DNA from: Candidatus Rokuibacteriota bacterium
GTDB lineage: Bacteria; Methylomirabilota; Methylomirabilia; Rokubacteriales; CSP1-6
Assembly (NCBI GenBank): GCA_003220535.1
Contig: QHSU01000069.1
Span: forward strand, 62,001-126,000
Reading direction: 5' to 3'
DNA length: 64,000 bases
Positions 1 through 64,000 of this stretch are shown here, one piece after another. The translations under genes and the position numbers were made by a program. Every line of letters starts with the position of its first letter. The first letter of the stretch is position 1. The notes below the pieces were generated by a model. The model had not been told where the DNA came from. It did not search any database and worked only from the letters and a program-made list of their open reading frames with translations.

Positions 1-477
1 TTTCCGTACATCCTGCTCGCCATCGCCATCGTGGCCGGGCTCGGCCCCGGCCTCCGCAACGCGATGATCGCCATCGCGATCGTCGGGTTTCCCATCTATA
101 CGCGGCTCGTGCGCGGCGTGGTCCTGTCGCTACGCGAGCGCGAGTTCGTCGAGGCGGCCCGTGCGCTCGGCGCGACCGATCCGCTCATCCTCGGCCGCCA
201 CATCCTGCCCCACTTGCTGTCGCCGGTCATCGTCGCCTTCAGTCTCGACGTCGGTGCGAAGATCCTGGCGACGGCCGGGCTGTCCTTTCTCGGGCTCGGC
301 ACCCAGCCGCCGACCGCGGACTGGGGGAGCATGCTGGCGACGGGCCGGCAGTTCGTCATCCTGAGCCCTCACGTGGTGCTGCTCCCCGGGCTCGCGATCT
401 TTGCGATCGTGCTGGCGCTCAACCTGGTCGGAGACGCGTTGCGCGACCTGCTGGATCCCCGCACCCACGCCCGCTGA
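1..477 (+). CDS. ABC transporter permease, DppC/OppC-type (5' truncated by window edge)
   Basis: Frame open from base 1 (FPYILLAIAIVAGLGPG...); permease EAARALGATDPLILGRHILPHLLSPVIV motif and GLGTQPPTADWGSML C-terminus. Confidence 0.9.
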   Translation, partial: FPYILLAIAIVAGLGPGLRNAMIAIAIVGFPIYTRLVRGVVLSLREREFVEAARALGATDPLILGRHILPHLLSPVIVAFSLDVGAKILATAGLSFLGLGTQPPTADWGSMLATGRQFVILSPHVVLLPGLAIFAIVLALNLVGDALRDLLDPRTHAR

Positions 478-486
478 GAGTGAGGC

Positions 487-891
487 TCAGCGGGTGGCGG
501 CGAGTGGAGGGGACGCGGCTCTCGCGTAGCTGATCGTGAGAATCTCCCAGAGGTGCTCGTCACCGTCCTGCCAGTAGAGGTTCTTGCCGCCGAGGCGCGT
601 GTTGATCTGCATGTCGTCCTCGCCGCGCGGTCGGCTCCGGTACCTGAGCCCCGCCGCCTGGATGCGGGCGAAGATCGCGTCGAAGTCGGCGTCGCTGACA
701 CGGAAGCACAGGTGATGGCGCTCGAACGACTCGCGGTCGGCGAAGTCCAGGGTCAGGGAGTCGTTGACGTAGACGGGGGTGAACTCACCCTGGGATTCCA
801 CCCAAGGCACGCCGAGAAGAGCGGCCAGGGACTTCGCCGACTCGCGCCGATTGTGCGAGGGGACGATGACGTGGTCGAGCATGATGGCCAT
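487..891 (-). CDS. VOC/glyoxalase family protein
   Basis: 134 aa, MLDHVIVPSHNRRESAKSLAALLGVPW... HHLCFRVSD...LYWQDGDEHLWEILT typical VOC fold pattern. Confidence 0.8.
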   Translation of the reverse strand: MAIMLDHVIVPSHNRRESAKSLAALLGVPWVESQGEFTPVYVNDSLTLDFADRESFERHHLCFRVSDADFDAIFARIQAAGLRYRSRPRGEDDMQINTRLGGKNLYWQDGDEHLWEILTISYARAASPPLAATR

Positions 892-919
892 CGGGCACCT
901 CCGAAAAGTTTTGGGGTCT

Positions 920-2461
920 CTACTGCTTCTTCAAGCGCATGTCTTCCCAGGGGGAGGTGAAGTAGAGCTGCGCGCTCAAGCCGACCCCGGCCTCCTCGAC
1001 GCGTGGCCCGATCCCGTGCAGCGTGGCCGGCTCGAAGATCCCCCCGTACATGACGCGCTCGTGCATCAGCCGCTGGATCTGATGCAGCAGCGCCTGGCGC
1101 TTTCCGCGGTCGCGCTCCTGCGCCTGCTGCCGGAACAGATCGTCGATGTCCGGATACCCGCCGGTCGCGTAGGGGGCGGTGCTGATGACAAAGTTCTCGA
1201 TGCGTGAGGACGCGTTGCCCGGCGCTGCGGTGACGGTCACGTACACGCCCTGCCGGCTCCGCGTCCGCCACGCCTCCATGAAGGTCGCCCGCTCCATGCC
1301 GCGCACCCGGGTGCGGATGCCGACCGCCGCCAGATAGTTCGCCACGGCCTCTCCCATGGTGGTGAACGGAGGAAGCGGAGTGAGCTCGCCGGCATCGAAG
1401 CCGTTGGGGTACCCGGCCTCGGTGAGGAGACGCTTGGCGTGCGTGGGGTCGTAGGGATACGGCTCGAGGCGCAGGGCGAACTCCATGACACTCGGGATGA
1501 TCGATCCCGTCAGGCGCGAGAAGCCCAGGCGCTCGGCCTCGTTGAGGGCCTGCTTGTCGACCGCCATCGTCGCCGCCAGGCGAACCCGGCGATCGGACCA
1601 CGGCGATTTCGGATTCCACTGCTCGGGAAAGTCGAGCCACCAGGCCGCCGGCGGAATCACCTTGACCAGTCGCAGCTTGGGATCGGCTTTGATGGTCGCC
1701 GCTTCGACGCCGACCATGAGGTAGCCGATGTCCGCCTCGCCCGTCTTCAGCATGGCCAGACGCGTCGTGCGGTCGGGAACGCCCTTGATGACCACCGTCT
1801 TGATCGACGGCTTCTTGCGCCAGTACTGCTCGTTGGCCTCGAGCACGAGCTCGACACCGGGGCTCTGGCGGACGAAGCGATAGGGCCCGAGCCCCACGGG
1901 CTGGCGCCGGAAGCCCTCCTCGCCGACCTTCTCGATGTATTTCCGGGGCACGATCCAGGCCGCCCCGGTGGCCGGGGTGGCGTAGAAGAGCAGAAAGTCC
2001 GGCCACGGCTTGTCGAGCACGAACCGCACGCGATACGGATCGAGGACGTCGACCGCTTTCACCCGGTCGTGCAGCAGCTTCGCGGCGGCGCCCTTGTAGC
2101 GCTGGAAGCTGAACTTCACATCGTCCGCGGTGAACGGATCGCCGTTGTGGAACTTGAGGCCCTGGCGTAGCTTGAACTCGTACGCGAGCCCGTCGGGGCT
2201 CTCCTTCCACGATTCCGCCAGGCACGGCGCCATGTCGTTACCCGGCAGCGGCTTGATGAGCGCGTCGTGCATGGCGTACAGAAAGACAAACGGAGTCCCG
2301 ATCCCTGGAGTCTCGGCCGGATCGAGGAACGTGGGGGCGATCGACGCGTCGAACGCGATCGTCAGTTGCCCTTCGGGTTGACCCTGCGCGCCGACGGTCC
2401 CGCACCACACTGCCAGGATGATGCCGGAAGCGAGGACGATCCTTCGCGAAAGGCCGTTCAT
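920..2461 (-). CDS. ABC transporter substrate-binding protein, family 5 (peptide/nickel type)
   Basis: Signal peptide at MNGLSRRIVLASGIILAVWCGTVGAQG; LAESWKESPDGLAYEFKLRQGLKFHNGDPFTADDVKFSFQR is the SBP_bac_5 signature; start trimmed from the longer ORF. Confidence 0.92.
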   Translation of the reverse strand: MNGLSRRIVLASGIILAVWCGTVGAQGQPEGQLTIAFDASIAPTFLDPAETPGIGTPFVFLYAMHDALIKPLPGNDMAPCLAESWKESPDGLAYEFKLRQGLKFHNGDPFTADDVKFSFQRYKGAAAKLLHDRVKAVDVLDPYRVRFVLDKPWPDFLLFYATPATGAAWIVPRKYIEKVGEEGFRRQPVGLGPYRFVRQSPGVELVLEANEQYWRKKPSIKTVVIKGVPDRTTRLAMLKTGEADIGYLMVGVEAATIKADPKLRLVKVIPPAAWWLDFPEQWNPKSPWSDRRVRLAATMAVDKQALNEAERLGFSRLTGSIIPSVMEFALRLEPYPYDPTHAKRLLTEAGYPNGFDAGELTPLPPFTTMGEAVANYLAAVGIRTRVRGMERATFMEAWRTRSRQGVYVTVTAAPGNASSRIENFVISTAPYATGGYPDIDDLFRQQAQERDRGKRQALLHQIQRLMHERVMYGGIFEPATLHGIGPRVEEAGVGLSAQLYFTSPWEDMRLKKQ

Positions 2462-2475
2462 AGCGGCGACTCTCC

Positions 2476-3147
2476 TCACGGATTGATTTTCGTTCGCGCC
2501 TCGCTCGCCGCGCGCCAGAGATACCAGGCGGCGACCGAGCGATACGGCTTCCATCGCTCGCCGAAGGCGCGCAGCGCCTCTGGCGTCGGGCGAGCCCGCC
2601 GCCCGTACGCGACCCGGTACCCCTCCCGCACGCCGAAGTCGTCCACCGGTAGCACGTCGGGCCGACCGAGGGTGAAGATCAGGAGCATCTCGACCGTCCA
2701 CTGGCCGACGCCATGGATCTGCGTCAGCCGCTCGATGAGCACCTGGTCGTCGAGGTGCCTGGCCGCGCGGCGCGTCGGCACCGCGCCCTGGAGCGCGTGG
2801 CGCGCAATGTCCTTGATCGCCCGCACCTTGCCCCGCGAGAAGCCCGCCCTCCGCAGCGTCGCGGGGCGGGCTGCCGCCACCGCCGCGGGCGAGGGGAAGC
2901 GCCCGTTCGCGAAGAGGGCGACGAAGCGGGTCAGGATCGTCTCGGCGGCGCGACCGTTGAGCTGCTGGTGGGCGATGGCGCGCGTGAGCGCCTCGTACGG
3001 CGACCACCCGAGCGGTGCCAGCCCGCAGGGGCCGTGACGCCGGATCAGGCGGCGCATCACCGGATCCCGCGAAAGGTGGCGATGTGCGGTCGCCGTCACG
3101 GTGCTCCCCATCGCATCCCGATACAGCGCCGGTGACGGTGGAGTCAA
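2476..3147 (-). CDS. DNA-3-methyladenine glycosylase 2 (AlkA-like, HhH-GPD superfamily)
   Basis: 223 aa; AIAHQQLNGRAAETILTRF, LTQIHGVGQWTVEMLLIFTLGRPDVLPVDDFGVREG HhH-GPD motif with catalytic Asp. Confidence 0.9.
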   Translation of the reverse strand: MTPPSPALYRDAMGSTVTATAHRHLSRDPVMRRLIRRHGPCGLAPLGWSPYEALTRAIAHQQLNGRAAETILTRFVALFANGRFPSPAAVAAARPATLRRAGFSRGKVRAIKDIARHALQGAVPTRRAARHLDDQVLIERLTQIHGVGQWTVEMLLIFTLGRPDVLPVDDFGVREGYRVAYGRRARPTPEALRAFGERWKPYRSVAAWYLWRAASEARTKINP

Positions 3148-3168
3148 GCGCGAAGTTTCAGAGGAGCG

Positions 3169-3567
3169 CTACCCTCCGGCATCCACCGCTCGTCGCTGTT
3201 CCCAGCGCACGCCGCATTCGACGCATTCGATCCACGCGACGCCCCAGGGGAGCTCGTTCTGCGTCACTTCCGCGATGCTGCCGACGAGCCCATCGCACTC
3301 GCGATGCTCCGCGAAGTACGTCTCGAAGCTCCGCAGGAGCTCGGTGACGACGCGAGCGCGGTGCGCTAGCTCGCGCGGCACTCGCGGCCCCGGCCCGACC
3401 GAGGGCGACCGTCGGCCGCGATCATGGCCTCTCGGACGCTGCCCAGAGGAACGAGTAGCCCGGCGAGCAACGATCGAGATGTGGTGATCATGGTGACTGC
3501 CGCTCGCCGACGGGCGGTTGGGTCCCGGCGGGAAACTGGATGATATCGCCACTCGGGGTTCGACCAA
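3169..3567 (-). CDS. hypothetical small protein (N-terminus uncertain)
   Basis: C-terminal part VVTELLRSFETYFAEHRECDGLVGSIAEVTQNELPWGVAWIECVECGVRWEQR looks protein-like; upstream part is low complexity and probably not translated. Confidence 0.3.
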   Translation of the reverse strand: MVEPRVAISSSFPPGPNRPSASGSHHDHHISIVARRATRSSGQRPRGHDRGRRSPSVGPGPRVPRELAHRARVVTELLRSFETYFAEHRECDGLVGSIAEVTQNELPWGVAWIECVECGVRWEQRRAVDAGG

Positions 3568-3871
3568 CCAGCGGTGGCGTGTAGACTTCGTGGTCGCCGA
3601 GTCTGCGCTCCCAATGCCCGGGCACCATGACGGGACCGTCGGTGCCTGGGATCTGAACGGTGCGATCCGGCACCCATGTCATATCGGGGGCCCGGACCGC
3701 CGGTGGCGGCACCTGCGGCACCGGGCGCGTCGTCGCGCCGTTGAGACGATCGAAGATCCCGCCACTCGGTGTCGTGCCGCCCGGCGGTGACTTCATCTGG
3801 CTCAGCGCGACGTCGGGCACCCCGAGACTCAAGAGAACCGCCGCACCCACGACGGCGATCAGCATCCGCAT
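3488..3871 (-). CDS. secreted proline-rich hypothetical protein
   Basis: MRMLIAVVGAAVLLSLGVPDVALSQ signal peptide, then proline-rich region. Confidence 0.55.
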   Translation of the reverse strand: MRMLIAVVGAAVLLSLGVPDVALSQMKSPPGGTTPSGGIFDRLNGATTRPVPQVPPPAVRAPDMTWVPDRTVQIPGTDGPVMVPGHWERRLGDHEVYTPPLVGRTPSGDIIQFPAGTQPPVGERQSP

Positions 3872-4025
3872 GTTCGGGCTCCCTTCTCCTCCAGACCTCT
3901 CACGTATTCTAACCATCGCGTGAGCGTCGCGCGTGCGGCGAACCGCGACGGCCGCCTTCGCCTCTTACGATGGCGGAGGGGTGCCCGGGGGATGCGGGCT
4001 GGCGGTGAACGGCCTTTCGGGGTCT

Positions 4026-5741
4026 TCAGGCCCTCCGCGCGAGCGGCCCTCGCAGCAGGCGGCCCGGCAAGGCGCCCGTGTGCTTGCCGTCGCGGAGCAG
4101 GATCTCGCCGCTGACGATCGTGGCCGCGATCCCCCGCGCGCGCTGCACGAGGCGTCGGGCGCCCGCCGGCAGGTCGGCGACGACCTCCGGCATCTCCGGG
4201 CTGATCGTCTCGGGGTCGAAGACGAGCAGATCGGCCGCGAAGCCCTCGCGCACCAGGCCGCGGTCGGCGAAGCCCCAGTAGGTCGCGGGCACGAGCGTCA
4301 GCATGCGCACCGCCTGCTCGAGGGTGAAGGCCTGCTTCGCGCGCACCCAGTGGCTCAACAGGTGGGTCTGGAGCGACGAGTCGACGATCTGCGAGACGTG
4401 GGCGCCCGAGTCCGAGAACGTCACGACCGCACGCGGGTGGCGCATCATCTCGAGCACGGTCGCCTGGTCCTCGTTGGCGACCGGATGGAAAAAGAAGCGC
4501 TCGAGGTCCCGCTCGAGCGCGAGGTCGATCATCGCCTCGGCCGGGTCGACGCCGCGCTCGCGCGCGATCTCGGCCACGGTGCGGTGCGGGCCGTCGACCG
4601 TGTCATAGAGGAAGATCCACTCGTACGGGAAGGGGCGCGCCTCGGTCCCGAGCGTCGCGCGGTCGGGCGTGTCGTGGGCGCCCGCGACGAGCCGGCGGCG
4701 CGTGGCGGGGTCGCGCAGGCGCGCCCGCTGCTCGGCCAGCGGCAAGGCGCGGAACGGCTTCCACGCCGGCAGATTGTCGAACGGCAGCTGGGTCTTGAAC
4801 GACAGGACGACGTTGAGCCCGCGGCTGTGAACCTGGGCGAACATTCGGCCGCCGACGGCGGCCGTCTCGTCGAGCAGGCTCATGTAGTGTCGCCACACGT
4901 CGGGCGCCTCGAGCCGGCTGAAGCTGCCGAACGTCACCGGGCGCCCGGTCTCGACCGCCAGGTCGCGCAGGCGCACGTGGTACGCGCGGAAGGCGGCGGG
5001 GTCGTTCAGCTCTCGCCCGACCGCCTCGCCGGCCAGCTCGAAGATGCCGGCGTTCATCTCGCCCATCACGCCCACGAGCCGACGGATCTCGTCCCACAGC
5101 GCCAGACGGCTGGCGACCGGCCGGCCGTCGGCGGTCTCGTGGATCGGCGAGCGCGAGGTCGTGAAGCCCATGGCGCCGGCGCGGATCGCGTCGCGCAGCT
5201 CGCGCTCCATCGCTTTCAAATCTTCCCCGGTGGCGGCCTGCTCGAAGGCGCGCTCGCCCATCACGTGCGCGCGGAGCGCGGAGTGGCCGAGGTATCCGGA
5301 GTAGTTGATGCCCTTGGGCAGCGTGTCGAGACAGTCCAGCCACTCCGGGAACGTCGTCCACTGCCAGCGGATGCCCGCCGCCATGGCCTCGGCCGAGATG
5401 TCCTCGGCGCGCTCGAGGTTGCGCACGACGAGGTGCTTCTTCTCCTCCGCGCACGGCGCCAGCGTGAAGCCGCAGTTGCCCATCACCACCGTGGTGACGC
5501 CGTGCCAACAGGAGCAGGTCCCCAGCGGATCCCAGAAGATCTGCGCGTCCATGTGGGTGTGGCCGTCGACGAAGCCCGGAGCGACCACCAGGCCGTCGGC
5601 GTCGATGATCTCGCGCGCGCGCTCACGGATGCGGCCGATCGAGACGATCCGGCCGTGCCGCACGCCCACGTCGGCGCGATAGCGGGGCAGCCCGGAGCCG
5701 TCGATCAGCACGCCATTCTTGATCACCAGGTCGTAGGGCAT
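4026..5741 (-). CDS. amidohydrolase family protein, N-acyl-D-amino-acid deacylase-like
   Basis: MPYDLVIKNGVLIDGSGLPRYRADVGV...VVAPGFVDGHTHMDAQIFWDP...FSDSGAHV. Confidence 0.9.
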   Translation of the reverse strand: MPYDLVIKNGVLIDGSGLPRYRADVGVRHGRIVSIGRIRERAREIIDADGLVVAPGFVDGHTHMDAQIFWDPLGTCSCWHGVTTVVMGNCGFTLAPCAEEKKHLVVRNLERAEDISAEAMAAGIRWQWTTFPEWLDCLDTLPKGINYSGYLGHSALRAHVMGERAFEQAATGEDLKAMERELRDAIRAGAMGFTTSRSPIHETADGRPVASRLALWDEIRRLVGVMGEMNAGIFELAGEAVGRELNDPAAFRAYHVRLRDLAVETGRPVTFGSFSRLEAPDVWRHYMSLLDETAAVGGRMFAQVHSRGLNVVLSFKTQLPFDNLPAWKPFRALPLAEQRARLRDPATRRRLVAGAHDTPDRATLGTEARPFPYEWIFLYDTVDGPHRTVAEIARERGVDPAEAMIDLALERDLERFFFHPVANEDQATVLEMMRHPRAVVTFSDSGAHVSQIVDSSLQTHLLSHWVRAKQAFTLEQAVRMLTLVPATYWGFADRGLVREGFAADLLVFDPETISPEMPEVVADLPAGARRLVQRARGIAATIVSGEILLRDGKHTGALPGRLLRGPLARRA

Positions 5742-5803
5742 CGTCCGAGCCTCCTGAGCGCCCGCGGCGTCGACGTACAGCCTGGCCCATCGTACCCGAT
5801 GCC

Positions 5804-6337
5804 GTGAGCGATCGCTCTCGAGACGATTCCCTACTCGCCGCGCCAGCCCGACGCGGGCCGGCCGGGATGAGAGGCATCTCATCGCTGCCTCATCGCGGCT
5901 TCATCTCCGGCCACTACGGTCTCGACAGGCTCAACCTCCAGGTCCGCGGCGAGGAGGAGTGGGTAGCCCCTATGTGGGACGAAACCTACACGTCCGTCTG
6001 TCGGCATCACCCTGACGTGATCGCGGCGTTCGAGTCGCCGTACGGGCGACTGGCGCTGCTGCTCCGTCACACGCTGATCCCGCTGCCCGAGGATCGGGCA
6101 CGCTGGCTCGACGACACACGGCGCGTGGCGCGCGCCGTCGTCGCCAATCTCCGCTCGGCTGGCCTCGTCGATGACGTGACGATTCTCCAGTGGCAGCCGC
6201 TCCGGCAGGTCGCTCACGTCATGCGCCGCTGGGACTGCTGCTATGAAAGCGACACCGCGGGCGATGCAGAGCTCGGCGACGATGCCTCAGCCTTCGCACT
6301 CACCGATGGATCGCGGAACGCATCCTCGGGCTCATGA
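5804..6337 (+). CDS. hypothetical protein
   Basis: ORF with plausible composition between annotated genes; no family recognised. Confidence 0.3.
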   Translation: MSDRSRDDSLLAAPARRGPAGMRGISSLPHRGFISGHYGLDRLNLQVRGEEEWVAPMWDETYTSVCRHHPDVIAAFESPYGRLALLLRHTLIPLPEDRARWLDDTRRVARAVVANLRSAGLVDDVTILQWQPLRQVAHVMRRWDCCYESDTAGDAELGDDASAFALTDGSRNASSGS

Positions 6338-6349
6338 CGCGCATCGTGG

Positions 6350-6970
6350 ATGAAGAGTTTTTCACCCCAGTCTCATCCTGATCTCACATCCCGGCGCGAC
6401 GTTCGAGATGGCTGGAGGTGGACCGTGGAGAGGCAGTGGAGGAGGATCCTTCATCCGACCGATTTCTCGGCGGTGTCCGAGGCCGCGTTCATACACGCCG
6501 CAAGGCTCGGTCGTCAGCATGACGCGGAGTTGTTCCTCCTGCACGTCCTGGTCAGGCCCACGCCCTACGAGATCCAAGCGGTCGGATGGCATGGCCTCCA
6601 CGAAGCAGCGGAGGTCGAACGGGGGCACGACGCGCAGGCGCAGCTCGACGCGCTCGTCGAGAGGGCGACCCAGGCCGGCACGCGGGCGATCTCGCTCCTC
6701 GTCGATGGTGTTCCGCACCGCCGCATCGTGCACACGGCCACCTCGATGCGTGCCGACCTCATCGTGATGGGGACTCACGCGTGGAGCGGGCTCAGCCGCC
6801 TGCTGTTCGGGAGCACCGCCGTCCAGGTGATTCGCGCAGCCGAGTGCCCGGTGCTGACAGTCAGAGTCCCATCGGCGAAGGCCCCGCTTCATTCGAAGCC
6901 ATTCCATCTTCACGCCGACCTGACGACCGGATTGAGGAGGACACCGACATCCGGGTTCGTCGTCGGATAG
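6350..6970 (+). CDS. universal stress protein (UspA family)
   Basis: RRILHPTDFSAVSEAAFIHAARLGRQHDAELFLLHV and ADLIVMGTHAWSGLSRLLFGSTAVQVIRAAECPVLTVR (G-2x-G-9x-G-S/T). Confidence 0.92.
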   Translation: MKSFSPQSHPDLTSRRDVRDGWRWTVERQWRRILHPTDFSAVSEAAFIHAARLGRQHDAELFLLHVLVRPTPYEIQAVGWHGLHEAAEVERGHDAQAQLDALVERATQAGTRAISLLVDGVPHRRIVHTATSMRADLIVMGTHAWSGLSRLLFGSTAVQVIRAAECPVLTVRVPSAKAPLHSKPFHLHADLTTGLRRTPTSGFVVG

Positions 6971-7000
6971 ATGATGCGCTGCCGACCGTCGGGCGCGGTG

Positions 7001-7378
7001 CTATGGCCCACCGCGCATCAGGCTGTAGGCGAGCACCGATAGGACGATGGCGGTCACCACGACGTAGGTGGGGTCGCGGAGGCGGACGAAGGCGACCAGC
7101 GAGAAGACGACTCGAGCGACCGGCGTCGCGATCAGCAGCAGCAGACCGAGCTGCATGATGCCGCGCGCTCGAAGCGCGATGGCGCCGTGGACGATGCCGG
7201 AGAGACTTCGAAGCTCCGAGGGCTCGCCGCGAAAGACGTGGTATCGCGGAGTCGTCGACCCCTCCTGGATGAGATACAGCACGCCTCCGAGCGAGATCAC
7301 GAGCGCCGCCAGGCCCACGCCCGATCGAAGCAGGTTGCCCATGATGTGCTCGACGTGCTCGTCGGACCAGCTCGTCAC
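7001..7378 (-). CDS. DUF1634 family membrane protein
   Basis: 125 aa, three TM segments, RSGVGLAALVISLGGVLYLI and ARGIMQLGLLLLIATPVARVVFSLVAF. Confidence 0.75.
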   Translation of the reverse strand: MTSWSDEHVEHIMGNLLRSGVGLAALVISLGGVLYLIQEGSTTPRYHVFRGEPSELRSLSGIVHGAIALRARGIMQLGLLLLIATPVARVVFSLVAFVRLRDPTYVVVTAIVLSVLAYSLMRGGP

Positions 7379-7388
7379 GGCTCGCCCC

Positions 7389-8240
7389 TCACAGGCGCCC
7401 GGTCAGGCCGCCGTAGATCATCTCCAGCGCGAGGACCGCGATCACGACACCAAAGACGAGGCGCAGCGTCCGCGTCTCGGCCGCCGGCAGGATCCGAGCA
7501 CCGCCGAGCGCGCCCAGAGCGACGCCGAGCATCACGGGCATGGCGAGTCCCGGGTCGATGTAGCCCCGCGTCAGGTAGACGCCGGCGCTGGCCGCGGCCG
7601 TCACGCCGATCATGAAGTTGCTGGTCGTCGTCGAGACCTTGAAGGGTATTCGCATGATCTGGTCCATGGCGAGGACCTTCACCGCGCCGGAGCCGATGCC
7701 GAGCAATCCCGAGAGCCATCCGGCCACGAACATGAGGCCGAAGCCCGCGGGCACGGCCCGGACCTGATAGAAGCGTGGTCCGTCGGGCGTCGGGTAGCTG
7801 CCATGCAGATTCAGGAGCGTGGCGATATGGTCCGGGCGCCGGTCCGGCGGCGGCGCGACCCTGGGCCGGATCGACAGGTAAGCCGACACCAGGAGAACGA
7901 CGCCGAACGTGACCGCGATCGCTGCGGTGGAGAATAGCGTGGCGGCCGCGTAGGCCCCCACCAGGGCGCCGAGCGTGGTGGCGATCTCGAGGAGCATGCC
8001 GATGCGGATGTTGGAGTAGCCCTCCTTGACGTAGGCGGCAGCTGCGCCGGACGACGTGGCGATGACCGAGACGAGGGTCGCCCCGATCGCATACCGGATA
8101 TCGACGCCGAACAGGAGTGTGAGCACCGGTGTGAGGACCACGCCGCCCCCGAGCCCCGTGAGCGCCCCGAGCAGTCCGGCCAGGAGCGACGCCCCCCCGA
8201 TGAGCACGCTGAACTCGAGGAGGTTCCACGCCCCGTTCAT
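7389..8240 (-). CDS. sulfite exporter TauE/SafE family permease
   Basis: MNGAWNLLEFSVLIGGASLLAGLLGALTGLGGGVVLTPVLTLLFGVDIRYAIGATLVSVIATS. Confidence 0.9.
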   Translation of the reverse strand: MNGAWNLLEFSVLIGGASLLAGLLGALTGLGGGVVLTPVLTLLFGVDIRYAIGATLVSVIATSSGAAAAYVKEGYSNIRIGMLLEIATTLGALVGAYAAATLFSTAAIAVTFGVVLLVSAYLSIRPRVAPPPDRRPDHIATLLNLHGSYPTPDGPRFYQVRAVPAGFGLMFVAGWLSGLLGIGSGAVKVLAMDQIMRIPFKVSTTTSNFMIGVTAAASAGVYLTRGYIDPGLAMPVMLGVALGALGGARILPAAETRTLRLVFGVVIAVLALEMIYGGLTGRL

Positions 8241-8504
8241 CGGCCTCGAGCATGGGGGCTCGACATGGGGTCTCGATGAGCGGTGGATGAGAATGCTCTC
8301 ATGCGGTGGCACGCGAGGAAGGACCGCTCCGCACGGCTCAGCAGGCGGGCCCGCTAAGAGGTTTCTCATTCACCTCTCACGGCGGGCTCATGCCCCGTCA
8401 CTACTCTTGTCGACGAACCGGAGGCGGGCCCGTGGCCATCGCGAGCGAAGGCCGCACCCATCGTCCTCATTGCATCAAGGACACCCCACTTCGAGGAGAG
8501 CAAC

Positions 8505-8741
8505 ATGGCTGACTGGTGGACCGAGCTCGAAGGTGAGATCCTGAATTGTCTCGAGCGAACGGGCATCACGACGCCGGCGGAGATCGGCCGCCGTCTCGGT
8601 ATCCCGGAGGCAGCCACGACGTCGCTTCTATCTATTCTGGTGCGTGAGGGGAAGGTCAGGATGTGTCTCGTGGAGCTTGCCGGCCAGGAGGCGGACGTGC
8701 ACGAGCCCGGCGCGGCCGCGTCGATGCGCAGGCCCGCCTGA
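8505..8741 (+). CDS. small winged-helix-like DNA-binding protein
   Basis: 78 aa; EILNCLERTGITTPAEIGRRLGIPEAATTSLLSILVREGKVRM has wHTH pattern. Confidence 0.6.
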   Translation: MADWWTELEGEILNCLERTGITTPAEIGRRLGIPEAATTSLLSILVREGKVRMCLVELAGQEADVHEPGAAASMRRPA

Positions 8742-8784
8742 CGCGACGGCTCGCGACGACGTGCGTGGGCGAGTTGCGAACGGG

Positions 8785-9465
8785 ATGCGGATCATCGTGG
8801 TCGAAGACGAAGCGAAGGTGGCGAGCTTCATCCGCCAGGGGCTGGAGGAGGAAGGCTACGCCGTCGAGGTGGCTCACGACGGGGCCTGCGCGATCGATCT
8901 CATCGCCGGTGGCCCGCCATCAGATCTCGTCGTGTTGGACCTCATGCTGCCCCGGCTCGACGGTCTCTCGGTGCTGAAGGCGGCGCGCAACCGCGCCGTC
9001 CCGACGCCGATCCTCGTCGTCACCGCTCGAGGTGGCGTCGCCGACAAGGTGAAGGGCCTCGATCTCGGCGCCGACGACTATCTGACGAAGCCGTTCTCGT
9101 TCGACGAGTTCCTGGCGAGGGTCCGGGCGCTGCTGCGCAGGAGCCGTAGCCAGCGCGAGCCCGTGCTGCGAGTCGCCGATCTCGCGCTCGATCCAGCGAC
9201 GCGGGAGGTGACGCGCGCCGGCCGCCGCATCACGCTGACCTCCCGCGAATACGCGCTCCTGGAATACTTTCTACGCAGCCGCGGGCGGGTCCTCACGCGC
9301 CCGATGCTCGCCGAGCACGTCTGGGGCCTCGACTTCGACTCCGAGAGCAACCTCATCGATGTCTACGTCGGCTATCTCCGACGAAAGATCGATTCTGGCG
9401 GGGAGCGCCGGCTTCTCCATACCGTGCGCGGCGCCGGCTACGTGCTGAAGGCGGACGACGAGTGA
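8785..9465 (+). CDS. response regulator transcription factor, OmpR/PhoB family
   Basis: MRIIVVEDEAKVASFIRQGLEEEGYAVEVA...VVLDLMLPRLDG...TARGGVADKVKGLDLGADDYLTKPFSFDEFLARVRALLRR plus Trans_reg_C domain. Confidence 0.95.
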   Translation: MRIIVVEDEAKVASFIRQGLEEEGYAVEVAHDGACAIDLIAGGPPSDLVVLDLMLPRLDGLSVLKAARNRAVPTPILVVTARGGVADKVKGLDLGADDYLTKPFSFDEFLARVRALLRRSRSQREPVLRVADLALDPATREVTRAGRRITLTSREYALLEYFLRSRGRVLTRPMLAEHVWGLDFDSESNLIDVYVGYLRRKIDSGGERRLLHTVRGAGYVLKADDE

Positions 9466-10862
9466 TGCGCTGGAGGCCCCCCGCCTCGATCCACACGCGG
9501 CTCACGCTCTGGTATACGGGTGCGCTGCTGACCATCCTCCTGGTGACCAGCGGCTTCTCCTACTGGCTCCTGGCGGTGGCGCTCACGCGGGACGTCGACC
9601 CCTCGCTCCTCGGCCTCGCAGAAGTCATTCGCGATTCCGTGGCCGCCGGGCACGGCGCCTCTGGGGCCTTGGAAGCGGCCGTCGGTCTGGATTCGGAGTT
9701 CCGTGACCACTTCGTGCAGGTCGTCGACGCCCGCGGCACGCCGACCTACCTCTCGTCGCGGCTCGAAGGTCGAGCGCTGCCCCTATCCGCCAGGGCTCTC
9801 GACAACTCTCGGGCCGGCGAGCAGACGTTCGAGACACTGCAACGTGACCACCGGCAGGTCCGCCTGGTGACGCTGCCCATCGTGCGCGACGGACGCCCGT
9901 CCGAACTCGTCCAGGTGGCCGGCTCGCTCACCCGCAGTCACCGCGCGCTCGCGCGATACCTCGAAACGCTTTTCGTCATCGTCCCGCTCGGGCTGGGGCT
10001 CGCGGCCTCGGGCGGCGCTCTCATGGCGCGCAAGGCGCTGGCGCCCGTCGACGCGATGTCGCGCACGGCCCGGCGCATCAAGGCCGAGGAGTTGAGCCGC
10101 CGCGTCGAGCTCCGGGGCACCGGCGACGAGCTCGATCGGCTGGCGGAGACGCTGAACGAGATGCTTGCCCGTCTCGAGGGCGCCTTTGGCGAAATGCGGC
10201 GCTTCTCGGCGGACGCTGCCCACGAGCTGCGCACGCCGCTCACGGCGCTCAAGGGCGGGCTGGAGGTCGCGCTTCGCGCCGCGCGATCCCCCGAGGAGTA
10301 CAGGCAGGTGCTGGGCGCCAGCCTCGAAGACGTCGATCGTCTCATACGGCTCGCCGAGGATCTTCTGCTCGTCGGCCGTTCCCGCGCCGACCTGGCAGCA
10401 CCGCGCGCGCCGGTCGACCTGGAACAGCTGGCCCTCGAGGTCCTCGACGTCGGAGCACAGCTCGCTCAGCCCCGCCGCGTCACCATCCGCATCGAGGTCG
10501 GGGAGCCGGTGACGGTGCTCGGCGATGTGACGGCGTTGCAGCGGGCGGTGCTGAACCTGATCGAGAACGCGGTGAAGTACACGCCCGCCGGGGGCCTCGT
10601 CGAGCTCACCGTCGACCGCGAGGACCACAGCGGTCTCCTGAGCGTCCGGGATACCGGGCCTGGTATCCCCTCGGGAGAGGCCGCGCGCGTCTTCGAGCCG
10701 TTCGTCCGTCTCGACGCCGCCCGAAGCCGCGAGAGCGGCGGTGCGGGGCTCGGCCTGTCGATCGCGCGGTCGATCGTCGTCGCCCACGGCGGCACGCTGA
10801 CCCTCGAGACTGCGCTCGGCCACGGCTCTCGCTTCACCATCCGCCTTCCGGCGGCGGGATGA
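9462..10862 (+). CDS. sensor histidine kinase (HAMP, HisKA, HATPase)
   Basis: FSADAAHELRTPLTALKGGLEVAL, NLIENAVKYTPAGG, DTGPGIP, GGAGLGLSIARSIVVAHGG; start overlaps response regulator stop. Confidence 0.95.
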   Translation: MMRWRPPASIHTRLTLWYTGALLTILLVTSGFSYWLLAVALTRDVDPSLLGLAEVIRDSVAAGHGASGALEAAVGLDSEFRDHFVQVVDARGTPTYLSSRLEGRALPLSARALDNSRAGEQTFETLQRDHRQVRLVTLPIVRDGRPSELVQVAGSLTRSHRALARYLETLFVIVPLGLGLAASGGALMARKALAPVDAMSRTARRIKAEELSRRVELRGTGDELDRLAETLNEMLARLEGAFGEMRRFSADAAHELRTPLTALKGGLEVALRAARSPEEYRQVLGASLEDVDRLIRLAEDLLLVGRSRADLAAPRAPVDLEQLALEVLDVGAQLAQPRRVTIRIEVGEPVTVLGDVTALQRAVLNLIENAVKYTPAGGLVELTVDREDHSGLLSVRDTGPGIPSGEAARVFEPFVRLDAARSRESGGAGLGLSIARSIVVAHGGTLTLETALGHGSRFTIRLPAAG

Positions 10863-11062
10863 GTGCCATGGACCTTCTCATCGGGGTCCTGACCGCGCTG
10901 CTTGGGCTCGGGTTCGTCGTCGCGCCGTGGGCGCTTGGGCTCAGCGCCAACTCGCTGGCATCGACGACGATCGTCGTCGGCGGCGTCATCGTCACGCTGT
11001 TGGGCCTGGCACTCGCGCGGCGAGCGCCTCGCGGGTGGCGGACGGGACGACCACAGCGCTGA
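10859..11062 (+). CDS. small two-TM hypothetical protein
   Basis: 67 aa, LLIGVLTALLGLGFVVAPWALGLSANSLASTTIVVGGVIVTLLGLALA; overlaps kinase stop by 4 nt. Confidence 0.5.
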   Translation: MSAMDLLIGVLTALLGLGFVVAPWALGLSANSLASTTIVVGGVIVTLLGLALARRAPRGWRTGRPQR

Positions 11063-11078
11063 CCCGCCGACGCTCGGT

Positions 11079-11198
11079 CTACTCTCCGCGAACGGCCTTC
11101 GTGCAGCCGGGCGTGTCGTCCTTCGAATAGAAGTAGACGACGACGTCCCGGCCCCGGAAGTCCTCGAGCGACACGCGCTTGTCGGTGCCCTCCGGATC
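11079..11198 (-). pseudogene. fragment of a BCP/PrxQ-type peroxiredoxin
   Basis: Minus strand reads [39 protein letters not shown]; matches BCP motif ...[28 protein letters not shown] but has no N-terminal start and stops just after the peroxidatic Cys. Confidence 0.75.
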
Positions 11199-11700
11199 AG
11201 ACCGCCTTCAGGAGGGTTTCGGCGTCGCTGACCTCGAACTTGCCCGGCTGCTCGACGTTGACCGCCCTGACGACGCCGTTGTCGACCAGCAGGGAGTAAC
11301 GCTGCGAGCGCACGCCCATGCCGCGCGCGGTCAGGTCCATGTCGAGCCCGAGCGCCTTGGTGAAGATCGCGCTGCCGTCGGCCATCATCCGGACCTTGCC
11401 CCCGGCCTTCTGGTCCTTGCCCCAGGCGCCCATCACGAAGGCGTCGTTCACCGAGATGCACCAGATCTCGTCGACACCCTTGGCCCGGAGCTTGTCGAAG
11501 TTCTGCACGTAGCTGGGCACGTGCTTGGCCGAGCAGGTGGGCGTGAAGGCGCCCGGCAGGCCGAAGATCGCGATCTTCTTGCCCTTGGTGCTCTCGCCGA
11601 CCGCGAAGCTGTTCGGGCCGATGGTACAGCCCGGCCGCTCGGTCTCGATCATCTCCGTCAGGGTTCCCTCGGGCAGCCGGTCGCCGGCCTTGATTGCCAT
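11197..11700 (-). CDS. peroxiredoxin, Prx5 (hybrid Prx-Grx/AhpE-like) type
   Basis: [14 protein letters not shown]...[57 protein letters not shown]. Confidence 0.93.
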
Positions 11701-11845
11701 CACCGCCTCCTCAGAAGTCAGTCGTGGTTGAAGAAGTCCGTCGTGGTTGACGATCGCGGGCTCACCACGCGGCCAAGTATCCGACGCCCCCCGCGAAAAT
11801 GCCAGTGGTGCCCCGGACCGTCATCTGGCGTATCATTGATGCCAT

Positions 11846-12292
11846 ATGGCGCGAGCTCCGGTGACGGCTCGGCGAATCGTCGACAGCCTCGGGGGCCGGC
11901 GCGTGCTGCGCCGGCGGCCCGCGAGCCTCGACGCGCTGCGAGAGCGGCTGCGCAAGGGGCTTCCCTTCGCCGCGCTCGAGTCCGTGGCGGCGCGCTTCGG
12001 GCTCGCCCCTCACGAACTCGTGGTGCTGCTGGCGCTCGCGCCGCGCACGATGGCCCGGCGCAAGGCCGAGCAGCGCCTGCGCGCAGACGAGTCCGACCGT
12101 CTGTTCCGTGTGACCCGGATCGCGGCGCTGTCCGAGGAGGTGCTCGGCACCACCCAGAGAGCCCGACACTGGCTCCACAGCCCCAATCGGGCGCTGGGGA
12201 ATCGCACGCCGCTCGCTTTGCTCGACACGGACCTGGGGGTGCGCCAGGTCGAAGATCTCCTGTCGCGGATCGCCCACGGCGTGTACAGCTGA
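11846..12292 (+). CDS. Xre/MbcA/ParS-type antitoxin (type II RES/Xre toxin-antitoxin)
   Basis: 148 aa; GLPFAALESVAARFGL...LLALAPRTMARRKAEQRLRADESDRLFRVTRI...RHWLHSPNRALGNRTPLALLDTDLGVRQVEDLLSRIAHGVYS (DUF2384-type). Confidence 0.93.
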   Translation: MARAPVTARRIVDSLGGRRVLRRRPASLDALRERLRKGLPFAALESVAARFGLAPHELVVLLALAPRTMARRKAEQRLRADESDRLFRVTRIAALSEEVLGTTQRARHWLHSPNRALGNRTPLALLDTDLGVRQVEDLLSRIAHGVYS

Positions 12293-12747
12293 TTCGAGTC
12301 TGGCGGATCGCCAGGCGCCGTCACGCGTCGTTCGACGGCGCGGGCGCCCGCATCGGCGGCGGCCGGTGGAACCGGAAGGGCACCGCCGTGGTCTACACCT
12401 CCCAGAGCCTGGCGCTGGCCGCGCTCGAGTACCTGGTGCATCTCGATGCGATCGATGCCCCCGATGACCTGGTGTCCGTCTCGGCGGAGATCCCCGGCTC
12501 GCTCCGGATCGTGACGATCCGAATCGAGGACCTCCCCCCTCGCTGGCGGAGCTATCCGGCGCCCGAGGAGCTGGCGGCGCTCGGGACGGACTGGGTCGAT
12601 CGGCGCACGAGCGCTGCCTTGCGCGTACCCTCGGTGATCGTGCCGAGCGAGCACAACTACCTGCTCAACCCGTCGCACGCCGACTTCCCCCGGATCCAAC
12701 TCGGCGACGCTAGGCGCTTCAGCTTCGACACCCGCCTCCGCCGCTAG
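12289..12747 (+). CDS. RES domain toxin
   Basis: IRVWRIARRRHASFDGAGARIGGGRWNRKGTAVVYTSQSLALAALEYLVHL...VPSEHNYLLNPSHADFPRIQLGDARRFSFDTRL; partially overlaps antitoxin stop; start codon non-ATG/uncertain. Confidence 0.92.
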   Translation: MIRVWRIARRRHASFDGAGARIGGGRWNRKGTAVVYTSQSLALAALEYLVHLDAIDAPDDLVSVSAEIPGSLRIVTIRIEDLPPRWRSYPAPEELAALGTDWVDRRTSAALRVPSVIVPSEHNYLLNPSHADFPRIQLGDARRFSFDTRLRR

Positions 12748-12825
12748 CATCTTCCCGAAAAAATCCCACCTGCTTCATGCCGCCTCGGACTGGCAGCCGT
12801 CAGCTCTCGAGCCTGCGACGCCCGG

Positions 12826-12991
12826 CTAGCCCCAGATCCGGCGGGGGCGCGGGGGGCCGGGGTCCCGACTGGGATCCGTGTAGTCAGGACCGCACGGGCG
12901 TTGAACATGTGATTGAAGGTACCCGCAGTGCAGCCGTCGGATCCCAGCCGGGACCCCGGCCCCCCCGCGCCCCCGCCGGATCTGGGGCTAG
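12826..12991. repeat. 53/54-bp near-perfect inverted repeat with 59-nt loop
   Basis: Left arm 12826-12878 ctagccccagatccggcgggggcgcggggggccggggtcccgactgggatccg; right arm 12938-12991 is its reverse complement apart from one G indel and one A/G substitution. Confidence 0.95.
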
Positions 12992-15273
12992 TCGGAACGC
13001 CAGGGGCGCAGGGCGAGCCAGGCCGGCTGCCACCAGTTCCAGCGACCCATCAAGCGCATGGTCGCCGGCACTAGCAGCGCGCGGACGATCGTCGCGTCGA
13101 CCACGACGGCGATGCCGATCCCGACGCCGACGGCCTGGATGATGACGGACCGCGCCAGCCCGAAGCCGAAGAACACCGTCGCCATGATCGCCGCCGCGCC
13201 GGTGATCAGCCGCCCGGTCCGCTCCAGACCCACCGCCACCGCTCGCGCGTTGTCGCCGGTCCGCTCGTACTCTTCCCGCACCCGGCTCAGCAGCAGGACC
13301 TCGTAGTCCATCGACAGCCCGAAGACGAGGCAGAACATGATGAGCGGTGTGGCCGCCTGGATCGGTCCAGGGGTGAAGTCGAGCAGCGCGGCCAGGTGGC
13401 CGTCCTGGAAGATCCACACGAGCGCGCCGTACGAGGCGGTGATCGAGAGCAGGTTCATCACGATGGCCTTGAGCGGGAGCAGCACGGAGTCGAGCAGCAC
13501 GTACAGCACCAGATAGGTGACGATCACGACGAGGCCGATCGCGAGCGGCGCGTGGCGAACCACGAGGCCGATGAAGTCAAGGTCGAAGGCGGTCTGCCCG
13601 GTGACCAGCACCTCGCCGTCGAACGGTGGATGCGCGCGCCGGATCTCCTGCACGAGGGCGCGCGCCTCGTCGGTGGCCGCACGCAGGTTGGTGGTGACGA
13701 CCAGCATGGCCACGTGCTCGCCCACCGTGTGGCGCAGCGCGGCCTCGAGCTGGGGCGGCCGTGCCTCGCGCGGCAGCGCCGCGATCTGCTGGTACGTCGC
13801 CAGGCCGAGCGAGGGATGGAGGTCGACGAAGCTGTCGACGCGCAGGACGTGCGGACGACTCCCCAGCCAGCGGCTGAGCGAGTAGGTCTGGGCGACGCGC
13901 GCGGCCTCGAGCGGCGAGCCGGGGCCGGCGTCGAGCACGGCCACGATCTGGTTGTCGTCGCCTCCCGGGAACTCCCGGCGCAGCAGGTCGTCGCCCCGGC
14001 GCGACTCCGCCTCCGGGGGCAGGGAGGTCGCGTCGCCGGAGCCGACGCGCAGGTGCAGAAAGGGCAGGCCGAACAGGAGCAGGACCCCGACGACGGGCAC
14101 GAAGACGCGCCAGGGATGCGCCATCACCGTCGCCGCCAGGCCATGCCAGAAGCCCAGGCCGGTGCCCTCGCGGTGGAGGAACGGCACGCGCAGCGCGTTC
14201 ACCCGCGGCCCCAGCACCGCCAGGAGCGCGGGGAGCGTGGTGAGGCCGTGGACGACGGCGAGCGCGACCACGATCGTTCCCGACCAACCGATGGAGCCGA
14301 GGTTACCCAGACCCAGGAACAGCATGCCGAGGAGGCCGATCGCCACGGTGAGCCCGGAGAACAAGATCGCGCGGCCCGCCGTGGCGACGGTGCGCGCCAG
14401 CGCCTCCGGCGCCGGGCGCGCGCGAATCTCCTCGCGGAAGCGGCTCACGACGAAGAGCGAGTAGTCGATCGCCACGCCCAGGCCGATCATGCTGACGATG
14501 TTCGGCGCGTAGATCGACACCGAGACGAAGCGGGCCAGGAGGAGCGTGCCGGCCATCGCGCCGGCCATCGCCAGGCCGCCCACCGCCAGCGGCAGCGCAG
14601 CGGCGACGACCGAGCCGAAGACGAGCAGGAGCAGCAACGCGACCGCGGGCAAGATCACCGCCTCGACGCGGCCGAGGTCTCGGCGCGCCACCTCGGTGAA
14701 GTCGTGGTTGAGCGCGACGTTGCCGACGGAGACGACCTCGAGCGTGTCCGTGCGGACCAGCGCGCGGAGCGCTGGATAGAGATCGGGCGGCAGGCCGGAG
14801 TACTCGAGGGAGGCGAAGCCCGACGTCTTCCCGTGCAGCTCGACGGTCACGAGCGCGCGCCGCCCGTCTCGCGAGACGAGCGCCGCGGTCCCCCCGGACG
14901 GGTCGTTGGGGGGTCCGTCGTAGACGCTGCGGATGCGGGCCACCCGCGGATCGCGGCGGAGCGGGGCCAGGGCGCGCTCGAGCTCGGCGCGGAAGGCCGG
15001 GTCGCGCGCCGATAAGGTCTGGCTGCTAAAGATCAGACCGAACGACGGCGGCTGGCCCGGCAGCTCTTTCTCGATCAGTTGTCGTGCGCGGCCCGACTCG
15101 GTCTCGGCGGGCGCGCCGGGCGGATCGAGCCGGCCTCCCACGTGAATGCTCCACAGGGAGGCGCACAGCGAGAGCGCCGAGAGCGTCAGCACGGGCCAGC
15201 GGGCGCCGTGCACGAAGCGCCCCCAGCGCGCGAGCAGGACGCCGGCCTCCCGACGTCGCCGAGCCATATTCAT
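12988..15273 (-). CDS. MMPL/RND family transporter
   Basis: 761 aa; ARFVSVSIYAPNIVSMIGLGVAIDYSLFVVSRFREEI and TPLIMFCLVFGLSMDYEVLLLSRVREEY, two large loops and 12-TM pattern. Confidence 0.93.
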   Translation of the reverse strand: MNMARRRREAGVLLARWGRFVHGARWPVLTLSALSLCASLWSIHVGGRLDPPGAPAETESGRARQLIEKELPGQPPSFGLIFSSQTLSARDPAFRAELERALAPLRRDPRVARIRSVYDGPPNDPSGGTAALVSRDGRRALVTVELHGKTSGFASLEYSGLPPDLYPALRALVRTDTLEVVSVGNVALNHDFTEVARRDLGRVEAVILPAVALLLLLVFGSVVAAALPLAVGGLAMAGAMAGTLLLARFVSVSIYAPNIVSMIGLGVAIDYSLFVVSRFREEIRARPAPEALARTVATAGRAILFSGLTVAIGLLGMLFLGLGNLGSIGWSGTIVVALAVVHGLTTLPALLAVLGPRVNALRVPFLHREGTGLGFWHGLAATVMAHPWRVFVPVVGVLLLFGLPFLHLRVGSGDATSLPPEAESRRGDDLLRREFPGGDDNQIVAVLDAGPGSPLEAARVAQTYSLSRWLGSRPHVLRVDSFVDLHPSLGLATYQQIAALPREARPPQLEAALRHTVGEHVAMLVVTTNLRAATDEARALVQEIRRAHPPFDGEVLVTGQTAFDLDFIGLVVRHAPLAIGLVVIVTYLVLYVLLDSVLLPLKAIVMNLLSITASYGALVWIFQDGHLAALLDFTPGPIQAATPLIMFCLVFGLSMDYEVLLLSRVREEYERTGDNARAVAVGLERTGRLITGAAAIMATVFFGFGLARSVIIQAVGVGIGIAVVVDATIVRALLVPATMRLMGRWNWWQPAWLALRPWRSD

Positions 15274-16205
15274 CGCGCGGCGGCGGCCGAGGCCCGCACC
15301 ACCGGCGCCACCTCTTCCGCCACCCGGCGGAGGTGAGCGAGGTCCAGCGTCGGCACGCCCAGCATGAGCTTCGTGATGCCCGCCTCCACGTGTTCGCTGA
15401 GCCGCGCGGCGACTTCTCGCGGCGGGCCGAAGATGGCGTCGTGATCGACGTCGAAGCGGGGGCCATAGTAGCCGTGGAGAAACGGGCGCAGCGCGTCCCG
15501 CGCCCGGTCACGCTCGTCGTCGACGGCGACGTAGACGAGCCGGCCGGCGAGCAGCGTGTCGGCGTCCCGGCCGGCGGCGCGGGCAGCGTCCTTCACGACG
15601 CGCCACGCGCGCGGGAAATCGTGGACGCTGCCGAACGGTCCCATGATCCAGCCGTCGGCCAGCTCACCGGCGCGTCGCAGCGCGTCCTCGACGCGGCCAC
15701 CGACGTAGAGCGGGACCTGCGCCGGCGGGCGAACCATCGCGTTCTCCAGGCGAAAGAACTCGCCCTGGTAGTCCACGGGCTGCCCGGCGAGCAAGCGGCG
15801 CAGCACCGTCACGCTCTCCCGGAAGACCGCCACGCGGCGCTTCATCGGCACGCCGAGGCCGAGGTATTCCTCCGGGCGGCCGCCGAGGGAGACGCCCAGC
15901 GCCAGGCGTCCGCCCGAAAGATGGTGGAGCGTGGACACCTGGCGGGCGACGACGGCGGCGTGGCGCAGGGTGAGGACGAGGACTGCGGTCCCGAGCTCGA
16001 TGCGGCGCGTGCACGCTGCGGCCGACGCCAGGAGGATCAGCGCATCGAGCATGTTCGCGGCGTGGAAGATGCGATCCTCGGTCCAGACCGCGTCGAGCCC
16101 GAGCGCCTCCACCTGCCGAAAGAACTCCGTGTAGGCCTCGCCCGAGCCCAGCGGAGCGACCGCGGAGCTCGGCACGTGGATCCCGACGGACACGCGCGGG
16201 GTCAC
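15270..16205 (-). CDS. LLM class flavin-dependent (F420-type) oxidoreductase
   Basis: GTG start; VSVGIHVPSS...EFFRQVEALGLDAVWTEDRIFH...TLHHLSGGRLALGVSLGGRPEEYLGLGVP; 4-nt overlaps with both neighbours. Confidence 0.92.
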   Translation of the reverse strand: MTPRVSVGIHVPSSAVAPLGSGEAYTEFFRQVEALGLDAVWTEDRIFHAANMLDALILLASAAACTRRIELGTAVLVLTLRHAAVVARQVSTLHHLSGGRLALGVSLGGRPEEYLGLGVPMKRRVAVFRESVTVLRRLLAGQPVDYQGEFFRLENAMVRPPAQVPLYVGGRVEDALRRAGELADGWIMGPFGSVHDFPRAWRVVKDAARAAGRDADTLLAGRLVYVAVDDERDRARDALRPFLHGYYGPRFDVDHDAIFGPPREVAARLSEHVEAGITKLMLGVPTLDLAHLRRVAEEVAPVVRASAAAAR

Positions 16206-18499
16206 GATCGACGCGCGAGCAGGCGAGCGCGGATCGGCACCTCGGTGATCTCCGGGGCTCCGGCGCCGAGGGCATCGGCCACCGCGTTGGCGATCGCGGC
16301 CGGGCCCGGCACCGCCGAGCCTTCGCCGGTACCCTTCAGCCCGAGCGGATTGAGTGGCGAGGGCGAGTCGTAGCTCGCGACTTCGATCGCCGGGACACTG
16401 TCGGCGCGCGGGAGCGCGTAATCCATCAGGGTGCCGGTGAGGACCTGACCGCTCGCGTCGTAGACGATCTCCTCTCCGAGCGCCGCGCCGATACCCTGGA
16501 CGGCACCGCCCTGCGTCTGTCCTGCGACGATCAGCGGGTTGATCTCGTGCCCGGCGTCGTGAACGGCGTGATAGGCGAGGACCGACACGGCGCCGGTCTC
16601 GCGATCGACCTCGACGGTCGCGACGTGAACGCCGGAGGCCCACGTCACGCTCTCCGGGCTCACGTACCGCGTGGCGGCGAGACCGGGCTCGCCGAGCGAG
16701 CGAACGACGTCCGGGTGCTGAGCCAGCGCGGCGAGCGCCGCGAGGCCGAGCCCGCGGTCCGGCGCGCCCTTGACGTGAGCCCGTCCGTCCGCGATCACGA
16801 TGTCGTCAGCATCGCACTCGAGCGCGCGCGCCGCCACGCGCCGGGCCTTGTCACGCACCACGTCGGCCGCCTGCGCCACGGCGCTGCCGACGATGACCGC
16901 GACGCGGCTCGCATAGGTGCCGGCGCTCGCCGGAAACCGCCCCGTGTCGCCGCCAGTGACGGCGACGCACTCGAGACCGACGCCGAGGCGGTGGGCGCAC
17001 ACCTGGGCGAGCGTCGTCTCGTGTCCCTGGCCCTGACAGGGCGCGCCCACGATGACGCGCACACGCCCGTCGCTCTCGACGCCGACGGTCGCGCCCTCGT
17101 GCGGCCCGATGCCGGTCGCCTCGTTGTAGGCGGCGATCCCGAGGCCGAGCAGCCGCCCCTCCCGTCGCGCCGCGGCCTGCCGCGCGCGAAATGTCCGATG
17201 GCCTGCGGACTCGAGCGCCTTTTCCAGCAGCGTCGGGTAGTCGCCCGAGTCGTGCACCATCGGCATTCCGTCCCGATAGAGGAGCCCCCGGTCGAACGGC
17301 ATCTCGGCGGCGTCGATGAGATTGCGCCGGCGGAGGTCCGCGGGATCGAGTCCGAGCTCGCCCGCGGCGATGTCCATCAGCCGCTCGGCCACGAAGGTCG
17401 CCTGCGGGCGGCCGGCGCCGCGGTAGGGCGCGCTCGGCACCTTGTGAGTGACCACGACGCGGCCGCGACACCGGAACGCCGGGACGCGATAGAGGCCGAC
17501 GAGGTGCGTCGCCGTGACCCCGGCGACGACGGCTCCGCGGGGGAGGTAGGCGCCCGCGTCGATCAAAAAGTCGTCGGCGAGACCGAGGATGCGACCGTCG
17601 CCCGCGAGGGCGAGCGTCGCGGTGTGAAGCTGGTCGCCCGCGTGAGTCGTGCTGAAGAAGCTCGCCGATCGGGTATCGGTCCAGCAGACCGGCCGGCCGA
17701 GCCGCCGCGCCAGCGTGGCGACGATCAGCTCTTCCGGGTACACGGGGCCCTTCGTGCCAAAGCCCCCGCCCACGTCGGGCGCGGTGACCCGGACGGCCTC
17801 CGGGGCCAGCCCGAGCGCTTCAGCGATGCGCTGCCGCACGCCGTACGGCATCTGGGTGCTCGACCACACGTGCAGGCTGGCCGTCGCCCGGTCCCATCGC
17901 GCGGCGGCGGTCCGAGGCTCGAGCGGAAGCGCGGTGAGGCGGGCGCAGCGCACGCGCCGGGTCACCACGATCGCGGCCCGCCGGAGCGCCGTCTCGAAAT
18001 CTCCCATCTCGAGGGTCAGGGTCGCCGCCACGTTCGTCCCCCAGTCGGCGTGAACGAGCTGCGCCCCGGCCTCGAGCGCCGCCTCGGGATCGACGGTCGC
18101 CAGCAGCGGCTCGTACTCCACGCCGACGGCCACGGCGCCGTCCGTCGCCGCGTAGGAATCGGTGGCGACGACGACGGCGACCGCCTCGCCCGAGAACCGG
18201 ACGACGCCGTCGGCGAGCGCCGATTGGCGATACGGCTTCACGGCGACTCCGGGGACGACCGGAGGCGGCAGCGCGCCGCGCAGCTCGGGGAGATCTGCGA
18301 GGCTGAAGACGCCGAGCACGCCGGGCTGAGCGCGCGCCGTCCCGGCGTCGACGCTGACGATCCGTGCGTGAGCATGCGGGCTCCGCACGACGGCGACGTG
18401 CGCCGCGTGCTCGAGTGGCAGGTCGCTGACATAGCGGCCGCGGCCGGTGAGGAATCGCAGGTCCTCACGGCGTCTGGCGGGCTGGCCGATCATGCCCAC
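16202..18499 (-). CDS. xanthine dehydrogenase family molybdopterin-binding subunit (CoxL-like)
   Basis: GRGRYVSDLPLEHAAHVAVVRSPHAHARIVSVD...VGGGFGTKGPVYPEE...APYRGAGRPQATF...LNPLGLKGTGEGSAVPGPAAIANAVADAL. Confidence 0.93.
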   Translation of the reverse strand: MGMIGQPARRREDLRFLTGRGRYVSDLPLEHAAHVAVVRSPHAHARIVSVDAGTARAQPGVLGVFSLADLPELRGALPPPVVPGVAVKPYRQSALADGVVRFSGEAVAVVVATDSYAATDGAVAVGVEYEPLLATVDPEAALEAGAQLVHADWGTNVAATLTLEMGDFETALRRAAIVVTRRVRCARLTALPLEPRTAAARWDRATASLHVWSSTQMPYGVRQRIAEALGLAPEAVRVTAPDVGGGFGTKGPVYPEELIVATLARRLGRPVCWTDTRSASFFSTTHAGDQLHTATLALAGDGRILGLADDFLIDAGAYLPRGAVVAGVTATHLVGLYRVPAFRCRGRVVVTHKVPSAPYRGAGRPQATFVAERLMDIAAGELGLDPADLRRRNLIDAAEMPFDRGLLYRDGMPMVHDSGDYPTLLEKALESAGHRTFRARQAAARREGRLLGLGIAAYNEATGIGPHEGATVGVESDGRVRVIVGAPCQGQGHETTLAQVCAHRLGVGLECVAVTGGDTGRFPASAGTYASRVAVIVGSAVAQAADVVRDKARRVAARALECDADDIVIADGRAHVKGAPDRGLGLAALAALAQHPDVVRSLGEPGLAATRYVSPESVTWASGVHVATVEVDRETGAVSVLAYHAVHDAGHEINPLIVAGQTQGGAVQGIGAALGEEIVYDASGQVLTGTLMDYALPRADSVPAIEVASYDSPSPLNPLGLKGTGEGSAVPGPAAIANAVADALGAGAPEITEVPIRARLLARRS

Positions 18500-18768
18500 G
18501 ATGGCTTGCGCTCGCCTTCCAGCACCGCGCGCGAGTCGAGGATACGCTCGACGAGGTGGTACGGCGTGTAGGTGTCGGGCGAGGCGACGGCGCGATCCGC
18601 CGGGCTATCCGTGGGATGCGCACATTCCGGGCAGAACTTCGCGGCCGGTGGCCGCGGCGTCCCGCAGCGCGGGCAGGCGCGCCGGAGCGGCATCACGCAC
18701 TCGACGCAGAACTTCGCCCCAGGCGGATTCTCGTGACGGCATCGCGGACAGGTCACGGCCGGCGCCAC
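18490..18768 (-). pseudogene. double zinc-ribbon protein; probable truncated N-terminus of a class III adenylate/guanylate cyclase
   Basis: CPRCRHENPPGAKFCVECVMPL...CPRCGTPRPPAAKFCPECAHP...YTPYHLVERILDSRAVLEGERKPSWA*; the YTPxHLxExIL.SRxxLEGERK linker normally leads into VTVLFADLxG, which is missing. Confidence 0.65.
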
Positions 18769-18786
18769 GAGTGCCGTCCGCGCGCC

Positions 18787-20316
18787 TCAGTCTTCCAGTG
18801 ACCAGAGCTTGGGGGGCGCGCCCGTGAAGCCCAGCTCCGACCAGCGCGCCGCCAGCGACTCGTAGACGGAGCGACGGAGCTTCGTGCGCCGGGAGAACTG
18901 CTTGATGTAGCGGTGCTCCATGCACGCGTTGATCAGTGCCTTGGAGCCGTAGGGACGCTCTTCGGGCGGATTCTGCGTCGGGTCGAGCCAGGTCGACCAT
19001 GTCTGCCGCAGGATGTCGATGTCCTCGACGGGATTGCAGCGAGTAGACATCGCCCACAGCACCTGGTTGATGTTCGACGGATCGACGTCGTCGTCGACGG
19101 CGATGATCCACTTCGCGTAGTAGGCGCCTCCGGGCACTTGCGCCGCCAGCGCCAGCGCCTGCGGCGCGTGGCCCGCGTAGCGCTGCTCGAGCGACACCAC
19201 CGTCATCCCCCAGCCGCCGGCGGCGGCGGGATGGCTGTACACGCCCTTGATGCCGGGAACGCCGACGCGGTCGAGATCGTTCCAGATCTTCGCCGAGCGC
19301 GCGATCGAGTACAGCAGCGCGTCCTCGTTGGCCGGGTAGTCGGCCATCAGCGCGTGGGTGAGAATCGGATCGTCCCGATGGTGGATGGCCTTCACCTCGA
19401 CGTTGAACGCGTAGTCCTCTGGGCGCCCGTAGTAGCCGGTGAACTCGCCGAAGGGCCCTTCGAGCTTGATGGCCTTGGGGTGGACGACGCCCTCGATCAC
19501 GATCTCGGCGCGGGCCGGGTAGGGGATGCTGCCGACGTGACCCTTGACGAGCTCCACGGGCCGGCCGGTCATCCCACCGATGAACTCGAGCTCGGAGACC
19601 GTCTTCGAGAACGTCAGCGAGGCGGCGATGAACATGGCGGGATCGACGCCCCAGACGGCGACGATCTCGCACGGCTCGTTGCGGCTCCAGTAGCGGTCGA
19701 TGTGCAGTCGCGCGTCCTTGCCGGGCGAGAGGTAGAGGCCGACGTGGTTGCGATCGTGCACCATCTGCCGGTAGCAGCCCACGTTGAGCCAGCCCGCGTC
19801 CGGGTCGCGCGTGATGATCGCGTCGGCGGTGCCGATGTAGCGTCCGCCGTCGCCGGGCCAGTGGCGCGCCGCCGGGAAGATCGTGATGTCGACGTCGTCA
19901 CCGTAGCGGTGGTGGGCGTTGACCGGCGCCGCGTCGGCCTCGACCATCACCGGCGGCAGGGTCCGCGTGAACTTGCCCTTGCAGCGCTGGATCAGATCCA
20001 TCGCGCTGCGTCCCGGCGGCTCGCCGATGGCGAGGGCGAAGCGGTCGACGCTCGAGCCGATGATGTTCCAGAGCGCCCGGTATCCCGCCGGACAGCCCTT
20101 GATGTTCTCGAAGAGCGGGGCGGGAGCGCCGATCTGCTGATGCGCCATGTAGGTGAGGGCGCCCATTTCCTCGTTCCAGTCGATCGGCTCGCGGATTCGA
20201 GTGATCTGGCCGATGGCTTCGGCCTTCGCGAGCCAGTCGCGGAGATCGCGCGGCGCCGGGGCCTCGGCCCCGTCGGGCGACCTCGGAACGTCGTGGACCG
20301 CGCGCGTATTCTCCAT
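18787..20316 (-). CDS. UbiD family decarboxylase
   Basis: 509 aa; DLRDWLAKAEAIGQITRIREPIDWNEEMGALTYMAHQQ...EPCEIVAVWGVDPAMFIAASL...AEIVIEGVVHPKAIKLEGPFGEFTGYYG. Confidence 0.95.
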   Translation of the reverse strand: MENTRAVHDVPRSPDGAEAPAPRDLRDWLAKAEAIGQITRIREPIDWNEEMGALTYMAHQQIGAPAPLFENIKGCPAGYRALWNIIGSSVDRFALAIGEPPGRSAMDLIQRCKGKFTRTLPPVMVEADAAPVNAHHRYGDDVDITIFPAARHWPGDGGRYIGTADAIITRDPDAGWLNVGCYRQMVHDRNHVGLYLSPGKDARLHIDRYWSRNEPCEIVAVWGVDPAMFIAASLTFSKTVSELEFIGGMTGRPVELVKGHVGSIPYPARAEIVIEGVVHPKAIKLEGPFGEFTGYYGRPEDYAFNVEVKAIHHRDDPILTHALMADYPANEDALLYSIARSAKIWNDLDRVGVPGIKGVYSHPAAAGGWGMTVVSLEQRYAGHAPQALALAAQVPGGAYYAKWIIAVDDDVDPSNINQVLWAMSTRCNPVEDIDILRQTWSTWLDPTQNPPEERPYGSKALINACMEHRYIKQFSRRTKLRRSVYESLAARWSELGFTGAPPKLWSLED

Positions 20317-20356
20317 ACCAAGCCTCCGCTAGCGAGCTCGTTCGAAGGCTATCACA

Positions 20357-21226
20357 TCAGGACTTCGGGGCCGACCGGGGGCCGAAAGGCTCCGGACGGA
20401 ATCCGCCGTCGCGGGCCTCCAGGAACGCCTTCAGGCCGCCCGACTGCATCGCCGCGATGAGCTCGGCCCGCTCGGCGTTGTACGAGGCGTGCGCCATGCT
20501 CGAGAACGGGATGTTCATCAGCATGCCGGCGCCCAGGCCCATGGCGAGCAGGCCGTAGCAGGTGACCGCCTTGTTGAGCCGCACCGAGGGCTCGGGCACG
20601 CGGGCGATGCGCTCGGCCAGTGCCCGGGCGCGCGGCAGGAGCTCGGCCTGCGGCACGACCTCGTTGACGAGGCCGAGCCGAAGAGCCTCCGCGGCGTCGA
20701 AATGGTCGCCGGTCAGGGAGTAGCGGTGGGCGGCCTTCCACCCCGCGAGCGCCGCGAAGAGGAACGTGGTGTTCGACGTGTGGCGAACTTCGGGTTGCGC
20801 GAAGACGCTGTTGTCCGCGGCGATGGTGATGTCAGACGCGAGCGCGTACCAGAAGCCGCCTCCCATCACCCAGCCGTGGACGGCCGCGATGACCGGCTTC
20901 GTGAGATGCCAGAGATGCAAGAGCTCCATCGCCGAGTCGCGGTCGCGCACCCACCATCGCTTGATGTACTCGGCGACCTCGACCCCGGTGGCGTCGAGCG
21001 ACGACCGGCCGTCGGGGCGGCGCGCGATGTCGAAGCCAGCCGAGAACCCACGGCCGGCGCCGGTCAGGATGATCGCGCGGATCCCGGCATCGGCGTCTGC
21101 TTCGTCGAGGGCGCCGTGGAGCTCCGCGGTCATCTGGGGGTTGATGGCGTTGATGGTGTCGGGCCGGTTGAGCGTGAGCGTGGCCACCGGTCCCTTCTTC
21201 TCGTACACGATCATCTCGTAAGGCAT
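20357..21226 (-). CDS. enoyl-CoA hydratase/isomerase family protein
   Basis: MIVYEKKGPVATLTLNRPDTINAINPQM...GAGRGFSAGFDI...VIAAVHGWVMGGGFWYALASDITIAADNSVF. Confidence 0.95.
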   Translation of the reverse strand: MPYEMIVYEKKGPVATLTLNRPDTINAINPQMTAELHGALDEADADAGIRAIILTGAGRGFSAGFDIARRPDGRSSLDATGVEVAEYIKRWWVRDRDSAMELLHLWHLTKPVIAAVHGWVMGGGFWYALASDITIAADNSVFAQPEVRHTSNTTFLFAALAGWKAAHRYSLTGDHFDAAEALRLGLVNEVVPQAELLPRARALAERIARVPEPSVRLNKAVTCYGLLAMGLGAGMLMNIPFSSMAHASYNAERAELIAAMQSGGLKAFLEARDGGFRPEPFGPRSAPKS

Positions 21227-21245
21227 CGCGGCACCTCCCAGGCTG

Positions 21246-23372
21246 TCAGGCGAACTCGATCAACCAGTCCACCGCCACCACGCCTCGACCGTCGTCGAGC
21301 ACGAGGAGCGGGTTGAGGTCCAGGGCCCGGAGCGACGGCCGATGCGCCTCGGCGAGCGCCGCCAGCCGGACGATCGCGTCGGCGAGCGCTCCTCTGTCCG
21401 CCGGCGCTCGGCCGCGCGCGCCCGACAAGATCGCGGCGCCCCGAAGCTCGGCGATCATCGATGCGGCGTCGGCGGGACCGATGGGCGGCACGCGGAGCGA
21501 CACGTCGCGCATCTGCTCGACGAAGATACCGCCGAACCCGCACACGATCGCCGGGCCGAAGAGCGGATCGGTCTTGACGCCGAGGATCATCTCCCGGCCC
21601 CCGAGGATCATGCGCTGGACGAGCACGCCGTCGAGGCGCGCCGCGGGGGCCCGCCGCCGGACCTCGTCGAGCATCTCCCGGTAGGCCACGCGAACCGCCG
21701 TGGCGTCGCCGCAGCCCACGCGAACGCCGCCGACGTCGGTCTTGTGGGCGATGTGTAACGAGTCGATCTTGACCACCACGGGATAGCCGAAGCGCTCTGC
21801 GGCCTGCACCGCTTGTTCGATGTCTTTCGCGGTGATCGTCTCGGCGAGCGGCACCCCGAAGTCGCGCAGGAGCTGCATGGCCTCCACATTGCCGAGCACC
21901 CCGCGGCCGGCCGGTCGGCTGATCGCTCGCGGCGGCGCCGCGACGGCGCTCGGGGTCATCGTCTCGGATCGCTCCAGGAATCGGCGATGCTCGCGCGCGT
22001 TGCGCACCGCAAGCATCGCCGTCTCGGTGCTCTCGAGGAACGGGACGCCGACTTCGGCGAGAGTGTGGACGACCTCCTGGTCGAGGTCGCCACCCGCGAA
22101 CGAGCTGAAGGCGAGCACGAGACGATCGGTGCCGGTCTGCAGCGCCTCGTTCATGGCGCGGCTGAACTGCCGCGAGGGTGCCCCGCCGCCCGGGCGCGGC
22201 ACGTTGACTCTCAGGTTCACGGCCAGCACGTCGACGGCCTCGTCGCGGAGCAGGACGTCGAACAGCTGAGGGAAGAGCCTTGTGTCCTCGTACATGGCGC
22301 CCGTGCCATCGAGCGGGTTTCGTGGATTCGCGAAGTCCGGCATGAAGGCTTTCAGCGTCTCGACGGACGTGGCCGAGAGCGGCGGAAGCTCGACGCCGGC
22401 GCGATCCGCGGCGTCCGATACATGCCCGCACTCCCCGCCGAGGCCGCTCAGGATCCCGACCCGCCAGCCGCGACGGGCATGATGCCGTGCCGCGGACAGG
22501 AGAGTGAGCGTGTCGACCATCTCGTTGATGCTCGACACCTGGACGATGCCGCTCTGCCGGAGCACCGCCTCGACGATCTCGGGCGTGCCGGCCAGCGATC
22601 CCGTGTGCGCGAGCATCGCCTGCCGGGCGTTTTCGGACCGCCCCACCTTCAGCACCACGATGGGCTTCCGCTGCGCCTTCGCGCGCGCCGCCGCGACCCG
22701 GAACTTGTCCGGCCGCTTGAATCCCTCGACGAACGCGCCAACCACCGCCGTCTCGTCGTCCTCGACGAGGAACGCGGTGTAGTCCTCGACCGTGAGCCCG
22801 GCCTGGTTGCCGCACGAGACGATGTAGCTCAGCCCGACGCCCCGCTGCTGCATCAGGTACTCGCCGATCGCGTGACTGAAGCCACCGCTCTGGGACACGA
22901 GCCCGACGACGCCCGGTCGCAACGGCTCTGCCACATCGGCGCTGAAGGTCGCCGCGCCCAGACGGATGTTGAAGACGCCGTAGCAGTTCGGTCCGCAGAT
23001 CAGGAGCCCGCGGTCGGCGGCGAGGCGCTCGAGCTCGGCCTGCCGCCGCTGGCCGACGGGACCCGCTTCGGCGAAGCCGCTCGACAGCACGACGGCGCCG
23101 CGCACGCCGCTGTCGACGGCGGCCGCGAGGATCGCCGGGACCTGCTCAGCCGGGATCGCTACCACGACGGTGTCGGCCGGTTCCGGCGTGGAGGCGAGGT
23201 CGGGATAGCAGGGCAGCCCGAGGACGTCCGTGTACTTCGGATTGATCGGAAAGATCCGCCCCGCGTAGCCGAAGCGCTGGAGGTTGGCGACGACTCGGGT
23301 CGCGCGGGTCATCCGCTGCGAGGCACCGACGACGGCGATGCTCGTCGGCTTCATCAAGGGCGCCAGGTCCAT
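21246..23372 (-). CDS. acetate--CoA ligase (ADP/NDP-forming) family acyl-CoA synthetase, fused alpha-beta
   Basis: MDLAPLMKPTSIAVVGASQR...GLVSQSGGFSHAIGEYLMQQ...LRDFGVPLAETITAKDIEQAVQAAERFGYPVVVKI; start trimmed from the longer ORF. Confidence 0.92.
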   Translation of the reverse strand: MDLAPLMKPTSIAVVGASQRMTRATRVVANLQRFGYAGRIFPINPKYTDVLGLPCYPDLASTPEPADTVVVAIPAEQVPAILAAAVDSGVRGAVVLSSGFAEAGPVGQRRQAELERLAADRGLLICGPNCYGVFNIRLGAATFSADVAEPLRPGVVGLVSQSGGFSHAIGEYLMQQRGVGLSYIVSCGNQAGLTVEDYTAFLVEDDETAVVGAFVEGFKRPDKFRVAAARAKAQRKPIVVLKVGRSENARQAMLAHTGSLAGTPEIVEAVLRQSGIVQVSSINEMVDTLTLLSAARHHARRGWRVGILSGLGGECGHVSDAADRAGVELPPLSATSVETLKAFMPDFANPRNPLDGTGAMYEDTRLFPQLFDVLLRDEAVDVLAVNLRVNVPRPGGGAPSRQFSRAMNEALQTGTDRLVLAFSSFAGGDLDQEVVHTLAEVGVPFLESTETAMLAVRNAREHRRFLERSETMTPSAVAAPPRAISRPAGRGVLGNVEAMQLLRDFGVPLAETITAKDIEQAVQAAERFGYPVVVKIDSLHIAHKTDVGGVRVGCGDATAVRVAYREMLDEVRRRAPAARLDGVLVQRMILGGREMILGVKTDPLFGPAIVCGFGGIFVEQMRDVSLRVPPIGPADAASMIAELRGAAILSGARGRAPADRGALADAIVRLAALAEAHRPSLRALDLNPLLVLDDGRGVVAVDWLIEFA

Positions 23373-23437
23373 GAGCGGCACGGGCCGCCCGACTATGGCG
23401 GAACCATCTTCTGGTGTCAACGCGCGTCTGTGGCGGG

Positions 23438-23600
23438 GTCCGGTCCTGGGGCAGGCCGGCGGGCGGGGTCGCTCGACCACGCTGCACGCGCACGCATGAC
23501 CCGTCGCGGCTGGGCTCCATCTGGGCCCTTCGCTTCCGAGTGTCACTCGGCGGGAACGGATCTCGTCGACCCCGCCCGCCAGCCTGCCCCAGGACCGGAC
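23438..23600. repeat. 34-bp inverted repeat with 95-nt loop
   Basis: 23438-23471 gtccggtcctggggcaggccggcgggcggggtcg versus 23567-23600 cgaccccgcccgccagcctgccccaggaccggac: reverse complements with one mismatch; loop holds ccgagtg-t-cactcgg. Confidence 0.95.
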
Positions 23601-23640
23601 GGGCAGGCCAGCCTAGCCAGGGTGTCGGCATAGCGCGGGG

Positions 23641-23988
23641 TTAGCGGATGGTGGTGGGGGGGCCGGTGTGGGGTTGGAGGTAGGGGCTCGCTGGCCCCGC
23701 GTAGGGAAAGTAGCGTGTCGTGCCCGGGACCTCCTGATTGTCCGCCGTCAGGCAGGCGCAGCCGACGCCCAGTGGCGCGGACCAGGTCGGTAGCTGGCAC
23801 CAGCCCCACTCCGTCGTGCAGATGTTCGCCGGTGGTGGCGCAGGCCCGGGAGCCGGTCGTGGAAACGGCAGGGGACGCGATGCTGGAGGAGGCTCGGGAC
23901 GCTGGGCGACCTGAGCATGAAGGGCATCGATCGCGCCCACGAACACCAACGCCAAGAGTCCGAGCGCGACGTGTGGTCGGCGCAACAA
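23641..23988 (-). CDS. secreted proline-rich hypothetical protein
   Basis: MLRRPHVALGLLALVFVGAIDALHAQ signal peptide; PPPASRPLPFPRPAPGPAPPPANICTTEWGWCQLP...CACL. Confidence 0.5.
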   Translation of the reverse strand: MLRRPHVALGLLALVFVGAIDALHAQVAQRPEPPPASRPLPFPRPAPGPAPPPANICTTEWGWCQLPTWSAPLGVGCACLTADNQEVPGTTRYFPYAGPASPYLQPHTGPPTTIR

Positions 23989-23995
23989 AGCGAGA

Positions 23996-24964
23996 CTACT
24001 TCAGCCGCGGGTCGAGCGCGTCGCGGAGGCCGTCGCCGAAGAGATTGAAGCCCAGCACCGTCACGAAGATGGCCAGGCCCGGGAACAGCGAGATCCACGG
24101 GTTGGACTGGATGAACGAGACGTTGGCCTTCAGGTCCCAGCCCCAGCTCGGCGTCGGCGGCTGCGTGCCGAGGCCCAGGAAGGACAGCGTGGCTTCGACG
24201 ATGATCGAGGTCGCGATGCCGAGCGTAGTCGTCACGATGATCGGCGCCAGGCAGTTCGGCAGGATGTGGCGCAGGAGGATCCGCGGATTGCGCACGCCCA
24301 CGGCACGGCACGCCTCGATGTATTCCTTCTCCTTGATGGAGAGCACGCTGCCCCGGACCAGCCGCGCGTAGATCGGGATGCGGACGATGGCGATGGCGCC
24401 GGTGACTTTGATCGTGCCGATGAGCCCGGCCGTGGGCGCGAAGATGACCATCAGGATGATGGCGAGCAGGTAGATCGGGAAGGCGAGGATCAGATCCATC
24501 GCCCGCATGATGATCGAGTCGACGCGGCCGCCATAGTACCCGGCGATCATCCCGAAGGGGACGCCGACGAAGAGGGCCAGCAGCACCGAGGACACCCCCA
24601 CCGCGAGGGAGATCCGGCTGCCGTGGATGATGCGGCTCAGCATGTCGCGACCGAGCTGGTCCGTCCCCAGCGGGTAGTCGCGGCTCGGGCGCTCGAAGGT
24701 GTGGGTCTGGTCGCTGGCGATGGGGCTCTGCGGCGCGAGCACGTCCGCGAAGAGCGCGACCATCAGCAGCACGGCGACGATGCCCGCGCCGATGAGCGCG
24801 GTCGTGCTCTTGCGGAGCCGGCGCAATCCCTGCACGAACGGCGATTCCGAGTGATCCGCCGCCCGCCAGGCGACGTCGGGCGCCGCCGACAGATCCGCCT
24901 CCTGAATGCTGCCTCCGCTGATGGGCCGGGGATGCCCGGCGCGCGGCTCGCGATCGTCGGCCAT
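23996..24964 (-). CDS. ABC transporter permease, DppC/OppC-type
   Basis: 322 aa; YPLGTDQLGRDMLSRIIHGSRISL...EYIEACRAVGVRNPRILLRHILPNCLAPIIV. Confidence 0.95.
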   Translation of the reverse strand: MADDREPRAGHPRPISGGSIQEADLSAAPDVAWRAADHSESPFVQGLRRLRKSTTALIGAGIVAVLLMVALFADVLAPQSPIASDQTHTFERPSRDYPLGTDQLGRDMLSRIIHGSRISLAVGVSSVLLALFVGVPFGMIAGYYGGRVDSIIMRAMDLILAFPIYLLAIILMVIFAPTAGLIGTIKVTGAIAIVRIPIYARLVRGSVLSIKEKEYIEACRAVGVRNPRILLRHILPNCLAPIIVTTTLGIATSIIVEATLSFLGLGTQPPTPSWGWDLKANVSFIQSNPWISLFPGLAIFVTVLGFNLFGDGLRDALDPRLK

Positions 24965-24973
24965 GAATGTCCT

Positions 24974-25948
24974 CTAAGAGTACCGGATCCGCGGATCCAG
25001 GAAAGTGTACGTGAGATCGACGATCAGGTTGATGACGACGAACGCGAACGCCGTCACGAGCGCGAACCCCTGCACCTGCTGGTAGTCGCGCGCGATGATC
25101 GCGTCGATGCCGAAGGTGCCGAGCCCCGGCATCGCGAAGAGCGTCTCCACCACGATGGCGCCGCCGATCAGGAAGCCGACCTGCAGGCCCATCACGGTTA
25201 TGGTCGGGATCAGCGCGTTCTTCAGCGCGTGCTTGAAGATGACCGGACGCTCGCTCAGGCCCTTGGCGCGGGCGGTCGTGACGTACTCCGTGCGGATGAC
25301 CTCGAGCATGCTGGCCCGGAGCAGCCGCGTGAGGAGCGCGGCCCGGCCCACGCCGAGCGCCAGGGCGGGCATCAGGACGTGCTGCGTGTTGCCCCACAGG
25401 CTCGCGGCGCAGACCACGGTCTGGCACGTGCCCGGCAGGTACACCCAGCCCGAGCTGGGCAACCAGCCGCCGAGGCCGACGGAGAAGATCAGCAAGAGCA
25501 GGACGCCCAGGAAGAATTCCGGAATGGAAACCCCCACCATGGCCACGGAGGTCGCGGTGTAGTCGGCCCATGTGTTCTGGCGCAAGGCTCCGATGATGGC
25601 GGCGGGTATCGCGATCGCGAGCGCCACCGCCATCGAGAGGACGATCAGCTCGAGGGTCACCGGCAGCCGCACCATGACGTCCTTGAGGACGGGCCGCCCG
25701 CTCAGGATCGAGGTGCCCCAGTCGCCCTGCACGAGCTTGCCGAGCCAGATCACGTACTGGACCATGACCGGTTTGTCGAGCCCGTAGTCGACGCGCGCCT
25801 TGATCGCGTTCTCCTCGGTGTAGGCGTCACCCAGCAGCGCGACCACCGGATCGCCCGGGATCGACCGCATCATGACGAAGACCACCAGCGTGATCATGAG
25901 CACGGTCGGGACGATCTGGAGCAGGCGCTTCAGGATGTAGGTCCACAT
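24974..25948 (-). CDS. ABC transporter permease, DppB/OppB-type
   Basis: 324 aa; MWTYILKRLLQIVPTVLMITLVVFVMM...EYVTTARAKGLSERPVIFKHALKNALIPTITVMG. Confidence 0.95.
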   Translation of the reverse strand: MWTYILKRLLQIVPTVLMITLVVFVMMRSIPGDPVVALLGDAYTEENAIKARVDYGLDKPVMVQYVIWLGKLVQGDWGTSILSGRPVLKDVMVRLPVTLELIVLSMAVALAIAIPAAIIGALRQNTWADYTATSVAMVGVSIPEFFLGVLLLLIFSVGLGGWLPSSGWVYLPGTCQTVVCAASLWGNTQHVLMPALALGVGRAALLTRLLRASMLEVIRTEYVTTARAKGLSERPVIFKHALKNALIPTITVMGLQVGFLIGGAIVVETLFAMPGLGTFGIDAIIARDYQQVQGFALVTAFAFVVINLIVDLTYTFLDPRIRYS

Positions 25949-25951
25949 CGA

Positions 25952-27580
25952 CTACTTGTCCAGCCAGACCCTGTCGAAGTGCACCTCGAATTCCGCGTTG
26001 TAGACGTACCCCTTCATCCACGGCTGCGCCACCATGTAGAACGGCGACCCGGAGATGGTGTTCCAGTAGAGCTTGTCGGCGCTGAACTCCTGGAACTCCT
26101 TCGCGATGGCCTTGCGTCGGATGGGGTCCATCTCGCGCGCGTAGCGAGCGTAGTAGTCATCCACCTTGGCGTCGAGGTGGCGCGTGTGGTTCCAAGAGGC
26201 CCCGGTGGTCGACAGAAACGCGTTGCTGTCGAGCGTCAGCAGGGACAGCAGATCCTCGACGTACATGTCCCACGGGCCGTCCTGGTTCGCGGCGGTCATC
26301 CAGGTGACCTTGTCCACCAGCCGGAGGTTCGCGGTCACGCCGATGCGCGCCATCTGCTCCTTGATGACGGTGGCGATGACGTTGAACACGGTCTTCTCGG
26401 TGTTGGTCATCAGCTCGAAGGTCAGAGGCTTCTGCGGTCCGTAGCCGGCCTCGGCCAGCAGCGCTTTCGCCTTAGCCTGATCGTATGGACACATGCTGGT
26501 CACGTCCACGGTGTCCATCGTGCCGGGCGGGATGATCCCGACCCACGGGGTGGCCTGGCCCTTGAACGCGATCTTCACGATTTCCTTGCGGTCGATCCCG
26601 TAGCAGCCGACGGCCTTGCGCACGCGGATGTCGCTGAAGATCGGATGCGGCGCCCGGTCCTTGGACATGGGCTTGCCGTCCTTGGGGACGGTGACCTTCA
26701 TCGCCGCCAGCATCGGGGTGGTTTCCTTCCCGGTCATGATCAGGGCGCGCGGGTTCTGCGCCTTCATGGTGTCGACGTGCTCGGGCGAGAACGAGGCGAT
26801 GAAATCGACCTCGCCCTGCTTGAACGCGGCCATTTCAACAACCGGGTCCTTGATCACGCGGATCAGAACGCGATCAAGGTAGGGCAGCCCGGGCTCGAAG
26901 TACTTGTCGAAGCGGTCCATCGCCAGGTGGCTGCCCTTGACCCACTCGATGAGCTTGAACGGCCCGCACCCGATCACGGCGCCCGGCTTGCCCTGCTTGC
27001 GGTCGTCGAGGGTGAACTTCTGGGTGGCGGTCGGCGAGTAGATGATCAGGCCCGTGCGGTAGCCCGCCAGCATGTGGAGCATGAAGGCGTACGGGTGCTT
27101 GAGCCGGATCTGCACGGTGAGGGGATCGACCGCCTCGACCGAGTGCACCGACTCGTAGAAGATCCGCATGCCGGATCCGGTGGCCGGGTCCATCAGGCGA
27201 TCGATGCTGAACTTGACCGCGGCGGCGTCGACCTTCGTGCCGTCGTGGAAGAGGACGTTCTTCTTGAGCTTGAAGGTGTAGAGTAGCCCGTCCGGCGAGA
27301 TCTGCCACGACTCGGCGGCGTCGCCCACGAACTTGCCGTCGGGTGTGATGTTGACGAGCCCGCACCCGACGTTCATCGCGACCCACATCATTTCGTAGCC
27401 GGGGGCGGTGTGGAAATCGAGGTTCGCGATTTCGTTGCCGTACGAGACCCGGAGCGTGCCGCCGCGCTTCGGCGTCTGCGCCTCGGTCGGGGACGCGCCG
27501 ATGAGGCCCAGCAGCATAACGGTTCCGAGGAGGAAGCCGAACAGCGGACGGGTCGAGCGCATCGAGATATCCTCCATCAT
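25952..27580 (-). CDS. ABC transporter substrate-binding protein, family 5 (paralog 1)
   Basis: 542 aa; TPKRGGTLRVSYGNEIANLDFHTAPGYEMMWVAMNVGCGLVNITPDGKFVGDAAESWQISPDGLLYTFKLKKNVLFHDGT. Confidence 0.95.
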   Translation of the reverse strand: MMEDISMRSTRPLFGFLLGTVMLLGLIGASPTEAQTPKRGGTLRVSYGNEIANLDFHTAPGYEMMWVAMNVGCGLVNITPDGKFVGDAAESWQISPDGLLYTFKLKKNVLFHDGTKVDAAAVKFSIDRLMDPATGSGMRIFYESVHSVEAVDPLTVQIRLKHPYAFMLHMLAGYRTGLIIYSPTATQKFTLDDRKQGKPGAVIGCGPFKLIEWVKGSHLAMDRFDKYFEPGLPYLDRVLIRVIKDPVVEMAAFKQGEVDFIASFSPEHVDTMKAQNPRALIMTGKETTPMLAAMKVTVPKDGKPMSKDRAPHPIFSDIRVRKAVGCYGIDRKEIVKIAFKGQATPWVGIIPPGTMDTVDVTSMCPYDQAKAKALLAEAGYGPQKPLTFELMTNTEKTVFNVIATVIKEQMARIGVTANLRLVDKVTWMTAANQDGPWDMYVEDLLSLLTLDSNAFLSTTGASWNHTRHLDAKVDDYYARYAREMDPIRRKAIAKEFQEFSADKLYWNTISGSPFYMVAQPWMKGYVYNAEFEVHFDRVWLDK

Positions 27581-27607
27581 CGGATGGCCGTCAGCATGGC
27601 CACCCGA

Positions 27608-29224
27608 TCACTTGTCGAGCCAGACTTTCTTGTAAAGGATCTTCCACTCGGCGTTGTAGACGTAGTCCTTCATCCACGACTGGGCCACCTCGTAGAACGG
27701 CGACCCGGAGATCGTGTTCCAGTAGAGCGTGTCGGCGCTGAATTCCTGGAACTCCCGGGCGATGACCTTGCGCTTCGCCGGGTCCATCTCGCGCGCATAG
27801 CGGGCGTAGTAGTCGTCGATCCTGACGTCGGTGTGGCGCGTGGTGTTCCATGCCGCGGTGCTATGGGAGAGCAGGGTGTTCTGATCCAGCGTGAACAGCG
27901 ACGCGAGATCCTCGACGTACATATCGAAGGGCCCATCCTGCGTGGCCACGTTCATCCAGGTCACCTTGTCGACCAGCCTGATGTTCGCGGTCACGCCGAT
28001 CCGGGCGACCTGCTCCTTGATGACGGTGGCGATGACGTTGAACACGGACTTCTCGGTGTTCGTCATCAGCTCGAAGGTCAGGGGCTTCTGCGGTCCGTAG
28101 CCGGCCTCCACCAGCAGCGCCTTGGCCCGGGCCGGATCGTAGGGGCACAGGTGCGTCACGTCCGCGCTGTCAGGAGTCCCCGGCGGGATGATTCCGATCC
28201 AGGGGGTCGCCTGGCCCTTGAAGGCGATCTTCACGATCTCCTTGCGGTCGATGCCGTAGCAGCCGATCGCCTTGCGGACCCTGATGTCGCTGAAGATCGG
28301 ATGCGGCGCGCGGTCCTTGGACATGGGCTTCGCGTCCCTCGGGACCGTGACCTTCATCTGGGCCACCATCGGGGTCGTCTCTTTGCCGGTCATGATCACG
28401 GCGCGTGGGTTCTGCGCCCTGAGCGTCTCGACGTGCTCGGGCGAGAAGTCCACGATGAAATCGATCTCTCCGGCCTTGAACGCCGCCATCTGGGTGACCG
28501 GATCCTTGATCACGCGGATCACGACGCGATCCAGGTACGGCAACCCCTGATCCCAGTACTTGTCGAAGCGGTCCATGACCAGGTGGCTGCCCTTCACCCA
28601 CTCGACCAGCCGGAAGGGCCCGCATCCCACCACCGCCTCCGGCTTGCCGCTCCGCCGATCCTCGAGCGAGTACTTCTGCGTGGCGGCGGGCGAGTAGAAC
28701 ACGAGCCCCATGCGGTAGGCGGCCAGCATGTGCAGCGTGAACCCGTACGGCTCCTTGAGCCGGATCTGCACGGTGTACGGATCGACGACCTCGACCGAGT
28801 GCACCTTCTCGTAGTAGACCCGCATGCTGGACCGGGTCGCCGGATCCATGATGCGGTCGATGCTGAACTTGACCGCGGCGGCGTCGACCTTGGTGCCGTC
28901 GTGGAACAGGACGTTCTTCCTGAGCTTGAACGTGTAGAGCAGCGCGTCGGGCGTGATCTACCACGATTCGGCGGCCTCCGGGAGGAACTTGCCATCGGGC
29001 GTGATGCCGAGCAGCCCGCAACCAATGTTCATCGCCACCCAGTTCAGCTCGTAGCCGGGCGCGGTGTAGAAGTCGAGGTTGGAGATCTCGTTGCCGTAGG
29101 AGACGCGGAGCGTGCCCCCACGCTTGGGCGTCTGGGCCTCGGAGAACAGTGGCGAAAGAGCGAGGATCGAGGCGAGCGAGGTCAAGGCAAGCAGGAGGCT
29201 CGGCCGAAGGCGTCGCGGCGTCAT
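27608..29224 (-). pseudogene. ABC transporter substrate-binding protein, family 5 (paralog 2) interrupted by an in-frame TAG
   Basis: Single open frame from MTPRRLRPSLLLALTSLAS to VWLDK except TAG at 28958-28960 (AESW*ITPDALLYTFKLRKN versus AESWQISPDGLLYTFKLKKN in paralogs). Confidence 0.9.
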
Positions 29225-29323
29225 GGCGTCTTCCCTCCCGATATCGTTGCGAAAATGCGCGATCTCGCCCAGAGTTGGCCTACTTTACAGGAGCCGCCGC
29301 CTGTCAACAAGTGATCGAGCCGA

Positions 29324-30940
29324 CTACTTGTCGAGCCAGACCCGCTTGTATATGACTTTGAACTCTGCCTGGTAGACGTAGTCCTTCATCCACGGCTGCG
29401 CGGCCTGATAGAACGGCGAGCCGGAGATCGTGTTCCAGTAGAGCTTGTCGGCGCTGTACTCCTGGAGCTCCCTGGCGATGGCCTTGCGCTTCACCGGGTC
29501 CATCTCCCTGGCGTAGCGAGTGTAAAAGTCGTCGACCTTGGTATCGACGTGGCGCGAGTGATTCCAGGCCGCCGTGCTGGCCGACAGGTACGAGTTCTGG
29601 TCCACCGTCAGGAGGGACGCGAGGTCCTCGACGTACATGTCGAACGCGCCATCCTGCGTGGCCGTGGTCATCCAGCTCGGCTTGTCGACCAGCCGAATGT
29701 TCGCGGTCACACCGATCCGCGCCATCTGCTCCTTGATCACCGTGGCGATCACGCCGAACACCGACTTCTCGGTGTTGGTCATGAGCTCGAAGGTCAGCGG
29801 CCTCTGCGGGCCGTAGCCGGCCTCGGCGAGCAGCGCCTTGGCCTTCGCCGGGTCATAGGGGCACATGTGGTTCACGTCCACGGTGTCCATGGTGCCCGGC
29901 GGGATGATCCCGACCCAGGGCGTGGCCTGACCCTTGTAGGCGATCTTGACGATCTCCTTGCGGTCGATCCCGTAGCACCCCACCGCCTTTCGCACCCGCA
30001 GGTCGTTGAAGATCGCATGCGGCGCGCGGTCCTTCGACATCGGCTTGCCGTCCGCCGGCACGGTGACCTTCATCATGGCCACCATCGGCGTCGTCTCTTT
30101 CCCGGTCATGACCTGGGCGCGCGGGTTCTGCGCCCGCAGCGTCTCGACGTGATCGGCCGAAAAGTCGGCGATGAAATCGATCTCCCCGGCCTTGAAGGCG
30201 GCCTGTTGCGTCACGGGATCTTTGATCGTGCGGATAATCACCCGATCCAGGTAGGGAAGGCCGGGCTCGAAGTACTTGTCGAAGCGGTCCATGACCAGGT
30301 GGGTACCCTTCACCCACTCGACGAGCTTGAAGGGGCCGCAGCCGACGAGCGCCTCGGGCCTTCCGGCCCGGCGCTCTTCCGGAGAGTACTTCTGCGTCAC
30401 GGCGGGCGAGATGATGATCATCCCCATGCGGTACGTCGCCAGCACGTGCATCATGAACGCGTACGGTTGCTTGAGTCGGATCTGGACGGTGTGGGGATCG
30501 ACCACCTCGACCGAGTGCACCGCCCCGAGGAACTGGCGCATGTTTGCCCTGTTCGCGGGATCCAGGACGTAGTCGAACGTGAACTTGACGGCAGCCGCGT
30601 CGACCTTGCTGCCGTCGTGGAACAGGACGTTTTTCTTGAGCTTGAACGTGTAGAGGAGCCCGTCGGGCGAGATCTGCCACGATTCGGCGGCGTCGGGGAT
30701 GAACTTCCCGTCCGGGGTGATGCTGACGAGCCCACACCCGACGTTCGTCGCGACCCAGACCATCTCGTAGCCGGGCGTGGTGTAGAAGTCCATGCCCAGG
30801 ATCTCGTTGCCGTAGGCGACGCGCAGGGTTCCTCCCCGCTTGGGCCCCTGGGCCTCCCCCGCGATGGGTAGCACGGCAAGGAAGGCAGCGAGAGCGATCA
30901 GCGCGGATCCGCGACGTGACGGGCGGCGTCGTGAACGCAT
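29324..30940 (-). CDS. ABC transporter substrate-binding protein, family 5 (paralog 3)
   Basis: 538 aa; GPKRGGTLRVAYGNEILGMDFYTTPGYEMVWVATNVGCGLVSITPDGKF...AESWQISPDGLLYTFKLKKN. Confidence 0.95.
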   Translation of the reverse strand: MRSRRRPSRRGSALIALAAFLAVLPIAGEAQGPKRGGTLRVAYGNEILGMDFYTTPGYEMVWVATNVGCGLVSITPDGKFIPDAAESWQISPDGLLYTFKLKKNVLFHDGSKVDAAAVKFTFDYVLDPANRANMRQFLGAVHSVEVVDPHTVQIRLKQPYAFMMHVLATYRMGMIIISPAVTQKYSPEERRAGRPEALVGCGPFKLVEWVKGTHLVMDRFDKYFEPGLPYLDRVIIRTIKDPVTQQAAFKAGEIDFIADFSADHVETLRAQNPRAQVMTGKETTPMVAMMKVTVPADGKPMSKDRAPHAIFNDLRVRKAVGCYGIDRKEIVKIAYKGQATPWVGIIPPGTMDTVDVNHMCPYDPAKAKALLAEAGYGPQRPLTFELMTNTEKSVFGVIATVIKEQMARIGVTANIRLVDKPSWMTTATQDGAFDMYVEDLASLLTVDQNSYLSASTAAWNHSRHVDTKVDDFYTRYAREMDPVKRKAIARELQEYSADKLYWNTISGSPFYQAAQPWMKDYVYQAEFKVIYKRVWLDK

Positions 30941-31019
30941 GGCGTCTTTCCTCCTCCTGATGGGGGACGGAGTCGAGGCCGGCGCCTACTTTACAAGAGT
31001 CTCCTCCTGTCAACAATCG

Positions 31020-32615
31020 CTAGAAGGCGTTAGTTCCGCCTGTGAGCCGGCGCCCCGCCAGCACGCCCGTGTGGTCGCCGCCGTCGACCACCACCTCGCC
31101 GTTGACGAGCACGGTGGAGACGCCAACCGCGTACTGGTGGGGATCGTCGTAGGTTGCCCGGTCGGCGATCCGCGCCGGGTCGAAGACGGCCACGTCGGCC
31201 CAGGCTCCCTCGCGGAGCACGCCGCGGTCGGCGAGCCCGAGCGCCGCGGCCGACGCGCCCGTCGTCTTGTGGATGGCCGCGGGCAGCGTCAGCAGGCCGT
31301 CGCGGACACACGATCCGAGCAGGCGCGCGTGCGTCCCGTACGACCGCGGGTGTGGCTTGCCACGGCTCGTGGCGCCGGAAGTGGCGAGCGCGTTGGCGTC
31401 GGATCCGACCAGCACCCAGGGCGCGCCGGTGATATCCCACACGTCCTTCTCGCTCATCGACGTGATCAGGATGCGGGTCTCGCCGCGGTCCGCGAGGAGG
31501 AAGTCGCAGACACCGTCGAGCGGGTCCACGGAGCGGCGCCGCGCGATCTCGCCGAGCGTGCGGCCGGCCTCCTGGGGCAGGTTTGGCGCGATCGCGACGC
31601 GCACGACGTCCCACGAGGGAATGCGCCCGAAGTTGTTGAGGCCGTCCCTCGCGATGTCGGCGCGGAGGCGGGCCCGCACCTCGGCGCGGCCGAGGCGCGC
31701 GAGCATCGCTGGGATCCCGCCCTCGACGACCCAGCGGGGCAGGAGGTTGCGCAGGGGATTGGTGGCGGTGTCGTACGGGTACGCGTCGCAGTCCACGGGA
31801 AGCCCGCGGCGCCGCGCGGCCGCGATCTCGCCGAGCAGGCGGCCGGCGCCACCCCAGTTGTCGATGCCCGAGAGCTTCAGGTGGGCGATCTGCACGTGGA
31901 CACCCGTCGTCTCCGCCACCGCGATGGCCTCGCGGACCGCCTCGGCGCCGCGGTTGGCCTCGTCACGGACGTGCGAGGAGTACGCGGCGCCGTGGCGCCG
32001 CAGCACACGGGCGAGCGCCACGATCTCGTCGGAGTCGGCATGGCAGCCGGGCGCGGTGAAGAGCCCCGACGAGAGCCCCCACGCCCCCGCGGCCAGCGCC
32101 TCCTCGAGCAGCCGCTCCATCGTGGCCAGTTCCTCGCGCGTGACCGGCCGGCTCTCCATTCCGGCGGTCATGAGCCGGAGCGTGTTGTGGCCGACCTGGA
32201 AGATCACGTTCACGGAGGTCGCTGGGAACGTCGCGACGTACTCCCCGAACGTCGTCGGGGAGAGCTCGAGCTCGGACGCGCTCGGCGCCAGGTACTCCCG
32301 GTGCATCGCGATCCGCTCGGGCATCGCCGGCGCGACCGAGAAGCCGCAGTTGCCCACGACCTCGAGCGTGACGCCCTGGCGGATCTTCGACTCCGCGCGC
32401 GGATTGAGCGGCAGCGTGAAGTCCGAGTGCGTGTGGATGTCGATGAGCCCGGGCGCCACGACCTGGCCGCGCGCGTCGATGGCGCGGTAGGCCGGCCGCG
32501 ACGAGCGCGACTCGATCGCGACGATGCGTCCGGCGGCGATGCTCACGTCGGCGTCGCGGCCGGGCGCGCCGGTGCCGTCGATCACGTGGCCACCCCGAAT
32601 CAGCAGGTCATCCAT
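31020..32615 (-). CDS. amidohydrolase family protein, D-aminoacylase-like
   Basis: MDDLLIRGGHVIDGTGAPGRDADVSIAAGRIVAI...QVVAPGLIDIHTHSDFTL...LVGSDANAL. Confidence 0.92.
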   Translation of the reverse strand: MDDLLIRGGHVIDGTGAPGRDADVSIAAGRIVAIESRSSRPAYRAIDARGQVVAPGLIDIHTHSDFTLPLNPRAESKIRQGVTLEVVGNCGFSVAPAMPERIAMHREYLAPSASELELSPTTFGEYVATFPATSVNVIFQVGHNTLRLMTAGMESRPVTREELATMERLLEEALAAGAWGLSSGLFTAPGCHADSDEIVALARVLRRHGAAYSSHVRDEANRGAEAVREAIAVAETTGVHVQIAHLKLSGIDNWGGAGRLLGEIAAARRRGLPVDCDAYPYDTATNPLRNLLPRWVVEGGIPAMLARLGRAEVRARLRADIARDGLNNFGRIPSWDVVRVAIAPNLPQEAGRTLGEIARRRSVDPLDGVCDFLLADRGETRILITSMSEKDVWDITGAPWVLVGSDANALATSGATSRGKPHPRSYGTHARLLGSCVRDGLLTLPAAIHKTTGASAAALGLADRGVLREGAWADVAVFDPARIADRATYDDPHQYAVGVSTVLVNGEVVVDGGDHTGVLAGRRLTGGTNAF

Positions 32616-33234
32616 GGCTTTTCCTCAGGTGGAACTCGACGCCTGGATCACCCGGCCACTCGATCCGGAACATCCCGAACGCCGGGCGGAGCAGCCGGTC
32701 GGTGGTGGGGACGTCGTCCTCCGCCGGGATGCAGAGCGTGTGGAGAGACGAGTTCACGAGGAAGATCAGCTCGCCGCCAGGTCGGAGGAGCCGCGCCGCC
32801 TCGGGGAGCCACCGACCGGGGTCCGCCCAGAGACAGGCGCCGTACTCCGAGATCGCCAGGTCGAAGGCGGCGTCGCGGCACGGTACCGCTTCGGCATCGC
32901 CGTGGATCAGCGTAAACTCGAGCGCGTGCTGCCGCTGAAGCCGCCGCGCGGTCGCCAGCTGGGCTATCGACGTGTCGACGCCGACGACCCGCGCCCCGCG
33001 GCGGGCGAGCCACGCCGACACGTAGGCCGTGCCGCATCCGAGCTCGATCGCCTGCTTGCCGACGAGATCCGCGGGGAGAACCTGCAGCTGCGACTCGGCC
33101 ACTCGCCACACGCCCCACGCCGGCTCTGCGCGCTCCCAGGCTCTCTCGCCTCTCGCGGCGTAGTCCTTGGCCTCGACGTCCCAGCGGGCCCGGTTCCGGT
33201 GCACGTGCTCGAGCGGCTCGCGATCTTGCGTCAC
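32608..33234 (-). CDS. class I SAM-dependent methyltransferase
   Basis: IELGCGTAYVSAWLARRGARVVGVDTSIAQLATARRLQ...GDAEAVPCRDAAFDLAISEYG...RLLRPGGELIFL. Confidence 0.93.
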   Translation of the reverse strand: MTQDREPLEHVHRNRARWDVEAKDYAARGERAWERAEPAWGVWRVAESQLQVLPADLVGKQAIELGCGTAYVSAWLARRGARVVGVDTSIAQLATARRLQRQHALEFTLIHGDAEAVPCRDAAFDLAISEYGACLWADPGRWLPEAARLLRPGGELIFLVNSSLHTLCIPAEDDVPTTDRLLRPAFGMFRIEWPGDPGVEFHLRKSHG

Positions 33235-33743
33235 GCCGTTCTCGTTACTCCCGCGCCCGTCCCGAGGTGGACGTCACGTCGGGCCTGAAGGTCGGGATCG
33301 GCGTAGGACATCAGATCCGGCCGCGCGCGTCCGAGCATCACTTGCAGGTAGGCGGGCTCGAGGCCGACGTTCTCGAAGCCGTGCAGCACGCCGGCGGGCG
33401 CGGACACGCAATCCCATCGCCCGAGCACCGCCTCTTCTCGCCGCCCAGCGCCGTCCTCGAAGAAGACCTTCACCTTGCCGTCGAGGATGAAGAACACCTC
33501 CTCGACCTCGTGCGTGTGAGCGGCGTTGCCCTGGCCCGGCGGCACGAACATCACGCTGAGCGTGAAGTGCTCGGCAGCGATCGCGCGCGGGTCGCTCTTG
33601 CCGGAGGCGCCGGCACCGATGTAGCGGTGCTGGGCGCGGCGGAAGCCGTCGACACGCGCGTCGGCGAAGGCGTCCCAGTCGGGCTGGCGGTCCACGAAGC
33701 GGGCCACGCGGGTGCGCAAGAGCTCTTCGAGCGTCGTCATCAT
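33231..33743 (-). CDS. cupin domain-containing protein
   Basis: MFVPPGQGNAAHTHEVEEVFFILDGKVKVFFEDG...PAGVLHGFENVGLEPAYLQVMLG. Confidence 0.9.
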   Translation of the reverse strand: MMTTLEELLRTRVARFVDRQPDWDAFADARVDGFRRAQHRYIGAGASGKSDPRAIAAEHFTLSVMFVPPGQGNAAHTHEVEEVFFILDGKVKVFFEDGAGRREEAVLGRWDCVSAPAGVLHGFENVGLEPAYLQVMLGRARPDLMSYADPDLQARRDVHLGTGAGVTRTA

Positions 33744-33793
33744 CGACTCCTTCTGGAGCCGCCCAGTCGGGCGGCACCGAGTAGAATACGCCC

Positions 33794-34804
33794 GTGCGGA
33801 TCGGCTTCCACCTCACCCCGTTCTGGAGCCCGACGGACCGCGAGCACACGGCCATCATCGACGAAGCGATCGAGGTCGTGCGAGCGGCGTCCACGATGGG
33901 CTTCGCGTGGGTCTCGATCGGCCACCACTGGGTCTCGCACCCGACCGTCTGGCCGCAGCCGATCCCGATGCTCGCCAGGCTCGCGCCCGAGACCGGCCAG
34001 ATGCGGCTCAAGACGTCGATGCTCCTGCTGCCGCTCCTGAACCCGGTGGACGTCGCGGAGAACGTCGTCACGCTCGACCACATCACGCACGGGCGTCTGG
34101 ATCTCGGCGTCGCGATCGGCTATCGCGAGCGTGAGCTGGAAGCGGCCGGGCTCGGGCGCAAGGACCGCGTGCCCAAGCTCGAGGAGTCGCTCGCGGTGAT
34201 GAAGCGGCTGTGGGCGGGCGAGGAGGTCACCTACGAAGGCACCTATATCAGGATGGCCGGAGCGCGCCTGGGCTTCGGGCCGTGCCAGCGCCCGCACCCG
34301 CCGCTCGAGATGGGCGCCCAGAGCGTGCGTGCGACACAGCGCGCGGCCCGCCTCGTCGACACCGTGTTCTTCGGGCCCCAGGTCGCCTGGGCCGACATCG
34401 GGCGCCTGGTCTCCGTCTATCGAGAGACGCGCGCCACGAACAGGCCGGGAGCCGCCGGCACCGCGATCGCGTCGCGCAGCCTCATCGTCGGTGAGAGCAA
34501 AGAGGCGGCGCACGCGGCGGCGCGCGGCTACCTCGAGCGGACGTTCACGATGTACCGGACGTGGGAGATGCAGGAGCCCGGCATGGTGCAGCTCCAGCTC
34601 GGCTTCGACAAGAACCTCGACGACTGGACGATCAACGGCACGCCGTCCCAGTGTCTGGAGACGATCACGCGAGCGCACCGCATGGGCCTCGACGGCATCG
34701 GCCTCACGATCTACAGCCTGCCGCACGGCGCCGGGGCGCGCATCGAATACCTCCAGATGATCGCCGAGCAGATCGTGCGCCCGGCGGCGGCGCTCGGGCG
34801 CTGA
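33794..34804 (+). CDS. LLM class flavin-dependent oxidoreductase
   Basis: 336 aa; MRIGFHLTPFWSPTDREHTAIIDEAIEVVRAASTMGFAWVSIGHHW...LDHITHGRLDLGVAIGYRERELEAAGL. Confidence 0.92.
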   Translation: MRIGFHLTPFWSPTDREHTAIIDEAIEVVRAASTMGFAWVSIGHHWVSHPTVWPQPIPMLARLAPETGQMRLKTSMLLLPLLNPVDVAENVVTLDHITHGRLDLGVAIGYRERELEAAGLGRKDRVPKLEESLAVMKRLWAGEEVTYEGTYIRMAGARLGFGPCQRPHPPLEMGAQSVRATQRAARLVDTVFFGPQVAWADIGRLVSVYRETRATNRPGAAGTAIASRSLIVGESKEAAHAAARGYLERTFTMYRTWEMQEPGMVQLQLGFDKNLDDWTINGTPSQCLETITRAHRMGLDGIGLTIYSLPHGAGARIEYLQMIAEQIVRPAAALGR

Positions 34805-34807
34805 CCC

Positions 34808-35719
34808 TTGCTCCGGCCGTTCACGCTCCACCGTCCCGAAACAGCCGAAGACGCGTGCGCGCTGCTGGCCACGCTTGGTGAGGACGCGGCGCCGTACGCC
34901 GGCGGGACCGAGCTGCTCCTGCTCATGAAGCTCGGTCTGCTCCGGCCGCCCCACCTGGTCGACGTCAAGCGCATCGCCGGATTCGGCGACATCGCCGACG
35001 GCCCCTCGCTCACGATCGGCGCCACGGTCACGCATCGCACACTCGAGCGGTCGCCGCTCGTGCGCGCGCGTTGCCCGCTCGTCGCCTCGGTCGCGCGGCA
35101 CGTGGCCAACGTGCGCGTGCGAAACGTCGGGACGGTGGGCGGCAACCTCGCGTTCGCCGACCCGCACAGCGACCTCGCCACGCTGTTCCTGACGCTCGAC
35201 GCCACGGTCGAGCTGGTGTCGCCACGCGGGCGGCGCGAGCTGTCGCTCGCCGAGTTCGTCCGCGGGCCATGGGAGACCGCGCGAAGGCCCGACGAGCTGC
35301 TGGCGGCGGTGCGGCTTTCACCATGGCCGGCCGGGACCGGCGCCGCCTACGTGAAGTTCGGCGTTCACGAGCGCCCCACGCTCGGTATCGCCGTGGCGCT
35401 CCGCCTCGACGGCGCCGGCGAGCGCACGCGAGTGGCTGACGCGCGCGTCGCGATCGGTTGCGTCAGCCCGCGACCGATGCGGGCGGAGTCGGCGGAGACG
35501 AGGTTGAACGGAGTTGCCGCGGCCGAGCTCGGCGATGTCACCGGCGTGGTGGCGGACGCGGCCGCCGAGAGCGTAGACCCGGCCGACGATCTCCACGGCT
35601 CCGCGGAGTACAAGCGCGAGATGGTCGCAGTGTTCGCGCGACGCGCGCTTCGCGTCGCGGCGGCCCGTGCGCGTGGTGTCGAGCCGGCGGCGCGCTTCCC
35701 GCACGCGGTGGTCGCGTGA
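34808..35719 (+). CDS. xanthine dehydrogenase family FAD-binding subunit (CoxM-like)
   Basis: TTG start; LRPFTLHRPETAEDACALLATLGEDAAPYAGGTELLLLMKLGL...VRNVGTVGGNLAFADPHSDLATLFL. Confidence 0.93.
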   Translation: MLRPFTLHRPETAEDACALLATLGEDAAPYAGGTELLLLMKLGLLRPPHLVDVKRIAGFGDIADGPSLTIGATVTHRTLERSPLVRARCPLVASVARHVANVRVRNVGTVGGNLAFADPHSDLATLFLTLDATVELVSPRGRRELSLAEFVRGPWETARRPDELLAAVRLSPWPAGTGAAYVKFGVHERPTLGIAVALRLDGAGERTRVADARVAIGCVSPRPMRAESAETRLNGVAAAELGDVTGVVADAAAESVDPADDLHGSAEYKREMVAVFARRALRVAAARARGVEPAARFPHAVVA

Positions 35720-36198
35720 TGGACGGCGCGGCCCTCGTGCGTATCCGTGTGGTGGTCAACGGAAGCGCTCGCGAGCTCGAGGTCGTTCCTCACGCGCTCC
35801 TGCTCGACGTGCTGCGTGACACGCTCGACCTCAAGGGAGCGAAGCGCTCGTGTGACACCCAGGTGTGCGGTGCCTGCACGGTGCTCGTCGACGGCCAGGC
35901 CGTGAGCGCCTGCACCTATCTGGCGGTGGAGGCCGACGGCAGTTCGGTGCTCACGGTCGAAGGACTCGCCGACGGCGAGGCGCTCGATCCCCTTCAGCGC
36001 GCGTTTCTCGACGCGGGCGCGGTGCAGTGCGGCTTCTGCACGTCGGGCATGCTCCTGACCGCGCGTGCGTTGCTCCGCGAGAACGCCGCCCCGAGCCGCG
36101 AGGACATCCTGCACTACCTGCGCGGGAGCCTCTGCCGCTGCACCGGCTACCGGAAGATCGTCGAGGCAATACTGATTGCCTCGGGGGCGACCCGATGA
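35719..36198 (+). CDS. (2Fe-2S)-binding protein (CoxS-like)
   Basis: CDTQVCGACTVLVDGQAVSAC and CGFCTSGMLLTARALL...GSLCRCTGYRKIV; start trimmed to MDGAALVRIRVVVNG. Confidence 0.95.
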   Translation: MDGAALVRIRVVVNGSARELEVVPHALLLDVLRDTLDLKGAKRSCDTQVCGACTVLVDGQAVSACTYLAVEADGSSVLTVEGLADGEALDPLQRAFLDAGAVQCGFCTSGMLLTARALLRENAAPSREDILHYLRGSLCRCTGYRKIVEAILIASGATR

Positions 36199-38477
36199 GC
36201 GCACGCCCGCTCCGCGTCGTCGGCCAACCGGTGCCGCGAGTCGATGGGCTCGAAAAGGTTACCGGCCGCGCGCGCTACGTGACCGATCTGGTGATCCCCG
36301 GCATGGCCCACGCCAAGGTGCTGCGCTCGCCCTACGCCCACACGCGCGTGCGAAAGGTCGACGTGACGCGCGCTCGCGCGCTGACGGGCGTGCTGGCCGC
36401 GCTCTGTGGCGCCGATCTGACGTGGTGCGAGCCGTACTATGGCCCGGCGTACCGTGATCGCCCCGTGCTCGCGATCGACGTCGCCCGCTACGAGGGCGAG
36501 CCGGTCGCGGCGGTGGCCGCGGTCGACGAGGCGACGGCGGCCGCGGCGCTCGATCTGATCGAGGTCGACTACGAGCCTCTGTCGCCGGTGATCACGCTCG
36601 AGGAAGCGCTGGGCCCGGGCGCGCCGCTAGTCCATACGGGGAAGCCGCAGGCCGGCATCTTCGCCGACCTCTCGACGCTTCGGCCTGAGCTCGGGACCAA
36701 TATCTGCCACCAGTTCCACTTCGCGCGCGGCGACAGCGCCGGCGCGCTGGCGGCAGCCGACCTCGTGCTCGACGACACGTATCGCTTCCCGCCGGTGCAG
36801 CACTACGCGATGGAGCCGCATGCGGCGGTGGCGGTGTGGAGCGAGACCGACGGGTTGACGATCTGGGCATCGAGCCAGAACCCGTACTCGGTGCGCGTCG
36901 AGCTGGCGAAGATGTTCGGCGTGCCGCTCGCGCGGATCCGGGTCGTCGTGCCGCACCTCGGCGGCGGCTTCGGCAGCAAGACCTACGCGAAGCTCGAGCC
37001 GCTGGCGGCGGCGCTCGCGCGCGTTGCGGGCCGGCCGGTACGGCTGGCCGCGTCGGTGGCCGAAGCGTTTCAGACCGTGCGACGCTGCGCCGCTCGCGTC
37101 CACGTGCGCGTCGGTTTCCGTCGTGACGGTGCGCTCGTGGCGGTCGAATGCGACGCCGACTACGATGTGGGCGCCTACGCCGACATCGGCCCGCGCGTCG
37201 TCCAGAAGGGTACGTACACGGCGACCGGCCCCTATCGCGTCCCGCACGTCAGGCTCGACGCGCGCGCTGTCTACACCAACACGACGCCCGGCGGCGCCTT
37301 CCGGGGCTTCGGGGTCCCGCAGCTCGCCTGGGCGCTCGAGTCGCTGTTCGATGTGGCCGCCGACCGGCTCGATCGCGATCCCGTCGAGCTGCGGCGCCAG
37401 AACTTCCTCGCCCAGGGCGAGGAGTTCGCGCCGGGCGACACGCCCATCGACGGCAAGCTCGAGGAGAGCCTGTCGCGCGCCGCGGAGGCTATCGGCTGGA
37501 CTCGGGCGAGCGCGGCCGACCGGGGGCGCGGTGTGGCCGCGATGCTGAAGGCTTCGGTGGCGCCGAGCGTGTCGGAGGCGATCGTACGCCTGCACACCGA
37601 CGGCAGCGTCAGCGTGCTCGCGAGCGCCGTCGAGATGGGGCAGGGTACCCGCACGGTCCTGGCACAGATTGCCGCCGAGGTGCTCTGCGTTCCGCTGACG
37701 CGCGTGACCGTCGTCCAGCCCGACACCGCCGTCACCCCGTACGACCAGACGACCAGCTCGAGCCGCTCGACGGCGATGACCGGGCGCGCGGTCCAGATGG
37801 CGGCCGAGGACGTGCGCGAGCAGCTTCTGCGTGTCGCCGCCGATGCGCTCGGGGCTCAGACGCGCGATCTCGCTCTCGAGGACGGCGCGGTGGTCGCGCC
37901 GTCACGGCGTCTCGCCTACTCCGAGGTGCTCTCGCTGCGATTCGGCATGTCCGGCGGCGAGCTGATCGGTCGTGGCGTGGTCGCGCCCGGGCGCACCGCC
38001 GCGCCGCTCGGCGGTAGCACGCCGTTCTGGGAGGTGGCGGTCGGCGCGGCCGAGGTGAGCGTGGACGAGGAGACCGGTGCCGTGCGCGTCGAGCGCTACG
38101 TCTCGGTCGCCGACGTCGGCCGCGCGGTGAACCCGCTCCTTCTGGAGGGCCAGGACGAAGGCGGTGTCGTGCAGGGGCTCGGTCACACGCTACTCGAGGA
38201 GATGCTCTACGAGGACGGCCATCTCCTGAACGGCACGCTGCTCGTCTACCGTGTGCCGCGCGCCGACGATGCGCCGCCGGCCCTCGAGTGCCACTTCGTG
38301 GAGAATGCCGACGGCAGCGGCCCCTTCGGCGCCAAGGGCGCGGGCGAGGGAAGCCTGATCCCCGTGAGCCCGGCGGTCGCCAACGCGCTCGCGCGGCTCA
38401 CCGGCGTCCGGCTCCGCGACCTGCCGCTGACGCCCGAGCGCGTCTGGCGGGCGCTGAAAGCGCGGAGGAATCGATGA
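36195..38477 (+). CDS. xanthine dehydrogenase family molybdopterin-binding subunit (CoxL-like)
   Basis: MSARPLRVVGQPVPRVDGLEKVTGRARYVTDLVIPGMAHAKVLRSPYAHTRV...GGAFRGFGVPQ...FGAKGAGEGSLIPVSPAVANAL; start trimmed. Confidence 0.95.
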   Translation: MSARPLRVVGQPVPRVDGLEKVTGRARYVTDLVIPGMAHAKVLRSPYAHTRVRKVDVTRARALTGVLAALCGADLTWCEPYYGPAYRDRPVLAIDVARYEGEPVAAVAAVDEATAAAALDLIEVDYEPLSPVITLEEALGPGAPLVHTGKPQAGIFADLSTLRPELGTNICHQFHFARGDSAGALAAADLVLDDTYRFPPVQHYAMEPHAAVAVWSETDGLTIWASSQNPYSVRVELAKMFGVPLARIRVVVPHLGGGFGSKTYAKLEPLAAALARVAGRPVRLAASVAEAFQTVRRCAARVHVRVGFRRDGALVAVECDADYDVGAYADIGPRVVQKGTYTATGPYRVPHVRLDARAVYTNTTPGGAFRGFGVPQLAWALESLFDVAADRLDRDPVELRRQNFLAQGEEFAPGDTPIDGKLEESLSRAAEAIGWTRASAADRGRGVAAMLKASVAPSVSEAIVRLHTDGSVSVLASAVEMGQGTRTVLAQIAAEVLCVPLTRVTVVQPDTAVTPYDQTTSSSRSTAMTGRAVQMAAEDVREQLLRVAADALGAQTRDLALEDGAVVAPSRRLAYSEVLSLRFGMSGGELIGRGVVAPGRTAAPLGGSTPFWEVAVGAAEVSVDEETGAVRVERYVSVADVGRAVNPLLLEGQDEGGVVQGLGHTLLEEMLYEDGHLLNGTLLVYRVPRADDAPPALECHFVENADGSGPFGAKGAGEGSLIPVSPAVANALARLTGVRLRDLPLTPERVWRALKARRNR

Positions 38478-38491
38478 CGGTGGAGCCGGCG

Positions 38492-39673
38492 CTAGAGCGC
38501 CCGGTACACCTCCGCCTCGAACTGCCCGAACAGGTCGATCGCCGTGTGGTCGTAGAAGGGAAGGACCTGCGAGAGAAAGACGCCCGAGACGCGCTTCGTG
38601 CGGTCGATCCAGAAGTAGGTATTGGCGAGACCGGCCCACGCGAGGCTGCCGGCCGCGCGGCCGGTCGGCGCCTGCTGCGTGTTGATCAGGAAGCTCAGGC
38701 CCCAGCCTTTGCGCATCCCCGGGAAGAGCTCGACGTCGTTGGACAGGGCGGGGATCGCCGTTTTCATAGCTGGAATGTCGAGCGGCGCGATGTGGTTCTG
38801 CGCCATGAGGTCGACGGTTTCGGGGCGCAGCACGAGAGCGCCCTTGAGGCTGCCGCCCTGCAGAATCATCTGCGTGAAGGCCAGGTAGTCGCGGGCCGTT
38901 CCGTAGAGTCCGCCGCCGCCCATGAGGAACTCGGGGTCCTCCGGGAGTGCGAACTCGATCGGCGCGAGGACACCCTTGTCGTCGCGCTGATGCACGCTCG
39001 CCAGCCGGGCGCGCTGCGATGACGAGAGCTTGAAGGAGGTGTCCTTCATGCCGAGGGGACCGAAGATGTTGTCCTGGAAGTAACGGTCGAGCTTCTGGCC
39101 GCTCACCGTCTCGACCATCTTCCCGATCCAGTCGATGCTGATGCCGTACTCCCACCGGTCGCCCGCGTCGAACAGCAGCGGCGTGGTCAGGGCGGCGTTC
39201 GTGCAGGTCGTGATGCCCGGCGTGCCCGTGGCGGTCTGATACTGGGCGATCTCCGGCCGCCAGATCTCGTAGGCGAAGCCGGACGTGTGGGTCAGCAGGT
39301 GCTTGAGCGTGATCGGCCGCTTGGGCGGCCGCAGGCGCGGCTTGCCGGCCGCGTCGAACCCGTCCAGCACCTTGGCCGCCGTGAGGCCCGCGACGACCGC
39401 GCTCGCCGGACGGTCGAGACTCAGCTTGCCGCGCTCGACGAGCTGCATGGCGGCGGTCGCCGTGATGGCCTTGGTCATCGAGGCGATCCACACGACCGTG
39501 TCGAGAGTCATCGGCGCATCCTGGCCGAGCGCACGCTTGCCGAAGGCACCTTCGTACAGCGTTCCTTTGTCGGTGGCGGCGACCGCCACGATGCCGGGCA
39601 TGGATTTCGATTCGACGGCCTGGCTGAAGATTCTGTCGATCGACGGGATGGTTGGCATGGTCTTCTCCTTCAT
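38492..39673 (-). CDS. serine hydrolase, beta-lactamase class C family
   Basis: 393 aa; VVWIASMTKAITATAAMQLVERGKLSLDRPAS (SxxK), YGISIDW (YxN-like), FLSQVLPFYD. Confidence 0.92.
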   Translation of the reverse strand: MKEKTMPTIPSIDRIFSQAVESKSMPGIVAVAATDKGTLYEGAFGKRALGQDAPMTLDTVVWIASMTKAITATAAMQLVERGKLSLDRPASAVVAGLTAAKVLDGFDAAGKPRLRPPKRPITLKHLLTHTSGFAYEIWRPEIAQYQTATGTPGITTCTNAALTTPLLFDAGDRWEYGISIDWIGKMVETVSGQKLDRYFQDNIFGPLGMKDTSFKLSSSQRARLASVHQRDDKGVLAPIEFALPEDPEFLMGGGGLYGTARDYLAFTQMILQGGSLKGALVLRPETVDLMAQNHIAPLDIPAMKTAIPALSNDVELFPGMRKGWGLSFLINTQQAPTGRAAGSLAWAGLANTYFWIDRTKRVSGVFLSQVLPFYDHTAIDLFGQFEAEVYRAL

Positions 39674-39814
39674 TCGGAGGCCACGGACTCGATGGGCGAA
39701 AGCTTAGAGTAGGATTCGCGACGCCGCAACGCCTTGGCCCGCACGGTATAGACTGAGCGCGCTATGACGAAGCTCTCGTGAGGGGTCGGCGATTCGTTGA
39801 GTCAGGAGGAACCG

Positions 39815-41053
39815 ATGGGAACGTATCGGCGCATCAACGTCGCGTCGGGGCGGTCGCTCGAGAAGCTGGCGCACTATTCGCGGGCCGTGCGCGTGGGCGA
39901 CATGGTGCTGCAGTCGGGCACGACGGCCATCGATCGGCGGGGCGACGTGCGCGGGGTCGGCGACGTCGCCAAACAGGTCGAGACCATCATGACGATCGCC
40001 GAGTGGAGCGTGGCCAGGGCTGGCGGCACGCTCGGGGATGTGGTGCGAAGCCGGATTTACGTCACCGACATCGGTGTGGGCGCCGACGCCGGGCGGGCGC
40101 TCGCCCGATACTTTCGCGACGTCCGGCCGGCGGCCACCCTCGTTCAAGTGAACCGGCTCGCGCGGCCCGAACAGCTCGTCGAGATCGAGCTCGACGCGGT
40201 CGACGGCGCCGGGGCCAAGGCGCGACGGGTCTCGTCGGGGCGGGCCATCGAGGACGAGTACGCATACTCACGCGCCGTGCGCGCGGGCGAGCGCGTCTAC
40301 GTCTCAGGGTCGACGGCGCTGAACGCCCGGGGCGTCGTGGAAGGCCAGGGCGACCTGTACCGCCAGACGCGCAGCGCGATGGACACGATCTTCTGGGCCC
40401 TGGAGCAAGCGGGCGCCTCGCGCGAGGATCTCGTCTACACCAAGACCTTCGTCACCGATCTGGCCGCCGCCGCGGACTACACGCGGGCCTGGCTCGAGGC
40501 GCTCGGCGACGTGCGGCCGACCTCGACCTTGCTGGGCGTCCCGGCGCTCATTCACCCGGAGATGCTCATCGAGATCGAGGCCGAGGCGATCGTGGGGGCG
40601 TCGAGAACGCGTCGCGATTTCTACACGCAGCAGCAGCGGGAGAAGCCGCGCGGCTACGCGCGCGCCGTGCAGATCGGGGACTGGATCTGGGTCAGCGGCT
40701 GCACGTCGATGAATGCGGCCGGTAAGCCCCAGGCATCGGGCGACTGGGCGGCCCAGTCGGACCTCTCCGTCGAAACGATCCGGTGGGCGCTCGAGCAAGC
40801 CGGCGCGACGCTGGATGACGTCGTCCGCCGGCGCGTCTTCACGGTCGACGGCGCGAACGTGAACCGGCCCCCCGGCCAGGGCCCGGCGTGGTTCGCGAAG
40901 AGCTGTCCTGCGTCTCTCGGCTGTCGCATCGCCGGGCTCGCGCGGCCCGAGCTTCTCGTCGAGGTCGAGGTGGTCGCGGTCAAGGGCGCGCACGCCGGCA
41001 TCGAGTGGATCGCGCCCGACGCGATCGACGTGCTGGACCGGCGGTCGGCCTGA
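39815..41053 (+). CDS. RidA/YjgF family protein with three tandem RidA-like domains
   Basis: AGGAGG upstream of ATG 39815; three repeats each with YSRAVRVGDxVxxSGxT...Q...T...ALEQAGAxxxDVV...R(x)n...RPExLVEIExxAV. Confidence 0.9.
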   Translation: MGTYRRINVASGRSLEKLAHYSRAVRVGDMVLQSGTTAIDRRGDVRGVGDVAKQVETIMTIAEWSVARAGGTLGDVVRSRIYVTDIGVGADAGRALARYFRDVRPAATLVQVNRLARPEQLVEIELDAVDGAGAKARRVSSGRAIEDEYAYSRAVRAGERVYVSGSTALNARGVVEGQGDLYRQTRSAMDTIFWALEQAGASREDLVYTKTFVTDLAAAADYTRAWLEALGDVRPTSTLLGVPALIHPEMLIEIEAEAIVGASRTRRDFYTQQQREKPRGYARAVQIGDWIWVSGCTSMNAAGKPQASGDWAAQSDLSVETIRWALEQAGATLDDVVRRRVFTVDGANVNRPPGQGPAWFAKSCPASLGCRIAGLARPELLVEVEVVAVKGAHAGIEWIAPDAIDVLDRRSA

Positions 41054-41065
41054 CCCTCCTCGCCC

Positions 41066-41635
41066 TCAGGGAAGGAGATCCGTGATCGGGATCCGGGCGC
41101 CCGGCGAGGCGAGCGGCGAGAGGCTCGCTCCCCGGCCGAACGCCCGAACCGACTGGTACACTCGCCGAGGCCTTGCCGGGTCGAGCGCGACCAGGTCGCG
41201 GCGAACCTCGACCACCGCGTCGACGAGGTTCACGATCCAGTAATCGGCAATCCCGGCGCGCGCGTAGATCGACGCCTTGCGCGCGCGGTCCAGGGCCAGG
41301 CTGGTCTGCGAGATCTCGACGACGAGCGCGGGATCAGTGGGAGCCGCGCCGAGGTAATCGCGCGGGGAGCCCCGGACCACGGCGACGTCCGGCTCGGGCC
41401 GCGACCGGCGGCCCAGGGCCAGCGGGGCATGAACCCTGACGAGCCAGCCCTCGCCAAAGGCGTGCCGTAGCGCCGCCGCGACGAGGTCGACGGCGACCGC
41501 ATGGGAGTCTCCTTGGGGCTCGCTCACGACGAGCAGCCCGTCGAGCAGCTCCAGCTGCTCGTCCTCGCGGAATACGCCGCGGTCGATCAACCGCTCGTAC
41601 TCCGGACGAGTCCATCGCCTCGTGTGGACGAGCAT
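41066..41635 (-). CDS. Uma2 family endonuclease-like protein (DUF820, PD-(D/E)XK fold)
   Basis: RRWTRPEYERLIDRGVFREDEQLELLDG...PEPDVAVVRG...DPALVVEISQTSLALDRARKASIYARAGIADYWIVNLVD. Confidence 0.9.
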   Translation of the reverse strand: MLVHTRRWTRPEYERLIDRGVFREDEQLELLDGLLVVSEPQGDSHAVAVDLVAAALRHAFGEGWLVRVHAPLALGRRSRPEPDVAVVRGSPRDYLGAAPTDPALVVEISQTSLALDRARKASIYARAGIADYWIVNLVDAVVEVRRDLVALDPARPRRVYQSVRAFGRGASLSPLASPGARIPITDLLP

Positions 41636-41661
41636 CGCGCTTACCGCCCTCTGGGAAGTCT

Positions 41662-42741
41662 CTACTCGAACATCAGCACCGTGCGCGCGACCTCGCCCGC
41701 CTTCATCGCCCGGAAGGCGTCGTTCACGTCCTCGAGGCGGCCGCGTCGCGTGATCATCTCGTCGAGGCGAAGCAGGCCCCGCTGGTAGAAGTCGACGTAC
41801 CGGGGCATGTCGACCTTGAAGCGGTTCGAGCCCATGCTGCAGCCCTGGATGCGCTTTTCCCGGAGAAACACGCTGCCCTCGAGCTCGATCTTCTGGCCGA
41901 CGGGGATCATGCCGATCACCGTCGCCGTCCCGCCCGGGCGGATGCATTCGAAGGCCTGCTCGGCGGCCTTCTTCAGACCGATGGCCTCGAAGGAGTACTC
42001 GACGCCGCCGTTGGTCAGCTCGCGGATCGCCTTGACCGGGTCGCCGGTCGAGGCGTCGACCGTGTGCGTCGCGCCGAGCTCGCGGGCCTGGGCGAGCTTC
42101 TTCGGGAAGATGTCGACGGCGATGATCATGCCGGCGCCAGCGATGCGGGCGCCCTGGATCACCGCGAGGCCGACGCCGCCGGCGCCAAACACCGCGACCG
42201 TCGCGCCCGCCTCGACGCGCGCCGTGTTCAGCACGGCGCCCACGCCCGTCGTCACGCCGCAGCCGATCAGCGCTCCGCGGTCGAGCGGCATGTCGTCGCG
42301 CACCTTCACGAGGCCGTTCTCGTGCACGAGCATCTGCTCCGCGTAGGCGGACAGATTCGCGAACTGGTTCACCGGCGCGCCCTTCCAGCTGAGCTTCGGC
42401 GGCTCTTGCGGGGTACGCACGGGCCGCGACTGGCAGAGATGGGTGCGCCCGGTCAGACAGTAGGTGCAGTGTCCGCAGAAGACCGACAGACACGCGATCA
42501 CGTGATCGCCCGCCTTGAACTCTGTGACGTGCGGGCCGACCGCTTCGACGATGCCGGCGGCCTCGTGGCCGAGGATCGCGGGGGCCGGGAAGGGATAGAA
42601 CCCGTCGACGAAGTGGAGGTCGCTGTGGCACACGCCACTCGCGACCGTGCGCACGAGGACCTCGCGCCCGATCGGCTTCGCGATGTCGACGTCCTCGATG
42701 GTGAGCGGTTTCTGGGGACCATGGAACACGGCGGCTTTCAT
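41662..42741 (-). CDS. Zn-dependent alcohol dehydrogenase (MDR family, class III-like)
   Basis: ILGHEAAGIVEAVGPHVTEFKAGDHVIACLSVFCGHCTYCLTGRTHLC...GCGVTTGVGAVLNTARVEAGATVAVFGAGGVG. Confidence 0.95.
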   Translation of the reverse strand: MKAAVFHGPQKPLTIEDVDIAKPIGREVLVRTVASGVCHSDLHFVDGFYPFPAPAILGHEAAGIVEAVGPHVTEFKAGDHVIACLSVFCGHCTYCLTGRTHLCQSRPVRTPQEPPKLSWKGAPVNQFANLSAYAEQMLVHENGLVKVRDDMPLDRGALIGCGVTTGVGAVLNTARVEAGATVAVFGAGGVGLAVIQGARIAGAGMIIAVDIFPKKLAQARELGATHTVDASTGDPVKAIRELTNGGVEYSFEAIGLKKAAEQAFECIRPGGTATVIGMIPVGQKIELEGSVFLREKRIQGCSMGSNRFKVDMPRYVDFYQRGLLRLDEMITRRGRLEDVNDAFRAMKAGEVARTVLMFE

Positions 42742-42754
42742 GGGTTGCTCCTTT

Positions 42755-43333
42755 CTAGGGCAAGAGGTCGCTGACGCGAAGGCGCGTCCCCGGGGCGGCC
42801 AGAAGCTCGACGGAGGATTCGGGGCTCAGCGCCTGCGTCGAGGCGTAGCGCCAGCCGAACGGCGCGGACTGATCGGGGACGGGCTGTCGGTAGACCTCCA
42901 GGACGCGATCGACGAGATTTACGATCCAGTAGTCCTCGAGTCCGGCGCGGGCGTAGAGGCTGCCCTTGTGCTCACGGTCAAGGAGAAGGCTCGAGTCCGC
43001 GACCTCGACGACCAGAGCGGGCCGCGACGGATGCCGGCGCGCGTAGCTCCGTCGCTCTCCGCGCGTCACCGCGACGTCGGGCTCGGGCTCCGACTCGTCG
43101 TCCAGCTCGATGGGGCCTTGCGACCGCACGAGCCATCCAGGCTGGAGCGCCGCCCGAAGGGCGTCTTCCACGAGGCCGATCGCGGTGTAGTGCGCGCTGT
43201 TCTGGGGCTCGCTCACGATGAGCTCGCCCCCCAGCAGCTCGACGGGCTCGTCCGGGCGGAAGACGCCGATGTCGATCAAGCGCTCGTACTCTTCACGCGT
43301 CCAGCGCCGCATTCGGGCTGGATAGGTGGTCAT
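42755..43333 (-). CDS. Uma2 family endonuclease-like protein (DUF820)
   Basis: RRWTREEYERLIDIGVFRPDEPVELLGGELIVSEPQ...PEPDVAVTRG...ALVVEVADSSLLLDREHKGSLYARAGLEDYWIVNLVD. Confidence 0.9.
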   Translation of the reverse strand: MTTYPARMRRWTREEYERLIDIGVFRPDEPVELLGGELIVSEPQNSAHYTAIGLVEDALRAALQPGWLVRSQGPIELDDESEPEPDVAVTRGERRSYARRHPSRPALVVEVADSSLLLDREHKGSLYARAGLEDYWIVNLVDRVLEVYRQPVPDQSAPFGWRYASTQALSPESSVELLAAPGTRLRVSDLLP

Positions 43334-43420
43334 GATGGGGACGCTACGTCACGCCGTACCGGACGTCAATGTGTCCGATTCGAGACTGTCCGATCCGGGA
43401 CGATGGTCAGCGGCTAGCGG

Positions 43421-43828
43421 TCACGAGCGGCCCTCTGGCTCGCGCTCGACGGCGCGGCCGGCCGCGATCCAGCCGGTGAAGCCGACCTCGAGGTGCGCGA
43501 CGCTCGGGAACCCCATCTCGCGCAACACGTCCGCCGCGAGCGCTGAGCGCTGGCCGCCCGCGCAGTACACGATGATCCGCTTCGTCGGATCGACCTTGCC
43601 GCTGTAGTAGTGCGACGTCGGGTCGAGCCAGAACTCGAGCATGCCGCGCGGCACGTGGACGGAGCCCGGAATGAAGCCGAGCTTTCGCCGCTCGCGGACG
43701 TCACGGATGTCCAGCACCTGGACGTCCCCGCGGGACATCTCGCCCTCGACCTGCGCGATGGACAAATTCTCGATCCGCGCTTTCGCTTCCTCGACCATCT
43801 GGCCGACGGTCTTCCTCGGTTTCCACAT
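43421..43828 (-). CDS. rhodanese-like domain protein
   Basis: DVQVLDIRDVRERRKLGFIPGSVHVPRG...IIVYCAGGQRSALAADVLREMGF active-site loop. Confidence 0.93.
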   Translation of the reverse strand: MWKPRKTVGQMVEEAKARIENLSIAQVEGEMSRGDVQVLDIRDVRERRKLGFIPGSVHVPRGMLEFWLDPTSHYYSGKVDPTKRIIVYCAGGQRSALAADVLREMGFPSVAHLEVGFTGWIAAGRAVEREPEGRS

Positions 43829-43839
43829 CGGTAACTCCC

Positions 43840-44580
43840 TCAGGTGTGAATCTTCGCACCGTTGCCCAGATCGGGCAACGCCCCGGCCGCTGCGAAGCGC
43901 CCGATGTCCTGGCTCGCGCGGTCGGTCAGGCCATAGGTCGCGCGCTCGAGTCGAAGGAACCAGCCATAGACGTCACGCTGGAGAATGCGCGGGGCATTGG
44001 GCACGAGGTGAGTCTCGCGCAGCACCTTGAGGCTGGCCCGACCGCCGCGCTGGATGAGCAGCGCACACCGCAACGCCTCTTGCCGGTAGGCGGTGACGAT
44101 GGGCGTCCTCGTGACGCCGCCGCGATTCGGATCGCCCATGCGCCGCGCGTGCTCACCGAGCAAGCGCGTCAGGCTCGCCGCACGTTTGCGTGGACGATAA
44201 GGCAGGGGGTCGATTACCACTTCGACACCGGAGACCGCGCGGCCGGGCGCGACGGTCATGAGGCCCAGGCCGAGCCGCCGGCACAAATCACGCACGCTGC
44301 GCCGGTGGACTGACGCCCCGCGAGCCCGGCGGCTTCGCGGTCGGCTGACCGCCAGATAGACGCGATCCGTCAGCGAGAGCCGATCGATGCCTTGCAGCAG
44401 CAGGGCCAGGTTGAAGCTCACCTTGAGCTCGACGATCACGGGCGGTTCGTCGCCGCGCGTCGCGACCACGTCACAGCCGCAGACCTCCGCCTTGACGTCG
44501 TAGCCTTGACCTTCCAGGAAGGCCTTCACCGCCGGATACATATCGCTCTCGACGGGGGCGGCTGCGGTCCGCGACGGCAT
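43840..44580 (-). CDS. DUF2161-type PD-(D/E)XK-like phosphodiesterase
   Basis: MYPAVKAFLEGQGYDVKAEVCGCDVVATRGDEPPVIVELKVSFNLALLLQGIDRLSLTDRVYLAV. Confidence 0.85.
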   Translation of the reverse strand: MPSRTAAAPVESDMYPAVKAFLEGQGYDVKAEVCGCDVVATRGDEPPVIVELKVSFNLALLLQGIDRLSLTDRVYLAVSRPRSRRARGASVHRRSVRDLCRRLGLGLMTVAPGRAVSGVEVVIDPLPYRPRKRAASLTRLLGEHARRMGDPNRGGVTRTPIVTAYRQEALRCALLIQRGGRASLKVLRETHLVPNAPRILQRDVYGWFLRLERATYGLTDRASQDIGRFAAAGALPDLGNGAKIHT

Positions 44581-44591
44581 CGACCGCGATT

Positions 44592-44962
44592 TTACGAGAC
44601 CTTGATCTCCTGGCCGAACATAATCCGATGCCCGTCGGGAGTTTCAATGGAGAACTCCCTCGTGCCCCACGGCCGGTTGACGAGCTCCTGAATGATTTTC
44701 ACGCCGTTCGCCCTGTACTCCGCATACAGGCCGTCGACGTCGACCATGTCCACGGACGCGAACCAGGAGTGGTCACCGATCGTCGTCGCCGGCGCTTCGT
44801 CCGGCAATGGCCGAGCATGACCCTGAAGTTGTCCCTGGAGAGGAAGAACCAGCCCTCGACTTCGAAGTCGAGCTTGAAGCCGAGCTTCTCGCGATAGAAG
44901 TCGGCCGATTTTCGGTGGTCGTTGACGGCGAGCACGCACCGGACCTGGTTCAGCTTGGGCAT
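44592..44962 (-). pseudogene. VOC family protein, frameshifted
   Basis: MPKLNQVRCVLAVNDHRKSADFYREKLGFKLDFEVEGWFFLSRDNFRVMLGHC in one frame continues as PDEAPATTIGDHSWFASVDMVDVDGLYAEYRANGVKII...MFGQEIKVS in another; 371 nt is not divisible by 3. Confidence 0.8.
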
Positions 44963-45969
44963 CGTCCTTCTCCAGAGCGCACCGCGGGGAGCACTTCCTC
45001 GCCGAAGAGGCGCACGGTGCGAACAGGATCGACGGCGAGGCTGACCGAGAACATGAGCCGCTGGACACCGGCCGCCTGGGCCGCGCGCACCTGCGCCAGG
45101 CACTCTTCTGGCGTGCCGCACACCGCGAGCCGGTGCCTGAGGTAGTCGAACAAGCCGAGCTCGGCGACGAGCGCGGCGTCGACCTCGCCCGGGCGCGTGC
45201 TGTAGCGGCGGCGCAACTCGAGCAGCGGCCCGCGGTGCTCCGGCGGCACGCCGCGACGCGCGAGATCCCCGCCGCCCATCACGTACGCCGCCACGAACGC
45301 CAGGATCGCGCCGATCTTCCGGCGGGCGGCGTCGCCGTCGGCGTTACAGTCCAGACACGCGATCTGCCAGACCTCGACCTCGTCCGGCTTCCGCCCGGCC
45401 GCGCGCGCCGCCTCCAGGACCGCTCCCTCGGACGCCTTCACATCGCTCGCGCCGAGCCCGTAGTTGATGAAGACGCCTTCGGCGGTGGCCCCGGCGGCTC
45501 GGAGCGAGCGCGGGTGCGACGCTGCGAGAAAGACGGGGCTGGGTTCCTTCACCCACGGGAGATGAGCGGTCCCACCGTGGTACGACGCCGGACGACCCCG
45601 CAAAAGTTCTCTGATGAACGCCACGCCTTCCGCGAGCTCACCCGCCGGCAGGCTGGGCGCTCCGAGGTTTCGCGTGCCGCTGTGGCCGACGCCGATGCCG
45701 AGCAGGACGCGCCCCGGAGCCAGGAGGTTCACCGACGCGATCGACGCCGCCGACACGGCGGGGTGCCGGGTGACGAGGTTCGTGACGCACATCGCAACCC
45801 TCGCACGCCGGGTGCCGGCAGCCAGAAGCGTCGTCGCGACCCAGGGGTCCATCGCGTTGCCTGGCGTGTCGGCGATGCCGACCATGTCGTAGCCGAGGGT
45901 GTCCGCCGCCTCGGCCATCGATCGCACGAGGGCGACGTCGTACGGCCAGAAGAAGAAACCGATCTCCAT
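44950..45969 (-). CDS. LLM class flavin-dependent oxidoreductase
   Basis: MEIGFFFWPYDVALVRSMAEAADTLGYDMVGIADTPGNAMDPWVATTLLAAGTRRARVAMCVTNLVTRHPAVSAASIASVN. Confidence 0.92.
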   Translation of the reverse strand: MEIGFFFWPYDVALVRSMAEAADTLGYDMVGIADTPGNAMDPWVATTLLAAGTRRARVAMCVTNLVTRHPAVSAASIASVNLLAPGRVLLGIGVGHSGTRNLGAPSLPAGELAEGVAFIRELLRGRPASYHGGTAHLPWVKEPSPVFLAASHPRSLRAAGATAEGVFINYGLGASDVKASEGAVLEAARAAGRKPDEVEVWQIACLDCNADGDAARRKIGAILAFVAAYVMGGGDLARRGVPPEHRGPLLELRRRYSTRPGEVDAALVAELGLFDYLRHRLAVCGTPEECLAQVRAAQAAGVQRLMFSVSLAVDPVRTVRLFGEEVLPAVRSGEGRCPS

Positions 45970-46103
45970 GTAGCTCCGGCCTCTAGACCAGCTCGTGCCT
46001 GCGTTGTAGCTTGGCCGAGTCGATGCGGTCTGGGCGACCGTCTCGGGATTCGGCACTGTCTGGCTAACGTCCGCGCGCGTGAAACGCGATGTTAGGCGGG
46101 GGG

Positions 46104-46724
46104 CTACACAGCTCTGAGAAGATCGCCGACTCGGTATCCGGCATCGGTGACGAAGAAGACCTCTCCCTTCCCGGCGCGGTCCTCGACAAGCCCCAGGTTA
46201 TGCAGCTCATCGACCGCGCTTCGCCATCGTGCAGCGGATCGGACATTGCCCGACTCCACGAAGCCGCGTTGATTCGTCTGGACGTGCGTACCCCCCAAGG
46301 TGCCCAACCGCATTATGACGCCCGCAGGGTCTTGCACCGCCTCCAGGAGCAGGTCGCGGGCCGCCTCGGAGAGATCGGGTGGCCGCTCCGCCGGTGGAGG
46401 TCGATCAAGTTCGGTCGCATGCTCACCGCCCGCGAAGCTCGCAATAACCCTCTGCGCGAGGTGTCGTGCGAACTTCGTTCGAAACGATGTCAAAGTCCTC
46501 GTACTCATCAAACAGACCTCGGGAGCGCAGATTCTCCTTGAAGGCACGAAGTTTCTCGTACTGCTCGCCATCAACGCTGTCCATGCGTACTGGGACGGCG
46601 GAGAAGTAGATCATCGCCGGCTTCCCGCTCACTCCTGAATGACATCGCGGATCAGCAGACGCTCCTTGGCCACATCGCTTGGGGAGGCGATCATTACCTT
46701 CACAACCCGAGCGGTGTAGCTCAT
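46104..46724 (-). pseudogene. degenerate DUF4062-type protein (internal deletion and frameshifts)
   Basis: Pieces in order on minus strand: MSYTARVVKVMIASPSDVAKERLLIRDVIQE* / GKPAMIYFSAVPVRMDSVDGEQYEKLRAFKENLRSRGLFDEYEDF / FRTKFARHLAQRVIASF...AARDLLLEAVQDPAGVIMRLGTLGGTHVQTNQRGFVES...GLVEDRAGKGEVFFVTDAGYRVGDLL. Confidence 0.75.
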
Positions 46725-47034
46725 GTGATCTCCTCGCTTCTCTGCCTAGCTCTCGCGGCGGTGTCCCGCGTGATGTGGAAAATGGGGGCATGCCTTCCGG
46801 CAATAGTTTCCGCTTCGTTCCTCACGCGGAGCGACACTTCATTCAACGAACTTCACCTTATACCGTCGTCATGGCAATCCGGGGCCCGCTGCGATCATCG
46901 GGCTCGGCTCAGCGACTGTCAGCACGTTCAGGGAGCACGCTGATTCGAAGACCGCGCGAACCTCAGGAATGGCGTCGTCAGGGGAAACACCCGCGATGCG
47001 CATCACTTCGCTCTTTTCCAGTGGATCGGCCCGG

Positions 47035-47853
47035 CTACGGATGTCCCGCGCCGGGAATGGTGACGCGAATCATATCGAGACGGGAAGTCGATACTCCTCG
47101 CGCCAAGTCCTCGTGCGTGGTCTGAGCGCTAATGCAAAAGAGAGTGCGACGATCTTCACCACCAAGAGCGCATGCGATGCCGCGGCCCGGCAGCGCGATC
47201 CGATCGGTAATGTGCCCTTCGCGATCAACACGGATGACCGCATCCTCCTTGAACGCGCCGATCCAGACGCCTCCCCCGCGATCGAGGCAGATGCCATCGG
47301 GCTCGCCGATGTGGGCGAAGCGACGGCGAAATGTGAGCGCGCCGCCCGACTCGATCTGGAACTCCGATAGGCAATCGCCGTTGCTTTCAGCCACGATGAG
47401 AGTGCGGTTGTCGGGCGATATCGCTATGCCGTTGGGGAAGCGGAGTCCCGTCGCGGCGATCCAGGCGATACCGTCTGGTGTCACGAGGACCAGGCAGCCT
47501 GTCGCATCGGCAGGGACGCCCAAACGCAGATCGAAGCCGAGATCACCGACGAAGGAGCGTCCCTCACCGTCTATGATCATGTCGTCGATCGTGCCGCGAG
47601 CGACTTTCGAGAGGTCGACGTAATTCGTCACCCGCCCATTGGAGTACCTGAGGAGCGACTGTTGGAACATCGCCGTCACGACAGCCTCGCCGGTCGGCAG
47701 AAAACCCAGGCCTGCAGGGACATCTGACACCTCGCACAAGATCTCGCAGTGTCCGTCTCTGTCGATCCGCGAGACCGTGCGCGCCAGACTATCGACCAGC
47801 CAAAGAAACCCGTCACGCCAACGAGGAGCTTCGAAGTATCTCCCAGTCGCCAA
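47035..47853 (-). CDS. SMP-30/gluconolactonase/LRE family protein
   Basis: FEAPRWRDGFLWLVDSLARTVSRID...GFLPTGEAVVTAMFQQSLLR...GLRFPNGIAISPDNRTLIVAES...IGEPDGICLDRGGGVWIG. Confidence 0.92.
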   Translation of the reverse strand: MATGRYFEAPRWRDGFLWLVDSLARTVSRIDRDGHCEILCEVSDVPAGLGFLPTGEAVVTAMFQQSLLRYSNGRVTNYVDLSKVARGTIDDMIIDGEGRSFVGDLGFDLRLGVPADATGCLVLVTPDGIAWIAATGLRFPNGIAISPDNRTLIVAESNGDCLSEFQIESGGALTFRRRFAHIGEPDGICLDRGGGVWIGAFKEDAVIRVDREGHITDRIALPGRGIACALGGEDRRTLFCISAQTTHEDLARGVSTSRLDMIRVTIPGAGHP

Positions 47854-48092
47854 CGTGTGAAGGGGACGCTTTATTACGATTGGGAGCCTCGTCGCGCAGG
47901 TTTCAAGCGGTAACTCGTGCGGGCCGCGCTCAGTCGCCGCCCACTCTGGACATGTTGTGCGCGAGGTACGTGCTATCCGCTCGTCGCATTGGGTCAGCGT
48001 GCTACGCAGACCTGTGATACACGGGTCCGATCGACCTGGTAGAGGCGATCAGCTCGCATCGTCACAGGCCAATCCGACCGGTCGCCGGCGGC

Positions 48093-49229
48093 CTACCGCC
48101 GGGTCAGCTCCTCCCGCAGCCGCGCCGCGACGATCGCTTCCTCGCCCGGCTGGAGGTTGATCGGGTCGACGGCGATCTCGTCGAAGTAGCCACCTTGATG
48201 GGCCCCTTGCTGGACGTAGATGTGGGGCTCGCCCTGGGCCAGGGCGACCTGCACCGCGTGGCCGGACGGGCCCGCCCAATCGGGCGTGAAGTAGACGACC
48301 GCGTGCGGGATCACCCGGTTCACGGCGTCGTGCTCGACCACGACGCGGAGCCCCGGCAGGTCGGCGAGCGCCTCGACGATCGTCGCGCAGACGTCGCTGT
48401 AGCGCTTCATCTCGGCCGACTCGTCCTCCGCCATGAAGAGCTCGAGCGCCGTCACCAGGCCGCAGATCTCCTCCTTGGAGGTTTTCGCCGCGCGACCGAG
48501 CGCCTGGTTCGGGCTCGCGTTGAGCGAAGCGGCGCGCACGAGATCGCGGCGCCCGGCCAGAATGCCGGTGCTCTGCGGCCCGCGGATGCCCTTGCCGCCG
48601 CTGAAGCTCACGAGGTCGGCGCCGAGGCGGAGAAACTTCGTCAGGTTCTCGCGCGGCGGCAGCATCGAGGCGGCGTCGACGATGACGGGCACGCCGCGGC
48701 GATGGGCGATCGCGATGACCTGCTCGAGCGAGAGGATGCCGGGCGGGCTCGTGAAGGGCGAGATCAGGTACGCGACCGCCGCCGTCCGATCGGTGATCGC
48801 CTCTTCGAGCTCGAAGGGCTGCGTGCGGCGCGCCAGGCCGATGTCGACGAGCACCCCGCCGGCGACCCGATAGGCCTGGTCGTAGGCGAATCGGTGCGCG
48901 CGCTGGATGACGATCTCAATCCGCATCCCCCGGGTGTCGGGCAGGCGCGTGATCTTCGCCGGATCGTCGCCGGCGATGCACGCCGCGGCCTGTAGGATCA
49001 GGCCCGAGCTCGCGCCCGCGGTCACGAACGCCGCCTCGGCGCCGAGCATGCGCGCGATGGCCGCGCCCGCCGCCGCGTTGAGCTCGTCGAGGTTCACGAG
49101 GACGCGCGACGCTTCGCGCATCGCCTCCAGCGCTTCTGGCCGCAAGAGCGAGCCGCCGTAGCGCGTGGTCGTCCCCGAGCCGTGGATGACAGGGCGGACG
49201 CCGAGCTTTCGGTAGATCTCGGGGATCAT
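48093..49229 (-). CDS. SelA-superfamily PLP-dependent enzyme (aminotransferase class V/ammonia-lyase-like)
   Basis: MIPEIYRKLGVRPVIHGSGTTTRYGGSLLRPEALEAMREA...VPVIVDAASMLPPRENLTKFLRLGADLVSFSGGKGIRGPQSTGILAGRRDL. Confidence 0.85.
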   Translation of the reverse strand: MIPEIYRKLGVRPVIHGSGTTTRYGGSLLRPEALEAMREASRVLVNLDELNAAAGAAIARMLGAEAAFVTAGASSGLILQAAACIAGDDPAKITRLPDTRGMRIEIVIQRAHRFAYDQAYRVAGGVLVDIGLARRTQPFELEEAITDRTAAVAYLISPFTSPPGILSLEQVIAIAHRRGVPVIVDAASMLPPRENLTKFLRLGADLVSFSGGKGIRGPQSTGILAGRRDLVRAASLNASPNQALGRAAKTSKEEICGLVTALELFMAEDESAEMKRYSDVCATIVEALADLPGLRVVVEHDAVNRVIPHAVVYFTPDWAGPSGHAVQVALAQGEPHIYVQQGAHQGGYFDEIAVDPINLQPGEEAIVAARLREELTRR

Positions 49230-50596
49230 GCGAGGCCTTCTTCTTTCATGGCGCGGATCGCAGCCTCGAACGCGGCGAAGGTCTCGGCGAGGATCTCGTC
49301 GGTGTGGCAGGTGCCCACCAGCGCCCGGGCGCCGTTGAAGTCCACGCCGTTCAGGATGAGCGCCTGTCTGAGCGCGCGGCTCTGCTCGGCGTTCTTCGCG
49401 TCGAGCCGCCGCCACTCCACGTCCTGGACGGACTGATCCGATCCATCGCGCGGCGGCGCGCCCGCGCCGAAGAAGATCTTCCAGTCGCTGTGCTCGCCGT
49501 AGATCTTCCAGGCGACCTTTTCGCGCGCGAGGATCTCGTTCATGCCGTGGCGCAGCGTGGCCGCCTGCTGATTGGCGAAGCGGATGGCCTGGCCGTCGGC
49601 CACCGAGGCGAGCATCGCGACGCCGGCGGCGGCCGAGAGCGGATTGGCGTTGAAGGTGCCGGCATGGGCGATCTTGGCGCGGCGATTCGCTTCCGGGTCG
49701 GGCTTGGTCGCGATGTAGCTCAGCACGTCCGCGCGCCCCGCGACGGCGCCTCCGGGGAGGCCGCCACACAGAATCTTCGCGAGCGTCGTCAGGTCGGGTA
49801 TCAGGCCGAGCTTCTCCTGCGCGCCCCCGGGGGCCACCCGGAAGCCGGTGACGACCTCGTCGAAGATCAACAGCGCTCCGACACGCCGCGTTTCCTCGCG
49901 AAGCGCCGCGACGAACGACGCGGGCGTGGGCACGGAGCCGAAATGGCCGCCCGTCGGCTCGATGATCACCGCGGCCACGTCGCCCTTCGCGAGGCGATCG
50001 CGCACCGCGACGATATCGTTGGGCGGCAGCACCGAGACGAGATCGACCACCTCCGGAAGCTGGCCGGCCTCGGGCTCGGCTTCGTAGGGAGGCCGTACGC
50101 CGATCTCGAGCCCTTCGTGCCAGCCGTGGAAGTGGCCCGCGAACTTGACGACGTGCCGCTTGCCGGTGAACGCGCGGGCGAGGCGCACGGCCATGTGTGT
50201 GGCCTCGGTGCCCGACGCCGTGAAGCGCACGCGCTCGGCGCTCGGCACCAGCCGGCAGACCCACTCGCCCCACTCGACCTCTTTCTCGTGGCAGGCACCA
50301 TAGTGGGTGCCGCGGAGCGCCTGCTCGCGCACGGCGTCCGCGACCGGCCGGGGATTGTGCCCGAGCAGCAAGGCCCCGTGCCCCATCCAGTAGTCCACGT
50401 ACCGGTGGCCGTCCACGTCCCACTTGTAGGCGCCGTCCGCGTGGTCCACGTAGAGCGGAAAGGGCTGCATCCGGCGGTTGTCGTGAGTCACCGCGTCCGG
50501 GAAGAGGAGCCGTGCGCGCTCGTACAGCGCGCGCGAGGCGGGCAGGGCGTCAGCGTACATGTCCTGGAGCTTGGGCGAGGTCGTGAGCCGGGCCAT
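49226..50596 (-). CDS. glutamate-1-semialdehyde aminomutase-like class III aminotransferase
   Basis: RYVDYWMGHGALLLGHNPRPVADAV...SGTEATHMAVRLARAFTGKRHVVKFAGHFHGWHEG...LLIFDEVVTGFRV...TTLAKILCGGLPGGAVAGR. Confidence 0.93.
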   Translation of the reverse strand: MARLTTSPKLQDMYADALPASRALYERARLLFPDAVTHDNRRMQPFPLYVDHADGAYKWDVDGHRYVDYWMGHGALLLGHNPRPVADAVREQALRGTHYGACHEKEVEWGEWVCRLVPSAERVRFTASGTEATHMAVRLARAFTGKRHVVKFAGHFHGWHEGLEIGVRPPYEAEPEAGQLPEVVDLVSVLPPNDIVAVRDRLAKGDVAAVIIEPTGGHFGSVPTPASFVAALREETRRVGALLIFDEVVTGFRVAPGGAQEKLGLIPDLTTLAKILCGGLPGGAVAGRADVLSYIATKPDPEANRRAKIAHAGTFNANPLSAAAGVAMLASVADGQAIRFANQQAATLRHGMNEILAREKVAWKIYGEHSDWKIFFGAGAPPRDGSDQSVQDVEWRRLDAKNAEQSRALRQALILNGVDFNGARALVGTCHTDEILAETFAAFEAAIRAMKEEGLA

Positions 50597-50762
50597 GAGG
50601 ACTCTCCTCTCCTGAACGCTGTGGGGTCTGCGACGTCGGTACGTTACGCCGGACGTCCGGGACGGGTCAAGGAAGGCGCTGTCCTTGACGACGCCTGCGG
50701 CGCGGGCGCAGTATCACGGCCGTGCCGTTCACCCCGCCATCTTGGGAGAGGAGACGAGGCTC

Positions 50763-50990
50763 ATGTACACGCTGGTTCGCTCGATGCCGTGGGGTCGCCT
50801 GCTCCTGGAGCAAGTCCCCGCTCTCGCGCTGTCGTTCGTGATCGCGGAGCTGTTCTACAAGTTCCACAGCTTCACGCTGGAGACGCTGGCATTCCTCGCG
50901 ACGTGGGGGGTCATCGACGCGGTGATCCAGGTCGGGCGATACCTGGTCACCGGCGGACGAACGACGCCGGCCAACGCGCCTCGGCGCTGA
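50763..50990 (+). CDS. small membrane hypothetical protein
   Basis: MYTLVRSMPWGRLLLEQVPALALSFVIAELFYKFHSFTLETLAFLATWGVIDAVIQVGRYLVT; two hydrophobic segments. Confidence 0.5.
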   Translation: MYTLVRSMPWGRLLLEQVPALALSFVIAELFYKFHSFTLETLAFLATWGVIDAVIQVGRYLVTGGRTTPANAPRR

Positions 50991-51020
50991 CCGGCGTCGC
51001 CAGGGGAGAGGTCGGCGCGG

Positions 51021-51464
51021 TTACTCTAGATCCAGCGGATCGCGCTTCGGCCCGACCGCTTGCATGGTCTCGAAGCCGTTCTCGACCATGTCGCAGTAGA
51101 GCTCCACGCGGTTTCCGTCCGGATCGAAGAAGTAGACGCTGCGCGTCACGTTGTGCTCGGCAGTCCCGTCGAGCGGGATCCCCATCCTCTTGAGCTCTTT
51201 GTAGGCGGCCTGCAGCTCCTCGAAGTTGTCGAGGCGCCACGCCACGTGATGGAGACCGGGCTGGGTCTTCGCGGGCGGCTCGCCGGTCGCCTGCTGGAAC
51301 AGCGCCAGGTCGTGGTGCTCCTTGCCGAAGCTGAGGAACACCGCGCCCCGCTCCAGATTCTCGTGGGCTACCTTGAGCCCGAGCGTCTGCGTGTAGAAAT
51401 CGCGCGACTTCTCGGCATCCCGAACGTTCAGCACGACGTGACCGAGCCTCTTCGCCTGGATCAT
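51021..51464 (-). CDS. VOC family protein
   Basis: AKRLGHVVLNVRDAEKSRDFYTQTLGLKVAHEN...GLHHVAWRLDNFEELQAAYKELKRMGI...SVYFFDPDGNRVELYCD. Confidence 0.93.
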   Translation of the reverse strand: MIQAKRLGHVVLNVRDAEKSRDFYTQTLGLKVAHENLERGAVFLSFGKEHHDLALFQQATGEPPAKTQPGLHHVAWRLDNFEELQAAYKELKRMGIPLDGTAEHNVTRSVYFFDPDGNRVELYCDMVENGFETMQAVGPKRDPLDLE

Positions 51465-51563
51465 GGTGTCCTCCCCCTAGAGAGAGCCTCGCCTCGGACG
51501 GCGGGGCCCCAGCCCCGCGACGCCCTGCCGCGGCGCCCGCCATACTCTACCGCGCTTTTGCCC

Positions 51564-52349
51564 TCACCGCCCAACCCCTGCTGTGACCGCCGCGACGAAG
51601 CCGTCCGGATTCTCCCACATCATGCCGTGGGCCGCCCTGGGCACGAAGAGGAGCTGCACGCCCCGGGCTTCGAGCTCGTCCTCGTGTGGATTCGGGCCGC
51701 TCGCTTCGCCCCGGATGAGCGTGCGCGGTATCGAGAGTCGGAGCAGGCGCTCTCGCATCGTCGGTCGCGTGCCCTTCACGAGCCCGACGGCGCTCCGATA
51801 GAGGCCGTGCGCCGACGCCACCTGGAGCATCCCGCTCGTGATGGCCCAAGCCTGGCTTCCGCTGCGCCCTTTGGCGATCGATTCGCCGACGAGCTCGGAG
51901 AACCCACGCGTCCGGAACTCCGCTTCGGATTGCGCGGCGATCCGCCGGCTGAGAAATCCTCCGCCTGGATCCAGGTTCGGCTCGGCGAGGACCAGCGAGG
52001 CCGCGAGATCCGACCGGGTGGCCGCCAGCGTCACCGCCACGGCGCCGCCGAAGCTGTAGGCGACGATCGGCGACGCGCGAAGCCCGAGATGGTCGAGCAG
52101 GATCGCGACCGACCGGGCGTGGTCCTCGAGCGTGTACGAGAACGCCTCCGGGGCGTCGCTGAACCCCGCGCCGAGGAAGTCCACGAGCACGGCTCGACGG
52201 GCACCGAGGGTTGAATCGCCGATGCAGCGGTCGTAGGTTCCAGCCGCCGCAAGGCCCAGGCCGGTGAGATAGACCAGCGCCGGCTCTCGACCCGGCACCA
52301 CGGTGTAGCGGAGAAACGCCTGAAGCTCGGAGAGATAGAGCGCGTCCAT
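51564..52349 (-). CDS. alpha/beta hydrolase
   Basis: AVLVDFLGAGFSDAPEAFSYTLEDHARSVAILLDHLGLRASPIVAYSFGGAVAVTLAATRSD. Confidence 0.9.
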   Translation of the reverse strand: MDALYLSELQAFLRYTVVPGREPALVYLTGLGLAAAGTYDRCIGDSTLGARRAVLVDFLGAGFSDAPEAFSYTLEDHARSVAILLDHLGLRASPIVAYSFGGAVAVTLAATRSDLAASLVLAEPNLDPGGGFLSRRIAAQSEAEFRTRGFSELVGESIAKGRSGSQAWAITSGMLQVASAHGLYRSAVGLVKGTRPTMRERLLRLSIPRTLIRGEASGPNPHEDELEARGVQLLFVPRAAHGMMWENPDGFVAAVTAGVGR

Positions 52350-52362
52350 CTCACGGAGCGCG

Positions 52363-53469
52363 TCACGTGGCCCGCGAGCCGGCGGGAACGCCCTGCCGCT
52401 CGCGGCGCTCGACCCCGGCCCGGATGAGCGGGATCAGGTCGCGTCCGAAGTCGATCGCGTCCTGGAGCGGGTCGAATCCGCGGATGAGCACGGTGGTCGC
52501 GCCGGCGTCGTAGTAGTCCAGGAGCGATTCGGCGACCTGCTCCGGGGTGCCGACCAGCGCGGTCGTGCTGCCGGCGGCGCCGGTCGCAGCGGCGATGGCG
52601 GTCCACAACCGCTTGTCGTGAACCTCGCCCTGTGTCGCCAGGTCGAGCAGCCGCTGCGAGCCGACGCTCTGGGGCCGCGCGGGCGCGTTTGCGTTGCCGC
52701 GTACCTCGAGGATGCGCGCGAGGATCGCTCGGGCTCGTGCCCAGGCCTGGTCCTCGGTCGCGCCCAGGATCGGCCGCACCGACACGCTGAAGCGTGGGTG
52801 GCGGCCGGGGGGCGCCGCCGCCCGGACCTCCGCGATCGACTGCCGGATCGCCGCCACAGGCTCGCCCCACAGCGCGTACACGTCGCAGTGCCGGGCGCCG
52901 ACCGCGAGCGCCGGGCCGGAGACGCCCCCGAAGTAGATCGGAATCGCCGGGCGCTGCCACGGCTTGACCTCGGAGAACGCGCCGCGCACCCGATAGAACT
53001 CGCCGTCATAGTCGAACGGGCGATCGCTCGTCCAGGTCGTTCGTACGATGTCGAGATACTCGTCGGTGCGGCGATACCGGGCGTCGTGGTCGAGGAAATC
53101 GCCGTCGCGCTGCTGCTCGACGTCGCTGCCGCCCGTGATGATGTGGAGCGCGATGCGGCCGCCAGTGACGTGGTCGAGCGTGGCGGCCTTGCGCGCCGCG
53201 AGCGTGGGCGCCACGAATCCCGGCCGGTGGGCGATGAGATACTCGAGGCGCGTCGTGACCGACGCGGCGTGCGCCGCCACCACGAAGCCGTCCGCGCCGG
53301 TCGAGCCGTAGCCGACCAGCACGCGGTCGAAGCCGCCGTCCTCGTGCACGCGCGCGAACCGCGCAATGAACTCCCGGTCGACATCCCCGGTGATGATCGA
53401 CTTGCCGTAGAGCTCGGAGGCGAGCGTCGTCGAGATCATCCCGATGATTTCGATTCCTGCACGGTGCAA
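52363..53469 (-). CDS. LLM class flavin-dependent monooxygenase, alkanesulfonate monooxygenase (SsuD)-like
   Basis: EIIGMISTTLASELYG...FDRVLVGYGSTGADGFVVAAHAASVTTRLEYLIAHRPGFVAPTLAARKAATLDHVTGGRIALHIITGGSDVEQQRDGDFLDHDARYRRTDEYLDIV. Confidence 0.95.
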   Translation of the reverse strand: MHRAGIEIIGMISTTLASELYGKSIITGDVDREFIARFARVHEDGGFDRVLVGYGSTGADGFVVAAHAASVTTRLEYLIAHRPGFVAPTLAARKAATLDHVTGGRIALHIITGGSDVEQQRDGDFLDHDARYRRTDEYLDIVRTTWTSDRPFDYDGEFYRVRGAFSEVKPWQRPAIPIYFGGVSGPALAVGARHCDVYALWGEPVAAIRQSIAEVRAAAPPGRHPRFSVSVRPILGATEDQAWARARAILARILEVRGNANAPARPQSVGSQRLLDLATQGEVHDKRLWTAIAAATGAAGSTTALVGTPEQVAESLLDYYDAGATTVLIRGFDPLQDAIDFGRDLIPLIRAGVERRERQGVPAGSRAT

Positions 53470-53479
53470 TCGTCGCTCC

Positions 53480-53539
53480 TTCGCCGAGAACGGGTTCAGC
53501 CGCCGCGCGGCGTGCTTCGCGCGGCCACGCGTCGGCGAA
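53480..53539 (-). promoter_or_regulatory. nested inverted repeats in the 5' leader of the SsuD-like gene
   Basis: Outer ttcgccga (53480-53487)/tcggcgaa (53532-53539); inner gccgcgcg (53502-53509)/cgcgcggc (53518-53525); 11 nt upstream of the start codon. Confidence 0.5.
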
Positions 53540-53598
53540 CGTAGCGCCAGGGCGGCAGGCCAGTCAAGGCCGACCAGCGGCTGGGAGAGCGACCGCCG

Positions 53599-54108
53599 TC
53601 ACTCGGCCAGGAGCGCGCCGTTCAGCAGGGTGCGACCGGTGACCGGCACCGGGTTCTGGAGCGCCTGCATGACGAAGCAGCCGCGCTCGGCGTTGCGCAC
53701 GACCCTGGCCACGCGCTCGGGCGAGTCGGGCGAATCGATCTCGAGCGTGGTCTCGGCGCCCAGCATCCGGCCCTGGATGGTGTCGTTCAGCACCGAGCCG
53801 TCCACCCGGTAGCGCGCCGTCACGCGCATCCGCATCCCGTTCACCGTGACCTTCAGCATGTGCCCGTACCGGGACACCTGGGTCATCAGTCAGAACGCGA
53901 GCGCGGCACTGAAGTACATGAGCGGCGTGGGCGCCGAGCCGAGACCGCCCAGGTTGGGGCCCTCGTCGCAGGCGAACGTCATGTGGCCCGAGCCACCGCG
54001 GCTGACCGTCGCCAGCTTGAGAAATGGCGTGACCAGGTTGACGTCGGCGTCGAAGACGATCTCGCGGGTCTCGATCTTGGGATTTAGCCCATCGGGCACA
54101 GTGGACAT
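53599..54108 (-). CDS. OsmC-like protein, predicted selenoprotein (TGA at catalytic Cys, 53890-53892)
   Basis: Read-through gives ...PTPLMYFSAALAF[U]LMTQVSRYGHMLKVTV...NAERGCFVMQAL...; same frame both sides; TGA aligns with Cys of the OsmC PLELLLAALGGC motif; C-terminal Cys retained. Confidence 0.85.
53847..53885 (-). promoter_or_regulatory. candidate bacterial SECIS element
   Basis: RNA: UGACC-CAG-GUG-U-CCCG-GUA-CGGG-CAC-AUG-CUG-AA-GGUCA; apical loop GUA starts 20 nt after the UGA; upper stem carries a bulged U. Confidence 0.7.
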
Positions 54109-54117
54109 GATCGCTCC

Positions 54118-54771
54118 TCAGGAACGGCGTAGATTCTCGAGGATCTCCACCGTTCGAGCCGGCTCCGACCGCCGCGTGTAGTCGGGGTCCGCGTCGACGG
54201 CGCGAATGATGCCCTGGCGATCGATCACCAACCGCGCCGGGATGGGAAGCCGCCAGGTGCCGTCACCATTGCCCCGCGCCAGGTCGATGCCGAACTTCAC
54301 GTAGATCTCGCGCAGGTCGTCGGGCAGGGTGAAAACCAGACCATACCGCTCGGCGACCGGATTGCCGGAGTCACGTAGCATCTCGTACGCGAACGGCTTG
54401 GGTTCCTCGGTCTCGCGCGGCGTGCGCGCCACCTGCGGCGAGATGACGGCGAGCGTGGCGCCGGCGGCGGTGATCGCGGGCAGGGCCTGCTGCAGAGCGT
54501 CCAGCTCTGCGTTGCAGTACGGTCACCAGCGGCCGCGGTAGAACGACAGCACGAGCGGCCCGCGGGCCAGCTGCTCCTTGAGGCTGACCGGTCGGCCAGC
54601 GGCGTTGGGCAGCGTGAAGTCCGGCGCCGTCTGGCCCACGCGGGCGACGCGGTTCATGATCCCGGAGGCCCGGAGATCGTCGATGCTGCGCTGCATGACC
54701 GCCCTGGCCTCGGGCGGGATCCGCGTCTTGGAGGCCTCGCGCATGGCGTCGAGCTTTTCCTGAAGCGTCAT
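54118..54771 (-). CDS. peroxiredoxin-like (AhpC/TSA) protein, predicted selenoprotein (TGA at 54523-54525, UxxC)
   Basis: Read-through gives ...APDFTLPNAAGRPVSLKEQLARGPLVLSFYRGRW[U]PYCNAELDALQQALPAITAAGATLAVISPQ...; family motif is SFYRGxWCPYCNxEL; same frame both sides. Confidence 0.9.
54487..54517 (-). promoter_or_regulatory. candidate bacterial SECIS element
   Basis: RNA: CUGC-AAC-GCAGAGC-UGGAC-GCUCUGC-A-GCAG; 7-bp perfect upper stem, apical loop starts 19 nt after UGA. Confidence 0.75.
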
Positions 54772-54855
54772 CGACCCCTCCTTCCGTGAGAGTCGTCTAC
54801 GCGGACCGTACCACATTTTCTTGACCGATCATTCCGAAACTGATACTCGATAGGC

Positions 54856-55437
54856 GTGGCCCGCCCCAGGGAGTTCACGCACGACGTGGTTCTCGACCGG
54901 GCCATGCAGGTCTTCTGGTCGCGGGGGTACGAAGCGACGTCGATCCAGTACCTCGTGGACCGGATGGGCATCCAGCGCGGCAGCCTCTATGGCACGTTCG
55001 GAGACAAGCGGGCGCTCTTCTTCGCCGCCATCGACCGCTACGACCGCGTGGTGACCGCGAAGCTCCTGGCGGCCCTCGACGGGCCGGCGTCGGGAAAGGA
55101 CGCCATCCGCGAGTTCTTCCGGCTCAAGGTCGCGCTGGCCCTGGAGCCGCGCCGCCCCCGCGGATGCCTGGTGACCAATTCGGCGGCCGAGCTCGCCTCG
55201 CGCGATCGCGCGACGGCGACCAGGGTCGGGGCGGTGCTGGCGAAGATCGAGGCCGCCTTCCATCGCGCGGTGGTCCGCGCCCAGACGGCGGGCGAGATCG
55301 ACCGAGCGCGCGACCCTCGGGCCCTGGCGCGGTTCCTGACCAGCAGCGCTCAGGGGCTGTCCGTCATGGCCAAGACCTTCCCCGAGCGCGCCGTCCTGAA
55401 GGACATCGTCCGGGTCGTCCTGGCAGCACTCGAGTGA
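54856..55437 (+). CDS. TetR/AcrR family transcriptional regulator
   Basis: GTG start; ARPREFTHDVVLDRAMQVFWSRGYEATSIQYLVDRMGIQRGSLYGTFGDKRALFFAAI; RPRGCLVTNSAAEL. Confidence 0.93.
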   Translation: MARPREFTHDVVLDRAMQVFWSRGYEATSIQYLVDRMGIQRGSLYGTFGDKRALFFAAIDRYDRVVTAKLLAALDGPASGKDAIREFFRLKVALALEPRRPRGCLVTNSAAELASRDRATATRVGAVLAKIEAAFHRAVVRAQTAGEIDRARDPRALARFLTSSAQGLSVMAKTFPERAVLKDIVRVVLAALE

Positions 55438-55474
55438 GGCGATTCACCCCTTTGACACCGCGAGGAGGTTTTCC

Positions 55475-55945
55475 ATGGGCGAAGTTATCCACGTGACCAG
55501 GGCGCGAGTCGTCAAGGAGCCGGGCCGCGGCATGAAGACGGCCTACCTCGACGCCTTTCCCGACACTCCCGTCCCCTACGGCATCCACGGGGGCATCAAG
55601 AAGTTCTACAAGGCCGAGCCGGAGGTGGAACGGCCCGCCACGCTGGACCATCTCGTGATGGCGGTGGCCGGCTGACTGACCGGCAATATGGGAAGCGCGC
55701 TGGATGCGCGCGGGATCAAGAGCTCACCCGACAACCTCGTCGCGCACGTCGAGGGCATCATCGAGAACGTCGACGGCGTCCCGCTCATCACGACCATCCG
55801 CGTCCGCTACACGTGCAAGATCCCCAAGGGCAAGCGCGCCGAGGCCGAGCGCGCGCTCGGCGTCCACGAGAAGGGCTGCCCGGCCAGCCAGAGTGTCCGG
55901 CGGGGCATCAACGTCGAGTACACCGCGGAGTTCGAGGAGGTGTGA
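55475..55945 (+). CDS. OsmC-like protein, predicted selenoprotein (TGA at 55673-55675)
   Basis: Read-through gives ...ERPATLDHLVMAVAG[U]LTGNMGSALDARGIKSSPDNLVAHVEGIIENVDGVPLITTIRVRYTCKIPKGKRAEAERALGVHEKGCPASQSVRRGINVEYTAEFEEV; TGA replaces the Cys of xLDxLVxAVAGCLTG; RBS gaggagg upstream. Confidence 0.88.
55695..55711 (+). promoter_or_regulatory. candidate bacterial SECIS element
   Basis: GCGCGC-UGGAU-GCGCGC hairpin; apical loop starts 25 nt after UGA; loop resembles UGGAC of the peroxiredoxin-like gene. Confidence 0.65.
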
Positions 55946-55968
55946 GACGGCGCCGCGGGCCCGCGGGC

Positions 55969-58900
55969 TCAGCCGCCGGCGCGTGGTCTGGGAACGATGG
56001 CGGCGACGCCCGCGTCGCGGCAGAGGGCGTTGAAGGCGAGGACATCCTCGGCGAGACACCGGTCGAGCTTCGCCAGCTCCATCTCGGCCGCGAGCGCCAC
56101 ATTCTCCGAGAGCTCGCGAAGCGCCTGCGTGGGCGCGGCGTCGGAGTACTCGATGAGCCCCACGATCGTCGCGATCCGCGAGTTGAGCTTCGCGGGGAAC
56201 ATCCGCGGGTCCTCGGAGCGGACTTGAATCAGCTCGCCCTCGATGGCGGAGAGCGTTCGCGCGAGCGCCTGGGCGGCGTCCTTGATCGCCGGAGTCTCGG
56301 TACGGCCGGCCCAGGCGTCGGCCTGCGCGCGAACGTCGCGGAGCGTCAGGACCGCGTCGTGCACCCGCGTCAGCAGACCGTGAGCCCTCTTGGCCCACGC
56401 GTATTGTGTTTGTAAGTCTTCGTCCGTCGCCAGGACGCGCGGATCCTTCACGAGCGTGAACGGCTGCGTCAGCGAGCGGCCGCCGACCGTGAGGCGGACC
56501 TGGTAGCGGCCCGGAGGTACGCGGGGTGCCGCGAGCGCGTCGACGGTGCCGCCCCGGCCCTTGTTGTCCGGCAGCTTCGTGGCGTCGGGGCCGCGCAGGT
56601 TCCAGACGAAGCGGTTCGCGCCCGTGTTCTTCGTGGGCCGCGGCTCCTCGTCGGCGCCGTCCTTCGGCGCCGACGATCCGTCCGCCGAGCGGCTGAACGA
56701 CCGGATCTGGCGCCCCTCGGCGTCGAGGAACGAGAGCGTGACGTCTCCCGGAGGCGCTTCCTTCAGCCAGTAGTGCACCACGGCGCCGTTCGGCGGGTTC
56801 TCGCCGGCGTCGAGCAGGCGCTCTTTCTTCTCGCCGGTCGGCGCCTCGACCTGCCGATAGGCGTAGCCGATCGAGCCGACCATGCGATAGGCGAACTCGC
56901 GGCCGGGCCCGGGCTTCATGCCGTGGCCCCGGTAGGCCCGCCAGCGCGTCGTCGGACGCGGCGCGAAGAGGTGCGCGTCGGCGTTGGCGACCGCGTCCGC
57001 CATCTGGTGGAGCGGCGTGAGGTCGTCGAGGATCCAGAACGAGCGGCCGTGCGTGGCGACGACCAGGTCGGTGTCCTTCACGATCAAGTCGTGGATCGGC
57101 GCGACCGGCAGATTCGACGACAGGCGCTGCCACGAGCCCCCGTCGTCGAGCGACACCCACAGCCGGGTCTCGGTGCCGCAGTAGAGCAGCCCGCGCCGGC
57201 CCGGGTCCTCGCGCACGACGCGCGTGATCTCGCCCTCCGGCAGGCTGTTGGTGATGCGCTTCCACGTGCGCCCGTAGTCGCTCGTCTTGAAAAGGTAGGG
57301 ACGCGTGTCGTCGAGCTTGTAGCACGTGGCCGCCACGTAGCACGTGGCCGCGTCGTGCGGCGACGGCTCGAGGACGCTGACGAGCGCCCACTCGGGCAGC
57401 TCCGGCGGCGTCACGCGCTGCCACGTCCGGCCGTGGTCGCGAGAGAGATGAACGAGGCCGTCGTCGGTGCCGGCCCACAGCACGTCGCGCTCGTGGTACG
57501 ACTCGGCCAGCGCGAAGATCGTGCAGTAGACCTCGGCGCCCGTGTTGTCGCGGGTGATGGGCCCGCCCGACAGCCCGAGCTTCGTCGGGTCGTTGCGGGT
57601 CAGATCCGGGCTCACGGTCTCCCAGCTCTGCCCCTCGTCGAGGGAGCGGAAGACGCGATTGCCGGCGATCCACAGCTCGCGCGCGTCCCACCGCGAGTAG
57701 AAGACGGGGAACGTCCACTGGAAGCGGTAGCGGTGCTCGGCGGGCGCCGTCCCCATGCCGTAGGTCTCGGGCCAGACGCTGATGATCCGCTCCTGCCCGG
57801 TGCGGTGATCGTAATGGATGAGCCGCCCCATGCCGGGGCCGGTGCCGATCGAGCCGCCCACGACGATGGCCGGATCGCCCGGCTTGACCGCGATGTAGCC
57901 GCTCTCGCCGCCGCCCGGCTGGACCCAGTCGATCGCGGCGATGACACCGCGGTGGGACTGGCTCGGGAGACTGATGGCCCAGTTGTCTTGCTGCGAGCCG
58001 TAGATGCGGTAGGGCCGCTGATCGTCGGCGCACACGTGGTAGAACTGCGCGGTCGGCTGATTGTAGATGGTCGACCACGACTGCCCGCCGTTGAACGACA
58101 CGCAGGCGCCGCCGTCGTTGCCCTCGATCATGCGGCGGTGATTCGCGGGGTCGATCCAGAGGTCGTGATTGTCGCCGTGCGGCGTGGCGACCTCGCCGAA
58201 CGTCTTGCCGCCGTCGGTGGACTTCCACAGGGCGTAGTCGGCGACCCACACGGTGTCGACATCCACGGGGTCGGCGAAGACGTGCATGTAGTACCAGGGG
58301 CGGCCGCGGAGCCCCGCCTCCTCGCTGCCCCGCTGCCAGGTGGCGCCGCCGTCGTCGGAGCGGAAGAGCGCGCCGTCGTCGGCCTCGACCACCGCATAGA
58401 CCCGCCGGCCGTCGGCCGGAGAGACCGCGACGCCGATGCGTCCGAGCACGCCGCGCGGCAGCCCCGGGGTTCGCGAGATGTCGGTCCAGGTGTCGCCGCC
58501 GTCGGTCGACTTCCAGAGGGACGACTCCCCTCCGCCGCTCGTCATGCTCCACGGCGTGCGCTGCGCCTCCCACACTGCCGCGTAGAGAACGCGGGGGTTC
58601 TGGTGGTCCATCGAGAGGTCGACGGCGCCGGCGCGCGCGCTCTTGAAGAGCACGTGGTCCCACCGGGCACCACCGTCACGCGACCGGAAAACCCCGCGCT
58701 CGCGATTCGGGCCCCACGCGTGTCCGAGCGCGGCGACGTAGACCAGGCTGGGATCGCGCGGGTGCACGCGGACGCGCCCGATGTGACGCGTGTCACGGAG
58801 CCCCACGTTCGTCCAGGTGGCGCCGCCGTCGGTGGACCGGTAGACGCCGTCGCCGTGGGACACGTTGCCGCGGATGCACGCCTCACCGGTGCCCGCATAG

Positions 58901-59145
58901 ACCACGTTCGGGTCGGAGGGCGCGACTGCGATCGCGCCGACGGCCGAGGTCTCGAAGAAGCCGTCGGAGACGTTCTCCCAGTAGGTGCCGCCGTCCGAGG
59001 TCTTCCAGACGCCACCGGCGCAGGCGCCGAAATAGAAGGTCATCGCATCGGTCGGATGGCCCGCGACCGCCACCACGCGGCCGCCGCGGAACGGCCCCAC
59101 CATTCGCCACTGGAGCGAGCTGAGCAATCGGGGATCGACGGTCAT
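55969..59145 (-). CDS. BNR/sialidase-type beta-propeller protein (VPS10/sortilin-like repeats)
   Basis: About 1058 aa; repeated YRSTDGGATWTNVG, SRDGGARWDHV, KSTDGGDTWTDIS, RSDDGGATWQRG, SFNGGQSWSTI (Asp-box) motifs; start trimmed to MTVDPRLLSSLQWRMVGPFRGGRV. Confidence 0.9.
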   Translation of the reverse strand: MTVDPRLLSSLQWRMVGPFRGGRVVAVAGHPTDAMTFYFGACAGGVWKTSDGGTYWENVSDGFFETSAVGAIAVAPSDPNVVYAGTGEACIRGNVSHGDGVYRSTDGGATWTNVGLRDTRHIGRVRVHPRDPSLVYVAALGHAWGPNRERGVFRSRDGGARWDHVLFKSARAGAVDLSMDHQNPRVLYAAVWEAQRTPWSMTSGGGESSLWKSTDGGDTWTDISRTPGLPRGVLGRIGVAVSPADGRRVYAVVEADDGALFRSDDGGATWQRGSEEAGLRGRPWYYMHVFADPVDVDTVWVADYALWKSTDGGKTFGEVATPHGDNHDLWIDPANHRRMIEGNDGGACVSFNGGQSWSTIYNQPTAQFYHVCADDQRPYRIYGSQQDNWAISLPSQSHRGVIAAIDWVQPGGGESGYIAVKPGDPAIVVGGSIGTGPGMGRLIHYDHRTGQERIISVWPETYGMGTAPAEHRYRFQWTFPVFYSRWDARELWIAGNRVFRSLDEGQSWETVSPDLTRNDPTKLGLSGGPITRDNTGAEVYCTIFALAESYHERDVLWAGTDDGLVHLSRDHGRTWQRVTPPELPEWALVSVLEPSPHDAATCYVAATCYKLDDTRPYLFKTSDYGRTWKRITNSLPEGEITRVVREDPGRRGLLYCGTETRLWVSLDDGGSWQRLSSNLPVAPIHDLIVKDTDLVVATHGRSFWILDDLTPLHQMADAVANADAHLFAPRPTTRWRAYRGHGMKPGPGREFAYRMVGSIGYAYRQVEAPTGEKKERLLDAGENPPNGAVVHYWLKEAPPGDVTLSFLDAEGRQIRSFSRSADGSSAPKDGADEEPRPTKNTGANRFVWNLRGPDATKLPDNKGRGGTVDALAAPRVPPGRYQVRLTVGGRSLTQPFTLVKDPRVLATDEDLQTQYAWAKRAHGLLTRVHDAVLTLRDVRAQADAWAGRTETPAIKDAAQALARTLSAIEGELIQVRSEDPRMFPAKLNSRIATIVGLIEYSDAAPTQALRELSENVALAAEMELAKLDRCLAEDVLAFNALCRDAGVAAIVPRPRAGG

Positions 59146-59171
59146 GCGGTCCTCGGGCTCGGCGTGAGACC

Positions 59172-60377
59172 TTACGGCGCGGGATAGACGACGTTGGCGC
59201 CGGGCGCCGCGGACTCGCGCGGCCAGACGATGACCCATCGCCCGTTCTGGCTCTGCTTGACCTTCGTGTGCTCGGCCCCGTAGTTGTTCTCGCCCTCGAA
59301 GGAGAGCTGGCCGAACGGCGTGTCGATCCGGTTGGCCTTGATCCAGGCGGCGATCGCCTTGTCGTCGAGACTCTTCGCGGCGTTCACGGCGGCCTCGAGC
59401 AGAAGCCACGCGGTCAGCGACCCCGCCGCCTGGCTCTCCACGAAGGGGTAGGGCAGGCCGGCCTGCTTGGCCCGCTCGCCGAAGAGCTTGCAGAGGGCGT
59501 CGGCGGCCGGATTGCTCGTCATCGGCGGGTGCGCCTCGAACGTGCTGTAAGCGAACGCGAACGCCGAGCCCGGCGCCGTGAGCAGCGGCCCGGGCGACGG
59601 GAACAGGTGGTACTGACCGCGCGGCCGGTAGCCGATCGTCTGGAACGCGTCGAGCAACAGGTTGCCATCGAGCCCGATCGTGCCGACCCACAGGAAATCG
59701 GCGTCCGCCTCCTTGATGCGCGCGGCGATCGGCGCGAAGTCGCGGTTGCCGAACTCGTATTCCAGATAGAGGACCACCTTCACGCCGCGGGCGGTCGCCA
59801 CGTCGCGGGCCCCGGCGGAGATGAACTGCACGGAGGGAAACTTGCTCGTCACGATCGCGATCGTTTTCGGCGGACGGCCGGTCGACGCGAGAGCGTCCAG
59901 GAGCTTCGCGGGCACGACCTTCTCGGATTCGAAGGCGAGCCCGCTGGCCGAGAAGTGCATCGGATACTTCGCCAGCTTCGGAATGCCGAAGGTGTGATGG
60001 ATCAGCACCTTCTGGTAGCGCTGCGCCACCGCCATCGCCGAGAGGATGGCGCCGGTCGCGTAGGGCCCGAGGATCAGATCGACCTTGTCGACGGTGATCA
60101 ACCGCTCGTAGAGGGTCCGGGCCACGTCGGGCTTGGACTGGTCGTCGAGCAACACCCACTCGATGGGCCGGCCCAGGAAGCCCTGGCGCTTGTTGATCTG
60201 CTCGACGGAGATCTCGCCGGCGATCTTGTGGACCATCGACGTCGCCGCCAGCGGCCCGGTCAACGCCAGCGTGCTGCCGATCCTCACCGGCGGCCCGGCC
60301 GGCGCGGCGGCCCCCGGCGCGGCCGCCGCCAGCGCGGCGAGGACCAGGAGGAGAAGCGATGCGATCCTGCCGCTCAA
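59172..60377 (-). CDS. ABC transporter substrate-binding protein (branched-chain amino acid type)
   Basis: Signal peptide then PVRIGSTLALTGPLAATSMVHKIAGEISVEQINKRQGFLGRPIEWVLLDDQSKPDVARTLYERLITVDKVDLILGPYATG. Confidence 0.95.
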   Translation of the reverse strand: MSGRIASLLLLVLAALAAAAPGAAAPAGPPVRIGSTLALTGPLAATSMVHKIAGEISVEQINKRQGFLGRPIEWVLLDDQSKPDVARTLYERLITVDKVDLILGPYATGAILSAMAVAQRYQKVLIHHTFGIPKLAKYPMHFSASGLAFESEKVVPAKLLDALASTGRPPKTIAIVTSKFPSVQFISAGARDVATARGVKVVLYLEYEFGNRDFAPIAARIKEADADFLWVGTIGLDGNLLLDAFQTIGYRPRGQYHLFPSPGPLLTAPGSAFAFAYSTFEAHPPMTSNPAADALCKLFGERAKQAGLPYPFVESQAAGSLTAWLLLEAAVNAAKSLDDKAIAAWIKANRIDTPFGQLSFEGENNYGAEHTKVKQSQNGRWVIVWPRESAAPGANVVYPAP

Positions 60378-60387
60378 ATGTGGTGCC

Positions 60388-61335
60388 TCAGGCGATCACA
60401 CGAGTGAGGAACCTCTCCGGCGGCCGCTCGCCCCACTGGGAAACGAGCCCGTCTTCCGCCGAGATCAAGTTCGATCCGTTCTTCCGGTTCAGACGGTCGG
60501 TGTCCGACCAGTGCTCGTGCACGCGGCCCCACGGGTCCGCCCAGTAGTCGTAGATCTGGCTCCCGAGGAGGTGCCGGCCGATCCCCCACATGTGCTCGTA
60601 CTTGCCGAGGTTCCTCAGATACTCGTGCCCCGTGAACACGTCGTCGATGTCCGCCACCTCGAAGGACAGGTGGTTCAGGCCGGCCCGCTCGTTCCGGACG
60701 CAGAAGAACACGTGATGGTCGACGTACGTGTCCCCACGATCGAGTCGGTTGAACGAGCCGATGATGTTGTCCTTGCTGCCCGCGTACACGTCGTCCGAGC
60801 AGATGAACCCGAGCGTGTCGCGGAACCACCGCGCCGTCTCCACCACCTTGGGCGAGGCCATCACCCCGTGGCCGATCCGCTTCACCCGTGCGGGGCCCCG
60901 GTGGATCCTCATCAGCTTGCCGGCGCGCTTGAGGGCGTCCGACCCGAGGTTCAACGGCTGGCGCTTCACCGGGATCGGCTTGAGCTTCTTCATCCCGTAC
61001 ACGACCTCGACCTGATACCCGTTGGGCTCCTTCAGCCGGACCCGCTTGCCCCCGCCGGGCTCGTCGATGTCCTCGACACCGGACGCGCCCGGGGCCTTCG
61101 CCACCCGCTTGAGGTCCTCCAGGCTGGCCGCGTAGTACGCGAGCCCCACGAAGCCGGGATCGCCCTTCTCCGTGACGTGGAGATGGTGGGCCGGATCGGT
61201 TCCGCGCATGTAGAGCGCGGTCGGCGTCCGCGCCGTCCGCACCATCCCGAAGTTGGTCAGGAACTCCTCGGCCACGTCGAGGTCCGGCGCCCGAAGCCGC
61301 CCGTACGCCAGGTCCGTCACCTTGATCAGTGCCAT
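60388..61335 (-). CDS. VOC family protein, catechol 2,3-dioxygenase-like
   Basis: MALIKVTDLAYGRLRAPDLDVAEEFLTNFGM...HHLHVTEKGDPGFVGLAYYAAS...YVDHHVFFCVRNERAGLNHLSFEVADIDDVFTGHEYL. Confidence 0.92.
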   Translation of the reverse strand: MALIKVTDLAYGRLRAPDLDVAEEFLTNFGMVRTARTPTALYMRGTDPAHHLHVTEKGDPGFVGLAYYAASLEDLKRVAKAPGASGVEDIDEPGGGKRVRLKEPNGYQVEVVYGMKKLKPIPVKRQPLNLGSDALKRAGKLMRIHRGPARVKRIGHGVMASPKVVETARWFRDTLGFICSDDVYAGSKDNIIGSFNRLDRGDTYVDHHVFFCVRNERAGLNHLSFEVADIDDVFTGHEYLRNLGKYEHMWGIGRHLLGSQIYDYWADPWGRVHEHWSDTDRLNRKNGSNLISAEDGLVSQWGERPPERFLTRVIA

Positions 61336-61423
61336 CGTTCTCTCCTCCTGTTTGCGGACGCTCGACATGCTAGACCACCGTCGATCCGAGGGCAAGATTC
61401 CGCATCGACTCAAAATTTCACGG

Positions 61424-62131
61424 TCACTGCTGGCCGAGGTAGGCTTCGCGGATCCGGGCATCCTGCGCGAGCTCCGACGGAGCCCCTTCGGCCACGATAC
61501 GCCCCTGCTCGAGGACATATGCCCGGGCGGCGATGGCGAAGGCCTGGATGACGTTTTGCTCGACCAGCAGCACCGCGACGCCGTCGGCGTGGATGCCGGC
61601 GACGACCTCGAACACCTGATCGACGATTTGTGGCGCGAGCCCGAGCGATGGCTCGTCGAGCAGCAGGAGTCGCGGCACGGCCATCAGCGCCCGACCGATG
61701 GCGACCATCTGCTGCTGGCCGCCGGAGAGCGAGCCGGCGAGCTGTCGCCGGCGCTCGCGCAGGATCGGAAAGGTCGCGTAGACCCGCTCGAGGCTCCGGC
61801 CGCGCAACCTCCGCGCTGGCGGCGCGTAGCAGCCGATCTCCAGGTTCTCCTCGACGGTCATGGCCGGAAAGAGGCGGCGGCCTTCGGGGACGAGCGCGAT
61901 GCCGTGGCGGCAAAGGTCGTGCGCCGGTACCGACGCCAGATCGCCACCGTCGAGGCGGACGGTTCCGGCCCTGATCGGCAAGAGGCCGGCGATCGCGTTG
62001 ATCAGTGTCGTCTTGCCGGCGCCGTTCGGTCCCACCACGGTGACGAGGTCGCGCGGGCGGACGCTGAGCGACACGTCCCAGACGGCGACGGCGTCGCCGT
62101 GGGCCACTTCGAGGTGCTCGACCTCAAGCAT
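61424..62131 (-). CDS. ABC transporter ATP-binding protein, LivF-like
   Basis: MLEVEHLEVAHGDAVAVWDVSLSVRPRDLVTVVGPNGAGKTTLINAIAGLLP...SLSGGQQQMVAIGRALMAVPRLLLLDEPSLGLAPQIVDQVFEVV. Confidence 0.95.
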   Translation of the reverse strand: MLEVEHLEVAHGDAVAVWDVSLSVRPRDLVTVVGPNGAGKTTLINAIAGLLPIRAGTVRLDGGDLASVPAHDLCRHGIALVPEGRRLFPAMTVEENLEIGCYAPPARRLRGRSLERVYATFPILRERRRQLAGSLSGGQQQMVAIGRALMAVPRLLLLDEPSLGLAPQIVDQVFEVVAGIHADGVAVLLVEQNVIQAFAIAARAYVLEQGRIVAEGAPSELAQDARIREAYLGQQ

Positions 62132-63869
62132 AGGCCTTTCCGAGATACGCCCGCACGACCTCCGGGTCGCGCATGACCTGGCGCGGAAGTCCTTCGGCAA
62201 TGACCTGCCCGTAGCTCAGCACCACCACGCGATCGGCGAGGTCGAGGACGGCCCGCATGATGTGCTCGACGAATACGACCGTCGTGCCGCGGTCGCGAAT
62301 CCGGCGAACGAGCCGGAGGGCGTCGGTCATCTGCGCCGGGGTCAGACCCGAGAGTACCTCGTCCAGCAGCACCAGGCGCGGCTCGGACGCGAGCGCGCGC
62401 GCCAGATCGAGGAACTTCCGCTCGAGCAGGTTCAGCTCGTCGGGCAACGCGTCGGCTTTGGCCTCGAGACCGGTGAAGGCCAGCCACGATCGCGCGAGGC
62501 TCCGTCCCCGTTCGAGGCCGTGACCGGCGCCGAACATCGCCGCCAGGGCGACGTTGTCGACGACGCTGAGGCGACGGAACGAGCGCGGGATCTGGTACGT
62601 GCGGGACAGGCCGAGGCCGGCGATCCGGTGCGCCGTGACCCGGGCGATGTCCCGGCCGTCGAGCACGACCGAGCCGCCGTCGGGCCGGTAGTAGCCGCTG
62701 ACCACGTTGATCAGCGTCGACTTGCCCGACCCGTTGGGCCCGATGAGGCCCAGGATCTCGCCGGCGCGGACCTCGAGTGTCACGCCCGCCAGGGCCTGGA
62801 GGCCGCGGAACGCCTTCTTCACGTCGGTGCAGCCGAGCAGCGGGACGGCGGCCGGGCGTGACGGGACCCCCGTCGCCAGCGCGAGGGCGCCGCTCGCGAC
62901 TGGTGCGGCGACCGGTGCCGTCGCCCGACGCGCGCGTCGTCGGAGCCCGCCCGCCACGCCGTCGGGCAGGAACACGATGACGACGATCAGGATGGCCCCG
63001 ATCAGCGCGCGATTCAGGACCGCGCTCTCGCCGCCGGTGAGGGACTGGGTGAGCGCGGTGACGATCACGGCGCCCAGGGCCGGGCCGTACCAGAATCGCG
63101 TGCCGCCGAGCGCGGCCATCATGATCGCGTCCACGGCGAGGCCGACGGAGAACGTCTCGGCGACGGTCACGTACGTCACGAACATCGCGTGAATCCCGCC
63201 GATCAGCCCGGCGATGAAACAGCTCAGCGCGAAGGCGACGAGCTTGTAACGGTATGTGGGGACCCCGAGGACCTCGGCGACGTCCTCGTCGTCGCGGATG
63301 GCGAAGAGGCCCATGCCCCAGCGCGAGCGGTAGATCGCGAGGGCGGCGAAGGCGGAGAGGAGCGCGACCGCGAGGGCCAGGTGGTAGAGCGTCGTCGCCG
63401 GCGCGCCGAGCAGCGTCGGGATGGGGACCGCGGCCAGGAATACTCCCGGGCCGCCGTCGATCTTGGTGTTGAGGGCGATGGTGGACAGCACGAAGGTGAC
63501 GGCGAGCGTGAGGAGCCCGAAGAGCTCGCCGCGGACACCGCGGACGCGGAAGACGACCGCCGCGATCGCGGTTCCGAGGAGTGTGGCGACCAGTCCCGCT
63601 GCCGGCAACGTCCAGAGGAACGGGACGTTGAAGGCGGTCGTGAGGGTCGCCGTGGCGTAGACGCCGGCGCCGAAGAACGCCGCGTGGCCGAAGCTGAAGT
63701 AGCCGGCGTACCCGCTGAGGATGTTCCAGCTCGTGGCCAGCGACACCCAGAAGAACACCAGATAGAGGAACGTCTCGTAGAAGGCCGGGAGCCTGAGCGC
63801 CGGCACCAGAGCCAGCGCGACGCCTGCGACGACGAGGGGGAGCGCCGGGGCGAGCCGGGACGCGTTCAC
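62124..63869 (-). CDS. fused LivM-type permease and LivG-type ATP-binding protein
   Basis: 581 aa; GYAGYFSFGHAAFFGAGVYATA...ALGGTRFWYGPALGAVIVTAL followed by LGLIGPNGSGKSTLINVVSGYYRPDGG...DEVLSGLTPAQMTDALRLVRRIRD. Confidence 0.95.
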   Translation of the reverse strand: MNASRLAPALPLVVAGVALALVPALRLPAFYETFLYLVFFWVSLATSWNILSGYAGYFSFGHAAFFGAGVYATATLTTAFNVPFLWTLPAAGLVATLLGTAIAAVVFRVRGVRGELFGLLTLAVTFVLSTIALNTKIDGGPGVFLAAVPIPTLLGAPATTLYHLALAVALLSAFAALAIYRSRWGMGLFAIRDDEDVAEVLGVPTYRYKLVAFALSCFIAGLIGGIHAMFVTYVTVAETFSVGLAVDAIMMAALGGTRFWYGPALGAVIVTALTQSLTGGESAVLNRALIGAILIVVIVFLPDGVAGGLRRRARRATAPVAAPVASGALALATGVPSRPAAVPLLGCTDVKKAFRGLQALAGVTLEVRAGEILGLIGPNGSGKSTLINVVSGYYRPDGGSVVLDGRDIARVTAHRIAGLGLSRTYQIPRSFRRLSVVDNVALAAMFGAGHGLERGRSLARSWLAFTGLEAKADALPDELNLLERKFLDLARALASEPRLVLLDEVLSGLTPAQMTDALRLVRRIRDRGTTVVFVEHIMRAVLDLADRVVVLSYGQVIAEGLPRQVMRDPEVVRAYLGKAYA

Positions 63870-64000
63870 AGCTCGGGCCGCAACAACAAGATCACGATCA
63901 GCAGCGTGAAGGACACGAGCGGAGCCCAGCCCGGCGCGGTGACGGCCATGGTCAGCGCTTCGCTGGTGGCGATGAAGACCGAGGCGGCGAGCAGGCCGAA
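63866..64000 (-). CDS. LivH-type branched-chain amino acid ABC permease (C-terminal end; truncated by window edge)
   Basis: Minus strand FGLLAASVFIATSEALTMAVTAPGWAPLVSFTLLIVILLLRPEL*; overlaps start of the LivM-G fusion. Confidence 0.8.
   Translation of the reverse strand, partial: FGLLAASVFIATSEALTMAVTAPGWAPLVSFTLLIVILLLRPEL

Follow-up and report, generated by a model that had tools for sequence, protein, structure and literature searches.

Does the in-frame TGA that divides a peroxiredoxin-like (Prx-like) gene in this Rokubacteria genome end its translation, or is it read as selenocysteine (Sec), and what kind of enzyme would the full-length product be? The gene lies in the 64,000-nucleotide stretch of DNA analysed here (the window), which belongs to a MAG of 7.18 Mb in 162 contigs, with 93.8% completeness and 8.2% estimated contamination. 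This contamination appears unimportant for the finding, since orthologues are present in many other MAGs. The features of the gene are as follows.

54118–54771, minus strand: predicted Prx-like selenoprotein gene, with ATG at 54771, an in-frame TGA at codon 83 and the TGA stop at 54120–54118
54523–54525, minus strand: in-frame TGA of the U-P-Y-C motif (predicted Sec83), shared by 17 Rokubacteria orthologues, with TGC or TGT in its place in homologues
54514–54516, minus strand: codon of Cys86, the second UxxC residue, corresponding to the peroxidatic Cys in true peroxiredoxins and invariant in 22 sequences

The interval had been given correctly in an earlier note made from the sequence alone, which left the strand unstated; it is the minus strand, and the plus strand of 54118–54771 yields no sensible protein. 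The standard code splits the frame into two open stretches at codon 83, and a routine gene caller would report two short ORFs there. With the TGA read as Sec, the product comprises 217 residues (MTLQEKLDAM...SFYRGRW-U83-PYC86-N...ENLRRS). The UxxC motif noted earlier, with TGA as the first Cys codon, is indeed read at codon 83 (54525–54523) as SFYRGRW-U-PYCN. The same frame continues past the TGA as claimed, the reported 135 codons being 134 sense codons and the stop. A PF00578 (AhpC/TSA) match spans the TGA (residues 45–191, 92.6 bits against a cut-off of 26, E=2.3e-26), and the two halves around it form a single AhpC/TSA domain.

Fold and active site of the predicted product

A structure model obtained from 22 sequences has a mean pLDDT of 94, and among solved structures it is closest to BCP/PrxQ, AhpE and 2-Cys peroxiredoxins. 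In a pairwise alignment to an archaeal BCP (2cx3), the peroxidatic Cys corresponds to Cys86 and the Ser/Thr position to residue 83. Both the fold and this alignment would suit a selenoprotein acting as a bona fide peroxiredoxin, in which Cys86 attacks and Sec83 only resolves. However, the segment R79-G-R-W-U83-P-Y-C86 departs from the Prx signature PxxxTxxC/U: Arg79, which is invariant, stands in place of the Pro, and Sec or Cys at position 83 in place of the Thr/Ser. The two residues of the UxxC pair are also invariant, a feature shared with thiol:disulfide oxidoreductases. A bona fide peroxiredoxin is accordingly an unlikely description of this protein. The departure from the signature suggests an active site of the thioredoxin UxxC type, in which Sec83 occupies the first, thioredoxin-type Cys position of CxxC while the peroxidatic position is taken by Cys86. 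Judged from these residues, the predicted product is peroxiredoxin-like, as the earlier note has it, but not a true peroxiredoxin, and we propose that it functions as a thiol oxidoreductase dependent on Sec and may reduce hydroperoxides.

Conservation of the TGA and selection on the downstream frame

A comparison of 59 genomes from the window's class gave 17 full orthologues, each with TGA at the identical codon and with protein identities of 51–100%; these Rokubacteria belong to several genera. A separate GTDB scan detected five Rokubacteria loci with the TGA, which were left out of the orthologue total because, by their SelB scores, they probably come from assemblies already represented among the 17. 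The TGA also occurs in two proteobacterial MAGs, one from Reyranellaceae (L023) and one gammaproteobacterial (L026), both with approximately 50% identity. A Cys codon (TGC or TGT) occupies that column in homologues from Acetobacteraceae, Pseudomonas, Hymenobacter and others, and neither TAA nor TAG was found at the site among the homologues examined. The alignment to Cys-containing homologues proposed in the earlier note thus places Cys at the TGA column. Arg79, Gly80, Trp82, position 83 and Cys86 are invariant in 22 aligned proteins, with Sec written as Cys. The UGA is therefore in frame within a conserved domain and opposite Cys in homologues, as expected of a bacterial selenoprotein.

Pairwise NG86 comparisons of the window gene with six congeneric orthologues (L104–L109, with L106–L108 representing genomes of the same genus only) gave omega values of 0.20–0.44 before the TGA and 0.14–0.23 after it. 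For more distant orthologues, omega is similar on both sides of the TGA, with dS near saturation. The frame of a further relative (L115, G005:C351) was excluded from the dN/dS analysis and the tree because it runs into the OsmC gene; in that assembly, the Prx-like frame joins the tail of the OsmC gene directly, through a deletion or a misassembly. Relaxed selection downstream of the TGA, named in the earlier note as the sign of a wrong reading, is not seen, as close relatives show omega values after the TGA no higher than those before it. A pseudogene or nonsense mutation, in which the TGA stops translation and the remainder decays, would account for the break of the frame into two open stretches under the standard code. 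Against it speaks that the 17 orthologues, although spread over several genera and down to 51% identical elsewhere, all retain the TGA, that purifying selection is equally strong beyond it, and that none of the homologues examined has TAA or TAG there. We reject this explanation as highly improbable.

About four changes of the Sec label are required on a tree of 39 proteins, at least two of them forced by well-supported branches. A Cys clade (Acetobacteraceae, Pseudomonas and a Rhodospirillales MAG) lies inside the same supported group as Sec sequences, indicating that Sec/Cys exchange has occurred, in one direction or the other. A sister Sec group with a UPFC motif and a different hairpin is present in the same family and in Acidobacteriota.

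A SECIS-type hairpin follows the TGA

The sequence directly after the TGA reads CCGUA CUGC AAC, followed by GCAGAGC-UGGAC-GCUCUGC-A-GCAG, and forms the following element.

54487–54517, minus strand: SECIS-type hairpin, with the lower stem at 54517–54514/54490–54487, the upper stem at 54510–54504/54498–54492 and the apical loop UGGAC at 54503–54499

The hairpin GCAGAGC-UGGAC-GCUCUGC described earlier was located at 54510–54492. The lower stem described with it is present (CTGC at 54517–54514 and GCAG at 54490–54487) but only partly conserved, with 72% of cells paired. The bSECIS model specifies an apical loop of 3–9 nt, a stem of 4–16 bp, a minimum free energy of −7.5 kcal/mol or lower, a G in the first two loop positions and a loop located 16–37 nt after the UGA (PMC13188914). 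The apical loop begins 19 nt after the UGA with a G in its first two positions, the upper stem has 7 bp, and the fold reaches −17.0 kcal/mol over 36 nt; the hairpin thus agrees with the bSECIS model (PMC13188914). Synonymous-codon resampling with the codon usage of the window's genes gave a mean of −8.2, and 21 of 5000 trials were as stable as the real hairpin. This finding indicates that the hairpin is unlikely to have arisen by chance. Bacterial SECIS elements vary widely; an Rfam scan of the 64,000-nt window gave no match at the gathering score, SECIS families included.

Pairing of the upper stem, scored over its eight pairs in 18 TGA orthologues, reaches 97.9% of cells and falls to 24–51% when the partner is slid. 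One pair is compensatory in this set (C-G in 13 and U-A in 5), and another alternates between A-U and G-U. The C-G to U-A change requires a coordinated Ala-to-Val change plus the codon CTA, which is absent among 161 Leu codons in five genes of the window. The covariation therein appears modest but in register, with double changes at one pair only. In the gammaproteobacterial L026, the loop is GUC where the others have GGN, a variant permitted by the G[G/U] rule. The upper stem keeps 7–8 of its 8 pairs in TGA orthologues versus 2–6 in Cys homologues. This clean Sec/Cys split, with the matching hairpin conservation, makes the family a good test case for SECIS prediction.

Selenocysteine machinery and decoding of the TGA

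The assembly encodes a tRNA-Sec with the anticodon TCA (69.8 bits, cut-off 47) and gives profile matches to SelA (505 bits), SelB (354 bits) and SelD (335 bits). The SelA and SelB genes lie near each other on contig C107, and that of SelD on contig C1 (G000:C1:110596-111537) has one in-frame TGA, so that the host SelD is probably itself a selenoprotein. The Sec system whose absence would have spoken against the earlier note is thus complete. SelB exceeds its cut-off in 56 of the 59 genomes of the window's class and hence does not discriminate within it. Among 16 GTDB genomes with a homologue, SelB exceeds the cut-off in all 7 TGA genomes versus 2 of the 9 Cys genomes (Fisher p = 0.003, a value that ignores kinship, as Rokubacteria account for five of the seven TGA genomes and these are not phylogenetically independent).

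Within the window, a PLP-dependent protein (48093–49400, minus strand) has a weak PF03841 (SelA) match at 48411–49136 beside aminotransferase domains; by its domain content it would be a SelA-like paralogue, the real SelA being that on C107. Further Prx-like paralogues with one in-frame TGA each, the UPFC group included, are found elsewhere in the assembly (G000:C116:5083-5535 and G000:C136), apparently pointing to a large selenoproteome.

Decoding of the TGA as another residue (Trp under code 4 or Gly under code 25), or generic stop read-through, is hardly plausible. TGA is the normal stop of this gene and of most orthologues, homologues have Cys and neither Trp nor Gly in the column, and a full Sec system is present together with the SECIS-type hairpin; the alternative-code reading was rejected on these grounds. 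Least plausible of all is a sequencing or assembly error, in which a Cys codon (TGC/TGT) is misread as TGA: the source is a MAG and Cys homologues do exist, but the same TGA recurs in many independent assemblies, some GTDB records coming from other projects, and the TGA genes have the matching hairpin while the Cys homologues are without it, so this explanation was rejected as well.

Considering these results, the best explanation, to which we assign a probability of about 0.95, is that the gene encodes a Prx-like thiol/selenol oxidoreductase whose UGA at codon 83 would be decoded as Sec via SelB and the hairpin. Sec insertion at this codon appears strongly supported, and the selenoprotein reading of the earlier note gains support from both the unrelaxed selection after the TGA and the complete Sec system. 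In the proposed mechanism, SelB with Sec-tRNA-Sec would bind the hairpin just past codon 83, and the UGA would be read as selenocysteine to give a thioredoxin-fold protein of 217 residues with the active site U83-P-Y-C86. As the UxxC motif and the fold suggest, Sec83 at the start of the active-site helix may attack a disulfide, a hydroperoxide or another oxidised substrate. The intermediate would then be resolved by Cys86 through a selenenylsulfide, from which a cellular reductant would regenerate the enzyme. More tentatively, the OsmC-like selenoprotein encoded in the same direction is its probable partner in organic hydroperoxide or electrophile detoxification, possibly with the divergent TetR regulator in control.

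Neighbouring selenoprotein genes

The gene is flanked by two OsmC-family genes and a regulator.

53599–54108, minus strand: predicted OsmC-like selenoprotein gene, next downstream, with a TGA at 53892–53890 (AF-U-LMT) and its own hairpin GTGTCCCG-GTA-CGGGCAC
54856–55437, plus strand: divergent TetR-family regulator (PF00440, PF16925)
55475–55945, plus strand: second OsmC-family gene, behind the TetR gene, with a TGA at 55673–55675 (AVAG-U-LTG) and the hairpin GCGCGC-TGGAT-GCGCGC

The product of the downstream gene matches NF041052 (OsmC_like_Se) with 166.9 bits against a cut-off of 95, and its TGA, located at the catalytic Cys position, is conserved in congeners. The adjacent pair of Prx-like and OsmC-like genes is found in six congeneric genomes, including that of the window. 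The product of the second OsmC-family gene has a weak NCBIfam match (TIGR03562); its TGA is kept in the window copy and four congeneric genomes (L104, L105, L109 and L115), and the hairpin is kept in congeners. Both genes are thus probably selenoprotein genes, which would bring the number within approximately 2.4 kb to three.

A scan of the window for TGA read-through frames yielded seven sites, namely these three selenoprotein candidates, the Prx-like gene's own stop at 54120, and sites at 34802, 27610 and 44689. The sites at 34802 and 27610 yielded no Pfam domain when read through and were discarded; by eye, the former resembles a junction of adjacent genes.

The position of the two OsmC-family genes next to the Prx-like gene hints at a functional connection that can be tested. 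It is possible, if rather doubtful, that 53599–55945 constitutes a compact Sec-based redox module of the genus, with the Prx-like and OsmC-like genes co-transcribed and the TetR and second OsmC genes divergent, in which TetR would sense a single class of peroxide or electrophile and the three Sec enzymes would act on it jointly.

Comparison with known selenoproteins

Rokubacteria are members of Methylomirabilota. For one Methylomirabilota MAG, 63 selenoprotein genes have been predicted (PMC13188914), and a selenoprotein-rich Rokubacteria MAG is therefore to be expected. Titles and abstracts on Rokubacteria together with selenoproteins or selenocysteine contained no mention of this gene. The GOS survey (PMC2398784) includes OsmC-like selenoproteins with a UxxT motif; it is the downstream neighbour at 53599–54108, and not the Prx-like gene, that belongs to the OsmC-related NF041052, with UxxT as in those proteins. 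The pairing of OsmC-like and Prx-like Sec genes was not found in the selenoproteome literature compared.

Several other Prx-like families share features with the predicted product. PrxU (NF040737, TxxU) resembles it in the AhpC/TSA fold and the active-site Sec, but the Sec of PrxU is peroxidatic, whereas here Sec precedes the peroxidatic position by three residues and that position is Cys; with 20.6 bits against a cut-off of 270, membership was rejected. The SelL-related redox protein (NF040769) shares a distant Prx-like redox fold, and membership was likewise rejected (26.3 bits, cut-off 120). The gene would also resemble PRX_like2 (cd02970), a family described as CxxC Prx-like. The peroxiredoxin-like selenoprotein assigned to cd02970 (Table 1 of PMC13188914) is similarly of the AhpC/TSA family with Sec first in the motif, but has UxxS where the present protein has UxxC.

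The sequence instead assigns the gene to an already known kind, the Prx-like UxxC selenoproteins, which were described in 2005 from the Sargasso Sea (PMC1088965), recur in the GOS selenoproteome as "Prx-like protein" or "Prx-like 1" (PMC2398784) and are rated high-confidence in Table 1 of PMC13188914. The PF00578 score of 92.6 bits (cut-off 26) and the motif U83-P-Y-C86 place it there. As judged from the published description, the Rokubacteria member shares with the Prx-like UxxC oxidoreductase selenoproteins the PF00578 domain, the UxxC motif, the existence of Cys homologues and a bSECIS directly downstream of the UGA, and differs in its helical N-terminal extension (residues 1–41) and its FYRGxW-U-PYCN core. 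It would thus represent a well-supported addition to these selenoproteins from an uncultured soil phylum.

Follow-up and report, generated by a model that had tools for sequence, protein, structure and literature searches.

A predicted selenocysteine-containing OsmC-domain protein with a UxxG motif in Candidatus Rokuibacteriota

Results

An OsmC-domain gene with an in-frame TGA at the catalytic cysteine

The window, by which we mean the whole 64,000-nucleotide stretch of Candidatus Rokuibacteriota DNA that was analysed, contains on its forward strand an OsmC-domain gene at positions 55475-55945. Its ATG at 55475 is preceded by a likely Shine-Dalgarno sequence, gaggagg (55463-55469, as read from the sequence), and its reading frame holds exactly one internal TGA, at codon 67 (55673-55675), before terminating at a second TGA (55943-55945). 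When the internal TGA is translated as selenocysteine (U), a product of 156 amino acids results, reading MGEVIH...LDHLVMAVAG-U-LTGNMGSALDARGI...HEKGCPASQS...EFEEV, with the predicted Sec at residue 67. This read-through product matches the Pfam OsmC family PF02566 above cut-off (48.1 versus 27.5 bits) across residues 55-149, and therefore mostly through sequence that lies downstream of the TGA. Profile alignment to OsmC structures (1ukk, 1qwi, 1nye) places Sec67 at the first catalytic cysteine, the peroxidatic Cys of OsmC and Ohr proteins, and Cys135 (TGC, 55877-55879), a putative resolving cysteine within HEKGC-PASQS, at the second. The original prediction of an OsmC-family gene with TGA at the catalytic Cys is thus borne out by the frame, the domain match, the alignment to cysteine and, as described below, the conservation of the TGA; the C-terminal Cys that it described as retained is indeed kept, and is invariant in the family alignment.

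The gene lies among other genes for predicted redox selenoproteins. Directly upstream and in the same direction is a gene for a TetR-family regulator (54856-55437, forward strand; PF00440, 48.1 bits; PF16925, 50.8 bits), which accompanies only some of the relatives, being present for example at loci L018 and L047 and absent at L049 and L051. Diverging from these genes on the reverse strand are a peroxiredoxin (Prx)-like gene (54118-54771; PF00578, 92.6 bits) with TGA at codon 83 in a UxxC motif (W-U-PYC), and another OsmC gene, P0003 (53599-54108), with TGA at codon 73 in a UxxT motif, which scores 166.9 bits against a cut-off of 95 for the NCBIfam family NF041052 (OsmC_like_Se). Together they form a three-selenoprotein redox cluster in which the Prx-like and OsmC(UxxT) genes diverge from the OsmC(UxxG) gene at 55475-55945, each of the three carrying a TGA. 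The two OsmC proteins have no BLASTP similarity to one another, in agreement with the earlier suggestion that the second is not a recent tandem copy. The cluster is retained elsewhere in the genus, sometimes with the TetR gene and sometimes lacking it; it was not seen around the Tectomicrobia-type copies of the OsmC(UxxG) gene. At one further locus (L050, 2364-2927) only Prx residues 1-151 and OsmC residues 113-165 are found, and there the Prx-like gene and the OsmC(UxxT) gene look, from the sequence, fused or partly deleted.

The TGA is conserved across three phyla

Under genetic code table 11 the frame closes at 55675, and the TGA could be taken for a normal stop codon or for a nonsense mutation of recent origin, leaving a pseudogene or a truncated protein of 66 residues. 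Part of the local evidence is compatible with this reading: an 89-codon open frame is not rare at this GC content (p ~0.15), the hairpin that follows the TGA is statistically unremarkable by itself, and neither the open frame alone nor the hairpin alone would be convincing. Relatives of the gene were gathered from 59 of the 95 genomes of the window's own phylum and from 16 of the 18 genomes of the Tectomicrobia-type phylum, together with a third phylum, that of a MAG labelled as a proteobacterium; a GTDB-wide scan returned 15 loci, belonging to Rokuibacteriota, to Tectomicrobia/Nitrospinota and to that one proteobacterium-labelled MAG. Base-by-base inspection of 93 distinct relatives, drawn from Methylomirabilota/Rokubacteria, the Tectomicrobiota group and a third phylum, showed TGA at the site without exception, whereas their terminal stops are mixed (TAG in 46, TGA in 34 and TAA in 10). 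It is this identity of position that lifts the case above chance. The codon is TGA and never TAA or TAG in relatives down to ~35-45% identity, further in-frame stops are absent, and constraint runs on to a common C-terminus with an invariant Cys135-Pro136. The ratio pN/pS is 0.18 upstream and 0.26 downstream of the TGA, and the frame beyond the TGA is under purifying selection. An ordinary stop or nonsense mutation is accordingly a most improbable account of the site.

It could also be supposed that UGA has been reassigned throughout the genome, to Trp or another residue, or is read through as Trp here, and the tolerance of an in-frame UGA would be expected in that case. However, the gene itself and its neighbours terminate with TGA, the site matches the Cys and not the Trp of other OsmC proteins, and the genome encodes a full Sec pathway. 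Reassignment or Trp read-through is scarcely credible, less so even than a disrupted gene, and both readings were rejected in view of the conserved TGA, the TGA terminal stops and the Sec pathway.

The residues that are invariant throughout the family are U67, G70, C135 and P136, and the family forms its own clade in a phylogenetic tree (support 99/99). Homologues with cysteine at the site had been said to read AVAGCLTG. None was found as an orthologue; the Cys-type OsmC proteins that we read in the phylum are distant paralogues, with sequences such as ALAGCVTA (L139). Two apparent Cys matches, both with TGT, were set aside: that at L096 ceases to be homologous beyond the site, and that at L101 belongs to a paralogue at 30% identity. 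Among the relatives, then, a Cys orthologue was not found, and other phyla could hold one. Since all close relatives are of the UGA type, the family looks like a Sec-only subfamily and not like the Sec form of a common Cys protein. A tblastn search of plasmids returned zero relatives. The copy carried by the genus is 78-93% identical to the Tectomicrobia/Nitrospinota-type copies (L052-L060) and ~60% identical to those of most of its own phylum; as it nests with the former, its phylogenetic position suggests horizontal gene transfer.

The source genome encodes the selenocysteine machinery

The original prediction held that the absence of selC from the genome would count against it. In fact, the full selenocysteine set of selA, selB, selC and selD was found, and the prediction stands unrefuted in this respect. 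The tRNA-Sec gene (selC) scores 69.8 bits against a cut-off of 47 and is also called as tRNA-SeC by ARAGORN. Both selA (592 bits) and selB (355 bits) are above cut-off and overlap on one contig, by 4 nt in the listed coordinates, with selC within a few kb on the same contig (L064, G000 C107:38000-52000). The selD gene lies elsewhere in the genome and has an in-frame TGA of its own, making it a predicted selenoprotein. The source genome is a MAG with an estimated contamination of 8%, so individual contigs cannot be assigned to it with certainty. Across the phylum, 79 of 95 genomes have a selC over cut-off, as do 9 of the 10 outside genomes that carry a relative of the gene. Some gene-bearing MAGs, such as G055, G054 and G052, lack a selC over the cut-off, plausibly on account of incompleteness.

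A bSECIS-like hairpin follows the UGA

Downstream of the UGA lies a bSECIS-like hairpin, GCGCGC-UGGAU-GCGCGC (55695-55711, forward strand), with a stem formed by 55695-55700 and 55706-55711 and the loop UGGAU at 55701-55705. The stem starts at the 20th nucleotide after the UGA, where the element had been predicted to lie, and the loop at the 26th. The resemblance of its loop to that of the Prx-like gene, also remarked upon from the start, is equally apparent (UGGAU here versus UGGAC in GCAGAGC-UGGAC-GCUCUGC). The OsmC gene P0003 differs from its neighbours in this respect: its hairpin (53844-53894, reverse strand) has interruptions and a greater length, and in place of a UGGAY loop it carries a short one of the GUA type. 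The published bSECIS model calls for a loop of 3-9 nt, a stem of 4-16 bp, a minimum free energy of at most -7.5 kcal/mol, a G within the first two loop positions and a loop 16-37 nt past the UGA (PMC13188914). The hairpin conforms to it, with 6 bp, the loop UGGAU, a spacing of 25 nt and ~-13 to -15 kcal/mol, and the loop consensus UGG(A/C/U)N likewise agrees with it (PMC13188914). By itself its folding is weak (z = -0.87), and comparably stringent bSECIS-like hairpins follow 40 of the 1430 TGA triplets in the window (~2.8%).

Comparison among relatives reveals constraint at the RNA level. Synonymous identity in clade A, which comprises the window's own genus and the Tectomicrobia type, is 0.97 in the hairpin codons versus 0.71 in the rest of the gene; the corresponding values for clade C, a paralogue that is present in the source genome too, are 0.975 and 0.60. 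At hairpin codon +10 the rare codon GCA, which makes up 3.7% of the Ala codons in the window, is used in 25 of 26 sequences, and in clade B CTA occupies each of two Leu codons in 18 of 24 sequences, against a background of 2.1%, and keeps the stem. All stem pairs are standard in the 26 sequences of clades A and C (156 of 156 cells paired). One stem pair switches from G-C to C-G between these two clades with pairing preserved, and the covariation score was reached in 0 of 500 shuffles; because the double change affects only this one pair, between two clades, the covariation amounts to a single event. Hairpins across the orthologous family occur in three registers, with the loop at ~+26, +18 or +20 (window 55695-55711; L023-L046; L103-L122), those of clade B and of the third phylum being different hairpins that lie a few nucleotides nearer the UGA. 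The family therefore does not share a single conserved element, and a SECIS hairpin is here shown to be free to shift position within one orthologous gene. An Rfam scan of the window matched zero RNA families, a result of little weight because bacterial SECIS elements are too variable for one model.

Five OsmC genes in one genome each carry a TGA

Five OsmC-domain genes were found in the source genome, and each has exactly one TGA. In four of them the TGA occupies the first catalytic position. The fifth (C157:101194-101475, L182) has Cys at the first position and the TGA at the second, in the context YRGR-U-PLYRTV. This second-position TGA is kept in all 15 loci checked, including L168-L181, and each of these has a CGGUCGC-like hairpin after the TGA with 6-7 bp and a GG-containing loop. 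A paralogue at C1:246814-247125 (L133) reads AALGA-U-MSMT at its first catalytic position, and Sec relatives of it occur in many of the phylum's genomes. OsmC genes of the Cys type also exist elsewhere in the phylum.

The predicted fold is that of OsmC and Ohr proteins

AlphaFold2 applied to the family alignment gave a model with pLDDT 96, and a fold search identified OsmC/Ohr proteins (including 1qwi, 1ukk and 2onf) as the nearest solved structures, at 10-21% identity. Both active-site positions of the OsmC/Ohr superfamily are occupied, by the invariant U67 and C135. The product reaches the cut-off of no NCBIfam OsmC or Ohr family (21.5 versus 85.8 bits for TIGR03562, and likewise below for TIGR03561) so that neither Ohr nor, in its strict meaning, OsmC is a suitable name for it.

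Discussion

Taken at sequence level, the gene at 55475-55945 is very probably a genuine selenoprotein gene, decoded with selenocysteine and encoding a probable Ohr/OsmC-type peroxidase. SelB and the Sec-tRNA(Sec) derived from selC would bind the hairpin 20 nt past the UGA, and we infer that decoding would place selenocysteine at UGA 55673-55675, yielding the full-length, 156-residue OsmC-fold protein. By analogy with established Ohr/OsmC chemistry, and from the fold and the residue positions, Sec67 is probably peroxidatic and Cys135 resolving. The protein would then reduce peroxides in the manner of Ohr and OsmC, probably organic or lipid hydroperoxides: Sec67, on a long helix, would be oxidised to selenenic acid, Cys135 would resolve this as a selenenyl-sulfide, and a cellular thiol would reduce the selenenyl-sulfide in turn.

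The selenoprotein could instead serve a purpose other than peroxide reduction, using Sec67 and Cys135 in thiol-disulfide chemistry or in the handling of sulfur, selenium or electrophiles. The sub-cut-off scores against all NCBIfam OsmC/Ohr families, the low identity to solved OsmC/Ohr structures and an adjacent regulator that is TetR and not OhrR all fit such a role, whereas the OsmC/Ohr fold with both catalytic positions filled and the Prx-like selenoprotein gene in the neighbourhood speak for a peroxidase. We regard a non-peroxidase function as rather unlikely, and favour the peroxidase reading.

OsmC-like selenoproteins with a UxxT motif (PF02566/COG1765) have been known since 2005 (PMC1088965), and UxxT is the sole OsmC entry in a 2026 inventory, which also gives the rule that a different Sec motif marks a separate subfamily (PMC13188914). 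As UxxG differs from UxxT, that rule would make the present family a new subfamily. The inventory also cites a MAG from Methylomirabilota for which 63 selenoprotein genes are predicted, so the selenium richness of the phylum is already on record (PMC13188914), and the groundwater study behind that MAG may possibly list the family. With OsmC_like_Se (NF041052) the OsmC(UxxG) protein shares the OsmC fold, Sec at the peroxidatic position and a downstream bSECIS-type hairpin; it differs in its ULTG (UxxG) motif, its invariant Gly70 and its separate clade. At the NF041052 cut-off of 95 bits the product is not listed, and the best family member reaches only E 5e-6. Similarly, E. coli OsmC (1qwi/1nye), the T. 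thermophilus protein (1ukk) and Ohr (6d9n) share its fold and both active-site positions, but in OsmC(UxxG) Sec replaces the peroxidatic Cys of these hydroperoxide reductases, at 10-21% identity. Adjacent redox selenoprotein genes likewise occur in clusters described in the consulted part of the inventory (Prx-like with AhpD-like, and the Tso operon), which does not name the combination of Prx-like and OsmC(UxxT) genes diverging from OsmC(UxxG) (PMC13188914).

We judge the chances to be even that UxxG proteins constitute a Sec-only OsmC subfamily, present in at least three phyla without a Cys orthologue, and that the OsmC fold has been converted to selenium repeatedly and separately in this lineage, once at the resolving Cys. 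Because standard annotation splits or drops such genes, a redox enzyme family spanning at least three phyla has been hidden. A family seemingly without Cys orthologues allows one to ask why Sec is required and not optional, and five UGA-bearing OsmC genes, with Sec predicted at either catalytic position, provide a natural experiment on selenium in peroxide reduction. If these proposals are true, selenium chemistry would serve either end of the same OsmC catalytic cycle.
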